Part shown: positions 1 to 64,000 of the stretch, piece by piece
Numbering within the stretch: the first letter of the stretch is position 1
How the letters are laid out: each line of letters opens with the position of its first letter
DNA from: Oceanobacillus indicireducens
Lineage (GTDB): Bacteria > Bacillota > Bacilli > Bacillales > Amphibacillaceae
Direction of reading: 5' to 3'
Assembly: GCF_014647195.1 (NCBI RefSeq)
Contig: NZ_BMOS01000011.1
Location: 64,858 to 128,857 of the forward strand
DNA: 64,000 nucleotides
The notes under the pieces: model-generated
Told to the model about the DNA's origin: nothing
What the model saw: the letters and a program-made list of their open reading frames with translations, nothing else
Databases searched by the model: none
Program-made: the position numbers and the translations under genes

Positions 1-1078
1 TACAATCCCAGAGCGGATTGACATACACCCCGATATAACGGATAAAGGGAGATTCGTCCCGATTCTAAAAGAACTCGCGGAAAACTTACAAAATCGCAAT
101 CATCCGTTAGTGCTCGTTGGTACGAATGATGCGTACGTCCGCTTGATTATTGAAAATGAAGAAGAACTGAAGAAATATTATCGTTTCAACTATATATCCG
201 AAGACCTGATGAATCGGCTGCAGAAGAAAGCAAACTTCTATAAACTTTGCGAGGAGTATGGAATTGATACACCGACGACATACTTCTATGACTGTAAAGA
301 CGATAGCCCGTTCACAGAAGAAATGACATACCCTGTCATTATTAAACCGAGTAATGGAATTGAATATTATAAACATCCGTTCACAGGTCAAGAGAAGGTC
401 TATCGGGTAAATACGCCAGAAGAAACTGATAAGGTCATCCAAATGATTAAGAATAGCGGTTACCGGGATGAACTGATTATTCAGGATTATATTCCGGGAG
501 ACGATACGTACATGTGGGATTCAGTTCTTTATTTAAACTCGAAAAGTAAGACTGAACTTGTTACATTTGGACAAGTTGTTTTGCAAGAGCATACGGCAAC
601 AGCAATCGGTAATTACACGTCTGTTCTTACCCGTTACAACGAGGAAATGATGAAGAAATTACAGCAATTTCTAGAGACGGTTGGCTATGTCGGTTTTGCC
701 AATTTCGATATAAAGTATGATGAGCGCGACGGGAAATTTAAAATCTTTGAAGTCAATATCCGTCAAGGTCGATCCAGTTATTATGTAACAGCACTCGGAC
801 ATAATATGGCAACATATATTGTCGATGATGTTCTTCATGATAAGGAAAAACCGACGACTTATTTAAATGAGGAATATCTATTTTCCGTTGTACCACGGAT
901 TGTGCTAAATAACTTTGTCGAAAATGAAGCAGTGAAGCAAGATGTTAAGCGGCTTGTTAAGGAGAAAAAATGGGGTAACCCCCTCTTTTACAAAAAGGAT
1001 AAGAGCTTCAAGCGTAAATTCTATATGCTGCTCAGACAAATTAACTATTACCGGAAATATAAAAATAATAAATGGTAA
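1..1078 (+). CDS. ATP-grasp carboxylate-amine ligase, 5' end cut by the window edge
   Basis: The open frame runs unbroken from base 2, so a GTG at 110 is internal and the true start lies outside the window. About 358 residues are visible. Family: ATP-grasp enzymes that ligate a carboxylate to an amine using ATP. What is seen: a central block with VIIKPSNG (an ATP-binding strand and lysine) and, near the C terminus, FANFDIKYD followed by FEVNIRQGRSSY, which supply the acidic and Asn residues that hold Mg-ATP in this fold. The substrate cannot be told from sequence; relatives near guaB are annotated as carboxylate-amine ligase or D-aspartate-ligase-like. A strong terminator follows directly, so it ends a transcription unit separate from guaB. 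Confidence 0.8.
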   Translation, partial: TIPERIDIHPDITDKGRFVPILKELAENLQNRNHPLVLVGTNDAYVRLIIENEEELKKYYRFNYISEDLMNRLQKKANFYKLCEEYGIDTPTTYFYDCKDDSPFTEEMTYPVIIKPSNGIEYYKHPFTGQEKVYRVNTPEETDKVIQMIKNSGYRDELIIQDYIPGDDTYMWDSVLYLNSKSKTELVTFGQVVLQEHTATAIGNYTSVLTRYNEEMMKKLQQFLETVGYVGFANFDIKYDERDGKFKIFEVNIRQGRSSYYVTALGHNMATYIVDDVLHDKEKPTTYLNEEYLFSVVPRIVLNNFVENEAVKQDVKRLVKEKKWGNPLFYKKDKSFKRKFYMLLRQINYYRKYKNNKW

Positions 1079-1107
1079 AATCCCCAGAATACCCTGGGGA
1101 TTTTTTC
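1077..1107 (+). terminator. Rho-independent terminator after the ATP-grasp gene
   Basis: A 7-bp stem (TCCCCAG / CTGGGGA) with a 6-nt loop is followed by TTTTTT and starts right at the stop codon. Confidence 0.85.
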
Positions 1108-1177
1108 TAGCGATAGTACTAAATTCCAGCTGGGAGAATTTCGAATCTACTTACTATTCCTATTAAATTCGAACTGG

Positions 1178-1206
1178 TTGAAAAACGTCAAGAATTGGCG
1201 TAAAGT
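1178..1206 (+). promoter_or_regulatory. Possible sigma-A promoter of guaB
   Basis: TTGAAA (1178-1183), a 17-bp spacer and TAAAGT (1201-1206) lie 62 bp before the guaB start. The -10 is weak, so this is tentative. No purine riboswitch is visible in the leader. Confidence 0.35.
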
Positions 1207-1253
1207 AAATAAAAATAGCTAAGCTAAACGAGAAAGATTGAAGAATATATTAG

Positions 1254-2744
<1,491 letters not shown>

Positions 2745-2756
2745 CTTTTGATAAAG

Positions 2757-2817
2757 CAAGCACTTATTTTTCTTGAAGGTCACACGCAAACCTAATAGAA
2801 AAATAGGTGCTTTTTTC
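2757..2817 (+). terminator. Terminator after guaB
   Basis: A long imperfect stem (AAGCAC..TATTTTTCT / AGAAAAATA.GTGCTT) runs into TTTTTT at 2811-2816. Confidence 0.7.
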
Positions 2818-2968
2818 TATCCTAAATTAGGCAGAATGGATGAAGTAGGTCGGATATAAAAAATGTTAAAATCAGGACAGAGGTCCGTCTATTTTTTTTG
2901 ATGAAAATATGATAGAATATCTAGGTGCTACAATATAAATTTTTTAATCATGTTGGAGGTAAAATAAG

Positions 2969-4306
2969 TTGATTCAAGTAACTAAAAAAACTGTGTCAGG
3001 AATACTCACCTTTGTACTACTGATCACATCGTTCATGATACAGCCGCTCACAACCCATGCAGAAAGTACCCTCGATTTAAACGCAGAGTCTGCCATCTTA
3101 GTTGATGCGGGTACTGGAAAAGTTCTTTATGCGAAAAACGCAGATATTGCCCTTCCTCCAGCAAGTATGACGAAAATGATGACGGAATATCTTGTGCTTG
3201 AAGCGATCAATGAAGGAAAGATCGACTGGGATACAACAACTCAAATCAGCGATTATGCATATAAGATTTCAGCTAATGAGCTCTTTTCAGGAGTTGGTTT
3301 AACACAAGATAAAGATTATGCCGTACGCGACTTATATAACGCGATGGCCGTCTTCTCTGATAATGCGACAACGATTGCACTTGCTGAATTAATCGCAGGT
3401 TCAGAAACAGAATTTGTTAAGATGATGAATGATAAGGCTGAGGAATTAGGCCTTTCCGAATATAAATTTGTAAACAGCTCAGGTTTGGATAATGATTCCT
3501 TGGGAGATGACATGCCTAAGGGAACGGACCCGAATGCAAGTAACCTTCTATCTGCGCGCTCTGCAGCTCAGCTTGCCTATCATTTAGTCAATGATTTTCC
3601 GGAAGCTTTAGAGATTTCTAGTCAGACAGAAGTGGAATTTGAAGATTACAAGATTGAAAACTTAAACTGGATGCTTCCTCATGAAGCAACATTTCTACAA
3701 TCCTTCCATTATGAAGGAGTCGACGGATTGAAGACAGGTAATACGGATCTTGCTGGCTATACGTTCACTGGTACAGCTGAAAGAGATGGAACCCGTCTAA
3801 TTACAGTTGTAATGAAGACTGGTTCAAAAGAAGAGCGCTTCAGAGAAACAGCAAAATTACTCGACTATGGTTTCAATAATTTCGCATCTGAAGAATTATT
3901 CCCGGCTGGTCACCAGCTGGAAGATAAAGGAACTCTTCCTGTAGCTAAAGGAAAAGAAAAAGAAGTAAGTGTCTCAATTAGTGAAGGAATTGCTATTCCA
4001 ATCCAGTCTGAAGAAGCAGAGTTATATAGTTTGGAATACAATATCGATGAAGAGAAATTAAATGATAACGGAGAAATTGTAGCGCCAATTGAGAAGGGTG
4101 AAAAACTCGGTACCGCAACACTTGTTTACGAAGGTGAAGCAACCGACCATGGTTATATATTTGATCAGGAATCCGTCGTTGTTGACGTGGTTAGTGATGA
4201 AGCAGTTGAAAAAGCGAACTGGTTCATGCTTACTCTAGGTGCAATTGGTGACTTCTTCGGTAATGTCTTTACAACAGCAGTAGATTGGATCAAAGGATTG
4301 TTTTAA
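2969..4306 (+). CDS. dacA: D-alanyl-D-alanine carboxypeptidase (PBP5-type)
   Basis: Removes the terminal D-Ala from peptidoglycan pentapeptides at the outer face of the membrane. All three penicillin-binding motifs are present: SMTK with Ser66 and Lys69, SDN at 130-132, and KTG at 255-257. A signal peptide covers residues 1-31 (cleavage probably after THA). The family's beta-rich domain follows, and the last ~28 residues form an amphipathic helix (WFMLTLGAIGDFFGNV) that anchors PBP5 proteins. Length 445 aa is normal. The start is TTG with GGAGG nine bases upstream; no ATG fits. In B. subtilis pdxS-pdxT follow dacA; here the serS T-box follows directly. Confidence 0.97.
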   Translation: MIQVTKKTVSGILTFVLLITSFMIQPLTTHAESTLDLNAESAILVDAGTGKVLYAKNADIALPPASMTKMMTEYLVLEAINEGKIDWDTTTQISDYAYKISANELFSGVGLTQDKDYAVRDLYNAMAVFSDNATTIALAELIAGSETEFVKMMNDKAEELGLSEYKFVNSSGLDNDSLGDDMPKGTDPNASNLLSARSAAQLAYHLVNDFPEALEISSQTEVEFEDYKIENLNWMLPHEATFLQSFHYEGVDGLKTGNTDLAGYTFTGTAERDGTRLITVVMKTGSKEERFRETAKLLDYGFNNFASEELFPAGHQLEDKGTLPVAKGKEKEVSVSISEGIAIPIQSEEAELYSLEYNIDEEKLNDNGEIVAPIEKGEKLGTATLVYEGEATDHGYIFDQESVVVDVVSDEAVEKANWFMLTLGAIGDFFGNVFTTAVDWIKGLF

Positions 4307-4360
4307 TCGAAGTAAAGTGTATGTGAGCTGCGGATTTAGGATAGGATATGTTATACATGC

Positions 4361-4389
4361 TTGCTTTTTTAAAGTAAATCAGCTATGAT
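4361..4389 (+). promoter_or_regulatory. Promoter of the serS T-box leader
   Basis: TTGCTT (4361-4366), a 17-bp spacer and TATGAT (4384-4389) put the transcript start near 4396, just upstream of the folded leader. Confidence 0.65.
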
Positions 4390-4395
4390 GGTAGC

Positions 4396-4660
4396 AAATC
4401 AGATGGATTAAAGGTACTGACAGGAAATAGTAGCGGTTATTTCTTCTGTAGAGAGTCGATGGTTGGTGTGAATCGACGTTGAAATGCTGTGAATCCATCC
4501 TTGAACTGGTTTATCGAACAGGACTCGTTCCAGAGTAAATAAACCCGGGATCTCTGCACCGTTAATGCAGATCAAGCCGGAAGAGATAATCTCTTCAACA
4601 AGGGTGGCAACGCGGGAATATAAACTCTCGTCCCTATTATTGGGATGGGAGTTTTTTTGA
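4396..4660 (+). promoter_or_regulatory. T-box leader of serS, serine specifier UCC
   Basis: A tRNA-sensing leader that terminates transcription when tRNA-Ser is charged and reads through when it is not. Seen: stem I with the AGAG and GAT..GTGAATCGAC elements; a specifier codon TCC at 4494-4496 in the canonical context GAA-NNN-ATCC; the 14-base T-box AGGGTGGCAACGCGGG at 4601-4616; and an intrinsic terminator (stem 4622-4634 / 4642-4654, then seven T). UCC is a serine codon, matching the downstream serS. Confidence 0.95.
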
Positions 4661-4699
4661 TTTTAAATATTTAATAATAAATAAAAGGAGGAAAAGCAA

Positions 4700-5968
4700 A
4701 TGTTGGACATGAAATTTTTACGGAACAATTATGAAGAAGTGAAAGCGAAACTTCAGCACCGAGGTGAAGACTTATCAGAGCTGGATACGTTTGGTGAACT
4801 CGATGAAAAACGCCGGAAATTGATTGCTGAAACAGAACAGTTGAAAGCAAAGAGAAATGCTGCGACACAAGAGATAGCTAAGCTAAAGAAAGAGAAAAAA
4901 GATGCGGATGCTGCAATTCAGGAAATGCGTCAAGTCGGTGAAGAGATTTCCAAACTTGATAAAGAATTGAGGGAAATAGAAGAAAAGTTGGAACAGGTCA
5001 TGTATTCCATTCCAAACATCCCTCATGAAAGTGTACCGATTGGCGAGGATGAAGAGGATAATGTCGTCCAGCGTACGTGGGGTGAGCAGCCGGAATTCGA
5101 TTTCGAGGTGCAGCCGCATTGGGACATTGCGGCGAACTTGAAGATTTTAGATTTTGAACGGGCCGCTAAAGTGACCGGTAGCCGCTTTGTTTTCTACACG
5201 GGACTTGGTGCAAGACTTGAGCGTGCATTATTGAACTTCATGATGGACTATCATGCGGATAACCACGGCTATAAAGAGATTCTTCCGCCATATATTGTTA
5301 ATCGCATGAGTATGATTGGTACAGGACAGCTACCGAAATTTGCAGAGGATGCATTTAAACTAGAGGAATGGGACTATTATTTAATTCCGACTTCAGAGGT
5401 ACCTGTTACGAACTATCACCGTGATGAGATCATGCTTGATTTACCAAAACAATATGTTGCTTACAGTGCGAATTTCCGGTCAGAAGCGGGCTCAGCCGGG
5501 CGTGATACTAGAGGTTTGATACGTCAGCATCAATTTAATAAAGTCGAGCTTGTTCACTTTGTTAAACCTGAAGATTCTTATGACACATTAGAGAAACTAA
5601 CCGGTCACGCGGAGAAAATTCTACAGGAATTAGAATTACCTTACCGTGTGATGAGCATGTGTACTGGCGATTTAGGTTTTACTGCTGCGAAGAAATACGA
5701 TATTGAAGTATGGATTCCAAGTCAAGCTACGTACCGTGAGATTTCTTCTTGCTCTAACTTTGAAGATTTCCAAGCAAGACGCGCCGGCATCCGTTTCCGC
5801 CGTGATAAGAACGCGAAACCGGAATACGTGCACACATTGAACGGATCTGGGCTGGCTGTTGGCCGTACGGTTACTGCTATTTTAGAAAATAACCAGCAGG
5901 AAGATGGCTCTGTTATCGTACCGAAAGCACTCATTCCTTATATGGGTGGAAAAGAAGTTATTAAATAA
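4700..5968 (+). CDS. serS: Seryl-tRNA synthetase
   Basis: Charges tRNA-Ser with serine. It is a class II synthetase of 422 aa, the usual length. Residues ~25-105 form the long antiparallel coiled-coil arm, rich in Lys/Glu, that grips the long variable arm of tRNA-Ser. The catalytic core has motif 2 ([21 protein letters not shown]) and motif 3 ([14 protein letters not shown]). The start is ATG with AAAGGAGG 7-8 bases upstream. It is controlled by the serine T-box in front of it, and a tRNA-Ser gene lies 160 bp downstream, so enzyme and substrate genes are neighbours. Confidence 0.98.
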
Positions 5969-5976
5969 AGTTTGTT

Positions 5977-6015
5977 GGCACTGGCTGGCTCTAAAATGTC
6001 CAGCTAGTGCTTTTT
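5977..6015 (+). terminator. Terminator after serS
   Basis: An imperfect stem GGCACTGGCTGG / CCAGCTAGTGC is followed by TTTTT. The last T's abut a degenerate copy of the TATCACG repeat. Confidence 0.75.
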
Positions 6016-6066
6016 ATCACGGATTAACGGTCTGTAATCCCCCCACTGAATGAGTTTCACTTTATC
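6015..6066 (+). repeat. Dispersed repeat family 1, copy A (ends only)
   Basis: A 52-bp derivative of the ~155-bp repeat seen complete at 6667-6825. The first ~27 bases (TATCACGGATTAACGGTCTG...) are joined directly to the last ~25 (CACTGAATGAGTTTCACTTTATC). The central two thirds is missing, as after deletion between the C-rich tract and the hairpin arm. Confidence 0.85.
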
Positions 6067-6085
6067 ATAAATTTTACGAAATGGA

Positions 6086-6115
6086 TTGACAAGCATAAAA
6101 TATTTATGGTATATT
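6086..6115 (+). promoter_or_regulatory. Promoter of tRNA-Ser
   Basis: A perfect TTGACA (6086-6091), an 18-bp spacer and TATATT (6110-6115), 15 bp before the tRNA 5' end. Confidence 0.75.
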
Positions 6116-6130
6116 ATATCTTGTGATTAC

Positions 6131-6223
6131 GGAGGTATACCCAAGTCTGGCTGAAGGGGTCGGTCTTGAAAACCGAAAGGCGGGTCAAACCGCGCGGGGG
6201 TTCGAATCCCTCTACCTCCTCCA
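6131..6223 (+). tRNA. tRNA-Ser(UGA)
   Basis: A 93-nt class II tRNA with a long variable arm. The acceptor stem GGAGGTA / TACCTCC pairs fully, the anticodon loop CTTGAAA gives anticodon TGA, the T loop is TTCGAAT, and CCA is encoded. The discriminator base (position 73, base 6220) is T, whereas bacterial tRNA-Ser normally has G. It follows serS, as in B. subtilis. Confidence 0.97.
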
Positions 6224-6376
6224 TTTTTTATAAATCTTCAATCCTTTGAAACGCTTGTTCTTACTGAATGAAGCGTTTTTTTGCTATTTTCCGCTCGAGT
6301 TCACGATATTATACTTAGGCTAAAAATTGAAATGTTTGAGATCATGATTAACGTTACCTACTTCTGAAATCCCCTC

Positions 6377-6405
6377 TTGACAAAGCGCGCGATTCACTTT
6401 ACTAT
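6377..6405 (+). promoter_or_regulatory. Promoter of the proI T-box leader
   Basis: TTGACA (6377-6382), a 17-bp spacer and TACTAT (6400-6405). Transcript start is expected near 6412. Confidence 0.75.
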
Positions 6406-6411
6406 TAACAG

Positions 6412-6653
6412 AAATAACATACACTCTAGACGATGATCAGACTAGTAGTATGAGAACTGTCCGACAGAAAATGGGATTCACCGGCTGAAAGATCCCTACG
6501 CACAAGCTTGTATGAACCTACCTGGGAGTCGTTAGCGATAAACTAACCGCAGGAAACTGTGTTATCAATGAAGAGAGGGCAATTTATTGCCAAAAATAGG
6601 TGGTACCGCGGAGCTGATTCCGTCCTTGTTTCAGGGATGGGATCAGCTTTTTT
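6412..6653 (+). promoter_or_regulatory. T-box leader of proI, proline specifier CCU
   Basis: A tRNA-Pro-sensing leader. The specifier CCT lies at 6517-6519 in the context TATGAA-CCT-ACCTGGGAG, the T-box AGGTGGTACCGCGG at 6598-6611, and the terminator is AGCTGATTCCGTCC / GGATGGGATCAGCT followed by TTTTTT. CCU is a proline codon and the next gene makes proline, so leader and gene agree. A 159-bp dispersed repeat separates the leader terminator from the coding region. Confidence 0.95.
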
Positions 6654-6666
6654 AGTTGTGAGTTTT

Positions 6667-6825
6667 TATCACGTATTAACGGTCTGTAATCCCCCTCCTC
6701 TAAACATGAGGGAAACCCAATATGTGAAGGCTGGGGACAAACAGTCCGTAAATCCCTGATTCTGTTCAACTAACATTCAGTGGGGAGGGAAGGCATTCCC
6801 CACTGAATGAAGTTTCACTTTATCA
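6667..6825 (+). repeat. Dispersed repeat family 1, copy B (full length)
   Basis: The reference copy: it starts TATCACGTATTAACGG and ends GAAGTTTCACTTTATC. Two secondary structures are visible. A long-range pairing joins CGGTCTGT near the start to ACAGTCCG in the middle. A hairpin near the 3' end, CATTCAGTGGGGA / TCCCCACTGAATG, is nearly perfect. It lies between the proline T-box terminator and proI, so every proI mRNA must carry it. Confidence 0.9.
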
Positions 6826-6852
6826 GGAAAAAGAAAAGAAGAGGTGTTCAAA

Positions 6853-7668
6853 TTGTGTAAACGTATTGTTTTTGTAGGCTGTGGTTCAATGGCTGAAGCG
6901 ATAATGGCTGGTATGCTGCAGACGAAGACAGTAGATAAAAATGATATTTATGTAACGAATAAACAGGATGAGGGGCGATTGGGTAATATCGAGGCTACGT
7001 ATGGAGTGCAAACTTCTTATGATAAAGAAAAACTTCTTGATCTCGCAGACGTTGTTATTTTAGCAATGAAGCCGAAAGATTTAGCGGAATCCCTCGATGA
7101 AATACGTCCATTTATAAGAGAAGAGCAGCTCATCATTTCAGTTCTTGCAGGCATTATGACAGAAACAATAGAGGAGATAATTGGCAAAAGAAATGCTGTC
7201 GTCCGAGCAATGCCAAATACATCTGCGCAGATTGGTTATTCGGCTACTGCGATTGCAGCTGGAAAATATGTCGATCAGGAGAAAATCAATATTGCGGAGA
7301 GGTTATTTCAGTCGATTGGAGTAACGAAGGTCGTTGCTGAGGACGATATGCATACGGTGACAGCCATTTCCGGGAGCGGCCCAGCGTTTATCTATTACTT
7401 TGTCGAAGCGATGACGACAGCAGCGCTAGAAGCCGGTATGGACGAACAGACGGCTGATGCACTTATTACCCAGACCATTATAGGTGCTGGAAAGATGTTG
7501 GAACAGTCCGGGGAACCAGCGTCAGTTTTAAGAGAAAATATTACGAGTGTAGGCGGAACAACTGCAGCCGGGTTAGAAACGCTTAAAGCAAATGAATTCG
7601 AGAAAATTATTATCGCCTGTATCGAAAGCGCCCGAAATCGCTCCATTGATCTTGGGAGAACGTTTTAA
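6853..7668 (+). CDS. proI: Pyrroline-5-carboxylate reductase
   Basis: Reduces delta-1-pyrroline-5-carboxylate to proline with NADPH, the last step of proline synthesis. 271 aa. N-terminal Rossmann motif VFVGCGSMAEAI; the C-terminal dimerisation domain contains SGSGPAFIYYFVEAM and ENITSVGGTTAAGL, the P5C signature. The start is taken as TTG at 6853, because AGAGGTG (6840-6846) sits seven bases before it; an upstream in-frame GTG at 6844 overlaps that ribosome site. The gene is under a tRNA-Pro T-box, the same logic as proI/proBA in B. subtilis. Proline is also a compatible solute, which fits a halotolerant host (inference). Confidence 0.96.
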   Translation: MCKRIVFVGCGSMAEAIMAGMLQTKTVDKNDIYVTNKQDEGRLGNIEATYGVQTSYDKEKLLDLADVVILAMKPKDLAESLDEIRPFIREEQLIISVLAGIMTETIEEIIGKRNAVVRAMPNTSAQIGYSATAIAAGKYVDQEKINIAERLFQSIGVTKVVAEDDMHTVTAISGSGPAFIYYFVEAMTTAALEAGMDEQTADALITQTIIGAGKMLEQSGEPASVLRENITSVGGTTAAGLETLKANEFEKIIIACIESARNRSIDLGRTF

Positions 7669-7678
7669 GTATAGAAAA

Positions 7679-7712
7679 AAGACAGGGAAAAAATTACCCT
7701 GTCTTTACTTTC
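7679..7712 (+). terminator. Terminator after proI
   Basis: A perfect 9-bp stem AAGACAGGG / CCCTGTCTT with a 9-nt loop, followed by a T/C-rich tract. Confidence 0.8.
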
Positions 7713-7717
7713 TCCTC

Positions 7718-7746
7718 TTGGTTTTTCTTCCTAACTTTTGTATAAT
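7718..7746 (+). promoter_or_regulatory. Promoter of tRNA-Arg
   Basis: TTGGTT (7718-7723), a 17-bp spacer and a perfect TATAAT (7741-7746), preceded immediately by TG. Confidence 0.7.
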
Positions 7747-7774
7747 AATAATGTTAACTATTTTTCTTCACTAT

Positions 7775-7847
7775 GGCTCCGTAGCTCAGGGGATAGAGCG
7801 TCAGTTTCCTAAACTGTGCGTCGCAGGTTCGAATCCTGCCGGGGCCG
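7775..7847 (+). tRNA. tRNA-Arg(CCU)
   Basis: The acceptor stem GGCTCCG / CGGGGCC pairs (one T-G), the D arm is GCTC..GAGC, the anticodon loop TTCCTAA gives CCT, and the T arm is GCAGG-TTCGAAT-CCTGC. The anticodon stem has a T27-T43 mismatch at its base. CCA is not encoded (GCTT follows) and must be added. Confidence 0.95.
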
Positions 7848-7858
7848 CTTTAACTTTT

Positions 7859-7895
7859 CATTTATCCACATGTGGATAAATGATTTTTTATTTTG
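7859..7895 (+). terminator. Terminator after tRNA-Arg
   Basis: A perfect 24-bp palindrome centred on CCACATGTGG (7859-7882), followed by ATTTTTTATTTT. Confidence 0.85.
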
Positions 7896-7927
7896 TGACC
7901 AAACTCATATCGTAATAATCAATTATT

Positions 7928-7966
7928 AAAAATCACAGGAGGAATTTTTCCTGTGATTTTCTTCTT
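7928..7966 (+). terminator. Second hairpin between tRNA-Arg and acsA
   Basis: A 12-bp stem AAAATCACAGGA / TCCTGTGATTTT with T runs on both sides. It has terminator form in either direction. No gene or clear RNA ends at it; it may be a back-up terminator. Confidence 0.6.
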
Positions 7967-8078
7967 TTAGTGGACCGATTCCGAAACTATTCAGCTAAAT
8001 TACTTTTAAAGTGTCACAAAATGTTCTAAAATGGATGTAAGTTCGTAAAAGATTTACATTATTTTATGTAATAAGAAA

Positions 8079-8092
8079 TGTTAACGGTTACA
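8079..8092 (+). promoter_or_regulatory. CcpA cre site in front of acsA
   Basis: TGTTAACGGTTACA differs at one position from the cre consensus TGWAANCGNTNWCA. It lies 19 bp before the acsA start, overlapping the leader. Catabolite repression of acsA by CcpA is known in B. subtilis, so site and gene agree. Confidence 0.65.
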
Positions 8093-8111
8093 AATAAAGG
8101 AGAGGTGAATG

Positions 8112-9827
8112 ATGGATATGAAACCAATTCCCGCAAGAGAAGGGAACTACAACTTACAGGATTATGAAGCATACAGAGAGAACTTTTCTTGGGAAGATGT
8201 GAAGCAGCATCTTAGTATGCAGCAGACGGGAAAGGTAAACATGGCATATGAAGCGCTGGATCGCCATGCAGAAGACCCGGAGAAAAGGGACAAGCTCGCA
8301 TTAATTTATTCGAGCCCGGACCGGGAGGAAACATTCACATTTCTTGAATTAAGTAAGCACAGTAACAAGTTTGCGAATGTACTTCGAAAATATAACGTAC
8401 GTAAGGGAGACCGTGTATTTCTTTTCATGCCGCGTAGTCCAGAGTTTTATGCCGCCTTTTTTGGGATTTTAAAAACAGGTGCAGTTGCCGGACCACTCTT
8501 TGAAGCATTTATGGAGCAGGCCGTACGCGATCGGTTAGAAGATAGTGAAGCAAGCACACTCATTACAACAGCCGAACTATTGGAGCGTGTCCCTTATACG
8601 GAACTCCCTCACTTGGAAAACATTATAATTGTTGGTGAGGATTCGAATAAAGAAGGAAAGTTCATCAGCTTTGAAGAAGAGATGAAAGCTGCACCTGAGG
8701 AATTTGAAATGGAATGGGTCAATTTAGAGGACGGGATGCTTCTGCATTATACGTCCGGTTCCACTGGTAGGCCTAAAGGGGTTTATCATGTGCATAACGC
8801 AATGATTCAGCATTATGCGACAGCTGAGTGGGTCCTTGATTTGATGCCGGATGATGTTTATTGGTGTACGGCAGACCCAGGCTGGGTGACTGGGACAAGC
8901 TATGGTATTTTTGCGCCATGGCTCCACGGGGTGACAAATGTCGTCCGTGGAGGCAGATTTACACCGGAATCTTGGTATGAAACATTGGAAAAATACAAAG
9001 TAACGGTTTGGTATACTGCTCCTACAGCACTTCGTATGCTTGTGAGCCATGGGGAAGATAAAGTAAAACAGTATGATTTATCCGCTTTACGTCATATTTT
9101 AAGTGTTGGTGAGCCGCTCAACCCGGAAGTGATTACGTGGGGATTGCGTGCCTTTGGTTTACGGATTCATGATACATGGTGGATGACGGAAACGGGCGCA
9201 CAAATGATTGTGAATCTCCCGTGTAATGAAATTCGCCCAGGCTCTATGGGGAAACCAATTCCTGGCGTTGAAGCGTCAATCATTGATCATGAGGGAAATG
9301 AACTGCCGCCGAATCAGATGGGTAACCTTGCTATTAAAGCCGGGTGGCCAGCAATGATGCGCCAAATTTGGAATAACCCGGGTAAATATGAAAGTTATTT
9401 TATCAACGGCTGGTATATTTCCGGAGACAGTGCTTACCGGGATGAAGATGGTTATTTCTGGTTCCAAGGGCGTCTAGATGACGTGATTAATACGTCTGGA
9501 GAGCGGGTTGGACCATTTGAAGTCGAATCAAAACTTATTGAACATCCTGCCGTCGCGGAAGCTGGAGTTATTGGAAAACCTGACCCAGAACGTGGAGAAA
9601 TTATTAAAGCATTTATTACACTAAATGACGGGTATGAGGAATCAGAGGATTTACTTCAAGATATCCGCAAATTTGTTAAAACAGGTTTGAGTGCGCATGC
9701 CGAGCCAAGGGAAATTGAAATCAAAGATACGATTCCAAAAACGAGAAGCGGAAAAATTATGCGCCGCCTCTTGAAATCATGGGAGCTTGGACTGCCGACT
9801 GGAGATACATCTACATTAGAAAGCTAA
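8112..9827 (+). CDS. acsA: Acetyl-CoA synthetase
   Basis: Activates acetate to acetyl-AMP and then acetyl-CoA; used for growth on acetate and re-use of overflow acetate. 571 aa, closely matching B. subtilis AcsA from end to end. ANL-superfamily motifs are present: LHYTSGSTGRPKGV (phosphate loop), DTWWMTETG (adenine/acetate pocket), YISGDSAY, and KTRSGKIMRR with the C-terminal lysine that is acetylated in this family. The second of two adjacent ATG codons (8112) is chosen for its spacing from AGGAGAGGTG and because it matches the family N terminus. A near-consensus cre precedes it. The acuABC genes that adjoin acsA in B. subtilis are not here. Confidence 0.97.
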   Translation: MDMKPIPAREGNYNLQDYEAYRENFSWEDVKQHLSMQQTGKVNMAYEALDRHAEDPEKRDKLALIYSSPDREETFTFLELSKHSNKFANVLRKYNVRKGDRVFLFMPRSPEFYAAFFGILKTGAVAGPLFEAFMEQAVRDRLEDSEASTLITTAELLERVPYTELPHLENIIIVGEDSNKEGKFISFEEEMKAAPEEFEMEWVNLEDGMLLHYTSGSTGRPKGVYHVHNAMIQHYATAEWVLDLMPDDVYWCTADPGWVTGTSYGIFAPWLHGVTNVVRGGRFTPESWYETLEKYKVTVWYTAPTALRMLVSHGEDKVKQYDLSALRHILSVGEPLNPEVITWGLRAFGLRIHDTWWMTETGAQMIVNLPCNEIRPGSMGKPIPGVEASIIDHEGNELPPNQMGNLAIKAGWPAMMRQIWNNPGKYESYFINGWYISGDSAYRDEDGYFWFQGRLDDVINTSGERVGPFEVESKLIEHPAVAEAGVIGKPDPERGEIIKAFITLNDGYEESEDLLQDIRKFVKTGLSAHAEPREIEIKDTIPKTRSGKIMRRLLKSWELGLPTGDTSTLES

Positions 9828-9837
9828 ATAAAGTTAA

Positions 9838-9871
9838 AAAATCCTGCATAGATAAAGATGCAGGGTTTTTT
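9838..9871 (+). terminator. Terminator after acsA
   Basis: Stem AATCCTGCAT / ATGCAGGGTT with an 8-nt loop and a T run. Confidence 0.85.
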
Positions 9872-9974
9872 ATTAACTCAACTTTCGTACCTAAAACATT
9901 TGATTCGTTCAGATCTGTGAAGCGCTCGTAGCGGATGAAATATATACCTTGACTAGGTCATTCAAACAAGAGAA

Positions 9975-10033
9975 AACACCTCAACTTTTGGTATAGTCGA
10001 TTTGACTAGAATTACTACCAAAAAGAAGAGGTG
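9975..10033 (+). repeat. Hairpin left over from an IS leader
   Basis: ACACCTC..TTGGTA and TACCA..GAGGTGT form a long imperfect inverted repeat around the start of the transposase remnant. Such hairpins lie just before transposase genes of several Bacillaceae insertion sequences. Confidence 0.4.
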
Positions 10034-10170
10034 TCTCCTACTCTGATAGCGAATAACAATCAAAATAAGCAACTGCCAAATGAAATAAAATCGACATTTA
10101 AAGAATTGAAGGTTTTTTAAATTCTTACGTGATGCCGGTATTGCGAAGTCTTTCGTTTTTTCTTGCGCTT
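10031..10170 (+). pseudogene. Transposase N-terminal remnant, frameshifted
   Basis: From GTG 10031 one frame reads NNNQNKQLPNEIKSTFKELKVF and then stops. In the next frame the reading continues as KFLRDAGIAKSFVFSCA. Together these resemble the start of IS4-type transposases (ELKV..FLRDAGI.KSFGFSC). One frameshift and loss of everything after ~55 residues leave it dead. The bases up to 10290 hold no other coding signal. The family call is from memory of such sequences, so it is moderate at best. Confidence 0.45.
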
Positions 10171-10291
10171 AATTCTCTTAAACTAGGAAATGGATTATTG
10201 GAAATCTTAAAACAACAGCTGTCAGCAGATTCTCTTTAATGATATGATAAATATAGAATAAGTACATAAAGAGCAGAGGGAAGGTAACAAA

Positions 10292-12164
10292 ATGATTAAA
10301 AAAATCAATGTCTTTCTCTGTATTTTTCTAGTAGGTCTATGTTTTCCCAACACGCTTTCAGCTACGGAAAATACAACACCATCCGGTATCCCGATTGAAG
10401 GGTTGGAGGAATTTGTAGACAAGTATGCAGAAGAGTATATAGGAGATACAGTATCAGGCGCAGCAATTATTGCTATCAAAGACAACCAGATCGTCTTATC
10501 TAAAGGCTATGGTTACGCTGATGTAGAAAATCAAATACCGATGGATCCAGAGACAACCGTTCTGGAATGGGGCTCTATTACGAAATTATTCGTCTGGGTC
10601 TCCGCTATGCAGCTGGCTGAGCAAGGGAAGCTAGATTTAGAGGAGGACGTTAGATCCTATTTGCCAGAGGGCTTTCTGACCAAATTAAACTTTGAAGAGC
10701 CTATTACGATGCTAAACTTAATGCATCATAACGCAGGCTTTGAAGAGTATATTTTTGATTTGTTATTTGATTCTCCGGAGCAATTGGAATCTTTGGAGGA
10801 ATCCTTGAAATTAGCGGAACCGGAGCAGGTTTATAAGCCCGGGGAAGGTTGTTGCCTATTCCAATTATTCTACTTCTCTAGCAGCCTATATTATCGAAGG
10901 CATTACTGGTCAGCCATTTTATGAGTATGTTGATGAGCATATTTTTAAAAAATTAGGGATGAACCATTCCACCATGCATTTGCCTGTTGAAGATAATGAA
11001 GAAATTACACTTAATAAAGGAAAGAGTTATTTAACAGGAGAGGGCGGTAAATTTACAGAATCAGAGTCTTATTATATTTCCATGTACCCGAGCGGAGGAA
11101 TAAATGGTACTGCGCTAGATTTAGCGAAGTTTGCACAGGCTTTGATTTCACCTGAATCAGAAAAAACTTCTTTATTCCAAGAAAGTCAAACACAATCCGA
11201 GCTGCTTTCAACAAGTTATTCTCCTGAGGAAGGTGTTCCAGGGCTTGCCCACGGTTTTTGGGAATATGATGGTGAATATAGAGGATTAATGCATTCAGGT
11301 AATACGGTTGCTTATTCTAGTAACATGCAGATTGTGCCGGAGGATAATTTTGCTATTATCGTTTTAACCAATCAGGCAGATGAACTATACCTTACATTTG
11401 GACTAATGGATGAATTAGTGGGAAAGGGATATCAAACCATACAAGAAAATCTTCCTTCAGCATCTGAGGTAGAGGGAACCTATCTAACGGCACGCCGTAC
11501 ATACAATGGGTTTATGAATCTTTATGCATATTTGGCACAATTAGATGTTCAATCTATTAATGACAATGAAATTGCATTAGATTTAGCGGGTTTTAAAGCA
11601 ACTTATATACAAACAAGTCCTTATGTATATAAGCTAAAAGGCGGAGATGATATCTTTATACCAAACAATGTCATGTTTTTTCACGTGAATGATGAAAAGG
11701 CAGAGCAAATTTCAACTACTTATGCCGATTATGTGGCTATGGATAAAAGCAAACCTTTTCTTCTTATAAGCTTGGGGCTGTTTATTTGGTTTATGGTGTA
11801 TTTCCTGATTTCTCCTTTTGTTTTAATCGTGCTGGCATTTTTGCGAAGGAGACGAAAACAAAAAACAGCGGCAGCTACAAAATGGAACGGAGTATTGACG
11901 CTCTCAGGTACAGCATTGGCAGTTAATATAGTGTTATTGATTATACGTATGTTGTCTAAACCAATGCGGACATACTCAGAGATGCTTCTTCACTTTATAG
12001 GAAATTATGTTTTTACTGTAATCAGTTTAATCTCCGTTGTCATGTTAATTATATTTTGGAAAAAGGCATCCCTTTCGAAATGGCAAAAGGTTGGATATAT
12101 ACTGACTTGTATCAGCAGCATACTATTTATTGCTTGGCTGATTATTTGGCAAATGTATTCTTGA
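10292..12164 (+). pseudogene. Membrane-anchored serine hydrolase (beta-lactamase fold), one-base frameshift
   Basis: Two adjacent frames make one protein of ~620 aa. The first (10292-10924) has a signal peptide and the SxxK motif in GSITKLF. An extra G in the GG at 10847-10848 shifts the frame right after YKPGE. Removing it restores VVAYSNYSTSLAAYIIEG, whose YSN is the second catalytic motif. The third motif, HSG, is in LMHSGNT. The C-terminal ~150 residues contain about four transmembrane helices. Family: class C beta-lactamase-like hydrolases and transpeptidase relatives of unknown substrate. The remainder is well preserved, so this is either a recent mutation or a sequencing error. ATG start with GAGGGAAGG upstream. 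Confidence 0.85.
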
Positions 12165-12202
12165 AACAGCTGATTTATCACGTATGTTAGAAATGCAAAA
12201 AA

Positions 12203-12255
12203 CATCCTTTTCTTTGTTTGTGCTGCGTGATATCGTAGGAAACAAAGAAAGGATG
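12203..12255. terminator. Hairpin after the serine hydrolase
   Basis: Long stem CATCCTTTTCTTTGTTT / AAACAAAGAAAGGATG. The A run to its left makes it a better terminator for minus-strand transcription than for plus, yet the plus-strand gene ends here. No minus-strand gene reads into it. Confidence 0.5.
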
Positions 12256-12374
12256 AACTTTATTCTGCTATGTTCATTGGACAGAAAGTTGAATGTAATT
12301 AAGTTTTTAACTTGAGTGATTATTGCTAAGCATTAAATTTATTACATATAACAATTTTTAAAGAGGTTATGCAT

Positions 12375-12989
12375 TTGAACGAATTAGTAAATGAAATTCT
12401 TACTAAATATGATACGAGACGTGCTGAGGCTCCTTATCTTGTTGGTGTCGATGGATTAGGTGGAGCTGGAAAAACAACGTTGGTCCAACAACTGAAAGCG
12501 GAACTGGAAAGTACAGCCAAAGTTGTTGTGCTTCATATGGACAATCATATTGTAGAGAGAAATAAACGGTACGACACAGGATATGAAGAATGGTATGAGT
12601 ATTATTTTCTGCAATGGGATATTGAAATGTTGGAAGAAGAGTTATTTAAAAAAGTTTATAACAACGAATCTAAGCTTACCCTTCCATTTTATGATATATC
12701 AGTCGACCAACATAAAAGAAATACAATATCTATCTCAGAAGACTCAATCATCCTAATAGAAGGTATTTTTCTTCAAAGGAAAGAATGGAAACCTTATTTT
12801 GACTTTATTGTTTTTGTAAATTGTTCAAAGGAAAAAAGGTTTGCTAGAATTGTAAAAAGGGATACATATCTGGGCGATAACCAAATAATATTGGAAAAAT
12901 ATAAAAAACGCTATTGGTTAGCGGAAGACTATTATCTGGAAACGGAAAATCCGGTGAAATCGGCGGATATCGTATACAATTGCCTGTAA
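12375..12989 (+). CDS. P-loop kinase of the uridine-kinase type
   Basis: A probable small-molecule kinase, ~204 aa. Walker A is GVDGLGGAGKTTL near the N terminus, followed by a VVLHMDNH strand and a DSIILIEGIFLQR strand with the Walker B-like acidic residue, then a C-terminal Arg-rich lid (KRFARIVKRD). This is the layout of uridine kinase/phosphoribulokinase-like proteins, but the true substrate is not known. TTG at 12375 is preferred: AAAGAGG lies eight bases before it and only two before the ATG at 12369. It stands alone between two hairpins or gaps; the following gene starts 46 bp on. Confidence 0.75.
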   Translation: MNELVNEILTKYDTRRAEAPYLVGVDGLGGAGKTTLVQQLKAELESTAKVVVLHMDNHIVERNKRYDTGYEEWYEYYFLQWDIEMLEEELFKKVYNNESKLTLPFYDISVDQHKRNTISISEDSIILIEGIFLQRKEWKPYFDFIVFVNCSKEKRFARIVKRDTYLGDNQIILEKYKKRYWLAEDYYLETENPVKSADIVYNCL

Positions 12990-13035
12990 CAGTTTCCAAA
13001 ATATTAAACGGTTGATGAAAAAAAGGAAGATATAC

Positions 13036-13563
13036 ATGAATCGTAAAACTAATGATGAAGAAGCTGCCATCTCCCATTACTATCCGGGGACAAATATTAA
13101 AATGCAGCCTGGTGACGTGCTCTATTCCCATAAGTATGCCCTTTCTTCATTTTTAGTCGGGCATACCGGAATTGTCGGTATGAATTACCGTATTTATCAT
13201 GTGAATCGCTGGAAGGAATTTGGCCACGCTGACAGCATGCCAATCTATCTCTCCCGTCACCGGAAGGGCGAATTAATCACCATTCTTCGCCACTCTAATG
13301 AACAGGAAGCGATTCACTCGACAAAATGGGCTATGCAGCATTATGACAAGGTACAACGCTATACGTATGTACGCGATTTAACCCGGTTGGACGCTAATTA
13401 TTGCTCCAAATTCATCTGGCAAGCCTTTTACTTCGGCACGGAAGGACAGGTGGATTTACTGCAGAAAAGAAAAAGAAAGTCTTATAAAAAATTCGTGATG
13501 CCTGGTGCAATTTATCGCCGTCTCGAAAAAATTGCAAGCTTTGAAAATACACTGTACCAGTAA
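13036..13563 (+). CDS. YiiX/YebB-like permuted NlpC/P60 cysteine hydrolase
   Basis: 175 aa. The order of catalytic residues is that of the circularly permuted papain-like group: His in FLVGHTGIVG comes first and Cys in NYCSKFIW comes later. PGDVLYSH at the N terminus is typical of these proteins. They act on amide or thioester bonds in peptidoglycan or lipids; the target here is unknown. No signal peptide is seen. The start is ATG 13036 with AAGGAAG six bases upstream; an upstream in-frame TTG at 13012 lacks a ribosome site. Confidence 0.75.
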   Translation: MNRKTNDEEAAISHYYPGTNIKMQPGDVLYSHKYALSSFLVGHTGIVGMNYRIYHVNRWKEFGHADSMPIYLSRHRKGELITILRHSNEQEAIHSTKWAMQHYDKVQRYTYVRDLTRLDANYCSKFIWQAFYFGTEGQVDLLQKRKRKSYKKFVMPGAIYRRLEKIASFENTLYQ

Positions 13564-13633
13564 TATGGGAATGTTTTAGAAATCATGAAATGGGAAAACC
13601 TTATTATGTACAATCATAATAAAGGAGTTGCTA

Positions 13634-14152
13634 ATGATGGGTAAAAAAATTGCTACAGTCATTACAGACCTATTTGAGGACTCGGAATATACAGATCCGG
13701 CAAAGGAATTTGAAGATGCCGGACATGAAGTAGTTACAATCGGAGCAAAAAAAGGTGATACGGTCATTGGTAAACAGAAGAACGCCAAGGTTGCGATTGA
13801 ATATGGAATTGATGACGCGGATCCGAATGATTTTGATGCCCTCTTTATTCCGGGTGGTTTCTCACCAGACCAATTACGGGCGGATGATCGATTTGTTAAG
13901 TTCGCCAAGCATTTCATGGATGAGAAAAAACCGGTCTTTGCGATCTGCCATGGACCACAGTTACTAATTACGGCAAAAACGCTTGAAGGCCGTGATGCAA
14001 CAGGCTATAAATCAATTCAAGTCGACATGGAGTATGCAGGTGCAAAAGTAAGAGATGAGGAAGTTGTCGTTTGCCAGAACCAGCTCGTAACAAGCCGACA
14101 GCCAGATGATATTCCAGCATTTACTCGAGAATCATTGAATGTATTGAAATAA
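13634..14152 (+). CDS. DJ-1/PfpI-family protein
   Basis: 172 aa, one-domain DJ-1/PfpI fold. Nucleophile elbow AICHGPQLL with the reactive Cys; the upstream Glu/Asp in ALFIPGG is the usual partner strand. Closest in style to general stress protein 18/YfkM of Bacillus, which have deglycase or protease-like annotations; the actual activity is uncertain. ATG 13634 has AAAGGAG seven bases upstream. A strong terminator follows and is shared with the convergent isochorismatase gene. Confidence 0.88.
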   Translation: MMGKKIATVITDLFEDSEYTDPAKEFEDAGHEVVTIGAKKGDTVIGKQKNAKVAIEYGIDDADPNDFDALFIPGGFSPDQLRADDRFVKFAKHFMDEKKPVFAICHGPQLLITAKTLEGRDATGYKSIQVDMEYAGAKVRDEEVVVCQNQLVTSRQPDDIPAFTRESLNVLK

Positions 14153-14155
14153 GTG

Positions 14156-14195
14156 AAACACTCTCTCAAGTCTTTTTCTTGAGAGAGTGTTTTTC
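14156..14195. terminator. Bidirectional terminator between convergent genes
   Basis: A perfect 15-bp stem AAACACTCTCTCAAG / CTTGAGAGAGTGTTT with a 7-nt loop, T-rich on the plus side and A-rich on the other. Confidence 0.9.
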
Positions 14196-14200
14196 AAATC

Positions 14201-14734
14201 TTATATCGGTTCAATATTTGCCTTCATGACGGAACGCATTAAATAGAGTGCATAATCATTTGTATCATTCTCCTCAGACGCCATACAGTTCTTCGGAATA
14301 TGCAAGTTCATTTTGTACATATAAGCATCCTTTGCCGTGAATAAAATACAAATATCCCCTGCTATTCCCGCAAGAATGAGCGAATATCGATTCAGATCGG
14401 TTAGCAGCGAATGAAGCGGTGTCTGGAAAAAAGCGGAATGCTGTGGTTTAATCAAGAAATAATCGTCATTATCCGGTTTCAGCGCTTCTATTATTTCTTT
14501 ACTATTATGATTCGTACACTGTCTAATAATTTTATTAAAATCTGCTTGCCATAATCCATAATGGTCATTAACATAGATGACAGGCAGATCGTTTTCCTTT
14601 GCAATTGTCTTTAGCTTGATTAGATTTGGTAAAATCATCTTTGTATTCCTTAATAATTTATCCCCACCGGAAAAATTAAAATCATTAATAATATCAACGA
14701 AAACAACCGCCGTATCTTCCAAAGTCTGCATCAT
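14201..14734 (-). CDS. Isochorismatase-family cysteine hydrolase
   Basis: 177 aa. The catalytic triad of the family is in place: Asp in VVFVDIINDF, Lys in FLIKPQHSAF and Cys in AGIAGDICILFTA. Members hydrolyse amides such as nicotinamide or small vinyl ethers; sequence alone does not give the substrate. The start has AAAGGGG six bases upstream. It is convergent with the DJ-1 gene and divergent from tadA, whose start is ~100 bp away. Confidence 0.85.
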   Translation of the reverse strand: MMQTLEDTAVVFVDIINDFNFSGGDKLLRNTKMILPNLIKLKTIAKENDLPVIYVNDHYGLWQADFNKIIRQCTNHNSKEIIEALKPDNDDYFLIKPQHSAFFQTPLHSLLTDLNRYSLILAGIAGDICILFTAKDAYMYKMNLHIPKNCMASEENDTNDYALYLMRSVMKANIEPI

Positions 14735-14828
14735 CTTTGCCCCTTTGTGAAATAATGTCTAAAATGAATGTTTAATTAATTATTTCCTTATCTGATAAAT
14801 TCAAACTTATAAAGAAATGTTGGGTTAA

Positions 14829-15293
<465 letters not shown>

Positions 15294-15359
15294 TCCTAGC
15301 TTTGTTGTTTCATGAAATGTTTTCCATTGCAAATTGAATCGGAAAACGTTATAATGGGA

Positions 15360-15637
15360 CTTACCGTGCTAAGCGGGGAGGTAGCGGTGCCCTGTACTCG
15401 CAATCCGCTATAGCGAGGCTGAATCCCTTGCCGAGGTATGGCGACTGTATGGTCTGCCTTAGTGAATTGGTGTTGACGTTCAGGTCCTGCGCAACAGGAA
15501 CCCACGAACCCTGTCAGGTCCGGAAGGAAGCAGCAGTAAGTGGTCATTCGTGTGTGCCGCGGGGAAGCCTAAGCTGAGCCATGAAGCTAAGAAGCGCATA
15601 TGGACGTCGTATCGACGTGAGGTGCACGGTATACATA
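15360..15637 (+). ncRNA. scr: Signal recognition particle RNA (large, Bacillus type)
   Basis: About 275 nt. The 5' region TGCTAAGCGGGGAGGTAGCGG and the 3' end AGGTGCACGGTAT match the Alu domain of Bacillus scRNA. The S-domain tetraloop and asymmetric-loop core, GTCAGGTCCGGAAGGAAG (from 15514), is the invariant Ffh-binding segment. Ends are set by analogy to B. subtilis and may be off by a few bases. Confidence 0.96.
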
Positions 15638-15648
15638 TTTCGTGAGCA

Positions 15649-15695
15649 ACGACTTTAGACATCACAAAACGGTGTTGTCTAGAGTCGTTTTTTAT
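15649..15695 (+). terminator. Terminator after SRP RNA
   Basis: A long stem AACGACTTTAGACATCAC / GTGTTGTCTAGAGTCGTT followed by TTTTTATTT. The next ~250 bases up to 15940 hold no recognisable gene. Confidence 0.85.
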
Positions 15696-15947
15696 TTATC
15701 AATCGTATCATGATAAACTAACGGTAGATCTAATACTCCTCCTTGTTGTAGAAACAAATTGTCTGAACAACAAGACGAATAAAGTAATAGAATACACGAA
15801 AATTTTATATCGCAGTGATAAATTTACTTATGACACTACTGCAGGTTAACATACGGAATATGTCGCTTATTTCTTCAAGTTAAATCCGGGCAACCGTTGT
15901 TAAAATGGTTTCATTATGTATCGTTTAAAATTTAAGGAGGTACTGAA

Positions 15948-17123
15948 ATGGGTAAAATCATTGAATTAAATCAAAGTCACTATGACGAGATATTTTCGTT
16001 ATCCCAATTTGCATTCCAATATGAATTAACAGAAGAGGAATTACATAGAAAAAAGGAAGAAGCAAAAAGGTATACCATATGGGGAATGATGGATGGGGAA
16101 AAGCTCGCTGCCAAGCTGCATTTGATTCCATTATCTGTATCTATTAATAACAGTCCCTTTCAGATGGGAGGGATAGCTTCAGTCGCTACATGGCCGGAAT
16201 ATCGCAGGAAGGGAATGGTAAAGGAACTTCTCCTTCATGCATTGCAGACAATGAAAGCACAAGGACAGACCATTTCTTTCCTCCATCCATTTTCTGCTCC
16301 ATTCTACCGTCAATACGGCTGGGAGATGGCTTTTGCAGAAAAGCATTACGAAATACCAATGAAAAATTTAAAACAGAATTGGGATGGGAAAGGCTATGTC
16401 AGAAGAACGAATAGCGACATACCTTTATTGGACTCTATTTACCGCAAGTATATAAAGAATTATAATGGCGCCATCCTGCGAGATGAAAAATGGTGGAAAC
16501 AACGAGTACTAAAAGGTCAGCGTATGATTGCAGTCTCCTATAATGAAGAGAACCAAGCAGAAGGATATATTATTTATCAGCTAAAAGACCGGGTGTTCAA
16601 GGCCGATGAGGTTGTCTACTGTACAACGAATGGACTTAAGGTTTTATTGCAATTTATCGCAAATCATGACTCCATGGCTGAAAAGGTAGAAATGGTTGTT
16701 CCAGAAAATGATTTATTACCATTACTCGTGAATGAACCGCGCTTCCAGCAAAACATTATACCGTACTTCATGGCAAGAATTGTTGATGTGGAAGCTTTTT
16801 TAAAACAATACATGCGTAGTATTCAGGAAGAATTTGGTACTTTATCTATTAGACTTGAAGATTCTTTTATAAAAGAGAACACAGGAATATATATTCTTCA
16901 TGAGGTGGATGGGGAAATTGATATCGTCTACGAGCCAATCATGAATAATATAAAAGATCCGGGGATAAGCTGTTCGGTACAACAACTTTCTTCAATGCTC
17001 TTAGGTTACCAACGACCGGAAGATCTATACAATTTGGGGCTCATTAGTGGAAATGCTCAAGCAGTTGAATTGTTGGAACAGATTATTCCAAGAAAACAGA
17101 CGTATTTTCCGGATTTTTTCTAA
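15948..17123 (+). CDS. Eis-like GNAT N-acetyltransferase
   Basis: 391 aa, the length of Eis proteins, which carry two GNAT lobes and an SCP-like C-terminal domain. Lobe 1 has the acetyl-CoA loop WPEYRRKGMVKELL (~residues 84-97), followed by FLHPFSAPFYRQYGWEMA. The protein ends in PDFF, matching the family's C-terminal carboxylate used in catalysis. Eis relatives acetylate aminoglycosides or peptides; the substrate here is unknown. AAGGAGG lies upstream of the ATG. It opens the accessory block inserted between scr and dnaX. Confidence 0.85.
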   Translation: MGKIIELNQSHYDEIFSLSQFAFQYELTEEELHRKKEEAKRYTIWGMMDGEKLAAKLHLIPLSVSINNSPFQMGGIASVATWPEYRRKGMVKELLLHALQTMKAQGQTISFLHPFSAPFYRQYGWEMAFAEKHYEIPMKNLKQNWDGKGYVRRTNSDIPLLDSIYRKYIKNYNGAILRDEKWWKQRVLKGQRMIAVSYNEENQAEGYIIYQLKDRVFKADEVVYCTTNGLKVLLQFIANHDSMAEKVEMVVPENDLLPLLVNEPRFQQNIIPYFMARIVDVEAFLKQYMRSIQEEFGTLSIRLEDSFIKENTGIYILHEVDGEIDIVYEPIMNNIKDPGISCSVQQLSSMLLGYQRPEDLYNLGLISGNAQAVELLEQIIPRKQTYFPDFF

Positions 17124-17245
17124 ATGAATGATTGGAAGACTATTTTACAAGCAATAGAATAAATAGTTCGGTTGTAAAGTAAAAATTGAGTGTACAAGCT
17201 TAAAATCAAGGTAAATCGTATACTGTTAGGTAACAAAAAACATAT

Positions 17246-17284
17246 AAAAACCGTAAAGGGTCTAGCTTCCCTCTACGGTTTTTA
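17246..17284. terminator. Bidirectional terminator
   Basis: Stem AAAAACCGTAAAGGG / CCCTCTACGGTTTTT. It serves the Eis-like gene on the plus strand and the decayed frame on the minus strand. Confidence 0.8.
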
Positions 17285-17344
17285 TAATCTGATGTCTCAT
17301 TATTCAATAACCGTTATGATAAGTACATTTTATCACAAAGTTGA

Positions 17345-17645
17345 TTACCTTTTTCTTAACTCGTTTAAATCTGGAATACTATTGTAAATATCTGATACCT
17401 TTTGTAAAATCTCTAACTTTGCCTTATCCCCGCCATTTCCCGTCACAGCAGTATTGACAAATCCGTAAATTAAACTTAACAAAGATTTAGCATTTCTTCT
17501 GTAAGCTGATTAACAGCAACCGTAAAAATATGAAGCAGAACAAACAATAAATACACTAGCGAATGATTTCCCGTACATATTCCTAATTGTTCCACATGGG
17601 ACAATTCTTTTAAGGATGCTGCAATAATGACAACAAACCCCTGTG
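17345..17645 (-). pseudogene. Decayed coding remnant, unidentified
   Basis: On the minus strand two frames can be joined: one reads GDSQGFVVIIAASLKELSHVEQ and then VNQLTEEML before a stop, and the next continues SLLSLIYGFVNTAVTGNGGDKAKLEILQKVSDIY to a stop at 17345. The composition is that of a helical C-terminal domain (a TetR-type regulator C terminus is one possibility). There is no start codon with a ribosome site and at least one or two frameshifts. Not recognised with confidence. Confidence 0.35.
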
Positions 17646-17662
17646 AATCGCCCCTCTTTTTA

Positions 17663-18193
<531 letters not shown>

Positions 18194-18910
18194 CTATCTT
18201 TTTATCGAGATTTTTCCTCGAATCATTTGAAAACTAATGATCGCAATCCAGATTGTAAATAACAGACCGATCACTTCATTAAAATTGTGCATATTTTGTT
18301 TTGCTTGCATTAGGAAGAACCAAGCGACGAAATAACCAAATGCCTGGATTGCTCCAACGATACACCCAAATATACCAAGCTTTTTAAAGGAATTAAATGA
18401 AAATAGACCAAGTGAATGAATAATGATCCAGCAGCTTAAGCAAAGGTTGGCTAGAATATACATACTGACCGAAAGTCCGCCTTCTAGCATGGCCCATTCA
18501 TACAACAAGACAGCAAAAGAATGGGTCACCGTATCTTCCGTTGTGCGGTACAAGTTAAAAGCATATTCGACGGTCACTGCTTGAAGCATCAAGGATAAGC
18601 CATACAATATAAATCCGGAACATCCTGCAACTAATGCGATAGTATTTTTTAATCGAAACTCTTTCAATTCTTTAAAATGGACGTACAGACCAATCGGTAA
18701 AAGGACGGATAGCAACATGACTAAGGCTTTACTTCCATGGTCCAAGCCTAAAAGTCCTGGAAAACGACTGTAATATGCGATGCCTGTCTGTGCCATCGTG
18801 GCTTTATCCGTGATGGCCACAGGATTTAACTGATTAAATATAAGATGAATGACCATCCAAATTATTAGAATGGAAACGTGTATGAAACCAGCCCAACCAA
18901 TTGCCTTCAA
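18194..18910 (-). CDS. Multi-pass membrane protein (DUF4386-like)
   Basis: 238 aa with about six transmembrane helices and short loops: residues ~5-25, 60-78, 88-110, 140-165, 175-198 and 205-228. Features such as RFPGLLGLDHGSKALVML between the first two helices recall DUF4386-type proteins, but the match is by eye. Function unknown. It is likely cotranscribed with paiA (15-bp gap). Upstream TAGGAGGAGGAAT supplies a strong ribosome site. Confidence 0.6.
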   Translation of the reverse strand: MKAIGWAGFIHVSILIIWMVIHLIFNQLNPVAITDKATMAQTGIAYYSRFPGLLGLDHGSKALVMLLSVLLPIGLYVHFKELKEFRLKNTIALVAGCSGFILYGLSLMLQAVTVEYAFNLYRTTEDTVTHSFAVLLYEWAMLEGGLSVSMYILANLCLSCWIIIHSLGLFSFNSFKKLGIFGCIVGAIQAFGYFVAWFFLMQAKQNMHNFNEVIGLLFTIWIAIISFQMIRGKISIKR

Positions 18911-19003
18911 GATTCCTCCTCCTATGTCGCTTGTCTATCGCGAGTTGTATTTATTAAATATAATAGAATATCCATTAAATAAAAAAGTCCTGTAAGAAGC
19001 TTT

Positions 19004-19210
19004 TTATTTAATGGATATGTTAAGCTGTTCTAAATCAATTACCAAACCAAGGTTTTTCATTAAATCATAGCCAATGATTCCGTCCATCTCCACCCCATAA
19101 TCCATGGAACTTAATTCAATTAATACGTTCTCTAACTTTAGGCTCTTACCTCTAAAGATTACAAATGCTTCTATAAACGGCAATTCAGCAATTTCCATAA
19201 TTTTAATCAT
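19004..19210 (-). pseudogene. Clan AA aspartic protease with the active site deleted
   Basis: 68 aa, about half the normal ~130. The N-terminal strands (LPFIEAFVIFRGKSLKLENVLI) and C-terminal half (MDYGVEMDGIIGYDLMKNLGLVIDLEQLNI) match retropepsin-like proteins of Firmicutes. The segment between them, which should begin DTGS and hold the catalytic Asp, is missing; the join is in frame at ...NVLI-ELSS.... The product cannot be a protease. It follows its usual partner gene by a few bases. Confidence 0.7.
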
Positions 19211-19212
19211 AC

Positions 19213-19465
19213 TTATCTTATTCCCGCCCGTGTTTTTTCTTGAATATTAAGTTTCTTTCTGGAAGTATGAAAAAAAATATAATTCGCGTCTTGGTTTTTG
19301 CTTTTGTAGTTCTGCATGCCTCCGGAAAGCTTCCATCGAATCGTCAAAGTAGTCAATTACAGCTATATCATCAATCATCCGGTAGTTATTGTCTGAATGA
19401 GCCTTAATCGCTTCAAAAACAACCCATTTATTTGGATAAGTTAACCTAACCTCTTCCCATAACAT
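19213..19465 (-). pseudogene. Partner gene of the clan AA protease, homopolymer frameshift
   Basis: The open frame is 72 aa (stop at 19247). In a T8 run (plus-strand A8, 19270-19277) one base too many shifts the frame. With seven T the reading becomes ELYFFHTSRKKLNIQEKTRAGIR and stops at 19213, three bases before the protease remnant. That tail (HTSR.KL.I) is typical of the ~80-aa proteins encoded just before clan AA aspartic proteases. N terminus MLWEEVRLTYPNKWVVFEAI is well conserved. The function of the pair is unknown. AAGGAGG precedes the start. Confidence 0.65.
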
Positions 19466-19561
19466 GCTTTAACCTCCTTAAACAATTCATTCCTAATCAT
19501 AATATTATCAGGTAATAGATAAAACTTTAAGATGAATTAATAGTTTATCAAATAATATATT

Positions 19562-19732
19562 TTAACTTTTGAATTCCTTTGAATTAGCATTGAGTATCTT
19601 CTTTAAAGTCGAATGGATATTTTGCAAGGTTAATAAAATAAACCCGAGCATAACAAATGTGACGATTTCTCCCGTAACGATCGAAAGTCCTGCTAATAGC
19701 ACAGCATATATAACGTAAAACCAGTTATTCAA
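19562..19732 (-). CDS. Small single-span membrane protein (56 aa)
   Basis: TTG start at 19732 with GGGAGGTG seven bases upstream, ending TAA at 19562. The protein begins MNNWFYVIYAVLLAGLSIVTGEIVTFVMLGFILLTL, that is one long or two short hydrophobic helices, followed by a Lys-rich tail (STLKKILNANSKEFKS). The strong ribosome site and clean hydrophobic profile support a real gene. Function unknown. Confidence 0.6.
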   Translation of the reverse strand: MNNWFYVIYAVLLAGLSIVTGEIVTFVMLGFILLTLQNIHSTLKKILNANSKEFKS

Positions 19733-19855
19733 GTGCAATCACCTCCCTAATACTTTAATTATCTACAAAATGCTCTTGATTTATTAGAATTAATCAAACA
19801 TCCTATTTTGAATGTATTGGGTGGACACAGTGTTCACTCGGTATCGGAGTACTAG

Positions 19856-19954
19856 CTACAAGTGGTCGTATCGCACTTCTTTTTGGATATTTAATAAAGC
19901 TTGTGTATCTTCTAGTTTTCCTGTTCTAACCCTGGCCTTTCCCGTTACAGCCAT
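19856..19954 (-). pseudogene. GNAT acetyltransferase N-terminal stub
   Basis: ATG 19954 with AAAAGGGG upstream reads MAVTGKARVRTGKLEDTQALLNIQKEV, the first strand and helix of many GNAT proteins, then stops after 32 codons. Nothing downstream restores the fold. It lies just after the APH-like gene on the same strand. Confidence 0.35.
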
Positions 19955-19982
19955 AGACTATTCCCCTTTTATCCATGTCTTC

Positions 19983-20999
19983 TTAATCTACAAGACTAGC
20001 TATTAATTCCGTATAAGTTGCTGCCCATTCTGAAAAGGATAAAGAATTATCCCAAGTAGCTGTTTTCGTTGCCTTTCCATTACCCCAATCTAAAACTCTC
20101 TGGTGTAGCATATGTACCTTTAAGCGACTCTTTATGAAATTCCTACCACTCCATCCTTCAAAATATTTGTTTAGCATATGCTTTGCAATCCCTGTTTCAT
20201 TATGGTTGAGGTAATAGGTCACCATTTTAATTAAATCTGAAACCGGATCTGCAAAATAAGAATTTGTAAAGTCAAATACACCACTAATGCGCCAGCCGCT
20301 TTCCCCCGAATTTACAAGGAAGTTACCAGGCTTGAAATCTCCCATTATAAAAGTTGGTGAGTCCAGGCTATGAAAGGCTTCCTCAGCTTCGGCTAGTAGT
20401 GACCGAGACCACTCTATATCCTCATCGGTGATTGTTGAATATTTTTTCGCGTCTTCCAGCCAGAACATTATCCGCTGGAAAATCCAGTCAGTATAGGTAG
20501 GCTTAAAAGGAGTAATCTTCATTGTTTCTGTATGAAGCTCACCGAAGTCAGCTACTTTCCATTTATGGAAGATAGCTAATGTGCTAGCGATTGATTCAGC
20601 TATTTGTAATTTGTTTTCTTTCGTGAGTGTATTTTTCAGCAGTTTAGAATCAATATGCTCCCCAGGTAAGTGTGGCATAAGGGCGTAACTCCAACCGAAA
20701 ATATCAGAAGAATTATCGATGAGGTAAGGGATTGGAACCGGCGTATCTGTTCTTTTCACGATATTTTCAATAAAAAACTTTTCCTCTTCCAATTGTCCGT
20801 GATAAAGCGGATTTCCTTTTAAAATAAAATCCCCTTTTGTAGAGGAAACGAACATCGTTTGCCCCATTGCACCTAGCTCTGTTTTTCTGGATGAAATGAG
20901 AGTGCCTAGATTAAATCGATCAAGCATTGCTTGAAGCTGGTTATGATGTATGGTACCGAGCTTTTTGGATGCAAAAATTATTTTAGACGTCATGTTCAC
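19983..20999 (-). CDS. APH-fold phosphotransferase
   Basis: 338 aa kinase of the aminoglycoside/choline phosphotransferase fold. The catalytic loop is FIMGDFKPGNFLV (Asp and Asn conserved; the usual H in HGD is replaced by M-G-D) and the metal-binding motif is GVFDFTNSYFADP. The N-lobe has FILKGNPLYHG with the ATP lysine. The substrate could be a sugar, an aminoglycoside or a metabolite; sequence does not say. AGGTGAG upstream of the start overlaps the stop of a HAD fragment, so the two were once an operon. Confidence 0.8.
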   Translation of the reverse strand: MNMTSKIIFASKKLGTIHHNQLQAMLDRFNLGTLISSRKTELGAMGQTMFVSSTKGDFILKGNPLYHGQLEEEKFFIENIVKRTDTPVPIPYLIDNSSDIFGWSYALMPHLPGEHIDSKLLKNTLTKENKLQIAESIASTLAIFHKWKVADFGELHTETMKITPFKPTYTDWIFQRIMFWLEDAKKYSTITDEDIEWSRSLLAEAEEAFHSLDSPTFIMGDFKPGNFLVNSGESGWRISGVFDFTNSYFADPVSDLIKMVTYYLNHNETGIAKHMLNKYFEGWSGRNFIKSRLKVHMLHQRVLDWGNGKATKTATWDNSLSFSEWAATYTELIASLVD

Positions 21000-21209
21000 T
21001 CACCTGTTATTTATTTTGTTTAAATTCCCTAGGATGGAGGGTATTTCCTGCAAATCATCGATAATAAAGTCTGCTTGCGGATGATTCCATTGATCGTCTC
21101 ATTTCCAAATCGCCTTCATACCGACATATTGAGCAGCTTTCACGTCGTTTTCCGGATGATCCCCGACAAAAATACTTTCATCCGGCAAGACGTTCAGTGC
21201 CTTGAGTTT
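21000..21209 (-). pseudogene. HAD hydrolase C-terminal remnant
   Basis: Reads KLKALNVLPDESIFVGDHPENDVKAAQYVGMKAIWK, then TGA where CGA (Arg) is expected, then DDQWNHPQADFIIDDLQEIPSIL to a stop at 21000. GDHPENDVKAA is HAD motif IV. The catalytic N-terminal half is gone, and the internal TGA looks like a C-to-T change. It is joined upstream to a GrpB fragment. Confidence 0.65.
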
Positions 21210-21297
21210 CTATTCTTTCTCTTTCCAATTCAAATTCTCGCTCCCACTCTTCCGACCACGGAATTAAATAGACTTCCCCTTTTGGTAGTCCGAGCAT
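21210..21297 (-). pseudogene. GrpB-family N-terminal remnant
   Basis: ATG 21297 with GGAGG upstream reads MLGLPKGEVYLIPWSEEWE and continues REFELERERIE, the conserved start of GrpB/UPF0157 proteins. After ~30 codons it runs into the HAD fragment out of context. A deletion has fused the two genes. Confidence 0.55.
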
Positions 21298-21308
21298 AGG
21301 CTCCCTCC

Positions 21309-21728
21309 TTACTTGGATTCGACTGTATACTCTATTTCTTCTTCAAATAACTCACCAGTCACTGTTTCCCATGCTACTGTAATTGTTATATTGCTAATCT
21401 CATCACGCAATTTGTCAACATCAAAATCAGGCAGATTGATAATTAATGGAAAAGAAGTGAAAGACTCATCTAAATCCCTGCGTTCACCGGATGCTCCAAT
21501 ACGAAATGATTTAGGAAAATTTATTTCATATGAAAAGTTCCGTAGTTGATCGCTGCCTAGATATTCCAACGTCCCATTCCCAATCTTTTCATGTTCACCT
21601 AGTTCATAATTTATTGTAGACTCCCATGTATCACTACTTCCTTCAGCCTTTGTAATTTGTTGTCCAGAACAACCTGTGAGCAACATTATAGTGATAAACA
21701 GTATTAAATTGAATCTGCTTTTTACCAT
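21309..21728 (-). CDS. Small lipoprotein
   Basis: 139 aa. A signal peptide with lipobox LLTGC puts the mature N-terminal Cys at residue 20, so it should be lipid-anchored on the outer face of the membrane. The rest is soluble with alternating beta-type strands (ISNITITVAWETVTGELFEEEIEYTV). No family recognised. AAAGGAG precedes the start. The GrpB remnant follows it closely. Confidence 0.7.
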   Translation of the reverse strand: MVKSRFNLILFITIMLLTGCSGQQITKAEGSSDTWESTINYELGEHEKIGNGTLEYLGSDQLRNFSYEINFPKSFRIGASGERRDLDESFTSFPLIINLPDFDVDKLRDEISNITITVAWETVTGELFEEEIEYTVESK

Positions 21729-21921
21729 TTTTTCTCCTTTCTTTTCCGGTCAAAAAGTCTTTGCTGGCTTAAGCGTATCTGTCCATGCTCTCAAACAGAT
21801 GATTATATTCATAGGCATCATATATTACAGCGGGATATTGGTTAGTATTGTAATCGATCTTCACGGCATAATGAGAATAACTGCATTACTTGTTTCCTTA
21901 TCTTGGCATCCCCCCGGATAA

Positions 21922-22086
21922 TTATTGCTTTTTCTCTAACTCTTGCACCCTACTTTCCAATTCCATTATCTTTTCGCTTAATTCATCTGTTGGTTTTTTC
22001 ATTCGTTGAGTCAATCCTCCAATTATGCCAAGTACAGCTATAATCACGATGACTAACCCTATTGCAAACATAAGGATGATCTCCAT
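21922..22086 (-). CDS. Small membrane protein with coiled-coil tail (54 aa)
   Basis: ATG 22086 is chosen over an upstream in-frame codon because AAAGGAG sits nine bases before it. One hydrophobic helix (IILMFAIGLVIVIIAVLGIIGG) is followed by a charged heptad-like helix (LSEKIMELESRVQELEKKQ). Function unknown; such single-span coiled-coil proteins are common in Bacillaceae. Confidence 0.6.
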   Translation of the reverse strand: MEIILMFAIGLVIVIIAVLGIIGGLTQRMKKPTDELSEKIMELESRVQELEKKQ

Positions 22087-22241
22087 TTTATTAACTCCTT
22101 TCTGATTGAACACAATTGTTTCATGTATTCGGTAATTTCAGTCTACATGAAATGATCGTTTAAAGGAATAGTTTCTAAATGGAAAGAAAACAGAAAATGA
22201 ATTTCCTCATCTAAGTTTTTCAGGATGTTACCCTTCATCAG

Positions 22242-22271
22242 TTCACAATCACCCCCTAAATCGGGTATAAT
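22242..22271 (+). promoter_or_regulatory. Promoter of dnaX
   Basis: TTCACA (22242-22247), an 18-bp spacer and a perfect TATAAT (22266-22271), 31 bp before the dnaX start. Confidence 0.7.
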
Positions 22272-22302
22272 TAGAAGTAGAATGTAGAGGAGAGTCTGTA
22301 TC

Positions 22303-23997
22303 ATGAGCTATCAAGCTTTATATCGCGTTTGGCGGCCTCAAGTCTTCGAGGACGTTGTTGGACAAACACATATTACACGTACCCTGAAGAATGCTATCCG
22401 TGAGCAGAAGTTTTCGCATGCTTATTTATTCACCGGACCTCGTGGAACAGGAAAAACGAGTGCAGCGAAGATTTTTGCGAAAACGATTAACTGTGAACAA
22501 AATCCAGATGGAGAGCCGTGCAATGAATGTAATGCATGTCGCGGGATTCAGGATGGGTCAATTTCCGATATTATTGAGATTGACGCTGCGTCGAACACGA
22601 GTGTCGATGATATTCGAGAAATCCGTGATAAAGTAAAATATGCACCGAGTGCCGTTTCCTATAAGGTTTATATTATTGATGAGGTTCATATGATCTCTGT
22701 GAACGCATTTAATGCGCTCTTAAAAACTTTGGAGGAGCCACCACAGCATGTCGTGTTTATTTTGGCGACGACCGAACCACATAAAATTCCACTGACAATC
22801 ATTTCCCGCTGTCAACGTTTTGATTTTAAACCAATATCCAATGAAGCAATTGTCGGCCGGATGAAAACAATCGTTCAAACAGATGAACAGAACGTGACTG
22901 ACGAAGCACTGGATGCGATTGCCCGGACGGCAGAAGGTGGGATGCGTGATGCGCTAAGTATTCTAGACCAGGCGATTTCCTATAGTAGTGAAGAGGTTAC
23001 GTTAGAGGATGTGCTCGCTGTAACAGGCGGGGTTTCTCAAGGAATTTTAACGGAAATTACAAAAGCAATGGTAGAAAAGGATGTACAGCATGCAATCAAG
23101 CTGCTCGATACGATCATCCAGGAAGGGAAAGACCCTGGACGTTTCGTGTACGATCTCATCTACTTCATGCGTGATCTGCTGCTCTATAAGAGTAATCCGG
23201 ACTTGGAAGGAATGCTTGAGCGCGCCCGGGTCGATGAAGCTTTCCGTGAATTGGCAGAACTAGCACCGGTTGACTGGATTCAAGAGGCGATCACCCGTCT
23301 GAACACATGCCAGCAGGAAATCAAGTGGAGCAACAGTCCGAAAGTATATATTGAAATTGCGATTTTAACGATTACGAATGGGTCTGATGCTGTAGGGAAT
23401 CAAACTGCAGTGGCAAGTGATGAAGTACTTCGTTTAACCGAGAAGCTTGCACAGGTTGAGAAGCAACTTGCCCGCATGAAGGAACAGCCGCCGGTCGCTG
23501 CAAGTGAGCCGGTACCGCAGCGCGAGCAAAGACGTGCTCCGTCCCGTGGATCAAAGAGCAGCTTTAAAGTTCCAACTGAACAGATCTATGCTGTTTTAAG
23601 GGCAGCAGAGAAGCAGGAGTTACGCCAAGTACAAGGAAACTGGGCGAACTTTTTAGAAAGGCTTAAAGGCACGAATGCCCCGGCCCATGCAACGATTCAG
23701 GACAGTAAGCCAGTTGCAGCTTCACCGGACGCGCTCGTTGTTGCATTTAAATATGAGATTCACTGTAATCTTTTCCTCGATAATAGGGAATTGGTTGAAT
23801 CTGTTCTCGCAAGTGTCGTAGGAAAACAGCTGCAAATTATTCCAATCCCTGAGGCAAATTGGCTGGAGGTCAGGCAAGCATTTCTCGATTCTCATGAAAA
23901 GGATAAGCCTGAGGAAAATGAAGTGAAACAAAGTGACCCGCTCGTTGAAGAAGCAAGGAAACTTGTCGGTGATGATTTATTAGAAATAGAAGAGTAA
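22303..23997 (+). CDS. dnaX: DNA polymerase III subunit gamma/tau
   Basis: ATPase that loads the sliding clamp and links the replicase. 564 aa. Walker A GPRGTGKT at 45-52; zinc-binding Cys64, 73, 76 and 79; the DEVHMI Walker B; sensor ATTEPHKIPLTIISRC. A variable C-terminal region (~370-564) binds polymerase and helicase. Starts at ATG with GAGGAGAG upstream. First gene of the conserved dnaX-ebfC-recR-yaaL cluster; its separation from scr by ~6.6 kb is unusual relative to B. subtilis. Confidence 0.98.
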   Translation: MSYQALYRVWRPQVFEDVVGQTHITRTLKNAIREQKFSHAYLFTGPRGTGKTSAAKIFAKTINCEQNPDGEPCNECNACRGIQDGSISDIIEIDAASNTSVDDIREIRDKVKYAPSAVSYKVYIIDEVHMISVNAFNALLKTLEEPPQHVVFILATTEPHKIPLTIISRCQRFDFKPISNEAIVGRMKTIVQTDEQNVTDEALDAIARTAEGGMRDALSILDQAISYSSEEVTLEDVLAVTGGVSQGILTEITKAMVEKDVQHAIKLLDTIIQEGKDPGRFVYDLIYFMRDLLLYKSNPDLEGMLERARVDEAFRELAELAPVDWIQEAITRLNTCQQEIKWSNSPKVYIEIAILTITNGSDAVGNQTAVASDEVLRLTEKLAQVEKQLARMKEQPPVAASEPVPQREQRRAPSRGSKSSFKVPTEQIYAVLRAAEKQELRQVQGNWANFLERLKGTNAPAHATIQDSKPVAASPDALVVAFKYEIHCNLFLDNRELVESVLASVVGKQLQIIPIPEANWLEVRQAFLDSHEKDKPEENEVKQSDPLVEEARKLVGDDLLEIEE

Positions 23998-24044
23998 GAC
24001 TCTTTTTTAAAAAATATAAGAAATGATAATGAGGAGGTATTTCC

Positions 24045-24359
24045 ATGAGAGGAAATATGAATAATATGATGAAACAAATGCAGAAAATGCAGAAGAAAAT
24101 GATGAAGGCGCAAGAAGAACTACATGAAATGACGTTTGAGGCTTCTGCCGGCGGTGGTATGGTAACTGTAACGGCAAACGGCAAGAAAGAAGTCACAGAT
24201 GTAGAAATTAAAGAAGAAGTAGTCGATCCAGATGATGTTGAAATGCTGCAAGATTTAATCATCGCTGCAACGAATGATGTGTTGAAGCAAATCGATGATA
24301 AAACAGAAGCAACGATGGGACAGTTTACAAAAGGCTTAAATATGCCTGGAATGTTTTAA
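24045..24359 (+). CDS. ebfC: Nucleoid-associated protein YbaB/EbfC family
   Basis: 104 aa DNA-binding dimer (YaaK in B. subtilis). Met- and Gln-rich N-terminal helix ([22 protein letters not shown]), then the [20 protein letters not shown] strand block typical of the family. GGAGG precedes ATG. 47 bp after dnaX, so in the same operon. Its 3' flank holds a terminator stem interrupted by a repeat. Confidence 0.95.
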
Positions 24360-24410
24360 TAAACGCGTTTCGACGGGTAATCCCACTCGTATGAATCGCT
24401 TTCGGCTTTG

Positions 24411-24513
24411 AAGTACCTGTTTTTACACGTCCGGCCAAGCGCCCAGCAGCTAGTAAGCTTCAAACTCGTTGCTAAACGGGTGCTTGCGTCTTTGTATTAA
24501 ACAGGTGCTTTTT
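24411..24513 (+). terminator. Terminator stem split by a repeat, between ebfC and recR
   Basis: AAGTACCTGTTT (24411-24422) pairs with AAACAGGTGCTT (24499-24510, one G-U), followed by TTTTT. The 76-bp loop is a copy of repeat family 2. Without it the arms would form a compact intrinsic terminator or attenuator. Confidence 0.55.
24424..24498 (-). repeat. Dispersed repeat family 2, short inverted copy
   Basis: Read on the minus strand: CAAAGACGCAAGCACCCGTT...ACTAGCTGCTGGGCGCTTGG..GGACGTG. It matches both ends of the copy at 32289-32507 with the centre shortened. The arms AAGCGCCCAGCAGC and GC.AACGGGTGCTT are the family's inverted repeats. Confidence 0.65.
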
Positions 24514-24540
24514 GCCCTTATCGTTTAGGAGGCATAATGA

Positions 24541-25137
24541 ATGTATTACCCAGAACCGATATCAAAGCTGATGGATAGCTTTATGAAACTGCCAGGAATT
24601 GGCCCGAAAACTGCTGTTCGTCTGGCTTTTTATGTTTTGAATATGAAGGACGATGATGTCTTGGACTTCGCGAATGCATTAGTGAATGCGAAGCGCGAAC
24701 TGACCCACTGCTCAATTTGTGGCCATATTACAGATAAGGAAATCTGTGCAGTCTGCTCGGATTCAAGTCGGGATGGGTCGATTATTTGTGTGGTGGAAGA
24801 TCCGAAAGACGTCATTGCAATGGAGAAAATGAAGGAATTCAATGGTAAGTATCATGTTCTTCACGGTGCAATTTCACCGATGGATGGAATTGGACCAGAA
24901 GATATTAATGTCCCTGATCTAATAAATCGCTTGAAAGATGAAGAGGTTGAAGAGCTGATTCTGGCGACCAATGCCAATATAGAAGGGGAAGCAACTGCAA
25001 TGTATATTTCCCGATTAGTGAAGCCATCTGGCATTCGTACGACAAGAATCGCCCACGGACTTCCGGTAGGCGGAGACTTGGAATATGCGGATGAAGTGAC
25101 ACTATCAAGAGCATTAGAAGGAAGAAGAGATTTATAA
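24541..25137 (+). CDS. recR: Recombination mediator RecR
   Basis: Acts with RecF/RecO to load RecA at gaps. 198 aa. An HhH segment ([14 protein letters not shown]), a four-Cys zinc site ([16 protein letters not shown]), then a Toprim domain ([14 protein letters not shown]... [17 protein letters not shown]). ATG with TAGGAGG upstream. Conserved place after ebfC. Confidence 0.98.
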
Positions 25138-25152
25138 GATTGGGTGAAGAAC

Positions 25153-25377
25153 ATGGCAAGAAAGCTGAAAAAGAAACATGTGGATGCGGAGTTACTTGAT
25201 AGTATTTTTGCTTTAGAAAGGGAATGGAAGCAAATTCGCGAGCTGGGGATGAGAAGCATCGATCGGACCTTGGAAAGTATAGCCGCAGAACGAGTCGCAC
25301 AGGCAAAATACTTATACTTGCTCCGCGAAGCAAGACGCCGCAATGTAAATGCATTACATGTACAAGATAAGAAATGA
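25153..25377 (+). CDS. yaaL: YaaL, DUF2508 protein
   Basis: 74 aa, highly charged and helical (LLDSIFALEREWKQIRELG). Function unknown, but it always sits between recR and bofA in bacilli. ATG 25153 is chosen: GGGTGA is seven bases upstream, while the in-frame GTG at 25144 lies within that site. A tight terminator follows. Confidence 0.9.
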   Translation: MARKLKKKHVDAELLDSIFALEREWKQIRELGMRSIDRTLESIAAERVAQAKYLYLLREARRRNVNALHVQDKK

Positions 25378-25403
25378 ACAGACGCCTGGACGTCTGTTTT
25401 TTG
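25378..25403 (+). terminator. Terminator after yaaL
   Basis: Perfect stem ACAGACG / CGTCTGT with a 6-nt loop and TTTTTT. From here to about 25685 no gene or structured element was recognised. Confidence 0.9.
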
Positions 25404-25684
25404 TTCAAAGATAAGAAACTATAAAATAAAGATGCTGTGATAACCTCACAGGTGCAGCCAGATATCTTTTCATTTGGCGTCTTGGCTGCAGAAGCATACA
25501 CGCAGGGGCCCCATGTCAAGTTTTTCGGAACTCATACCGAGAGTATGTGTAGGTACTTTAATCGTTAAGCACACGGCACGAAGGCAAAAATACTCTACGA
25601 CGGTGAGCATCCTGATATCCGTGGGTTTTCATACTAAAGTTAATCGAACGCGAGTTTTTTACAGATATTCCGTGGACTAACATT

Positions 25685-25722
25685 AAAACAAACAACAGCG
25701 AGATATTTGCTGTTGTTTGTTA
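25685..25722 (-). terminator. Terminator of the Uma2 gene
   Basis: Stem AACAAACAACAGC / GCTGTTGTTTGTT; on the minus strand it ends in TTTTAA. It lies about 10 bp past the stop codon. Confidence 0.8.
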
Positions 25723-25732
25723 ACTTTTGTAT

Positions 25733-26314
25733 TTAATCAAAAAACAAATTTTTAGTTTCGATTTTAAAGTTTTCAAATAGTCTAGAAGTCGCTATCTCGT
25801 TCTCGTTGACTAAATCAAATTGCACCTCTGCATTTTCATCAAGCGTATAAATCATTATGCGGTTTTTCATTGGATCAACAATCCAATATTCCTTAACTCC
25901 ATATTCCATATAAAGATTTAGCTTTCTTACTAAGTCGTGAGATTTATTTGATGGACTTAATATTTCAATGATAAATTCTGGTGCTCCTACATATTCATTT
26001 TCAGTGAATTTTTCAGGATTACATGTCACAAATAAGTCAGGAACAACTCTTTTATTTTTATTTTTATTATTCTCGTTTTGTTCAAACATTACATCCGTTG
26101 GTGCAGAAAACACTTCACAACCGCTATTTTTTAATGAATTATGAAGTTCTCCGTGAAGAAAAGACGATATCCTTTGATGTTTTATACTTGGAGATGGGGA
26201 CATGTAAATAATTCCATCAATATATTCCAATATTTTATCCGTTTGTTGTTGTTTCTCTTCGAATTCTTCATAGGTGTTGAAATTTTTGTCTGTTAAACTC
26301 AAATCAATCACCAT
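25733..26314 (-). CDS. Uma2-family PD-(D/E)XK nuclease-like protein
   Basis: 193 aa (DUF820/Uma2). Motifs of the restriction-endonuclease-like fold: Glu in KILEYIDGIIYM, Asp in VVPDLFVTC and E-x-hydrophobic in PEFIIEILSPSNKS, then DLVRKLNLYMEYGVKEYWIVDP, a signature of the family. Biological role unknown; these genes are scattered and mobile in cyanobacteria and Firmicutes. It sits in the accessory patch between yaaL and bofA, with its own terminator. Confidence 0.88.
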   Translation of the reverse strand: MVIDLSLTDKNFNTYEEFEEKQQQTDKILEYIDGIIYMSPSPSIKHQRISSFLHGELHNSLKNSGCEVFSAPTDVMFEQNENNKNKNKRVVPDLFVTCNPEKFTENEYVGAPEFIIEILSPSNKSHDLVRKLNLYMEYGVKEYWIVDPMKNRIMIYTLDENAEVQFDLVNENEIATSRLFENFKIETKNLFFD

Positions 26315-26435
26315 CCTTATTTAAATTATAGCCGAATTCTTATTATAAATAAATTATATACACCTATTAATTTTGCCATCCAAAACAGGAATTTACAATG
26401 TGTTTTTAATCAAACTTTATTTCAAAGCTACAGGT

Positions 26436-26629
26436 GATTGGGGATGTTAAGTTATCTCAACAAGAAATCTTTGATGAATTGTTAAAAAAACTTAAATACA
26501 TGGAAAGAAAAATATGATGTTAAGCGAATTGGTTTGTTTCGGTTCCTACAGCCACAAGGAGCAAAAAGATTCCAACGACATTGATGTGATTTGCGCCTTT
26601 GATCTGGAAAAGTCCCACCATTGGCAGGA
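26436..26629 (+). pseudogene. Nucleotidyltransferase (MNT-type) remnant
   Basis: Reads VKLSQQEIFDELLKKLKYMERK..YDVKRIGLF, then with one T removed from TTTC near 26545 GSYSHKEQKDSNDIDVICAF. GSYS...SNDIDV is the GS(x)n-DxD metal-binding motif of pol-beta-type nucleotidyltransferases. Two frameshifts are needed, and the frame is cut off at 26629 where the 3' end of a minus-strand gene begins. MNT domains often form toxin-antitoxin pairs with HEPN proteins; no HEPN is left. Confidence 0.55.
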
Positions 26630-27184
26630 CTATTCGTTTGTTTTACCGCGGTATTCTTGATACAGCCAAATAACTAAGATAGAAAGTAGAATTACCGTTG
26701 TGAGTGGCACAATCCATAATCTTTCTACCGCTAGATTCCAGCCGATCAGCATAATCGCAATGGAGATGACTGGCGACATGACGTAATAGGCTTTTGACTG
26801 ATAAAACCAACCATATGGAAAGAAGTGCGCCCCTGTAATAATCGCAAAAATAATAACAGCAATTTCCGTATTTGTGCCAATCGCCCAAAAAAGGATAGGA
26901 AAATAGACAAATTGAGCGATATTTAAAATTAAACCGAGGGTGCTTAAAGGATTCCCTTCTAATTTCCAATCAGCTTTCAGAAGGTGATTAAAAGCAATTG
27001 AAAGTGGGAACATAACCCCCGTCGCAAATAACATACCAATTGTTTTATAATAAATATCGAGATTTGTTAAAAAGATGACTGTGATGATCATCCAAACAAC
27101 TAACCCAGCTGCTAGAAAGCCAATTCCACTTTTCCCCCTAATGGATAGCTCATTTCTTATCTCAGCGAAATTCAGAATTTCCAC
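26630..27184 (-). CDS. Integral membrane protein, uncharacterised
   Basis: 184 aa with a cytosolic N terminus (MEILNFAEIRNELSIRGKSG) and about six helices. HFFPYGWFYQSKAYYVMSP in the middle is distinctive, and the layout resembles DUF7010-type proteins. No function known. GGTGGGAGGTGG precedes the start. Its 3' end abuts the nucleotidyltransferase remnant. Confidence 0.65.
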   Translation of the reverse strand: MEILNFAEIRNELSIRGKSGIGFLAAGLVVWMIITVIFLTNLDIYYKTIGMLFATGVMFPLSIAFNHLLKADWKLEGNPLSTLGLILNIAQFVYFPILFWAIGTNTEIAVIIFAIITGAHFFPYGWFYQSKAYYVMSPVISIAIMLIGWNLAVERLWIVPLTTVILLSILVIWLYQEYRGKTNE

Positions 27185-27294
27185 CTCCCACCATTGTCTG
27201 ACATTCTAAGAATACCACCATAAAAGAATTATTGGAATACTCTCTATCCCTTTCACTTCTATAAATATTTCCAGCGCATATATATAAGATGACC

Positions 27295-27322
27295 GGGACA
27301 CGGGGTCAGAGCAACTGTCCCA
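27295..27322. repeat. GGGACA-type hairpin, copy upstream of bofA
   Basis: GGGACA..GGGGTCAGAGCA..TGTCCC, a short inverted repeat. A near-identical copy lies on the far side of bofA at 27629-27655. Confidence 0.75.
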
Positions 27323-27360
27323 TTTGGAGCATTAATTTTAATGTCGAAGGAGTGTAAGAA

Positions 27361-27624
27361 ATGAGTTCAACTTTAATCATTGTCATTATGATTTCCGTTA
27401 TTGTGTTGCTCCTCACCATTGGAGCACCTGTCAAGCCAATGAAAATAATTGGACAAGGGTCTGTGAAACTAGTAATTGGCGTTTTATTAATATTCTTCGT
27501 CAACGTATTCGGAGCAAACTTCGGCATCCACGTCCCAATTAACCTATTCACCGCCCTCGTCTCCGGCCTACTTGGACTATTCGGTGTCGGATCCCTCGTA
27601 GCCCTCCATGTCTTCATTCTGTAA
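27361..27624 (+). CDS. bofA: Pro-sigma-K processing inhibitor BofA
   Basis: 87 aa membrane protein. In B. subtilis BofA with SpoIVFA holds the protease SpoIVFB inactive until the forespore signals, so timing sigma-K activation in the mother cell. Two hydrophobic helices; conserved block VNVFGANFGIHVPINLFTALVSGLLG agrees with BofA across bacilli. ATG with GAAGGAG upstream. It is displaced ~2 kb from yaaL by accessory genes and is bracketed by the two GGGACA hairpins. Confidence 0.93.
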   Translation: MSSTLIIVIMISVIVLLLTIGAPVKPMKIIGQGSVKLVIGVLLIFFVNVFGANFGIHVPINLFTALVSGLLGLFGVGSLVALHVFIL

Positions 27625-27628
27625 AACT

Positions 27629-27655
27629 GGGACATGGGGTCAGAGCATTTGTCCC
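27629..27655. repeat. GGGACA-type hairpin, copy downstream of bofA
   Basis: GGGACATGGGGTCAGAGCA..TGTCCC, same orientation as the upstream copy; five bases after the bofA stop. Confidence 0.75.
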
Positions 27656-27793
27656 GATTCCGCCCAATTGTGTGCACATTCTATTTACCTTCTTGCCTCC
27701 ATATGCCCATTTTTATTATGAAAATAGCATTTTTCACATTTTGTGAATAAGATACATGAGATTAGGAGATACTATGCTCATGGAGGTGGGGAG

Positions 27794-27982
27794 ATGGAAG
27801 CTAAAGTGCTGAAACACTGTGGAATCTGTGAGGAAGATAAAGAGCATGGGATTCATTTATACACGATGTTTATCTGCAAGGAGTGCGAATATAATATAAT
27901 CCACACAGAACCACGCGAAGAGAAATACCGTTACTATGTGAAAAAACTAAAAAATGTAAACCAGCAACAGTTATTTTCCTAG
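27794..27982 (+). CDS. csfB: Anti-sigma factor Gin (CsfB)
   Basis: 62 aa zinc protein that inhibits sigma-G (and sigma-E) during sporulation. Four Cys in two CxxC pairs, CGIC (9-12) and CKEC (28-31), with GIHLYTMFIC between them, exactly as in B. subtilis CsfB, and the YYVKKLK tail. ATG 27794 follows GGAGGTGGGG. It keeps its conserved place after bofA. Expected to be forespore-expressed; no sigma-F promoter could be assigned with confidence. Confidence 0.93.
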   Translation: MEAKVLKHCGICEEDKEHGIHLYTMFICKECEYNIIHTEPREEKYRYYVKKLKNVNQQQLFS

Positions 27983-28013
27983 AGTCTTTGTTTTCGCAAA
28001 GGCTTTTTATTTT
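27983..28013 (+). terminator. Terminator after csfB
   Basis: Stem AGTCTTTG / CAAAGGCT with a 6-nt loop followed by TTTTTATTTT. Confidence 0.75.
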
Positions 28014-28147
28014 GCATTATTATCTAAAAGACAAAGACAGGAAACTTTTGCAAGTCAGTTATCAGCATGGTATTCTGGATGAGAGTTTTCTTTTTAACCT
28101 TCTGAATAGTCATAATTGATTTGTCCATATGAAAAAGAGGTGATTAG

Positions 28148-29047
28148 ATGAGGAAAATTTTACTTACATTGATTGTCATGGTTACCGTGCTTTTCGGTTG
28201 TCAAAGTAATACGTCTGAGGAGCGGAATGATGGCGGTTTTCTCTGGAAAGTAGAAAATGAGGACACGACTGTATATCTGCAAGGTACGATTCATGTAGGC
28301 AATGAAGATTTCTATCCATTGAATAAAAGAATTGAGGATGCTTATGAAGAATCTGATGTTGTTCTGCCTGAAATTGATTTGAATGAGGTCGATCCTAGCA
28401 TTTCTCAAACGTTGATGATGGAGCTTGCCATGTACGAAGACGGCCAGACGATAGCTGATGATTTAACCGAGGATACATATGCAGATTTAGAGGAAATCCT
28501 TCAAGAGAATGGCATGAGCATCGAAATGGTTCAGCAATTCAGGCCGTGGTTCATGGAAATGCTGCTGATGGAATTTGCGCTGGAGGAGACGGAATATAGT
28601 GCAGAATATGCGGTGGACCAATATTTTTTAGACCGAGCGGCCGAGGATGGAAAAGAAATCCGAGAACTGGAATCATTTGAAGAACAGCTCTTGATGCTAT
28701 CAGGATTCTCCGATGAATTACAACTCGAAATGCTGGAAAATGCTATTTTAAATTATGATGATATGGCGGAAGAGTTAGATGAAATCACCGCACACTGGCT
28801 GAGTGGTGCAACGGAAGAATTGAGTGGAACAACTGATGTTGAGGAAACTTTTGAAGGCTATGAAGAATACATGGAGGAAATGAATACGAATCGTAATATT
28901 GGCATGGCAGACACGATTCTTGAACTGCTTGAAGAAGATAGCGGTGAAACGTACTTCGTCTTTGTCGGTGCGATGCATATGGTGGAAGAACCAAGCATTG
29001 TTTCGTTGATTGAAGATGATGGTTATGAGGTTGAACATATTTATTGA
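28148..29047 (+). CDS. TraB/GumN-family lipoprotein
   Basis: 299 aa. Signal peptide with lipobox VLFGC, so a predicted membrane-anchored lipoprotein. Family signatures of GumN/TraB: YLQGTIHVG near the N terminus, RNIGMADTI, and FVFVGAMHMVEEPS near the C terminus, which carry the conserved His and Arg/Asn proposed to bind metal (erythromycin esterase/Tiki-like fold). Very acidic overall (many Asp/Glu), as expected for an exposed protein in a halotolerant bacterium (inference). Function not established. In B. subtilis xpaC and yaaN lie in this interval instead. Confidence 0.85.
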   Translation: MRKILLTLIVMVTVLFGCQSNTSEERNDGGFLWKVENEDTTVYLQGTIHVGNEDFYPLNKRIEDAYEESDVVLPEIDLNEVDPSISQTLMMELAMYEDGQTIADDLTEDTYADLEEILQENGMSIEMVQQFRPWFMEMLLMEFALEETEYSAEYAVDQYFLDRAAEDGKEIRELESFEEQLLMLSGFSDELQLEMLENAILNYDDMAEELDEITAHWLSGATEELSGTTDVEETFEGYEEYMEEMNTNRNIGMADTILELLEEDSGETYFVFVGAMHMVEEPSIVSLIEDDGYEVEHIY

Positions 29048-29050
29048 GCG

Positions 29051-29088
29051 GAACCCCTTTTAGACATTTTTCTAAAAGGGGCTTTTTC
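29051..29088 (+). terminator. Terminator after the GumN gene
   Basis: Perfect stem CCCCTTTTAGA / TCTAAAAGGGG followed by CTTTTT. Confidence 0.9.
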
Positions 29089-29242
29089 GTTGTTATGCAG
29101 GATTTCCCGCTTTGACGGATATGAGGATAGAATGACAATTAAATGAAGAAAGGGACAAATAGCTAGACCACTAGATCCATCAAGCACACCCCCACCCGGA
29201 CCTGCTCTATGTTAAACTATACCTAACAGGAGGTACCCACCA

Positions 29243-30655
29243 ATGAAGCAAAAAAACATCCCGATTTTACATATGCTGGAGGAATTCACCGAAACCAACC
29301 CACTTTCCTTCCATGTGCCTGGCCATAAAAATGGTGTAGTATTTCCAGAACAAGCGCAGACATATTATGAGCACATTTTGAAGCTTGATGTGACTGAACT
29401 TCCAGGCCTCGACGACTTGCACGCGCCCCAAGAAGCAATTGCTGAAGCGGAAGAGCTCGCAACTGAGTTTTTCCAAACGGATCATACCTTCTTCTTGATC
29501 AATGGGAGTACGGTAGGTAATCTTGCCATGATCCTCGCAACCTGTAAGCAAGGAGAGAAGGTCATTGTCCAGCGCAACTGTCATAAATCCATCATGAATG
29601 GCCTTGAACTCGCTGGTGCGCAGCCAATTTTTATCGCACCGGAATACGACTCAGAAGTTCATAGGTTCACAAGTCCAGCATACGAGACACTCGCGGACAC
29701 ACTTGCTGAATATCCAGATGCAAAAGCTGTTATTCTGACGTACCCAGACTACTTCGGACGGACGTATGATATAAAAGCAATGATTGAACTCGCTCATAAA
29801 AACGACATCCTTGTTCTTGTTGATGAAGCACATGGAGTCCACTTTAGTCTAGGAAATCCGTTTCCGTCTACCGCCTTAAAACTTGGTGCAGACGTTGTTG
29901 TACACTCCGCCCATAAAATGGCTCCAGCAATGACAATGGCTTCTTATTTACATATTAAGTCAACACGTGTCACGAAAGAAAGCCTAGCTTACAGATTACA
30001 AATGCTTCAATCAAGTAGCCCATCTTATCCGCTCATGGCTTCTCTAGATATCGCGCGCTATTTTCTTGCCAATCAGACGGAGGAAACGATTCAGAAAGCA
30101 CTTACTGCCGCGGAAGAAATCAAAGCACTATTCGCATCCGAAACATTCGACAAATGGGAACTTATCCCATCCAACGATCCATTAAAATTAACAATTCAGC
30201 TGAAAGATGGGTATACTGCAAAAGAGGCTGCCATGCTCTTTGAAGCGCAAGGAATATACCCGGAGCTTGTGACGGAGCGGCAAATTCTTTTTATTTTTGG
30301 GCTTGCCCCATTTACCGAATGGAATCGCTTGAAAAAAGTCATCCGTTCTGTCAATGAAAAATTAAAAAACGAGCGAAATCATGCTACAATAGAGGTAGTA
30401 AATTTTTTTACTAGCAAATGGCAAGAATTAGCTTTGTCCTATAGAGAGATGGAAGGATTGGAAACTAAACTCATCCCCTTAGAAGCAAGTATCGGGGAAG
30501 TTGCCGCCGAGCCAGTTATTCCTTACCCGCCGGGAATTCCTTTTATATTAAAAGGAGAAGTTGTGACCCACGAGCATATCCAAGCAATCAAACAGCTCAC
30601 TGCCCGTGGTGTACGAATTCAACAGCGGAATGAAGGTATCCGTATTTTTAAGTAA
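29243..30655 (+). CDS. Orn/Lys/Arg decarboxylase family protein (YaaO-like)
   Basis: PLP enzyme of the aspartate-aminotransferase fold, 470 aa. SFHVPGHKNG near the N terminus and VDEAHGVHF then VVHSAHKMAPAMT, in which the Lys forms the Schiff base with PLP. C-terminal small domain present. B. subtilis YaaO, the syntenic homologue upstream of tmk, is called lysine or arginine decarboxylase, but the substrate here is not proven. AGGAGG precedes ATG. 21 bp before tmk, thus the head of the tmk operon. Confidence 0.9.
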   Translation: MKQKNIPILHMLEEFTETNPLSFHVPGHKNGVVFPEQAQTYYEHILKLDVTELPGLDDLHAPQEAIAEAEELATEFFQTDHTFFLINGSTVGNLAMILATCKQGEKVIVQRNCHKSIMNGLELAGAQPIFIAPEYDSEVHRFTSPAYETLADTLAEYPDAKAVILTYPDYFGRTYDIKAMIELAHKNDILVLVDEAHGVHFSLGNPFPSTALKLGADVVVHSAHKMAPAMTMASYLHIKSTRVTKESLAYRLQMLQSSSPSYPLMASLDIARYFLANQTEETIQKALTAAEEIKALFASETFDKWELIPSNDPLKLTIQLKDGYTAKEAAMLFEAQGIYPELVTERQILFIFGLAPFTEWNRLKKVIRSVNEKLKNERNHATIEVVNFFTSKWQELALSYREMEGLETKLIPLEASIGEVAAEPVIPYPPGIPFILKGEVVTHEHIQAIKQLTARGVRIQQRNEGIRIFK

Positions 30656-30676
30656 TAACCTGAAGGAGAAAAAGCA

Positions 30677-31650
<974 letters not shown>

Positions 31651-31659
31651 AACGAACAA

Positions 31660-31800
31660 AGGCGCAAGCGCCTTTACAGGATAAGTCGTTTTACAAAGCC
31701 GTAAGAAGATTACTAATAGAGGCTTACTCAAAAAGTAATTCATTTGGGCTTTGCTGGGCACTGGTGCTGGACGTGGCCATTGCTCGCAATTTTAGTAATA
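31660..31800 (+). repeat. Possible diverged copy of repeat family 2
   Basis: Starts with the hairpin AAAGGCGCAAGCGCCTTT (31669-31686) and contains CTGGGCACTGGTGCTGGACG near its end. These resemble the two ends of the copy at 32289-32507; the centre is unrelated. It fills the gap between darA and yaaR. Confidence 0.4.
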
Positions 31801-31853
31801 CAGAGGATTTTATTTTAAAGTAAAAGCATAAAAATGGAAGGAGTGGAGAAGGA

Positions 31854-32288
31854 ATGAAAATCAGCCAGGAAATAAAATCGCAGACAGAAGTAAAGATCCC
31901 TAGGCCAATTCATGCGGAGACCCAGTCCTTCCAAAAATTAGTACAATCTGAATCTCAGAATTTGAAACAGCAAGAACTACAGCAATTAATACAAAACATT
32001 TCAAAGCAAGGGGAAAAATTAGCACACTACCGCACGATGCGGGAGCTTGTTAAATTTAAACGAATGATCAAAGGATTTTTACAAGAAACAGTCTCGACCG
32101 GTTATAAATTACAACACGGACATTCGTTCAGTTTCGATGGCAGCAGCCGTAAGCTGACGATTATTAAAGAGCTTGATGACAAGCTATTGGAACTCACAGA
32201 AGAAGTGATGAATCAGGAAAAGAAGACGGTAGATATCCTTGACCTTATAGGCGAAATCAAGGGTTTACTGATTAACATATATACGTAA
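31854..32288 (+). CDS. yaaR: YaaR, DUF327 protein
   Basis: 144 aa, helical and charged, of unknown function and conserved between darA and holB in bacilli. The N-terminal 40 residues are Gln-rich and probably disordered; the C-terminal part (LVKFKRMIKGFLQETVSTGYKL) is the conserved core. ATG with AAGGAGTGGAGAAGG upstream. Its stop codon lies within the short direct repeat that borders the family-2 element. Confidence 0.9.
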   Translation: MKISQEIKSQTEVKIPRPIHAETQSFQKLVQSESQNLKQQELQQLIQNISKQGEKLAHYRTMRELVKFKRMIKGFLQETVSTGYKLQHGHSFSFDGSSRKLTIIKELDDKLLELTEEVMNQEKKTVDILDLIGEIKGLLINIYT

Positions 32289-32507
32289 CAAAAGCGGAAG
32301 CGCCCGTTCAGCGACGTACAGATTGGACTGATCCGCAGGAGATAAAGGAAACATGCCCCTTTAGGGGTATGCCGTTGTTGGGCTTTAGACCGAATTTAAA
32401 CGGCCCTCCTTTAGTTTTGAGCTGATGTTGACTTATCGACGGAGGAGAAGGAAATCTGCTAGTCGCTGGGCGCTAGAGCTAGACGTAACAAAAGCGGAAG
32501 CGCTAGA
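32289..32507 (+). repeat. Dispersed repeat family 2, full copy between yaaR and holB
   Basis: About 219 bp. Terminal inverted repeats AGCGCCC(GTT)CAGCGAC and GTCGCTGGGCGCT; internal hairpin CATGCCCCTTTAGGGGTATG. The string CAAAAGCGGAAGCGC occurs at both ends (32288-32302 and 32492-32506) as part of a ~21-bp direct repeat that overlaps the yaaR stop codon. Confidence 0.8.
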
Positions 32508-32525
32508 TGATAAGGAAGGATACCC

Positions 32526-33515
32526 ATGAATACTTGGTCTGAATTAACAGAAATACAGCCAATGGCAACTCAGATTCTCACAAACAGTATAGAAAAAGGC
32601 CGAATTTCTCATGCGTATCTTTTGCAAGGTGAACGAGGAACTGGAAAAGAACAGATCGCCCTTGTCATGGCAAAGAGTCTATTCTGTGAAAATAGACAAG
32701 GGGCAGAGCCTTGTAACACCTGTACGAATTGTAAACGAATCACTTCTGGCAACCATCCGGACGTTCATTGGATTGAGCCAGAAGGTTTATCCATATCGAA
32801 GGAGCAGGTGCAGCATTTGCAAAAGGAATTCTCCTACTCAGGGATGGAATCCAATCAGAAGGTGTATGTTGTTAAACATGCGGACCGGATGACGGTAAAT
32901 GCAGCGAACAGTCTCCTAAAGTTTTTAGAAGAACCGAGTAAACAGACGACAGCAATGATGCTTACGGAGAACAGTGGAGCGATTCTAGCAACGATTCGTT
33001 CTCGTTGTCAGGTCATTGATTTAAAACCCCTCAATCCTATCCAATTCCGGAAACAATTGGTTACAGAAGGGATGCGGGAGCAGGATGCTACCTTGATGAG
33101 CGCTCTGACGAATAATTTGGATGATGCGTTCCAGGTTGTCCAAGACGAATGGTTTGTGGAAGCAAGAAAGCTAGTGTTACAATTAATTGAAATGCTCACC
33201 ACGAATCAAGAGAATGTTTATCTCTATCTCCACAGTAAATGGCTTGCACATTTTAAAGAGAGAGATGATCACGACCGAGGGCTTGATATATTACTCCTTG
33301 CCCTGCGTGACGTCCTCTATTACCATATTGGGAATGAGGATGCGATGACCGTTTTCAAACCGGCGGATGCATTACTCGAGAAGAGCTCGATGAAATTTTC
33401 ACAACATCATTTATCGAAACTGCTTGATTACGTCATCCAGGCAAAACGGAAACTCTCACAAAATGTCCAGCCTACATTAGTAATGGAGCAGCTCGTACTG
33501 AAAATGAAGAGGTGA
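32526..33515 (+). CDS. holB: DNA polymerase III subunit delta'
   Basis: Clamp-loader subunit, 329 aa. AAA+ fold: LLQGERGTGKEQIA (a P-loop ending in KE, as is common in this non-hydrolysing subunit), four zinc Cys in CENRQGAEPCNTCTNC, sensor region ENSGAILATIRSRCQ. ATG 32526 with AAGGAAGGA upstream. The last codon overlaps an alternative ricT start. The family-2 repeat lies directly upstream. Confidence 0.96.
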   Translation: MNTWSELTEIQPMATQILTNSIEKGRISHAYLLQGERGTGKEQIALVMAKSLFCENRQGAEPCNTCTNCKRITSGNHPDVHWIEPEGLSISKEQVQHLQKEFSYSGMESNQKVYVVKHADRMTVNAANSLLKFLEEPSKQTTAMMLTENSGAILATIRSRCQVIDLKPLNPIQFRKQLVTEGMREQDATLMSALTNNLDDAFQVVQDEWFVEARKLVLQLIEMLTTNQENVYLYLHSKWLAHFKERDDHDRGLDILLLALRDVLYYHIGNEDAMTVFKPADALLEKSSMKFSQHHLSKLLDYVIQAKRKLSQNVQPTLVMEQLVLKMKR

Positions 33516-33526
33516 AAAAAAATAGA

Positions 33527-34351
33527 ATGATAGAAGTAATTGGTGTCCGCTTTAAAAAGGCGGGTAAAATATATTATTTTGACCCAGGGGAAGAACAGAT
33601 TACACCGGACAGTTATGTAATTGTAGAAACAATTCGCGGGATCGAGTTTGGGAAAGTTGTTATTGCGAGTAAGCTGGTGGACGAGGAAGATGTTGTCCTT
33701 CCGCTCAAGAAAGTGATTCGAGTAGCGACCGATGAAGATAAACGCACCGTTGTCGAGAATCAGAAACAAGCCCAGAAAGCAATGGAAGCCTGTTCTGTAA
33801 AGGTCATAGAACATGAACTGGAGATGAATATGGTTGATGTGGAATATACATTTGACCGGAATAAAATCATCTTCTATTTCACGGCAGACGGCCGGATCGA
33901 TTTCCGTAATCTTGTGAAAGACCTCGCAGCGATGTTCAAGACAAGAATCGAATTACGGCAAATTGGTGTCCGTGACGAAGCGAAAATGCTTGGCGGTATT
34001 GGTCCATGTGGACGAATGCTTTGTTGTTCGACCTTTTTAGGTGACTTTGAGCCGGTATCGATTAAAATGGCAAAAGATCAAAATTTGTCCCTTAATCCAG
34101 CGAAGATTTCTGGATTATGTGGCCGCTTGATGTGTTGCCTAAAGTATGAAAATGATCATTATGAAGAAGCTAAAAGAGAACTTCCAGACTTTGGCGAAAC
34201 GATTAAAACGCCACACGGTAAGGGCAAGGTTATTGGTTTAAATATCTTGGAAAAACTCGTACACATAGAATTAAAAGAACAAGAACGTACGATTGAATAT
34301 ACATTGGATGAAATGATCGAAGAAGGAATGTTAGCGCAGGCCACAAAGTAG
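33527..34351 (+). CDS. ricT: RicT (YaaT), PSP1-domain sporulation and RNA-processing factor
   Basis: 274 aa. With RicA and RicF it forms a [4Fe-4S] complex that aids RNase Y processing and sporulation, competence and biofilm formation in B. subtilis. Cluster ligands are in CGRMLCCSTF and LCGRLMCCLKYEND. ATG 33527 matches the family start (MxxVxGVRFKKAGKIYYFDPG); a GTG at 33512 overlapping the holB stop is in frame and would add five residues. The ribosome site GAGGTG suits either start only roughly. Confidence 0.95.
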   Translation: MIEVIGVRFKKAGKIYYFDPGEEQITPDSYVIVETIRGIEFGKVVIASKLVDEEDVVLPLKKVIRVATDEDKRTVVENQKQAQKAMEACSVKVIEHELEMNMVDVEYTFDRNKIIFYFTADGRIDFRNLVKDLAAMFKTRIELRQIGVRDEAKMLGGIGPCGRMLCCSTFLGDFEPVSIKMAKDQNLSLNPAKISGLCGRLMCCLKYENDHYEEAKRELPDFGETIKTPHGKGKVIGLNILEKLVHIELKEQERTIEYTLDEMIEEGMLAQATK

Positions 34352-34368
34352 TGAAGAGGTGAGTGGGC

Positions 34369-34725
34369 GTGAATAATAGGGAAATATTTGACCAGGTTGC
34401 CGATATGGAAAAGCAAATTGGTGAACTATATGAACGACTTGGCGAATTGAAAGGGCAACTGAGTAGCGTGCTTGAAGAAAATCATCGCCTGCAAGTAGAG
34501 AATCACAATTTGCGCAATCATTTAGAGCAAACGAATCAGGAAAAAGAAAAACAGAAGCAAAACAGTAAAGATGAAGATGCGAAAGAATACTTACCAGGTG
34601 AAGGCCGTGACAACCTCGCAAGGCTTTACGATGAAGGTTTTCATATTTGTAATTTAGAATTTGGAAGTCCACGACAAAATGAAGATTGTATTTTTTGTCT
34701 GGATTTCTTTGCAAAGAGAAAATAA
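34369..34725 (+). CDS. yabA: Replication initiation control protein YabA
   Basis: 118 aa. Binds DnaA and DnaN to restrain initiation. N-terminal leucine-zipper coiled coil ([25 protein letters not shown]) and a C-terminal zinc domain with FHICNLEFG and CIFCLDF. GTG 34369 is used since AGAGGTGAG ends seven to eight bases before it; the GTG at 34363 is too close. Conserved between ricT and yabB. Confidence 0.95.
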
Positions 34726-34736
34726 TGAACTAGCTA

Positions 34737-34769
34737 AAACTGTCCTATTTTATAATAGGGCAGTTTTCT
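34737..34769 (+). terminator. Terminator after yabA
   Basis: Perfect 14-bp stem AAAACTGTCCTATT / AATAGGGCAGTTTT. It runs straight into the first of three tandem family-1 repeats. Confidence 0.8.
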
Positions 34770-34920
34770 CACGGATTAACGGACTGTAATATCCCCATCC
34801 CTAAACATGAGGAAAACCCAAAATGTGAAGGTGGGGATAAACAGTCCGTAAATCCCTGCTTCTGTTCAACTAACATTCATTGGGGGAAGGAACCCCCAAT
34901 GAATGAAGTTTCACTTTATC
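34767..34920 (+). repeat. Dispersed repeat family 1, copy C
   Basis: Full-length, beginning TCTCACGGATTAACGGACTG. CGGACTGT pairs perfectly with ACAGTCCG in the middle; the 3' hairpin CATTCATTGGGGG / CCCCCAATGAATG is perfect. It ends CACTTTATC and shares that end with copy D. Confidence 0.9.
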
Positions 34921-35072
34921 ACGGATTAACGGTCTGTAATATCCCCATCCCTAAACATGAGGAAAACCCAAAATGTGAAGGGTGGGGATAAACAGTCCGT
35001 AAATCCCTGATTCTGTTCAACTAACATTCATTGGGGGGAAGGAATCCCCACTGAATGAAGTTTCACTTTCTC
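34917..35072 (+). repeat. Dispersed repeat family 1, copy D
   Basis: Full-length, in direct tandem with copy C (period 150 bp). Internal sequence almost identical to C, including AACATGAGGAAAACCCAAAA. Compensating changes are visible at the 3' hairpin loop. Confidence 0.9.
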
Positions 35073-35100
35073 ACGGATTAACGGACTGTAATATCCCCAC
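35069..35100 (+). repeat. Dispersed repeat family 1, copy E (5' fragment)
   Basis: TCTCACGGATTAACGGACTG and the following C-rich tract only; a third tandem unit truncated after 32 bp, 37 bp before yabB. Confidence 0.85.
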
Positions 35101-35136
35101 TATTTATTAAGGTGTTAGCATAGAAAGGATTCAAAT

Positions 35137-35877
35137 ATGGTAAAACTATATGGTGACGAACGACTCGATTACTTATTGGCCGATGAGTCGATGAAAATTA
35201 TCCAGAGCCCAACAGCATTTGCCTTTTCACTTGATGCAGTATTGCTTGCCCATTTTGCAAGTATTCCAATCAAACGTGGGACAATCCTCGATTTATGTAC
35301 GGGAAATGCCGTCATTCCTTTACTATTGTCGAAAAGGAGCAATGCGAAAATTACAGGTGTGGAAATCCAAGAACGGATTTATCAAATGGCAGAGCGAAGT
35401 ATTACGTTAAATAATCTTCATGATCAGCTTTCTGTCATCCACGGCGATTTAAAGGAAATGCTGCCAGTGCTTGGTCATAGCAGTTTTGATGTAGTAACGT
35501 GTAACCCACCTTATTTCCGTTCGCCAAAAGCAACGGAGCATAACGAAAATGAATACCTCACGATTGCAAGGCATGAGGTCTATTGTACGTTAGAGGATGT
35601 TGTTAAAGCATGTAAATTACACGTCCGCCCAGGCGGAAAAGTTGCAATGGTTCACCGGCCGGGTAGACTCGTCGATATTATTGCACTCTTCCGGCAGGAA
35701 AGAATAGAACCCAAACGGATCCAGTTTGTTTATCCGAAGCATGGAAAAGAAGCGAACATGCTACTAGTCGAAGGGATTCGCGACGGGAAACCGGATATCA
35801 AAATTCTTCCTCCACTATATATTTATAATGACGATGGAAGCTATACGGAGGAAGCTAGGAGCATTATCTATGGCTAA
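35137..35877 (+). CDS. yabB: tRNA1(Val) adenine-37 N6-methyltransferase family (YabB)
   Basis: 246 aa SAM-dependent methyltransferase. [15 protein letters not shown] is the SAM loop, VTCNPPYF the NPPY catalytic motif of N6-adenine methylases. The TrmN6 assignment follows the family; the exact tRNA target in bacilli is less certain. ATG with GAAAGGA upstream. It overlaps yazA by eight bases. The three family-1 repeats separate it from yabA. Confidence 0.92.
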
Positions 35878-36142
35878 AGCACATCTCGTTTACATGTTGA
35901 AATGTAAGGATAATACGTTATATACAGGCTATACAAACGACCTTGCCCACCGGCTCATGATGCATGAATCAGGGAAAGGGGCAAAATATACCCGAGGCCG
36001 GGGTCCCTTTCAAGTGGTACATACAGAGGAATTTCCGACAAAGGAAGAAGCGTTACAACGGGAATATGAAATCAAGCAGCTCTCACGTCTTCAGAAGAAA
36101 GCGTTAATCGAGGCTAATAGAAAGAAGTGTGTGCGGAAATGA
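35870..36142 (+). CDS. yazA: GIY-YIG nuclease-domain protein YazA
   Basis: 90 aa, single GIY-YIG domain: [22 protein letters not shown] (GIY..YIG strand pair and Arg) and the Glu-bearing helix further on. Role in bacteria unclear; probably DNA or RNA repair. ATG 35870 with TAGGAG upstream, inside the last codons of yabB. Its stop overlaps the rsmI start (ATGA). Confidence 0.92.
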
Positions 36143-37014
36143 TGATTCAAAAAAGCTTTGCAAATGAAATAGAAGGTGCCATTATCCTTGTTCCGACACC
36201 GATTGGGAATTTAGAGGATATTACGTACCGAGCGTTGAATACATTAAAGACGGCGACTGTTATTGCTGCAGAGGATACGCGCAATACGAGGAAACTCCTC
36301 AATTATTTTGAAATTACCACCCCACTTACGAGTTATCATGAATATACGAAGAAAGAAAAAATAGAAAAGCTGATCAACGAAGCGGAAAGAGGAGCCAAAA
36401 TCGCTGTTGTGAGTGATGCGGGAATGCCTGCCATTTCTGATCCGGGTACGGATATTGTTGAAGCCGCATTGGAGCGTAATATTAAAGTCATTGTTTTACC
36501 AGGCGCAAACGCTGCCCTTAGTGCTCTTGTCGGTTCAGGACTTTCCACTAATGAATTTTATTTTTACGGATTTTTGCCACGGAAGAAAAAAGAAATGGTG
36601 GAAGTACTTGAACGGTTAAGATCAATCCCAGCAACGCTCCTATTCTATGAATCCCCATTCCGGGTAAAACAAACACTGAATGTTCTACATGAAACATTAG
36701 GAAATAGAGAAATTGCATTAGCCCGCGAACTTACGAAACGTTTTGAGGAATATATTCGTGGAACAATGGAAGAAGTGCTCACTTGGACGGAAACAAATGA
36801 ATTGAAGGGTGAATTCGTCATCGTTGTAGAAGGAGCAAGTGAGGATGAGTCAGATACTTTAGGGGACTGGTGGACGGGGCTCGATATGAAAGAGCATGTC
36901 GAACACTATATGGATAAGGAAAGATTATCGAGTAAGGAGGCAATTAAGCAAACAGCAGTAGACCGAGGAATTCCGAAGCGGGAAGTCTACCAAAATTATC
37001 ATATTCAGAAATAG
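36139..37014 (+). CDS. rsmI: 16S rRNA (cytidine1402-2'-O) methyltransferase
   Basis: Methylates the ribose of C1402 in the decoding centre. 291 aa, tetrapyrrole-methylase fold: ILVPTPIGNLEDITYRAL at the N terminus, AEDTRNTRKLL and VSDAGMPAISDPG as the SAM-binding loops. ATG 36139 overlaps the yazA stop by four bases (translational coupling); an in-frame GTG twelve bases upstream is possible but lies in yazA. Confidence 0.96.
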   Translation: MMIQKSFANEIEGAIILVPTPIGNLEDITYRALNTLKTATVIAAEDTRNTRKLLNYFEITTPLTSYHEYTKKEKIEKLINEAERGAKIAVVSDAGMPAISDPGTDIVEAALERNIKVIVLPGANAALSALVGSGLSTNEFYFYGFLPRKKKEMVEVLERLRSIPATLLFYESPFRVKQTLNVLHETLGNREIALARELTKRFEEYIRGTMEEVLTWTETNELKGEFVIVVEGASEDESDTLGDWWTGLDMKEHVEHYMDKERLSSKEAIKQTAVDRGIPKREVYQNYHIQK

Positions 37015-37029
37015 AAGTTACACAAAAAT

Positions 37030-37067
37030 AAAACTGGGTGCAGATTCAACCCAGTTCATTTATTTTT
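37030..37067. terminator. Terminator between rsmI and abrB
   Basis: Stem AACTGGGT / ACCCAGTT followed by CATTTATTTTT on the plus strand; A-rich on the other side, so it may serve abrB too. Confidence 0.8.
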
Positions 37068-37107
37068 AGAGCTTATGAAGGAACTTACCCATATTGGGTA
37101 GTAATAA

Positions 37108-37386
37108 TCAGTTAACTAAGCGGGATTCAATTTCCTTAATTAGCGCGGCGGCTCCATCTTTACTTAGGATGAGTTTGCCACCCGCGAGAAGCAAGTTATC
37201 ATCGGATACTTCACCAGTAATCTGACACTCCATCCGAGATTCATATTTCCGTAAAATAATTTTGTCATCATCCACATAAATTTCAATCGGATCTTTTTCG
37301 TGGATATCCAGTGTACGTCTTAACTCGATTGGGATTACGACTCTCCCAAGCTCATCGACTTTGCGAACAATTCCAGTAGATTTCAT
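37108..37386 (-). CDS. abrB: Transition-state regulator AbrB
   Basis: 92 aa DNA-binding tetramer repressing post-exponential genes. The N-terminal swapped-hairpin AbrB domain MKSTGIVRKVDELGRVVIPIELRR is intact; the C-terminal half (LLLAGGKLILSKDGAAAL) is the tetramerisation region. GGGGAGGA precedes the start. It is divergent from metG, as in B. subtilis, with ~500 bp between them. Confidence 0.97.
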   Translation of the reverse strand: MKSTGIVRKVDELGRVVIPIELRRTLDIHEKDPIEIYVDDDKIILRKYESRMECQITGEVSDDNLLLAGGKLILSKDGAAALIKEIESRLVN

Positions 37387-37714
37387 ATTTTTATCCTCCC
37401 CAGATAATGTTGGAAATGGCGCTTTTTATATGTACGCTGCCAATTTCCTTGTTTTCTTTATCTAAATAATCGCAGATATTTTATATTTATCTATATATTC
37501 TGCAATTACTGATAACTCTAGTTAAACCAAAAGAATACAAATAGCAACATCTTTACTTAGCAATAGAATAACAACATCACTAAATAATGTCAATTTTATT
37601 TCTCAAAATATTCATTAGTTAGAAAATTGATGAATCCATTTGTCGAAAACAATCTTATATTTGTGGTTTAGACAGTTATAACCAATTTCAATTTTCGCTT
37701 TTGTAAAACCCTAA

Positions 37715-37815
37715 CTACCACGCCCAGATCCAGCACCTGGCGACTAGCAAGACTTCCTTTACCTCATGACGCGATAAAGGAGACTTGCCGATTGGCTAAG
37801 ACATGAGGCTTAGCA
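37715..37815 (-). repeat. Repeat family 2, partial copy before metG
   Basis: Read on the minus strand: GGCAAGTCTCCTTTATCGCG...GTCTTGCTAGTCGCCAGGTGCTGG.. resembles the 3' half of the copy at 32289-32507 (CTGCTAGTCGCTGGGCGCTAG). The 37390-37710 stretch next to it is AT-rich abrB upstream DNA without other features that could be named. Confidence 0.5.
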
Positions 37816-37818
37816 CTT

Positions 37819-37847
37819 TTGCGGTATTTGGCAAATTCTTATATAAT
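37819..37847 (+). promoter_or_regulatory. Promoter of metG
   Basis: TTGCGG (37819-37824), a 17-bp spacer and a perfect TATAAT (37842-37847), 47 bp before the start codon. No T-box or SAM riboswitch is seen. Confidence 0.65.
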
Positions 37848-37858
37848 CGTTACAATAG

Positions 37859-39898
<2,040 letters not shown>

Positions 39899-39914
39899 AC
39901 CAATAAAAAAAGAA

Positions 39915-39946
39915 TTACCCTGCCACATGGAGCAGGGTTTCTTTTC
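39915..39946 (+). terminator. Hairpin between metG and tatD
   Basis: Stem ACCCTGC / GCAGGGT followed by TTTCTTTTCTTT. As tatD begins 24 bp on, some read-through is likely. Confidence 0.65.
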
Positions 39947-39968
39947 TTTACATTAAGGAGCTGAAAGA

Positions 39969-40742
39969 ATGTTATTTGATACACATGTCCACCTGAATGC
40001 TTGGCAATTTAAAGAAGACCGCGAAGAAACGATTCAGCGTGCCTTTGACGCAGGGGTTACGCATATGACCGTTGTTGGCTTTGACCATGAAACGATTCCC
40101 CTTGCGATTGAAATAGCAGAACAGTATGAGACGATTTATGCAGCTATTGGGTGGCACCCAGTCGATGCGATCGATATGACAGATAAAGAATTAACTTGGA
40201 TTGAAGAATTATCGGAGCATCCAAAAGTTGTTGCTATCGGTGAAATGGGGCTTGATTATCACTGGGATAAATCCCCGAAAGACGTTCAAGCTGAAGTGTT
40301 TCGGAAACAGATACGACTGGCGAAAAAATTAGACATGCCGATTATTATCCATAATCGGGAAGCTACGGAAGATATTATTCAAATTCTTGAAGAAGAAAAG
40401 GCCCATACGGTTGGTGGCATTATGCACTGTTACAATGATTCCGTCCAATATGTCGAACGCTGTTTAGATATGAATTTTTATATTTCGTTAGGTGGTCCGG
40501 TCACATTTAAAAATGCCCCGCTGCCAAAAGAAGTAGCGAAGGAAGTGCCTTTAGACCGCTTATTGATTGAAACCGATGCACCTTATCTCGCACCGCATCC
40601 GAACCGCGGAAAGCGCAATGAACCAGCTTATGTTAAGCTTGTTGCGGAGAAAATTGCTGAGCTGCGGGGGATAACGCTTGAAGAAGTTGCTGAAGCGACA
40701 ACGAAAAATGCAATTCATGTTTATAATATAGAATCAAAATAA
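39969..40742 (+). CDS. TatD-family metal-dependent DNase
   Basis: 257 aa TIM-barrel hydrolase (YabD). Metal-binding residues: MLFDTHVHLN (HxH), GEMGLDYHW (Glu), IIHNREA (His), and ETDAPYLAPHPNRGKRNEP (Asp) near the end. The family shows 3'-5' exonuclease or DNA-repair activity. AAGGAG precedes ATG. In B. subtilis yabE is next; here ~2.8 kb of accessory genes intervenes. Confidence 0.95.
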   Translation: MLFDTHVHLNAWQFKEDREETIQRAFDAGVTHMTVVGFDHETIPLAIEIAEQYETIYAAIGWHPVDAIDMTDKELTWIEELSEHPKVVAIGEMGLDYHWDKSPKDVQAEVFRKQIRLAKKLDMPIIIHNREATEDIIQILEEEKAHTVGGIMHCYNDSVQYVERCLDMNFYISLGGPVTFKNAPLPKEVAKEVPLDRLLIETDAPYLAPHPNRGKRNEPAYVKLVAEKIAELRGITLEEVAEATTKNAIHVYNIESK

Positions 40743-40772
40743 AAAAGATGGGACGGCTGGAGATCAAGTCTC

Positions 40773-40931
40773 TATCACGTATTAACGGTCTGTAACACCC
40801 CCCACCTCTAAACATGAGGGAAGCCCAAGATGTCAAGGCGTGGATATACAGTCCGTAAATCCCTGATTCTGTTCAACTAACATTCAGTGGGGAGGTAAGG
40901 AGTTCTCCACTGAATGAAGTTTCACTTTATC
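40773..40931 (+). repeat. Dispersed repeat family 1, copy F
   Basis: Full-length copy TATCACGTATTAACGG...TTTCACTTTATC, 30 bp after the tatD stop. The 3' hairpin is CATTCAGTGGGGA / TCTCCACTGAATG. It lies between tatD and the LysR remnant. Confidence 0.9.
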
Positions 40932-40944
40932 TGTCCCAACCGAT

Positions 40945-41379
40945 TTACTCATCATCTTGATACAACTCTATCACTTTAGAAATGAAACTTTTCGTCGCAG
41001 GTGATGCTTGGTCAGTATGTGCAATGTCGATTATCCGGTATGCTTCCTTTTCAAATTCAAGTGGGATTATATGATGCAGTTCTCCAGTGATTACTCTATC
41101 TTCTAGACCGTCAAAATCATCTTCAACAAAAATCCCCGGATAACTCCGCTTAAATGCTTTAAAAATCGTTGGCATCCAGTTTGTCGTAACACTTGAAAAA
41201 GTTCCGACCTTAATACAACCTGTTTCCATTCCGACTAATGCGGCCGCTTCCTCGAACAAGATATTATTTATATTGATGATTTTCCGTGTATATTCGTAAA
41301 TTTTCTCTCCTTCTCTTGTTAAACTAATCCCAGAACGATTACGGACTAACAGGTGGAATCCTAATTCATCGCTCTCCAT
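40945..41379 (-). pseudogene. LysR-type regulator, truncated and internally deleted
   Basis: The open frame is 144 aa, half of a LysR protein. It opens inside the helix-turn-helix (upstream codons still read TRPLITFIMESDELGFHLLVRNRSGISLTREGE before an in-frame stop at about 41415), continues into effector-domain strand IKVGTFSSVTTNWMPTIFKAF, then jumps from VITGELHH to IPLEFEKEAYRI, skipping about 70 residues, and ends in the ASPATKSFI helix. With no wing and no complete effector pocket it should not function. Confidence 0.8.
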
Positions 41380-41476
41380 TATGAAAGTAATTAATGGTCT
41401 AGTTAATATAAATTTGTTTTGTTAATCATTCTCTGTTTAAATTAAAATGAAGTCAAGTAAAGGATGTGAGATTGTT

Positions 41477-42316
41477 ATGAAGAAAAGAATAATAGATATT
41501 ATTTTTCTTATTATAGGTTCTTTAATATTTGCCCTATCGATTAATCTTTTTGTTATACCAAATGAGCTCGGTGAAGGGGGAGTAACGGGGTTAACGATTA
41601 TATTTTACTATATGTTCGAATGGTCACCCGGACTCGTTAACCTCATATTAAACTCATTTCTACTCGTCGTAGGTTACCGGTTTTTAGGAAAAACAACAAC
41701 CGTTTATACGATTATTACGATATTATTCTTTTCGCTATTTTTGCATCTAACAGAGAGCTGGAATGTTGATTCAAATGAGATTATTATTAATGCGATATTT
41801 GGCGGGGTCTTTGCAGGTGTCGGGATTGGTTTAATTATTAGAGTCGGGGGTACGACTGCGGGAACGGCAATTCTTGCTAGTATCACGAATAAATATTTGG
41901 GATGGAGTATCAGTTATGGCCTGTTATTCTTTGATTTAATTGTTGTCATGGGGTCTTACTTTATCATTGGGGTAGAGAAAGTAATGTTGACCGTTCTTAT
42001 GCTATACATTGGAACAAAAGTAATGGAATTCATTATTGAGGGTTTAAATCCGAAAAAAGCTGCTACAATTATAACTAAAAATCCAGATGAAATTGCCGAA
42101 CAGGTAAATCTATCAATTGGTAGAGGTGTTACCGTCTTTTCTGGGCATGGATATTATACGAAAGACACAAAAGAAATTCTTTATATCATTATTAGCAAAC
42201 AAGAAGTGATTAAATTAAAGAGAATTGTAAAAGAAAAGGATCAAGATGCTTTCGTTGCAATCCATGATGTGCGGGACGTGTTTGGCGAAGGATTTATGGA
42301 TATTTCAAAGACATAA
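41477..42316 (+). CDS. YitT-family membrane protein
   Basis: 279 aa. Five transmembrane helices (DUF161) in the first ~200 residues, then the cytosolic DUF2179 domain (ATIITKNPDEIAEQVNLSIGRGVTVFSGHGYYTKD). FVIPNELGEGGVTGLTIIFYY and GLIIRVGGTTAGTAILA are family hallmarks. Substrate unknown. ATG 41477 with AAAGGATGTGAG upstream. Next gene is 24 bp on; the pair looks like an operon. Confidence 0.9.
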   Translation: MKKRIIDIIFLIIGSLIFALSINLFVIPNELGEGGVTGLTIIFYYMFEWSPGLVNLILNSFLLVVGYRFLGKTTTVYTIITILFFSLFLHLTESWNVDSNEIIINAIFGGVFAGVGIGLIIRVGGTTAGTAILASITNKYLGWSISYGLLFFDLIVVMGSYFIIGVEKVMLTVLMLYIGTKVMEFIIEGLNPKKAATIITKNPDEIAEQVNLSIGRGVTVFSGHGYYTKDTKEILYIIISKQEVIKLKRIVKEKDQDAFVAIHDVRDVFGEGFMDISKT

Positions 42317-42340
42317 TAAAAGTTGGGAAGAAGGATTAGG

Positions 42341-43105
42341 ATGTATAAAGGATATTTCATTGATTTAGATGGTACTGCTTATCGTGGAAAAGAGGTTATT
42401 CTGGAAACATTAGAGTTTGTAAAAAAACTACATGACAGAGAAATACCTTATTTGTTTTTAACAAATAATTCAACAAAGACACCACAAATGGTTGTAGAAG
42501 CATTGAAGTCATTTGGCTACCCGGTTACAGAAGAACAAATTTATACATCTTCGCTGGCGACTGCTCAGTATGTTTATGACCAGAACCCGAATGCAAGAAT
42601 TTATATGATTGGTGAAATCGGTCTTCAGTCAGCACTGACGGAGAAAGGGCTGACTCTTGTTGAACAAGGAGAAGAAGCCGATTATGTTGTATTTGGACTG
42701 GACCGTGAAATAAATTATGAAAAATACTTTCAAGCCTGTTTAGCAATCTATAATGGAGCAACCTTTATTGTAACGAATGGGGACTTGGCGCTTCCGACAG
42801 AACGAGGGTTAATGCCGGGAAATGGTGCGCTGGCATCTGTTATTAGTGCTTCTACAGGTATGGAACCTATTTTTATTGGTAAACCAAATAGTACCATTAT
42901 GGAAAAGGCTGTAGATTTAATAGGTCTTTCAAGAAAAGATGTAGCGATGATTGGTGATAATTATTTTACGGATATTTTAGCAGGAATACACGCAGGAATT
43001 CCAACCATTTACATTGAGGGTGGCTTTTCAAAACGAGAAGATGTTTTGACATATGACGTACAGCCGACTCATGTATTGAAAGACTTATCGCAGTTTGAAA
43101 TCTAG
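42341..43105 (+). CDS. HAD-superfamily phosphatase (NagD/YutF type)
   Basis: 254 aa. Motif I FIDLDGTAYRG, motif II FLTNNST, motif III lysine IGKPNSTIM, motif IV IGDNYFTDILAG: a complete class IIA HAD phosphatase of the TIGR01457 kind. Members hydrolyse sugar phosphates or nucleotides; substrate not known. ATG 42341 with AGAAGGATTAGG upstream. Confidence 0.9.
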   Translation: MYKGYFIDLDGTAYRGKEVILETLEFVKKLHDREIPYLFLTNNSTKTPQMVVEALKSFGYPVTEEQIYTSSLATAQYVYDQNPNARIYMIGEIGLQSALTEKGLTLVEQGEEADYVVFGLDREINYEKYFQACLAIYNGATFIVTNGDLALPTERGLMPGNGALASVISASTGMEPIFIGKPNSTIMEKAVDLIGLSRKDVAMIGDNYFTDILAGIHAGIPTIYIEGGFSKREDVLTYDVQPTHVLKDLSQFEI

Positions 43106-43146
43106 ATGTGCTGTATATTCTAAAAATAACTCATAGATATAAAGGG

Positions 43147-43215
43147 ATGGCTCGCATAATGACTTTTATAACAGGTACCCACCTCTTTATCGATGGTGGA
43201 TATTCTGTAATCTAA
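43147..43215 (+). pseudogene. Short-chain dehydrogenase C-terminal scrap
   Basis: 23 codons reading MTFITGTHLFIDGGYSVI and stop. This is the usual last strand of SDR enzymes (ITG..L.VDGG). The rest of the gene is absent. A terminator that suits it (43218-43255) remains. Confidence 0.65.
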
Positions 43216-43217
43216 AT

Positions 43218-43255
43218 AAAAAGGCTGGGATTTCGTTATATCTCGGCCTTTTTCC
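43218..43255 (+). terminator. Terminator after the SDR scrap
   Basis: Stem AAAAAGGCTGGGAT / ATCTCGGCCTTTTT with an 8-nt loop and T run. From 43256 to 43480 nothing else was recognised. Confidence 0.8.
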
Positions 43256-43482
43256 TTTAGTTCTCCTATATTTCCTCTACTAAGAAAAAACCTTTGTAAA
43301 ACTATGTCGGAACTCCTTCATTTCTGTTATATAAATGTAAACAATGTCTTATTTCCAGAAACATCCATCCCCTAATAAGCTAGAATTTACATGCTAAACA
43401 CTATTAATCTGAATACAAAGACAATTTTGTAACCCTTGCCTCCCAACGGATTAGAGGCTATGAAATATATCTACAATCGAAC

Positions 43483-43510
43483 TGTAATTGAATTGTAATT
43501 TGATTGTAAA
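43483..43510 (+). promoter_or_regulatory. Three phased WalR (YycF) half sites upstream of yabE
   Basis: TGTAAT (43483-43488), TGTAAT (43494-43499) and TGTAAA (43505-43510), each separated by exactly five bases. The WalR box is TGTWAH-N5-TGTWAH, so any adjacent pair is a full site. They end ten bases before the -35, a position suited to activation. Confidence 0.75.
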
Positions 43511-43520
43511 CGGAATAGCT

Positions 43521-43549
43521 TTGACTTTACATATACGTATTAATATAAT
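43521..43549 (+). promoter_or_regulatory. Sigma-A promoter of yabE
   Basis: TTGACT (43521-43526), a 17-bp spacer and a perfect TATAAT (43544-43549). Confidence 0.8.
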
Positions 43550-43574
43550 CGGTTTCGTACAAGGAGGCAGGAGC

Positions 43575-44789
43575 ATGAAAATTTTTCATAAGCTTATGCT
43601 AGCATCAAAAGCGAAAATGGTTCTTTCGAGTATTGGTGTCTTAGCACTTGTTTTATTTACGAGCTTACTAGTAGTTGAAGCAACAAAAAAAGAAGTAATC
43701 ATCGTAGACAATGGAGAAGAACAAGTTGTGAACACCCACAAAAACACAGTGGCAGAACTATTTTCAGAAGTGGGAATTGCAGTTGGTGCCCATGATGACT
43801 TATCACATGAGGAAGAAGCACCAATTGAAAACGGAATGACAATCGATTATAAGACAGCAAAGCAGGTAACCGTTTCAATTGACGGGAAGCCTGAGAGTTT
43901 CTATACAACAGAAGATACTGTATTAGCATTTTTAAAACAGCAAGATCTAACCTTCTCCCAGTATGACGAGGTTTCCCATGAAGATGGCGCGTTCATTGAG
44001 GACGGCATGGAAATTGATGTGAAGCAGGCATTTGATGTTACAGTCGTCGATGGCGGTAAGGAGCTAACCATTCCTGCCACTGGTGGCACAGTAGAAGAAT
44101 TGCTAGAGGAGAATGACATCGAGCTGAATAATGCTGATAAGGTGAAGCCGGCTTTAGACAAGAAGGTAAAGAAGGACACGACTGTTGATATTGTTCGTGT
44201 GACAACAGAGACGGTGGAAAAAGAAGAAGCAGTTGCTTTTGAAACGGAGAAACAAAAAGACAGCACACTGCAAAAAGGGGAAGAAAAGGTCATTACCCAA
44301 GGAGAAGATGGCCAAGTTGTAAAGAAGTATAAGATTACAAAAGAAAATGGGGAAGAAGTTTCCCGGGAAATAATTGAGGAAGAAGTTACGAAAGAGAGCA
44401 AGAACCATGTAGTAGCAATCGGTACGAAAGAGCCTGTCCAAGAAGCGGATCCAGGGCTTGTTACACTTGCTAACAAATCGGAGGAGTCACAGAGTAGCGG
44501 GGAAACGCTAACAGTAACTGCAAGTGCATTCACCGCTTCCTGTAGTGGTTGCTCGGGTGTTACGACTACTGGAATCAATTTAAAAGCCAACCCAGATCAA
44601 AAAGTAATCGCAGTGGACCCAAATGTCATTCCGCTTGGCACAAAAGTATGGGTGGAAGGCTATGGGGAAGCTGTAGCTGGAGACACTGGCGGTGCGATCC
44701 GTGGAAACCGTATCGATGTGCATGTCCCGAATCAGGGGGCAGCATATGATTGGGGAGTACGTACGGTACAAGTGAAAATCATAGACTAA
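43575..44789 (+). CDS. yabE: YabE, DUF348/G5/3D cell-wall protein (Rpf/Sps type)
   Basis: 404 aa exported protein. An N-terminal transmembrane or signal helix (MVLSSIGVLALVLFTSLLVV), three DUF348 repeats (~45-215), a G5 domain (TVEKEEAVAFETE...), then a C-terminal 3D domain (AVDPNVIPLGTKVWVEGYGEAVAGDTGGAI..RIDVHVP) with the three conserved Asp of the lytic-transglycosylase-like barrel. It is the Firmicute counterpart of resuscitation-promoting factors. ATG 43575 with AAGGAGG seven bases upstream; an earlier ATG at 43488 falls inside the WalR boxes and promoter. Likely WalRK-controlled. Confidence 0.93.
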   Translation: MKIFHKLMLASKAKMVLSSIGVLALVLFTSLLVVEATKKEVIIVDNGEEQVVNTHKNTVAELFSEVGIAVGAHDDLSHEEEAPIENGMTIDYKTAKQVTVSIDGKPESFYTTEDTVLAFLKQQDLTFSQYDEVSHEDGAFIEDGMEIDVKQAFDVTVVDGGKELTIPATGGTVEELLEENDIELNNADKVKPALDKKVKKDTTVDIVRVTTETVEKEEAVAFETEKQKDSTLQKGEEKVITQGEDGQVVKKYKITKENGEEVSREIIEEEVTKESKNHVVAIGTKEPVQEADPGLVTLANKSEESQSSGETLTVTASAFTASCSGCSGVTTTGINLKANPDQKVIAVDPNVIPLGTKVWVEGYGEAVAGDTGGAIRGNRIDVHVPNQGAAYDWGVRTVQVKIID

Positions 44790-44808
44790 TACTTATTTTA
44801 GGAATTAT

Positions 44809-44846
44809 GCTCTTCTCATGGTAAAATCATGGGAAGAGCTTTATTT
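44809..44846 (+). terminator. Terminator after yabE
   Basis: Perfect 12-bp stem GCTCTTCTCATG / CATGGGAAGAGC (one G-T) followed by TTTATTT. It lies before the rnmV ribosome site. Confidence 0.8.
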
Positions 44847-44862
44847 ACGTGGAGGGCGAGTT

Positions 44863-46300
<1,438 letters not shown>

Positions 46301-46303
46301 ATG

Positions 46304-46350
46304 AAAATACGGCAGAATGCATCGAAGCATCCTGCCGTATTTTCTTTTAT
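46304..46350 (+). terminator. Terminator after rsmA
   Basis: Perfect 17-bp stem AAAATACGGCAGAATGC / GCATCCTGCCGTATTTT (one mismatch) and a T-rich tail. From here to 46510 nothing else was recognised. Confidence 0.9.
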
Positions 46351-46513
46351 CATGAATAAAATAATGGTAACCTTTAATTTAAAAATACTTGTAAAAACAA
46401 AAAGACTGGCGAGAGCTATAACGTGTATTAGTACTTATGACGCATATTATTTAGATTTAAAGATTTAAACGAACGCTTGGAAGTGACCGGTAAGAGTAGG
46501 TCCCATCCTACTT

Positions 46514-48136
46514 TTATTCTATTCTCCTATCTAACAACGCATAAGCCCCAATCGCAAGCTCAATCGCCTGCCGATTCGTCGGATTCATAAAATCTTCTCC
46601 CATCAGTTCCTCAATCTTTTCCAAGCGATGGTATAATGTTTGCCTCACAATGGATAGCCGTTCCGATGTTTCCTTTTTAGATCCCATCGTTTCCAAGTAC
46701 ACAGCAAGTGTCTGCAGTAAATCATTCTTCGTTTGTTGTTGATGATCTAGCAGCGGCCCTAAGTAATCCGAGACATATGCCTCCAATTCTTGCTTAGGGA
46801 GGTTGATCAGCAACCGGTAAATCCCAATATCCTCAAAAAACAAGATATCTAGAATATCCATTTTTTGAATTGCTAGTACCGCACTTGCTTCATCATAACA
46901 CTTACTTAATTTTGAATAATCCTTTTGCAGACTGCTAACGCCAATATAACAGTCTTTCCCTCGGAAAATATTATCTTTATGACTGTTTTTAATCGCTTCC
47001 GTAATCAATGTGAACGTGTTAGTGTCGCTAGTTGCATAACTGCTCTTATAATACGAAGCAATTACAGCAATATTATTCTTCGTAATGGAGATCGCAGGGA
47101 AGAAATTATATCTTTTAAAAATGGAGCGGAGAATAATCGATTGCTGGAGCTTTATCTCTTCCCAATCCTCATCTCTTATCTCCTTATGATAAGAGCTATT
47201 TTCAATCATGATTAAGCGGTAATAAAGGTTCTCAGCCGGAGCAGGTAAAAACTTTAATGCAGCACTCGATTCATATTCCTCTCCGTGCAATAACTGTTGC
47301 ACCAGATTCTCTTCTTGATTCTGTTTTCTTTCCTCGATTGTTTTATTCCTTAGCATTATCTGGGCAATGGCTAAAGTGGCACGGTCAATAATGGAGAAAG
47401 CGAACTCATCCAACTCCCCGCTTCGTTGTTGAATATAGAGATCCCCCCAAGAAGAGCCGAGCCCTTTAATTGGGAAAGCAGTGTAGTAGTCACCATGGAG
47501 AAGGACTTCATGATAGGGCTCGACTTCTCTTTTTTCGTTAATTAGAGAAAGGATAGATTCCGCTTGGTCTTTGTTTCTAAGTGGATAGTAGAATAACTGT
47601 TTATCATCAGAAATAAGTAAAACATTCAAACGGAAAGATTCATATAGTTTCTTTAGTATTTTCAAAATTCCGTTCGGTTCTAAAGACAATTCGTTAAACG
47701 CATTGGAAAGGTCATGGAGATGCTTTAGTTGTTCATGGTGACTATTAATAATGATCGTATGTAAATCCTGGGTAATATCTACAAATTTCACGACATCTGG
47801 GAATATAATAATTGGAAAATCATGATGATTAGCGAATTCAATAATCGCAGGTTCAATTTCCTGAACATGAGTCCCGAGTTCCATACAGAGCCCCGCAACT
47901 TCCAGTTCAATCAATTTCTTTAACTTAGAGATCCCATCTTTAGAATCAAGTGGCATATTAGAGCCAGTTGTTAAAATAAGCTCCCCGCCATTGATAAATG
48001 AATCAAACGCTTCCATTTCCAGAATGTGTGTCCATTTAATCTCTCGGTCGACTCCCTTTTCACCAGTAATTAAGGTGGCTCCTTTAAATAACTTTCGCTT
48101 TAAGATATCTCTTACCGTTACCTTAAAATTCCCCAT
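46514..48136 (-). CDS. PucR/CdaR-family transcriptional regulator
   Basis: 540 aa. N-terminal PucR sensor domain (~5-125: VTVRDILKRKLFKGATLITG...), a middle CdaR GGDEF-like region, and the C-terminal HTH (LSIVRQTLYHRLEKIEELMG, ~500-520). PucR proteins activate adjacent catabolic operons in response to a nitrogenous substrate. It is divergent from an omega-aminotransferase and a semialdehyde dehydrogenase, so it very probably controls them (inference). AGGGGA precedes the ATG. Confidence 0.9.
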   Translation of the reverse strand: MGNFKVTVRDILKRKLFKGATLITGEKGVDREIKWTHILEMEAFDSFINGGELILTTGSNMPLDSKDGISKLKKLIELEVAGLCMELGTHVQEIEPAIIEFANHHDFPIIIFPDVVKFVDITQDLHTIIINSHHEQLKHLHDLSNAFNELSLEPNGILKILKKLYESFRLNVLLISDDKQLFYYPLRNKDQAESILSLINEKREVEPYHEVLLHGDYYTAFPIKGLGSSWGDLYIQQRSGELDEFAFSIIDRATLAIAQIMLRNKTIEERKQNQEENLVQQLLHGEEYESSAALKFLPAPAENLYYRLIMIENSSYHKEIRDEDWEEIKLQQSIILRSIFKRYNFFPAISITKNNIAVIASYYKSSYATSDTNTFTLITEAIKNSHKDNIFRGKDCYIGVSSLQKDYSKLSKCYDEASAVLAIQKMDILDILFFEDIGIYRLLINLPKQELEAYVSDYLGPLLDHQQQTKNDLLQTLAVYLETMGSKKETSERLSIVRQTLYHRLEKIEELMGEDFMNPTNRQAIELAIGAYALLDRRIE

Positions 48137-48354
48137 CAGTTCCCCTCCAAATTGTAAAATAAATTTCCTAATAATTTTACTTTATATAAGATGATATTAT
48201 TTTCGGAACAATGTAAACTTAATTATGGAATGGGACCCGAGGTATGTCAACCCAAGTAGTTGAATAACGTTACAATCACATGTTAAATACAACAGAATAT
48301 ACAGACTGTACATTTCGTCAAAAAATATTTTTATTATGGAAGGGAGACATTGAA

Positions 48355-49716
48355 ATGAAAGCGCTGCAACAAACAGAAAAGTTATCACTGGAAGAAATGG
48401 ATCGTCAGTATGTTTGGCACCATATTTCTCCTTATCGAGAAGAAGGAGCAACAATGATTGTTGAGAAAGGCGAAGGTTCCTGGATTACCGATCAGAATGG
48501 CAATCGTTATTTAGACGGTATGTCTGGACTATGGTGTGTGAATGTCGGTTACGGACGGGAGGAATTAGCTGAGGCTGCTGCAGAACAAATAAAGAAAATC
48601 GCCTACACGCCAATGACGAATAGTCACGAGCCAGCGATTGAACTGGCAGCAAAGGTCAATAGCATGCTGAATGATGACTATGTGATGTTCTATTCCAACA
48701 GTGGATCGGACGCGAATGAGGTTGCGTTTAAAATCGCTCGCCAATATCACCAGCAAAACGGAGACCCGAACCGTTACAAAGTGATTTCCCGTTATCGTGC
48801 ATATCATGGCAGTTCGATGGGGGCTCTTTCAGCAACAGGGCAAGCTTTAAGAAAATATAAATATGAGCCACTTTCATCTGGTTTCTTACATGTTTCTCCA
48901 CCGGATAACTACCGTAAACCGGATAACGTAACGGTAGAAGAATACAACTTACAAAAGGCAAGAGAAATTGAAGAGACGATCAATTATGAGCAAAAGGAAT
49001 CCATCGCAGCAGTAATTATGGAACCGCTTATAACTGGAGGCGGAGTCATTATGCCTCATGAAGTGTATGCCCAGGAAGTGGAGCGTATTTGTGAGCGTCA
49101 CGGCGTCTTACTCATAATTGATGAGGTCATTTGTGGTTTCGGTCGAACTGGTAAAGCATTCGGTCACCAGCAGTTCAACATTAAGCCAGATATCATTACA
49201 ATGGCAAAAGGTTTAACGAGTGCGTATTTACCGTTATCAATTACGGCTGTTCGTAAAGATATTTACGAAGCATTTAAAGGAACGGAAGATAATCAACATT
49301 TCCGTCACGTGAACACGTTCGGCGGTAATCCAGCAGCTTGTGCCGTTGCTCTTAAAAATATTGAGATTATGGAACGGGAAAGTCTGTTTGAACGCTCCGA
49401 ACAACTGGGTGCGAAGCTATTGCAAGGATTAAAAGAGCTGGAGAATCACCCCAACGTTGGCAATGTTCGTGGACTCGGCTTACTAGCTGGAATTGAAATT
49501 GTAGAAGATAAAGAAACGAAGGAACCAGCTCCCAATGACCGGGTTGCCAAGCTTATCGCGAGCTGTAAAGCGAAAGGATTAATCATTGGTCGGAACGGAG
49601 ATACGGTTGCAGGGCAGAACAACATTTTAACACTTAGTCCACCGTTATCTTCAACAGATGAAGACATTGATTTCATCCTGCAAGTTCTGAATGAAGTATT
49701 TGCCGAAAATAAATAG
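48355..49716 (+). CDS. Omega-amino acid:pyruvate-type aminotransferase (class III)
   Basis: 453 aa PLP enzyme. MSGLWCVNVGYGREELAEAA, SNSGSDANEVAFKIARQYH, the LLIIDEVICGFGRTG Asp for the pyridine nitrogen, and ITMAKGLTSAYLPLS with the Schiff-base Lys place it with beta-alanine:pyruvate and related transaminases. With the next gene it would turn beta-alanine into malonate semialdehyde and then acetyl-CoA (or beta-aminoisobutyrate into propionyl-CoA). ATG 48355 with GGAAGGGAG upstream; the earlier ATG at 48280 overlaps a putative promoter (TTGAAT-17-TTAAAT, from 48260). Confidence 0.88.
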   Translation: MKALQQTEKLSLEEMDRQYVWHHISPYREEGATMIVEKGEGSWITDQNGNRYLDGMSGLWCVNVGYGREELAEAAAEQIKKIAYTPMTNSHEPAIELAAKVNSMLNDDYVMFYSNSGSDANEVAFKIARQYHQQNGDPNRYKVISRYRAYHGSSMGALSATGQALRKYKYEPLSSGFLHVSPPDNYRKPDNVTVEEYNLQKAREIEETINYEQKESIAAVIMEPLITGGGVIMPHEVYAQEVERICERHGVLLIIDEVICGFGRTGKAFGHQQFNIKPDIITMAKGLTSAYLPLSITAVRKDIYEAFKGTEDNQHFRHVNTFGGNPAACAVALKNIEIMERESLFERSEQLGAKLLQGLKELENHPNVGNVRGLGLLAGIEIVEDKETKEPAPNDRVAKLIASCKAKGLIIGRNGDTVAGQNNILTLSPPLSSTDEDIDFILQVLNEVFAENK

Positions 49717-49797
49717 CGCAAGGAAGAGTCTCAGAAGGGAAGTATTGGAAGCAATTGAAAAAGTATTATCGTAAACACATAGAAGGAGGAATTTCAC

Positions 49798-51258
49798 GTG
49801 GCACAAACAGCAGTAGAAGTATTAAAAAACTATATTGGTGGTAAATGGGTGGAAGCAAATACAGATAAGTCGGAGCCGGTTTACAACCCGGCGACTGGAG
49901 AAGTTATCGCGCATGTGCCGATTTCATCCATTGAAGATGTGGAACATGCAGTAGAAACGGCAAACGAAGCATTCCAGGAGTGGAAGGAGTTAGCGGTACC
50001 ACGCCGTGCACGGATTCTATTTAAATATCAGCAGTTATTAGTAGATAATTGGGATGAGCTTGCCCGCCTCATCACGATTGAAAATGGGAAAAACTTCGCG
50101 GAAGCTCAAGGTGAAGTTCAACGCGGCATTGAAAATATCGAGTTTGCAGCAGGTGCACCTTCACTTATGATGGGTGACTCGCTTCCATCGATTGCAACAG
50201 GGCTTGAATCAGGGGTGTATCGTTACCCAATCGGCGTAATCGGCGGAATCACACCATTCAACTTCCCGATGATGGTTCCTGCCTGGATGTTCCCAATGGC
50301 AATCGCTACTGGAAATACATTCGTATTGAAGCCGTCTGAACGGACACCACTACTTGCGAACCGTTTAGCAGAGCTTTTAGAAGAAGCAGGTTTGCCGGCA
50401 GGGGTATTCAATATTGTCCACGGTGCCCATGATGTTGTAAATGGTTTAATTGACCATGAAAAAGTAGCAGCAATTTCGTTCGTCGGTTCCCAGCCGGTAG
50501 CAGAGTATGTTTATAAGCGGGGAACGGATAAGCTGAAGCGTGTTCAAGCGTTGGCTGGTGCGAAAAACCACTCGATTGTATTAGGTGATGCGAACTTGGA
50601 GAACGCAGCGACACAAATTCTAAATGCAGCATTTGGTTCAGCTGGAGAGCGCTGCATGGCAGCATCTGTCGTCGCGGTAGAGGAATCAGTGGCAGATGAG
50701 TTTATCGCTTTATTAAAGCAAAAAGCGGATGACGTTCAAATCGGCAACGGTTTAGACGAAGGAATTTTCCTCGGACCGGTTATCCGTGAACAGCATAAAG
50801 AACGTACGTTAAGTTATATTGAAAAAGGTGAGAAAGAAGGAGCAAAACTTGTCCGTGATGGACGTAAAGACGAAGCGGTGAAAGAAGCAGGCTACTTTGT
50901 CGGCCCAACGATTTTTGACAATGTCACGCCGAACATGAAAATCTGGCAAGATGAAATTTTCGCACCCGTCCTTTCAATCTCTCGCGTGAAAGATTTAGAT
51001 GAAGCAGTGGAGCTTTCCAACAAGTCCCGCTTTGCAAACGGTGCATGTATCTTCACGAAAGATGGTGGAAGCGTGCGCCAGTTTAGAGAAACAATTGATG
51101 CAGGTATGTTAGGAGTGAATATCGGAGTTCCAGCCCCAATGGCATTCTTCCCGTTCTCCGGCTGGAAGGATTCCTTCTACGGTGACTTGCATGCGAATGG
51201 AAAAGATGGACTCAACTTCTATACGCGTAAGAAGGTTATTACGACGAGATGGGTGTAA
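49798..51258 (+). CDS. mmsA: CoA-acylating methylmalonate/malonate-semialdehyde dehydrogenase
   Basis: Converts methylmalonate or malonate semialdehyde with CoA and NAD to propionyl- or acetyl-CoA. 486 aa. [18 protein letters not shown] (NAD site), nucleophile Cys in [12 protein letters not shown], and the [16 protein letters not shown] block specific to MmsA/IolA. GTG start with AAGGAGG upstream. The 81-bp gap to the aminotransferase has no terminator, so the two form an operon. Without inositol genes nearby, a beta-alanine role is more likely than inositol degradation. Confidence 0.93.
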
Positions 51259-51278
51259 AATGAATCATTGTTTGAATG

Positions 51279-51310
51279 AAAAGCGCAGGATTATTTCTTG
51301 CGCTTTTTTC
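51279..51310 (+). terminator. Terminator after mmsA
   Basis: Perfect stem AAAAGCGCA / TGCGCTTTT with an 11-nt loop and T run. Confidence 0.85.
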
Positions 51311-51386
51311 CTGTTTCGAGCGTTATTTAAGCCGAATGATGATAAAATAAAGGGATAGGCTACGAATAGTTGAAAGGAGAATGTAA

Positions 51387-51749
51387 ATGGCTAAACACCG
51401 TATATATACGATGAGCTTTTCAAGTGTATATCCCCACTATATAACGAAAGCAGAGAAAAAAGATCGCACAAAGGAAGAGGTCGATGAAATCATTCGCTGG
51501 CTGACAGGCTATAGCCAAGACGAACTAGAAGCACATCTCGAAAAACAAACGGACTTTGAAACATTCTTTGCGGAAGCTCCGAAATTGAATCCTTCGCGTT
51601 CTTTGATTAAAGGTGTCATCTGCGGCGTTCGAGTAGAAGAAATTGAGGAACCATTGATGCAGGAAATTCGCTATATGGATAAACTGATTGATGAATTGGC
51701 GAAAGGGAAAAAGATGGAGAAGATTTTACTGACACCAGCCCCGCTCTAA
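51387..51749 (+). CDS. DUF2200 family protein
   Basis: 120 aa, soluble. [22 protein letters not shown], the WLTGY motif and [15 protein letters not shown] are the conserved parts of DUF2200, a family of unknown function found in many Firmicutes and Proteobacteria. GAAAGGAG precedes ATG. Monocistronic, with its own terminator. Confidence 0.9.
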
Positions 51750-51761
51750 CTGATTTTAAAT

Positions 51762-51802
51762 AAAACCCATACTCCCTTTATAAAAAAGGAAGTATGGGTT
51801 TA
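51762..51802 (+). terminator. Terminator after the DUF2200 gene
   Basis: Long stem AAACCCATACTCCCTT / AAGGAAGTATGGGTTT with one bulge and a T/A-rich tail. Confidence 0.85.
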
Positions 51803-51840
51803 TTATTTCGTAACCTTATCCAGTATTTCCAATTAGCGTA

Positions 51841-52095
51841 CCTTTAATCCCACGAACGAACTGAGATCCTCTTCGTTCGTTTGATTAGACAGCCTTTAAT
51901 CCCACCAACGATCTGGAATCAGCTTCATTCGTTTGATTAGACAGCCTCTAATCCCACGAACAATCTGGAATCAGCTTCATTCGTTTGATTAGACAGCCTC
52001 TAATCCCACGAACAATCTGGAATCAGCTTCCTTCGTTTGATTAGGCCTCTAATCCCGCGAACAAATAGAAATCAACTCCCTTCGTTCGATTAGAA
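51841..52095. repeat. Five-unit tandem array of 52-bp palindromic repeats
   Basis: Units begin at 51841, 51893, 51945, 51997 and 52046 (spacing 52, 52, 52 and 49), each starting CCTYTAATCCCRCGAAC. Every unit is an imperfect palindrome: TAATC..CACGAACGA pairs with TCGTTCGT..GATTA across a short loop. Units 3 and 4 are almost identical; the first and last are most diverged. There are no unique spacers, so it is not a CRISPR. It lies between two converging transcription units. Confidence 0.9.
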
Positions 52096-52218
52096 CTCCT
52101 CCATCACCTCGAACAAAGTCTTGAGATCGTATCCATACCTATAATTAATGAATTATTGGTTTCACTAATTATACCGGAGGGTGGCTTACTGTTTCAGACT
52201 GCGAAAGTTGTATGAATT

Positions 52219-52253
52219 AAAAAAGGTACTGCATATCCGAAGATGCAGTACCC
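52219..52253 (-). terminator. Terminator of the mannitol-ptsI operon
   Basis: Perfect 10-bp stem GGTACTGCAT / ATGCAGTACC; on the minus strand it is followed by TTTTTT. It lies just past the ptsI stop. Confidence 0.92.
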
Positions 52254-52271
52254 ATATTTCATGTAAGTGTT

Positions 52272-53993
52272 TTAAGCCTTGTTCACCAATTGATCAATAA
52301 ACTCAACAACCTCATCCGTCGTACTCATCGCCAACAATTCTTCCTTATGGGAAGCAATCTGTTCTTTTGAGAGCTTGCTTAATTGTGTCCGGGCAGGGAG
52401 GATGGATGTTGCACTCATGCTGAATTCATCTAGTCCAAGTCCTAACAGAATCGGAATAGCAATCGGGTCTCCAGCCATTTCACCGCACATGCCGGCCCAT
52501 TTCCCTTCTTTGTGAGCTGCTTCAATCACATTATTGACTAAGTTCAAGATTGCCGGATGGTACGGTTGATAGAGATAAGAAACCTGTTCATTCATCCGGT
52601 CAGCAGCCATTGTATATTGGATAAGGTCATTCGTTCCAATACTGAAGAAGTCGACTTCTTTGGCAAATTGTGCAGCAGTTACAGCCGTAGATGGAATTTC
52701 GACCATAATTCCGACTTCGATATTCTCGGCAACTTTAATACCTTCAGCTGCTAAATTTTCCTTTTCATCGAGTAGGATTCCTTTTGCCCGACGGAATTCT
52801 TCCAGTGTTGCAATCATCGGGAACATGATTTTTAAGTTCCCAAAGGCACTTGCCCGGAGGAGGGCACGTAACTGCGGGCGGAAAACATCTTCATTTTCCA
52901 GGCAGAAACGAATCGCACGGAAGCCTAGGAATGGGTTTAATTCTTTCGGCAAATCCATGTAGTCCAGCTCTTTATCGCCCCCGATATCTAGCGTACGGAC
53001 GACAACTGGTTTGTCACCCATCTGTTCAAGCACGGATTTATATGCTTCGAATTGTTCTTCTTCAGATGGCAGTTCACTTTTACCCATGTATAGGAATTCA
53101 GTCCGGTAAAGGCCGACACCTTCTGCTCCGTTATGAAGTGCACCTGCTACGTCATCTGGAGTGCCAATATTCGCTGCAAGTTCGACTTGAGCACCGTCTT
53201 TTGTAATAGTAGGCTCGTCTTTTAATTTAGCCCACTCTTCACGTTGTTTCGCGTAAGCCTCTTGTTTTTCTCTATATGTTGCCAGTTCCTCATCGGTTGG
53301 ATGGACGATGACGTTACCTTCTAGTCCATCAATAATGATGAGATCATTTTGTGAAACGGATTCGGTGATATTTTTCGTTCCGACAACGGCAGGTATTTCG
53401 AGTGATCTCGCCATAATGGCAGAATGTGAAGTCCGGCCACCTATGTCTGTTGCGAATCCTTGAACAAACTCGCGATTCAATTGCGCAGTGTCGGACGGTG
53501 TTAAGTCCTCGGCGATAATGACGACCTCTTCGTCAATCAATGCAGGGTTCGGGAAGGTGACACCAAGTATATGTGCCATGACCCGTTTCGTAACATCCTT
53601 AATATCTGCGGCACGTTCCCGCATATATTCGTTGTCCATGTTTTCGAACATATCGATGAACATCGTGGATACTTCTTCTACAGCAGTTGCTGCAATAACC
53701 TTATCCGTTTCGATTTTTTCTTTCATTGGATTAATTAATTCCGGGTCATTTAAAATTAAGAGATGAGCAGAGAAAATCGCAGCATGATCCTCGCCAAGCT
53801 TATTTTCCGTATGCTCTTTGATTTTCTCGAGTTCTGTTCTAGAAACTTCCAATGCTTGTTCTAGCCGACTTATCTCTTCCTCCGTATTTTCGGTCGTTAC
53901 TTTTTCAAAGGATAAGTCTGGTGTTACGAGTTGATATGCTTTAGCAATCGCTATACCAGGTGATGCTGCAATTCCATTTAATTGTATGTTCAT
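52272..53993 (-). CDS. ptsI: PTS enzyme I (phosphoenolpyruvate-protein phosphotransferase)
   Basis: First enzyme of the sugar phosphotransferase system: takes phosphate from PEP to HPr. 573 aa, the standard length. The phosphorylated His190 is in [13 protein letters not shown]; the PEP-binding barrel has [14 protein letters not shown] and the catalytic Cys region [12 protein letters not shown]. It is the last gene of the mannitol operon, 39 bp after mtlD, with only a modest ribosome site (AGGGGTTGG). In B. subtilis ptsI follows ptsH; no ptsH is present here. It may be the only EI or a second one; the window cannot tell. Confidence 0.95.
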
Positions 53994-54032
53994 TTTACCA
54001 ACCCCTGAATAAATTATCGTAATTTCTTATAT

Positions 54033-55184
54033 TTAGTCTCCTCTTTCATTATACGCGTTTAAAATAACTTTAAGCAAGGGATGTCCCGCTTCCAATCCGG
54101 AAACTTCTTTTAGTGCTTCTTGGACACCCTGATCTGCAATCATCTTTTGTAACTTTACTGCTTCATTATCTTGTTCATTGGTAAATTTGAGAGCTGCTGC
54201 GATTGTTTTTGCGAGATAGGTTGGTTCTTTCCCAGTTACGTCCATATACATGGATGCCGGGCGAATAAGTCGTTCTCTCGCGCCTAGCTTACGGATTGGA
54301 CCTCTTGCTACTCTTGTGATTTCATCTGAAATATATGGATTCATAAAGCGGCCGATAATTTTTTCAGTATAAGCTTGATGTTCTTCCCGGTTAAAGTCGT
54401 ATGTTCGAATTAATGCTTCGCCTGACTCATGCAATGCGCCTTTAATGATTTCTTGTACCTTTTCGTCATTAATTGCTTCTGTAATGGTTTGATATCCCAT
54501 TTGATGACCGACATAAGCGACGGCTGCGTGACCAGAATTTACCGTGAATAGCTTACGTTCGATATAAGGGGTGAGATCATCCACGAAAGTGATCCCATTA
54601 ACATCTGGCTTGGTACCTTTGATTGCAGGTTCTTCAACAACCCATTCATAGTAAGGTTCTACAGAAACTTGGAGTAAATTGTCATGTTTCTGGTTCGGTA
54701 CAATTCGGTCCACCGCTGCATCTGGGAAGCCGAACAAGTTATCAATTGTTGTCTTTTCTTCTTGTGTCAGGTGTTCGTAAACTTTCTCCTTTAAAAAGGA
54801 AGTGCCACCGACCATGTTTTCACAGGCGATAATATTCAGCGGTTGATTAGTTGTTTTAGCTCGTTCTTTCAAACCCTTAGCGATGAGCCCAGCAATGATT
54901 GGCAATACATTTGGCCCGACAGCAGTTGTAATCATATCCGCATGGACAATCGCCTGGATGACTTTACCCGGGTCTTGGATACTGTTAATTCCGGAAATAT
55001 TTTTAACGGTTAAGGATTCGCTTTCCTCTGTTGCTAGTACGACGGTGTATTGTTTTTTCTCATTGATTTCTTTAATCACTGCTTCATTCACATCAACAAA
55101 TGTTGTATGATATCCCGCTTGATGGAGTAATAAACCAATAAAACCACGTCCAATATTGCCTGCACCAAAATGTACTGCTTCCAT
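54033..55184 (-). CDS. mtlD: Mannitol-1-phosphate 5-dehydrogenase
   Basis: Oxidises mannitol-1-phosphate to fructose-6-phosphate with NAD. 383 aa, usual length. N-terminal dinucleotide site HFGAGNIGRGFIGLLL; NSGHAAVAYVGHQMGY and the following region hold the catalytic Lys/His of the polyol dehydrogenase family. Its ATG is adjacent to the mtlF stop (TAA-ATG), with GAGGTG as ribosome site inside mtlF, so translation is coupled. Confidence 0.97.
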   Translation of the reverse strand: MEAVHFGAGNIGRGFIGLLLHQAGYHTTFVDVNEAVIKEINEKKQYTVVLATEESESLTVKNISGINSIQDPGKVIQAIVHADMITTAVGPNVLPIIAGLIAKGLKERAKTTNQPLNIIACENMVGGTSFLKEKVYEHLTQEEKTTIDNLFGFPDAAVDRIVPNQKHDNLLQVSVEPYYEWVVEEPAIKGTKPDVNGITFVDDLTPYIERKLFTVNSGHAAVAYVGHQMGYQTITEAINDEKVQEIIKGALHESGEALIRTYDFNREEHQAYTEKIIGRFMNPYISDEITRVARGPIRKLGARERLIRPASMYMDVTGKEPTYLAKTIAAALKFTNEQDNEAVKLQKMIADQGVQEALKEVSGLEAGHPLLKVILNAYNERGD

Positions 55185-55622
55185 TTAGTTCACCTCCTCA
55201 AAGATACGAATGATTTCTTCTTCTGACGCTGCGTCAAGAATCGATTGGATATTGTCTTCATCGGAAAGCACGATTGCGATATTGGAGAGAATATCTAAGT
55301 GCTCGTCTCCTTTACCAGCAATACCGATTAAGATTTTCACCGTGTTGCCATCTCCATACTCTACACCTTCCGGGACGGTAACGACAGATAAGCCCGATTC
55401 ATTCACTAATGACTTCGCATCTTCTGTACCATGTGGAATAGCGACGAAGTTCCCCATAAAGGTCGATGTTAATTCTTCCCGTTCAAACATTTTATCAATA
55501 TAGGAAGGTTCGACATAGCCATTATTTACTAAAATTTGACCTGCGTAGCGAATCGCTTCTTCCTGATTTTTTAATGAAACATTCAACTTAATATTTTCTT
55601 TTGCTAATACTTCTTTTGCCAT
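55185..55622 (-). CDS. mtlF: Mannitol PTS EIIA component
   Basis: 145 aa. Accepts phosphate from HPr on His64 (GNFVAIPHGTEDAKS) and passes it to EIIB of MtlA. The start is put at ATG 55622 (MAKEVLAKENI), which matches the family, with AAGGAG 11 bases upstream; GTG codons 12 bases further up are in frame but lie at the ribosome site. It lies between mtlR and mtlD. Confidence 0.95.
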   Translation of the reverse strand: MAKEVLAKENIKLNVSLKNQEEAIRYAGQILVNNGYVEPSYIDKMFEREELTSTFMGNFVAIPHGTEDAKSLVNESGLSVVTVPEGVEYGDGNTVKILIGIAGKGDEHLDILSNIAIVLSDEDNIQSILDAASEEEIIRIFEEVN

Positions 55623-55671
55623 GGTAAACACCACTCCTTACATAGAGATTGTTCAAAAAGCTCATTAAAAA

Positions 55672-57726
55672 CTATAGTAACCTTTTATCCTTTAAAAACG
55701 TTTGAAAACGCTCGGCTAAGTAGAATTTGATTGCCGTTTCATCAGCAGATTCAAATAAACGAACTGCTTCGTCTTCCTGGATGAGCAAGCTGCTTAAATA
55801 ACTTAGTGTTTCTAAACTTTCTTGCTGAATATCTTTGGGGGCAAGCATGACTAGGATATGTTTCACTTCCATCTCTTTTCCGTCCATTCCCCTCATTGGT
55901 CGCGGATTTTCTAACACATAAATTGAAAAATGGATGGAAGGCACGTCTCTAGAACGTGTATGGAAAAGTGCCAAGTTCGTATCTGGTATCCCGAGCCCGC
56001 CAACTTGCTCCCTTTCCATTAGTTTAGTAAAAACCGTTTCGCTGTTCTTTATTCTTTTCCGCTTTTCCAAATCGATACAAATCGCTCGCAACGTTGATTC
56101 TGAGTGATTCCGTTCATCGACATAGAAGGAATGGAGCAGGTCAAGAATTGTTTCGGTATAAAGCTTGATGGCCTCTAACTGCAAAAGCGAATTCGGATTA
56201 CTTTTTTGCTTTTCATTATTTACAACGAGTCTCTGCTGGCGAATTGCTTTCTTAATCTGCTGGACTTCTGATTGATTTAACATTGGAGAAACGAGAATAT
56301 AATCGGTTTCCTCCAGCTCTTTTAAGGGAAGCGTTGAAATGATTAAATCGTATTGATCCAAGTCTTCCTCGTCTACATCGAACATCGATTTGTTTTCTAT
56401 TTGCTTAATTTCCGGCACTTGTTTCATTAATTGAGTTGCTAAGATTTTCGCCGTGCCAATCCCACTGGAGCAAATAACAAGAGCCTTTTGTCTTTCACCT
56501 TTCAGTAATGCAGCTGCAAAATGGAGGACGATAAATCCAATTTCATCATCCGGGAAATCTAAATCGGGAAAAATGACGCTCGTCGCTTCTCCAATTAAAT
56601 GAAACAAATCATCATAGTCATGTTTAATCTGCTCGATCATTGGATTCGTAATCTTCATCCGCTTATTAATCCGGTAAATGGCCGGTTTCAAATGGGTAAC
56701 TAAATCATTTAGTAATTGATTGTTTCCCATCATATCCACATGAATCTGTTTACTTACATAAGCAATTAACTGCTTAACCTGATAGGCAAATCCTGTGTTC
56801 TCTACTTCTAATAAAACATGTTGGTCTGAGCGAAGTTTCGCTCCCATTAAATGCATGGTAATATAACCGATCTCATCGTTGGGGATGCTGATCTCCAAGC
56901 TTGTTCCCAATTCGCTGATGATTTTTTCCGCTATCTTATATTCTTTTGTACCCTGTAACTGTTCGAAATATGCCTGGTCAAATTGAATCGTATCCCCTTT
57001 TTGCAGTCGTTCGATTGCGAGTGCAAGGTGGACAACTAAACCGACGCGTGCACTATCGGCTAATTCATAGGGGAGCTTTGTACTTGCTTGTTCCACCGTT
57101 TTTTCAATTACTCGTAATTTATCTGGATCGACGAGTCCCAATAAGCGGTTGGAAATGGTTGGCGTCTGTTTGTTTTGGATGTTTTCCTTTAGTAGGGAAA
57201 TGAAGGAGAAAGGGTCCACATATTTGGCAATTAAATGCGTAATTGCGGACCGCTTATTCGCTTCATCTCCTTCAATTTGCACGCCATATCCTCTGCGACG
57301 GGTAAGTGTTAAGTGAAAGTTCTCTAATTCCGCTTCCAATTGATCCAAGTCGTTACTGATTGTCGCAACGGTTACATCCAATTCGTGAGCAAGGGTGAAT
57401 AATTTCACCGGCTCATTCGCTTCAAGCAACATGGATAGAATCATTGCTTGTCTTTCTTCTTGGGTATAGTCATTCGGACTAATACTTGTAAGCAGCCGTT
57501 CTAATAATTGTTGATCTGCTTGTTCACCAACGATTTGAAGCCCGACACCAGCCTTTTTATCAAGCTCCATCCGGTGGTTTAAAAGGATTTTTTCAACACC
57601 TTTTAAATCCCGGTGAATCGTCCGTGGGCTGACGTCAAGGGCTTCAGCAAGATCTCCTACTGTCACTTGTACTTGCTTTTGAAGTAAGAAAAGAATGATT
57701 TTTCCTTCCCGCGCTGTAATACTCAA
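55672..57726 (-). CDS. mtlR: Mannitol operon activator MtlR
   Basis: 684 aa PTS-controlled activator. Domain order: HTH (KQVQVTVGDLAEALDVSPRTIHRDL, ~15-40), a second HTH-like region, PRD1 (~190-290) and PRD2 (~300-400) with their regulatory His, an EIIB-Gat-like domain with the phosphorylatable Cys in VICSSGIGTAK (~418), and an EIIA-Mtl-like domain (~530-680) with His in LALFHTRSRD. Phosphorylation by HPr and the mannitol EII sets activity in the known homologues. TTG start with GGGGGAG upstream, 16 bp after mtlA. Confidence 0.95.
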   Translation of the reverse strand: MSITAREGKIILFLLQKQVQVTVGDLAEALDVSPRTIHRDLKGVEKILLNHRMELDKKAGVGLQIVGEQADQQLLERLLTSISPNDYTQEERQAMILSMLLEANEPVKLFTLAHELDVTVATISNDLDQLEAELENFHLTLTRRRGYGVQIEGDEANKRSAITHLIAKYVDPFSFISLLKENIQNKQTPTISNRLLGLVDPDKLRVIEKTVEQASTKLPYELADSARVGLVVHLALAIERLQKGDTIQFDQAYFEQLQGTKEYKIAEKIISELGTSLEISIPNDEIGYITMHLMGAKLRSDQHVLLEVENTGFAYQVKQLIAYVSKQIHVDMMGNNQLLNDLVTHLKPAIYRINKRMKITNPMIEQIKHDYDDLFHLIGEATSVIFPDLDFPDDEIGFIVLHFAAALLKGERQKALVICSSGIGTAKILATQLMKQVPEIKQIENKSMFDVDEEDLDQYDLIISTLPLKELEETDYILVSPMLNQSEVQQIKKAIRQQRLVVNNEKQKSNPNSLLQLEAIKLYTETILDLLHSFYVDERNHSESTLRAICIDLEKRKRIKNSETVFTKLMEREQVGGLGIPDTNLALFHTRSRDVPSIHFSIYVLENPRPMRGMDGKEMEVKHILVMLAPKDIQQESLETLSYLSSLLIQEDEAVRLFESADETAIKFYLAERFQTFLKDKRLL

Positions 57727-57742
57727 GGCGAATTCTCCCCCA

Positions 57743-59530
57743 TTAATTATCTTTCAGGCGCTCTACCAGCTCGTCATATTTCGGGCTGCTCAAGAAATTA
57801 TCAACGGAAATATGTTCCGCCGTTGGAAGCTTATTCTTCGCACGATTCGTCAAATCCTTATGGGTGATGACAATATCTGCATCATCCGGGATGTCATTAA
57901 TCGCTTTATTCGTTACGAAAATATCGATATCTGCCTTCTTGAATTTATTTTTAAGTAACGAGGCACCCATCGCACTTGAACCCATACCAGCATCACAAGC
58001 GAAGATAATTTTATTTACTTCTTCTTTCTCATGTTCTGGTTCAGGTGCTGTTTCTTCTGTCCCTTGATCTGAGTCATCTGTTACTTCTCCTGTAAGCAAT
58101 CGATCTATGAGTTCATCGTATTTCGGACTGTTCAGGAAGTTATCGACAGAAATATGCTCAGCTGTTGGAACTTTTGCCTTTGCACGATCAGTCAAGTCTT
58201 TATGGGTGATAACTATATCCGCGTCATTTGGAATATCATTGATTGCTTTATTCGTTACGGAAATGTCGATATCCAATTTCTTGAATTTATTTTTCAGAAG
58301 GGATGCACCCATTGCGCTTGAGCCCATACCAGCATCACAGGCGAAAATAATTTTATCGATTTGTTCTGGTTTTTTCTTTTGGATGGTGACTGTTTTTATA
58401 ATGTCTTCATTTTCTTCTTCATCTTGGTTCAAAGCACCTGTAACAGAGCTTTTCTTCCCTTTCATTTCTTCCATTTTACCTGTTGCATCTGCCAAACTAT
58501 CCGTTTCGGTTTTGCTTGATTTTAAAATGATAGCAGAAATAACAAAGGTAACAGCAGCTGCCACTAGAACACCTAGGATTACACCAAGATAACTGTCTTG
58601 TGCCGTCATTGCAAGGACAGCGAAAATACTACCAGGTGATGAAGGTGCAACTAATCCTGCGCCAAACAGCTGGAACATGAACACACCGCTCACACCACCA
58701 GCGATTACTGCAAGAATTAGAATTGGTTTCATCAATACGTAAGGGAAATAAATTTCATGTATCCCACCGAAGAACTGAATGATTGCTGCCCCCGGTGCAG
58801 AACTCTTGGAAGCGCCTTTACCAAATATCATGAATGCGAGTAATATCCCGATACCCGGACCAGGGTTTGCTTCCAGTAAGAATAGAATTGATTTTCCAAC
58901 TTCACTCGCTTGATCTGCACCAATCGGACTTAATATCCCGTGGTTAATTGCATTATTTAAGAATAAAATTTTCGCAGGTTCAATAATGATGTTGGCAAGT
59001 GGTAATAACCCCGCATTAATAATCACTCCGACCCCTGCTGCAAGCATTGTGTTCAATCCTTCAACTACTGGTCCAATTGCATAGACAGCAACAATCGCAA
59101 GTAATGCTGCCAAAATCCCTGCAGAGAAGTTATTGTAAAGCATCTCAAACCCTTGACGAATCTTCGCCTGGAAGAGATCATCTATTTTCTTCATTAAATA
59201 GCCGGCAAGTGGTCCCATAACCATAGCACCGAGGAACATTGGAATATCCGCTCCGACGATAACTCCCATCGTAGCCGTAGCACCAACAATTCCACCACGT
59301 ATGTCATAGACCATCCGACCGCCTGTAAACCCTATCAATAATGGCAATAAGTAGTGCAGCATCGGGTCAACCATTGTTGCCAATTGTGCATTTGGCAACC
59401 AACCATCTTCAATAAATAAAGCCGTTATAATCCCCCAAGCAATAAATGCACCGATGTTCGGCATGATCATTCCGCTTAAATAACTACCGAACTGTTGCGC
59501 TTTTGCTCGAATGCCCTTCTGTTCAGCCAT
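57743..59530 (-). CDS. mtlA: Mannitol PTS EIICBB permease with two EIIB domains
   Basis: Imports and phosphorylates mannitol. 595 aa from ATG 59530 (AAAGGGAG eight bases upstream; a GTG nine bases earlier is in frame). Residues ~10-340 are the EIIC membrane domain, with GGIHEIYFPYVLMKP of the substrate site. Then, unlike the usual EIICB of ~470-510 aa, there are two EIIB domains: Cys398 and Cys512, each in IIFACDAGMGSSAMGASLL. The two are 77/88 identical and joined by a ~28-residue acidic linker. Both keep every motif residue. The operon's EIIA is separate (mtlF). Confidence 0.95.
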   Translation of the reverse strand: MAEQKGIRAKAQQFGSYLSGMIMPNIGAFIAWGIITALFIEDGWLPNAQLATMVDPMLHYLLPLLIGFTGGRMVYDIRGGIVGATATMGVIVGADIPMFLGAMVMGPLAGYLMKKIDDLFQAKIRQGFEMLYNNFSAGILAALLAIVAVYAIGPVVEGLNTMLAAGVGVIINAGLLPLANIIIEPAKILFLNNAINHGILSPIGADQASEVGKSILFLLEANPGPGIGILLAFMIFGKGASKSSAPGAAIIQFFGGIHEIYFPYVLMKPILILAVIAGGVSGVFMFQLFGAGLVAPSSPGSIFAVLAMTAQDSYLGVILGVLVAAAVTFVISAIILKSSKTETDSLADATGKMEEMKGKKSSVTGALNQDEEENEDIIKTVTIQKKKPEQIDKIIFACDAGMGSSAMGASLLKNKFKKLDIDISVTNKAINDIPNDADIVITHKDLTDRAKAKVPTAEHISVDNFLNSPKYDELIDRLLTGEVTDDSDQGTEETAPEPEHEKEEVNKIIFACDAGMGSSAMGASLLKNKFKKADIDIFVTNKAINDIPDDADIVITHKDLTNRAKNKLPTAEHISVDNFLSSPKYDELVERLKDN

Positions 59531-59703
59531 TTTACACACTCCCTTTAAAGTAATATCCTATACTTTTATTCTAGAGTAATACGCTCACACTACTCAATGG
59601 AATCTAAACATAACTTTGGCAAGGGACTTGTTGCCATCATTTGAATTGGTTGTCTCTGCTGTTACTATGCCCATTTTAAGTGATAAGATAAACTTGAGAA
59701 TAC

Positions 59704-59744
59704 AAAATAAGCACCCATGGCTTACAAAGCCAGGGTGCTTATTC
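59704..59744 (-). terminator. Terminator of nagB
   Basis: Stem AATAAGCACCC / GGGTGCTTATT with a partly paired loop; on the minus strand it ends in TTTTGTATT. Confidence 0.8.
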
Positions 59745-59750
59745 TCCTTC

Positions 59751-60485
59751 TTATACTTGATTCATCACTGAACAAGCTGCTTCGTCCGCAATAATCGTTA
59801 CGTTTGAATGTTTTTTCAAGACAGACGCTGGGACTTCTTCTGTTACGTCACAAGTGAGTAAGGTTGCCAAGGCCTCTGCTTTATTTTCACCAGAAATAAG
59901 CAGAAGTATTTCTTTACTTTCCATAATCGTTTCAATTCCCATAGAGATTGCCTGAGTTGGCACTTCTTCAATAGAGTGAAAGAAGCGTGAATTTGCCTCA
60001 ATGGTCGATGCTTCCAAATCAGCAACTTGGGTTCTGCTAGTAAATGATGTACGAGGTTCATTGAAGCCGATATGGCCGTTTGCACCAATTCCTAGTACTT
60101 GAATATCGATTTCCCCTGCAGCCTGGATGGCTTCTTCATATTCTTCGCATTCTTGCCGTAAATCTGGAGCAATTCCATTGGGAATCTGGACATTATCTAA
60201 TGAGATATCAATATGATCGAATAATTTATCTTTCATAAAATAATAATAGCTGTTCGGGTCAGTCCTTTCGATGCCGACATATTCATCGAGGTTAAATGTC
60301 TTTACCTGCTGAAATGAAACCTTGCCTTGGTTATATTTCTTAATTATTTGTTTGTAAAGCCCTTCAGGAGTCGAGCCGGTAGCTAATCCTAATACAGGAT
60401 TTTCGAGTTCATTGATTCTTTCAACGAGGAAAGAACAAGCTCTTTCGCTCAATGCATCATAATCTTTTACTTGAATGATTTTCAT
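59751..60485 (-). CDS. nagB: Glucosamine-6-phosphate deaminase
   Basis: Turns glucosamine-6-phosphate into fructose-6-phosphate and ammonia. 244 aa. Motifs LGLATGSTPEGLY (phosphate loop), TFNLDEYVG (catalytic Asp) and LGIGANGHIGFNEP (His/Glu). ATG 60485 with AAGGAG upstream gives the family N terminus MKIIQVKDYDAL; the frame extends ten codons further but without a ribosome site. No nagA or GntR regulator adjoins it. Confidence 0.95.
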   Translation of the reverse strand: MKIIQVKDYDALSERACSFLVERINELENPVLGLATGSTPEGLYKQIIKKYNQGKVSFQQVKTFNLDEYVGIERTDPNSYYYFMKDKLFDHIDISLDNVQIPNGIAPDLRQECEEYEEAIQAAGEIDIQVLGIGANGHIGFNEPRTSFTSRTQVADLEASTIEANSRFFHSIEEVPTQAISMGIETIMESKEILLLISGENKAEALATLLTCDVTEEVPASVLKKHSNVTIIADEAACSVMNQV

Positions 60486-60674
60486 CTTTTTACTCTCCTT
60501 GTAGGAAACGCGCATCTTAGATAGATGACGTTAAGATTGATATGGTCAGGAACAACCATATTGATACATTAAGTTTAGCACTTTTGAAATTGATAAAGTG
60601 TGTCAATTTCAAGAATTTGTGTAGATATTCACAATGGGGTTGATGTATGATAAAAGAAATGAGTTAGTAAGATT

Positions 60675-61157
60675 ATGATGCGGGAGGGGTTAACGATTAA
60701 TATTTCAATTATTAAAGCAGCTCCAGAACATACGGAAGAGATAAGTACAATCTGCTCCATTGGCTGGCGGCAAACGGTTCAAGGTGTTTATGATGAGGAA
60801 TACCAGGCCAAAAATGTAGAACATTGGTATAACCATGAACGGGTTCTTGAAGATATTGTTCAAGGTGCATACGCGCACGTCGCATTGGTAGATGGAAAAG
60901 TTGTTGGGACAATCGGAGGGGTGATGACAGATCCAAGTGTCAGTGAGATATATGTTTTCTATGTAGATGAAAACTATAGATATCAAGGTATTGGTGCAAG
61001 GCTACTCGAGGCATTTACGAAGAAACATGTAGAAAAAGGTGCAAGGGAACAGTATGTATCTGTTCAAGAGGGAAATGAACTTGGCATCCCTTTTTATATG
61101 GCTCGTGGCTTTCGGCAGCTGGAGCAGAAAGGGCGCTATTTACGGCGAATTGGTTAA
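60675..61157 (+). CDS. GNAT-family N-acetyltransferase
   Basis: 160 aa from ATG 60675. One GNAT domain: VDENYRYQGIGARLLEAF is the acetyl-CoA loop and YMARGFRQLE the C-terminal strand. Substrate unknown. The start is uncertain. A good ribosome site (GGGAGGGG, 60683-60690) lies inside the frame and points to a start near 60697, where the codon is ATT (INISIIKAAPEH); the upstream ATG pair has a poor site. The 3' end overlaps the convergent gene by four bases. Confidence 0.8.
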   Translation: MMREGLTINISIIKAAPEHTEEISTICSIGWRQTVQGVYDEEYQAKNVEHWYNHERVLEDIVQGAYAHVALVDGKVVGTIGGVMTDPSVSEIYVFYVDENYRYQGIGARLLEAFTKKHVEKGAREQYVSVQEGNELGIPFYMARGFRQLEQKGRYLRRIG

Positions 61158-61702
61158 GGTCTGTCTTCCCAGGGCTCAAGCTGGCCAACCGTGAGCACTT
61201 GCCTTTTTCCTTTAATTGCTTCAATTACACCATCAGAAATTTCCTTATGAGTTAACCATCTGGAGTGATTGCCCTCGATTACAAAGCCCAGTCGGACTTG
61301 ATGGTACAAGCAATTATTAGGTACAATCGTCTTTTGTTTGATTTTATCTAAATCTGTACTGCTGCCTAGTATATGGAATAATTCCCACTCATTTTGACTT
61401 TTAGAGACTTCATTTATGATTATTGGCAGGGCATTTTCAGCAATGGAATGAATCCATGCTACTACGATATTGATGTTGCCATTTTTCTTAATTGTACCCG
61501 CTATTTGTTCTTGTAACTTTTCTTCATTTGTATAATTAACGAGGAGTGGTGTTATCTTTTCACTTGAAACAGTCTTGCTCATTAGTTCTTCCATCCGTTC
61601 AGGGTTACGAGCAATGATGGACACGTGATAACCTTGATCAACTAACCAGAGTGATACGTCCGATAACATGCCTGTTCCACCAACTACTAGTGCGTGTTTC
61701 AT
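61154..61702 (-). CDS. Short Rossmann-fold (SDR-like) protein
   Basis: 182 aa. HALVVGGTGMLSDVSLWLVDQGYHVSIIARNP is a TGxxxGxG-like dinucleotide site, so NAD(P) binding is likely. The usual SDR catalytic YxxxK is not evident: the region has CLYHQVRLGF. Shorter than classic SDRs (~250). Function unknown; similar short proteins occur in many bacilli. AGGGAG precedes ATG. Confidence 0.75.
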   Translation of the reverse strand: MKHALVVGGTGMLSDVSLWLVDQGYHVSIIARNPERMEELMSKTVSSEKITPLLVNYTNEEKLQEQIAGTIKKNGNINIVVAWIHSIAENALPIIINEVSKSQNEWELFHILGSSTDLDKIKQKTIVPNNCLYHQVRLGFVIEGNHSRWLTHKEISDGVIEAIKGKRQVLTVGQLEPWEDRP

Positions 61703-61762
61703 TCCAATCTGCTCCCTCTAAGTTAATTTTTTTAAAATCAAGTTGTATCGCGATATTGGGGA

Positions 61763-61796
61763 TCATCACCCGTTCAGACACATGAACGGGTAATGA
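61763..61796. repeat. Inverted repeat between namA and the SDR-like gene
   Basis: ATCATCACCCGTTCA / TGAACGGGTAATGAT with a 6-nt loop, one mismatch. It lacks a T run on either strand next to the stem, so it is a poor terminator. Its core (CCGTTCA/TGAACGG) is shared with the hairpin at 63150-63178. Confidence 0.6.
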
Positions 61797-61809
61797 TAAG
61801 ATTTTATAT

Positions 61810-62856
61810 CTATCTTATTCCTCTCTCATATTGAAACGGTGGACTTACTTTCCGAGTTAGTTTTTTCTCTGCGTGTAATCCCCAATAAGGATCGTTCAGC
61901 ATACCTCTTGCTATAGATACGAGCTCTGCATCTCCATTAGTAATGGTCGCTTCAGCAAGTTCTGGATTGCTCAAATTACCTACTGCGATTACTGGAACGT
62001 CCAATTGTTTTTTGAATTCACGTGCGAAAGGAACTTGATAGCCTGGGGTGTTTAATGGTTTACGTTTACCTGGAGGACCTTCTCCACCGCTAGAAACGTG
62101 AAAGACATCAACACCTGCTTCTTTAAATCGCTTGGCAATCGCGATCGAATGTTCTAAGTCATATCCTCCATCGATATATTCTACAGCAGACATACGCATA
62201 AGAAGTGGCATATCTGCAGGTATTACGCTTTTTACTGCTTTAACAATTTCTTCCCCGAACAGAGCCAAATCTTTTCCATACTCATCTGTACGATTATTAA
62301 TGCTCGGTGACATGAATTGATGGATAAGATAGCCATGGGCACCGTGTAACTCAATCGTATCAAATCCAGCTTTTACTGCTCGCACGGCAGCTTCCTTAAA
62401 TTGCTGAACCGTTTCTTTTACTTCTTCGGTTGTTAAAGCTCGTGGGGCTTTTAGTCCATCATTCATAGTTTCTTCTGGCAATACTTCTACTGGAATATCG
62501 GAAGGCCCTACCGGTTGTTTTGCATCTTCCGCTTTTCTCCCAGCATGAGCAATTTGAATACCAACCTTGGCATCATGCTTTTTGATAGCTTGAACAAGGC
62601 GTTCGTAATGTGGAATATGTTCATCTGACCATAATCCAAGGTCGTTATCAGTAATCCGTCCCTCAGGAGTAACACTTGTCATCTCCATAATGATAAGACC
62701 AGTTCCTCCAACCGCTCGTGAGACGTAGTGAACAAAATGCCAATCATTTGGAATCCCATCTTCTTTTGTTACGGAATACTGACACATCGGCGCCATTACA
62801 ATTCGGTTTTTTAATGTTAAATCCTTGATCGTGTAAGGACTGAATAGTTGACTCAT
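61810..62856 (-). CDS. namA: NADPH dehydrogenase NamA (old yellow enzyme, YqjM type)
   Basis: 348 aa FMN enzyme reducing alpha,beta-unsaturated carbonyls and nitro compounds. Cys25 and Tyr27 in MAPMCQYS are the redox-tuning residues of the thermophilic-like OYE class; LHGAHGYLIHQFMSP has the substrate-binding His pair; SIARGMLNDPYW binds FMN phosphate. ATG 62856 (MSQLFSPYTIKDLTLKN) has AAGGGAG nine bases upstream; the frame is open for ten more codons. It may share stress control with the dioxygenase downstream (inference). Confidence 0.95.
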   Translation of the reverse strand: MSQLFSPYTIKDLTLKNRIVMAPMCQYSVTKEDGIPNDWHFVHYVSRAVGGTGLIIMEMTSVTPEGRITDNDLGLWSDEHIPHYERLVQAIKKHDAKVGIQIAHAGRKAEDAKQPVGPSDIPVEVLPEETMNDGLKAPRALTTEEVKETVQQFKEAAVRAVKAGFDTIELHGAHGYLIHQFMSPSINNRTDEYGKDLALFGEEIVKAVKSVIPADMPLLMRMSAVEYIDGGYDLEHSIAIAKRFKEAGVDVFHVSSGGEGPPGKRKPLNTPGYQVPFAREFKKQLDVPVIAVGNLSNPELAEATITNGDAELVSIARGMLNDPYWGLHAEKKLTRKVSPPFQYERGIR

Positions 62857-63106
62857 TATATAAACTCCCTTCATTTGCGCATGCATACAATGTAACTTTT
62901 AATATATGCAAGTGCAAATAATTGAATTTAGAAAGGATTATTCTTATGGATCATAATGAGCTGGTATGGCAGTTTGTTTAAGGTTTTTTATATACAGAAA
63001 ATATACTGTCACTCGATGTATGAATTAAATTTATTTACTTGTGAAATAGAGGAATGAATATAATAAAGATTCTATTAAAATGTGTGTATCATCACTAAAT
63101 TCGTGG

Positions 63107-63143
63107 TATAATAAACATATACAGGTAGAAATGTGCATATAAT
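63107..63143 (+). promoter_or_regulatory. Two -10 elements before the candidate small RNA
   Basis: Perfect TATAAT at 63107-63112 and again at 63138-63143. The second would start transcription at about 63150, the first base of the RNA hairpin. Neither has a strong -35. Confidence 0.5.
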
Positions 63144-63149
63144 AAAGCA

Positions 63150-63272
63150 GACCGTTCATGCTAGTTACATGAACGGTCGCAATAGACCGAACCCCAACAA
63201 GAGGGGCTAGGCAGCACAAGGAAAAAATAATCCCTCAGCGCCGAGCAAACGCATGTGAGGGGTTATTTTTTA
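63150..63272 (+). ncRNA. Candidate small RNA with own terminator
   Basis: About 123 nt. It starts with a perfect 11-bp hairpin GACCGTTCATG / CATGAACGGTC, has a second small stem CCCC-AACAAGA-GGGG (63192-63206), an unpaired purine-rich stretch, then a strong terminator AAAAAATAATCCCTCA / TGAGGGGTTATTTTTT. No open frame of note inside. It does not match any riboswitch class or small RNA that I can recall. It could instead be a leader of the dioxygenase, but a separate promoter lies between. Confidence 0.5.
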
Positions 63273-63313
63273 TGGTTTTTATCAGAAACGTGAAGGCTGA
63301 TATATTATCATTC

Positions 63314-63341
63314 TTGAATAACTCAATTATTTTTTTAGTAA
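63314..63341 (+). promoter_or_regulatory. Promoter of the ring-cleaving dioxygenase
   Basis: TTGAAT (63314-63319), a 16-bp spacer and TAGTAA (63336-63341), directly followed by a perfect palindrome. Confidence 0.55.
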
Positions 63342-63343
63342 TC

Positions 63344-63359
63344 AGTTGACTAGTCAACT
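63344..63359. promoter_or_regulatory. Perfect 16-bp palindrome, probable operator
   Basis: AGTTGACTAGTCAACT reads the same on both strands. It lies just past the -10 and 7 bp before the ribosome site, where a dimeric repressor would block initiation. MarR-type regulators (MhqR, YodB) control such dioxygenases in B. subtilis, but this sequence is not the MhqR box. Confidence 0.65.
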
Positions 63360-63378
63360 AAAAGCGGAGGAGATTTAC

Positions 63379-64000
63379 ATGTTTACCATACCAGGCCATC
63401 ATCATATTTCGATGATTACAAAGAACGCCAGTCAAAATAACCATTTTTATAAACAAATATTAGGTTTACGCCGTGTGAAAGTAACGGTGAACCAAGATGA
63501 TCCATCGATGTATCATTTATTTTATGGAGATAAGACAGGTAGTCCGGGTACGGAACTGACCTTTTTTGAGATTCCGATGTCAGGACATACGTACCGTGGA
63601 ACAAACGCGATCACAAGAATCGGGTTACTAGTACCATCAGTGGAAAGCCTTCATTATTGGAAGGAACGCTTTGAAAAGTATGACGTATATCATGATGAAA
63701 TAGGGACATATGCGAATCGCCCGGCATTAAAATTTGAAGATCCAGATGGACTGCGCCTCGTGTTACTCGCCTCCAGTGAAAGAATCGGCCACTGGGAAAC
63801 ATGGGAGAAATCAACTGTTCCGAAAGAGCATCAGATTCAAGGAATGGGTCCGATTGAAATAACTGTACGCCGACTTGAAAAGCTAGCAAATACCCTTATA
63901 GATATGTTCGGTTATACAGAGGTAAGCCGGAATGAAAGTGAAGCAATTTTTCAATCCGTTGAAGGAGAAGCTTTTGGAGAAATTGTTGCGAAATATATGG
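63379..64000 (+). CDS. Ring-cleaving dioxygenase (VOC/glyoxalase fold), 3' end outside window
   Basis: ATG 63379 with GGAGGAG seven bases upstream; the frame is open to the last base, 207 codons seen of an expected ~310. MFTIPGHHHISMITKNASQNNHFYKQILGLRRV and TELTFFEIPMSG, PALKFEDPDGLRLVL are the metal-binding VOC repeats (His and Glu ligands). Closest in style to the MhqA/MhqE/MhqO hydroquinone-cleaving dioxygenases of B. subtilis, which protect against quinones. The second VOC half begins at IQGMGPIEITVRR. Confidence 0.88.
   Translation, partial: MFTIPGHHHISMITKNASQNNHFYKQILGLRRVKVTVNQDDPSMYHLFYGDKTGSPGTELTFFEIPMSGHTYRGTNAITRIGLLVPSVESLHYWKERFEKYDVYHDEIGTYANRPALKFEDPDGLRLVLLASSERIGHWETWEKSTVPKEHQIQGMGPIEITVRRLEKLANTLIDMFGYTEVSRNESEAIFQSVEGEAFGEIVAKYM

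Follow-up and report, generated by a model that had tools for sequence, protein, structure and literature searches.

We analysed a window of 64,000 bp (the whole stretch of DNA under study) from Oceanobacillus indicireducens and found that its mannitol permease gene, mtlA, encodes one membrane domain followed by two complete EIIB domains in tandem, an EIICBB layout. Both EIIB copies keep an intact cysteine loop and carry the marks of purifying selection, the gene heads a run of mannitol genes, and the same layout recurs in other Bacilli. The reading that best accounts for these observations is that each permease would hold two interchangeable phosphoryl carriers, to which, on the sequence evidence, we give a probability of about 0.5.

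Organization of the mtlA gene and its predicted product

The coordinates of mtlA, its domains and the neighbouring genes are collected in Table 1. The ORF is read from an ATG at 59,530, with the ribosome-site-like sequence AAAGGGAG on its 5' side, and codes for 595 residues before the stop. Pfam recognized one PTS_EIIC and two PTS_IIB stretches in the product, in agreement with the initial annotation, which had described two complete EIIB domains after EIIC with Cys398 and Cys512; the loop ACDAGMGSSAMG was complete in both. The EIIC domain scored above the cut-off of the mannitol subfamily, and both EIIB copies were of the mannitol type, with a full domain and the cysteine loop. EIIB-2 matched the solved mannitol EIIB structure 1vkr (E 2e-27, aligned residues 2-87 of 90) and also 1vrv. 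The two copies were identical at 77 of 90 residues; the 77/88 reported earlier differs only by the domain end chosen. A structure model of the protein (mean pLDDT 50.8, 8 sequences), usable for the two EIIB domains only, showed two folded EIIB domains with low-confidence linkers, EIIB-1 (pLDDT block means 67-84) having the same order of strands and helices as EIIB-2.

Table 1 Features of the mtl region (positions are those of the window)
Feature	Position	Strand	Basis
mtlA, mannitol permease EIICBB, 595 aa	57743..59530	-	ORF and domain searches
EIIC membrane domain, residues 10-347	58490..59503	-	TIGR00851 557 bits, cut-off 468; PF02378
Linker 1, between EIIC and EIIB-1, residues 348-391	58358..58489	-	sequence; pLDDT <50 at 339-384
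EIIB-1, residues 392-481; Cys398 at 58337-58339	58088..58357	-	PF02302 393-476; model
Linker 2, acidic, between EIIB-1 and EIIB-2, residues 482-505	58016..58087	-	sequence; pLDDT <50 at 482-502
EIIB-2, residues 506-595; Cys512 at 57995-57997	57746..58015	-	two PF02302 stretches in protein; 1vkr match
Likely ribosome binding site AAAGGGAG of mtlA	59539..59546	-	sequence
mtlR-type activator: HTH, two PRD, EIIB-like and EIIA-like domains	55672..57726	-	Pfam; EIIB-like stretch slightly below cut-off
mtlF, separate EIIA	55185..55634	-	PF00359
mtlD, mannitol-1-phosphate 5-dehydrogenase	54033..55184	-	NF002652 586 bits, cut-off 356
ptsI paralogue (enzyme I), last gene of run	52272..53993	-	TIGR01417 810 bits
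Terminator-like hairpin 3' of ptsI	52224..52253	-	hairpin scan: 10 such sites in region, 6.9 expected by chance

Two other assignments were considered and rejected. An EIICBA permease would carry a C-terminal EIIA, and a Pfam scan of the window MtlA found no EIIA domain (PF00359); the whole protein scored 814 against the MtlA EIICBA model NF011663 (cut-off 589), and its best matched stretch stopped at profile position 483 of 639. Nor does EIIB-2 fit a non-catalytic EIIB' of the FruA type, the cysteine being present in both copies. The product is best described as a predicted mannitol PTS permease with a tandem-duplicated EIIB, for which mannitol transport and phosphorylation are the expected activities.

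The gene is the first of a minus-strand run, mtlA-mtlR-mtlF-mtlD-ptsI, and accordingly has the three companions, mtlF, mtlD and mtlR, looked for beside an mtlA. Since no EIIA domain was found in MtlA and mtlF is a separate gene downstream, MtlF, acting in trans, is the most likely source of EIIA. Besides the ptsI that ends the run, the genome carries another one (G000:C35), and ptsI also follows mtlD in a one-EIIB relative (L218), in Bacillus taeanensis (L073) and in Ammoniphilus resinae (L110). No link was found between the two-EIIB layout and a ptsI in this position, which occurred, besides the window, in 1 of 20 two-EIIB and 1 of 20 one-EIIB operons. The genome also holds a diverged second mtlD-mtlF-mtlA set (L036, G000:C30:4-858), with 55% MtlA identity, that runs off the contig end.

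Age of the duplication and constraint on both copies

The DNA of the first and second EIIB (hereafter B1 and B2) was 76.7% identical, with 63 of 270 bases different: 13, 7 and 43 differences at first, second and third codon positions, of 90 each. The corresponding dN was 0.107 and dS about 2.9 (ratio about 0.04), so that silent sites are saturated. These values bear out the initial annotation on two counts, the many third-position differences and an old duplication kept by selection rather than a fresh one.

The same two-EIIB layout was present in Oceanobacillus alkalisoli (L069), another species with a separate assembly, whose best matched segment was 90% identical over query residues 1-220 of 220. 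Between the two species dS was 0.26 for B1 and 0.56 for B2, whereas between B1 and B2 inside each genome it was 2.9 (window) and 1.1 (O. alkalisoli). The distance within the gene exceeds that between species; the duplication therefore predates their split, and nothing points to recent conversion. Since the split, dN/dS was about 0.07 for B1, 0.025 for B2 and 0.05 for EIIC. Only 4 (B1) and 3 (B2) amino-acid-changing differences underlie the first two values; both copies seem to be under constraint. An assembly or sequencing artefact, suggested earlier as a way in which the doubled EIIB might prove spurious, could be suspected in a draft genome of 89 contigs; it is nevertheless hardly credible in view of the layout shared with O. 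alkalisoli and of the many bases that distinguish the copies.

Distribution of the tandem

The two-EIIB layout is rare in the family, recurrent in the order and not unique to the window. Of 28 genomes sampled from the genus, 22 had an MtlA match, and only that of the window's genome covered both EIIB domains. The family sample gave 100 matching genomes out of 159, three of them with the tandem (G000, G155, G084); as the other 97 showed no tandem, the objection raised earlier, that most Bacillaceae MtlA might have this layout, is not borne out by the sample. Of 397 genomes sampled from the order, 247 matched and at least 37, from nine family codes, had the tandem; in 35 of these a single match spanned it, and in two (G238, G470) a pair of matches lay in one frame. 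Under family code f20 it was present in all 14 matching genomes listed. The class sample had 199 matching genomes out of 398; among the matches listed, six genomes (the window's included) had a window-type tandem, and in seven the second domain of the tandem was degenerate. Overall, the matches listed showed no tandem in most of the sampled relatives that had one. The recurrence across Bacilli, together with the loss of the second-copy cysteine in eight relatives (see below), was not foreseen.

Beyond the Bacilli no tandem was found in 12 matching genomes (phylum sample of 299 genomes, 19 matches at 1e-28), each of which had one EIIB-sized match; the frame was 454-492 aa long in eleven of them and 638 aa in the twelfth. 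As regards spread by plasmids, no plasmid-borne window-type tandem was found among the 15 matches listed of 34 plasmid records, where both pieces fell on the length of one domain. A profile search of 398 genomes reported a tandem as separate single domains.

Carriers of two EIIB domains include Virgibacillus halotolerans, Halobacillus alkaliphilus, H. halophilus, Bacillus taeanensis, Sinobaca qinghaiensis, Peribacillus frigoritolerans, Metabacillus idriensis and Geomicrobium species. Bacillus taeanensis has two such mtlA genes (L073, L188) and, if genome G210 belongs to this species, a one-EIIB mtlA as well (G210:C57), which would offer a possible natural test of redundancy. In Geomicrobium sp. 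JCM 19039 (L081) the frame of the two-EIIB mtlA is broken inside the first EIIB. The set of loci comprised 140 distinct MtlA-type proteins, 54 with two EIIB and 86 counted as having one, a ratio that does not measure prevalence because many loci came from the tandem query.

Two fates of the second EIIB

The loop ACDAGMGSSAMG was present in the first copy of all 54 two-EIIB proteins and in both copies of 46. The other eight (L180-L187; family codes f72, f51 and f87), from Bacilli resembling Lactobacillales, had a second domain that lacked both the loop and the cysteine and shared at most 37% identity with the first copy. Among named organisms, Lactiplantibacillus plantarum and Enterococcus faecalis have mtlA genes on plasmids whose products show the same cysteine-less second domain, for which reason we call this form Lactobacillales-type; among the loci it comprises L180-L187, L193 and L194. 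The degenerate form occurred on three plasmid records, in two of which the protein was read.

Pfam recognized just one EIIB in each of four proteins of the cysteine-less form. All ten two-domain proteins tested passed the cut-off of the NCBIfam IICBA model, as did the window MtlA, and Pfam found no EIIA in the latter or in the nine of the ten that were scanned. The L. plantarum protein of this form is annotated IICBA, and no IIA was found in it. Automatic naming can therefore hide the layout, two-EIIB proteins passing a model named IICBA with no IIA found.

Phylogeny and origin of the doubling

A tree of 122 EIIC domains (from 122 of the 140 proteins; long branches and near-copies, 18 in all and including the eight with a cysteine-less second domain, were excluded) required 12 changes of layout by parsimony, at least four of them forced by starred branches, gains not being told from losses. 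The 12 may be 11, because L081 was counted as one-EIIB though it is a frame-broken two-EIIB gene. In a tree of 60 EIIB domains, whose fine structure is weak because only 89 columns were available, the copies of one lineage tended to group together, and B1 and B2 grouped on starred branches in L074, L147, L148, L123, L188 and the f20 rows. Topology tests rejected a single clade of all B1 (p 7e-55) and a single clade of all B2 (p 3e-46); they used a plain model with a bootstrap not fully settled, and 20 of the 54 two-EIIB and 20 of the 86 one-EIIB proteins, picked after the first tree was seen. Rejection of one shared B1 or B2 lineage leads to either repeated duplication or homogenisation of the copies within lineages.

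From these trees, related bacteria seem to have acquired the doubling on more than one occasion. A single duplication in an ancestor within Bacilli, with later gene conversion and many losses, would be compatible with any function and is a less probable history, although parts of the trees fit it. All members of an EIIC clade with support 93 (not starred), which comprises Sinobaca, codes f35 and f3 and Geomicrobium, are two-EIIB if the frame-broken L081 is counted, and in L074 and L147 of this clade B1 pairs with B2; for this nearly all-two-EIIB clade, copy conversion is as likely as repeated duplication. Against a single origin, however, a tree with all B1 and B2 set apart from the single EIIB was rejected (p 3e-6), the one-EIIB L100 pairs with the two-EIIB L123 on a starred branch, and the dS comparison of the window and O. 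alkalisoli gave no sign of recent conversion. The recurrence of the doubled EIIB hints that it is useful to the bacterium.

Proposed function of the second EIIB

In mannitol permeases EIIB takes phosphate from EIIA and gives it to mannitol at EIIC. In the window MtlA, MtlF would phosphorylate both Cys398 and Cys512, and both domains would deliver phosphate to the one EIIC by means of flexible linkers; each permease would then have two tethered phosphoryl carriers in place of one, the second most likely raising or buffering the local supply of EIIB. The initial annotation had suggested a higher phosphoryl flux or, as another option, signalling by one copy to MtlR. For a permease whose intact EIIB domains, two in number, sit on linkers left without structure by the model, two parallel carriers are the simplest mechanism. 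The complete loops, the low dN/dS between the copies and the retention of both loops in 46 of 54 proteins speak for them, as do the match of EIIB-2 to solved mannitol EIIB and the recurrence of the layout. In 14 lineages keeping both loops, compared with hand-picked outgroups, none of the single-lineage tests of B1 against B2 rates was significant (paired p = 0.22; nine lineages leaned to B1 and three to B2), which lends no support there to a clear division of labour and favours interchangeable carriers. On the other side, profile scores leaned towards faster divergence for B1, in 10 of the 14 (Wilcoxon p = 0.04, a weak result, with a profile built from 77 of the 86 one-EIIB proteins that favours single-like copies). 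This lean would fit some specialisation and counts against two equal carriers, as do the fact that a phosphorylation-dependent signalling role could also explain the intact loops and the finding that most sampled relatives had no tandem among their listed matches.

Such specialisation might consist in one EIIB feeding mannitol and the other mainly docking or controlling MtlR. A review (PMC8560693, citing Bouraoui 2013) describes the B. subtilis mannitol permease as tethering MtlR, another paper (PMC3217849) has MtlR inactivated through phosphorylation by the mannitol transporter, and the EIIB' of E. coli FruA is said (PMC6872149) to serve protein contacts and not phosphoryl transfer. In B. subtilis, MtlR becomes active when the EIIB of MtlA keeps it at the membrane, so that with a second EIIB signalling would be separated from transport. 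Among the four genes sought, mtlR was next downstream of mtlA in 52 of the 54 two-EIIB proteins, and upstream in L185, but it also adjoins mtlA in 69 of the 86 one-EIIB rows, and related rows are not independent. The eight relatives with a cysteine-less second EIIB are what a docking-only copy would be expected to look like, and for Lactobacillales-type proteins they favour a division of labour; in the window, by contrast, the loop is intact in both copies, and the rate difference was significant in none of the lineages tested. We consider this division improbable as a general account. Somewhat more doubtful still is its extended form, in which MtlA of Bacilli would have repeatedly evolved a signalling EIIB, one copy feeding EIIC and the other being a phosphorylation-dependent dock for MtlR, which in the Lactobacillales type, having lost its cysteine, would permanently imitate an unphosphorylated domain.

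Simple tandem duplication with chance retention may also account for the gain. The doubling would then be largely neutral, a tandem of a small domain being easily gained, cheap and lost again by recombination, with selection only keeping the copies foldable. The patchy distribution, with related species lacking the tandem, would agree with this, as would the linker pieces that, read by eye, the duplicated unit seems to take in (e.g. L123, L148). A useless copy would however be expected to lose its loop, and the strong constraint on both copies at saturated synonymous change, together with the presence of the tandem in all 14 listed f20 genomes with a match, makes neutrality unlikely. Whichever role the second copy has, the EIIB of B. 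subtilis MtlA reportedly does two jobs, phosphate carriage and control of MtlR, and its recurrent natural duplication with lineage-specific fates provides ready-made variants for separating them.

Comparison with known systems

Searches of open-access papers turned up no description of a two-EIIB mannitol permease, and one may exist in subscription journals; the MtlA of Streptococcus pneumoniae is called EIIBC in PMC3302838. Among the known systems close to the window protein, the MtlA of Lactobacillales, with a length of about 590-610 aa (L. plantarum WP_172638299.1, E. faecalis WP_002389906.1), has EIIC, EIIB and a second EIIB-like stretch; Streptococcus mutans MtlA is of similar length. In the L. 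plantarum and E. faecalis proteins the second domain has no cysteine, whereas the window MtlA has one in both. The fructose permease FruA of E. coli (IICBB') likewise has a duplicated EIIB, but it is a different permease, and its extra EIIB' is described as taking no part in phosphoryl transfer (PMC6872149), while both window copies keep the cysteine loop. With MtlA of the EIICBA type the window protein shares a score over the model cut-off, yet no EIIA domain was found in it. Finally, the one-EIIB Bacillaceae MtlA, EIICB with a separate MtlF (e.g. Compostibacillus humi, L082), has the same EIIC, the same EIIB loop and the same run of mtlR, mtlF and mtlD, and differs from the window MtlA in having one EIIB instead of two.
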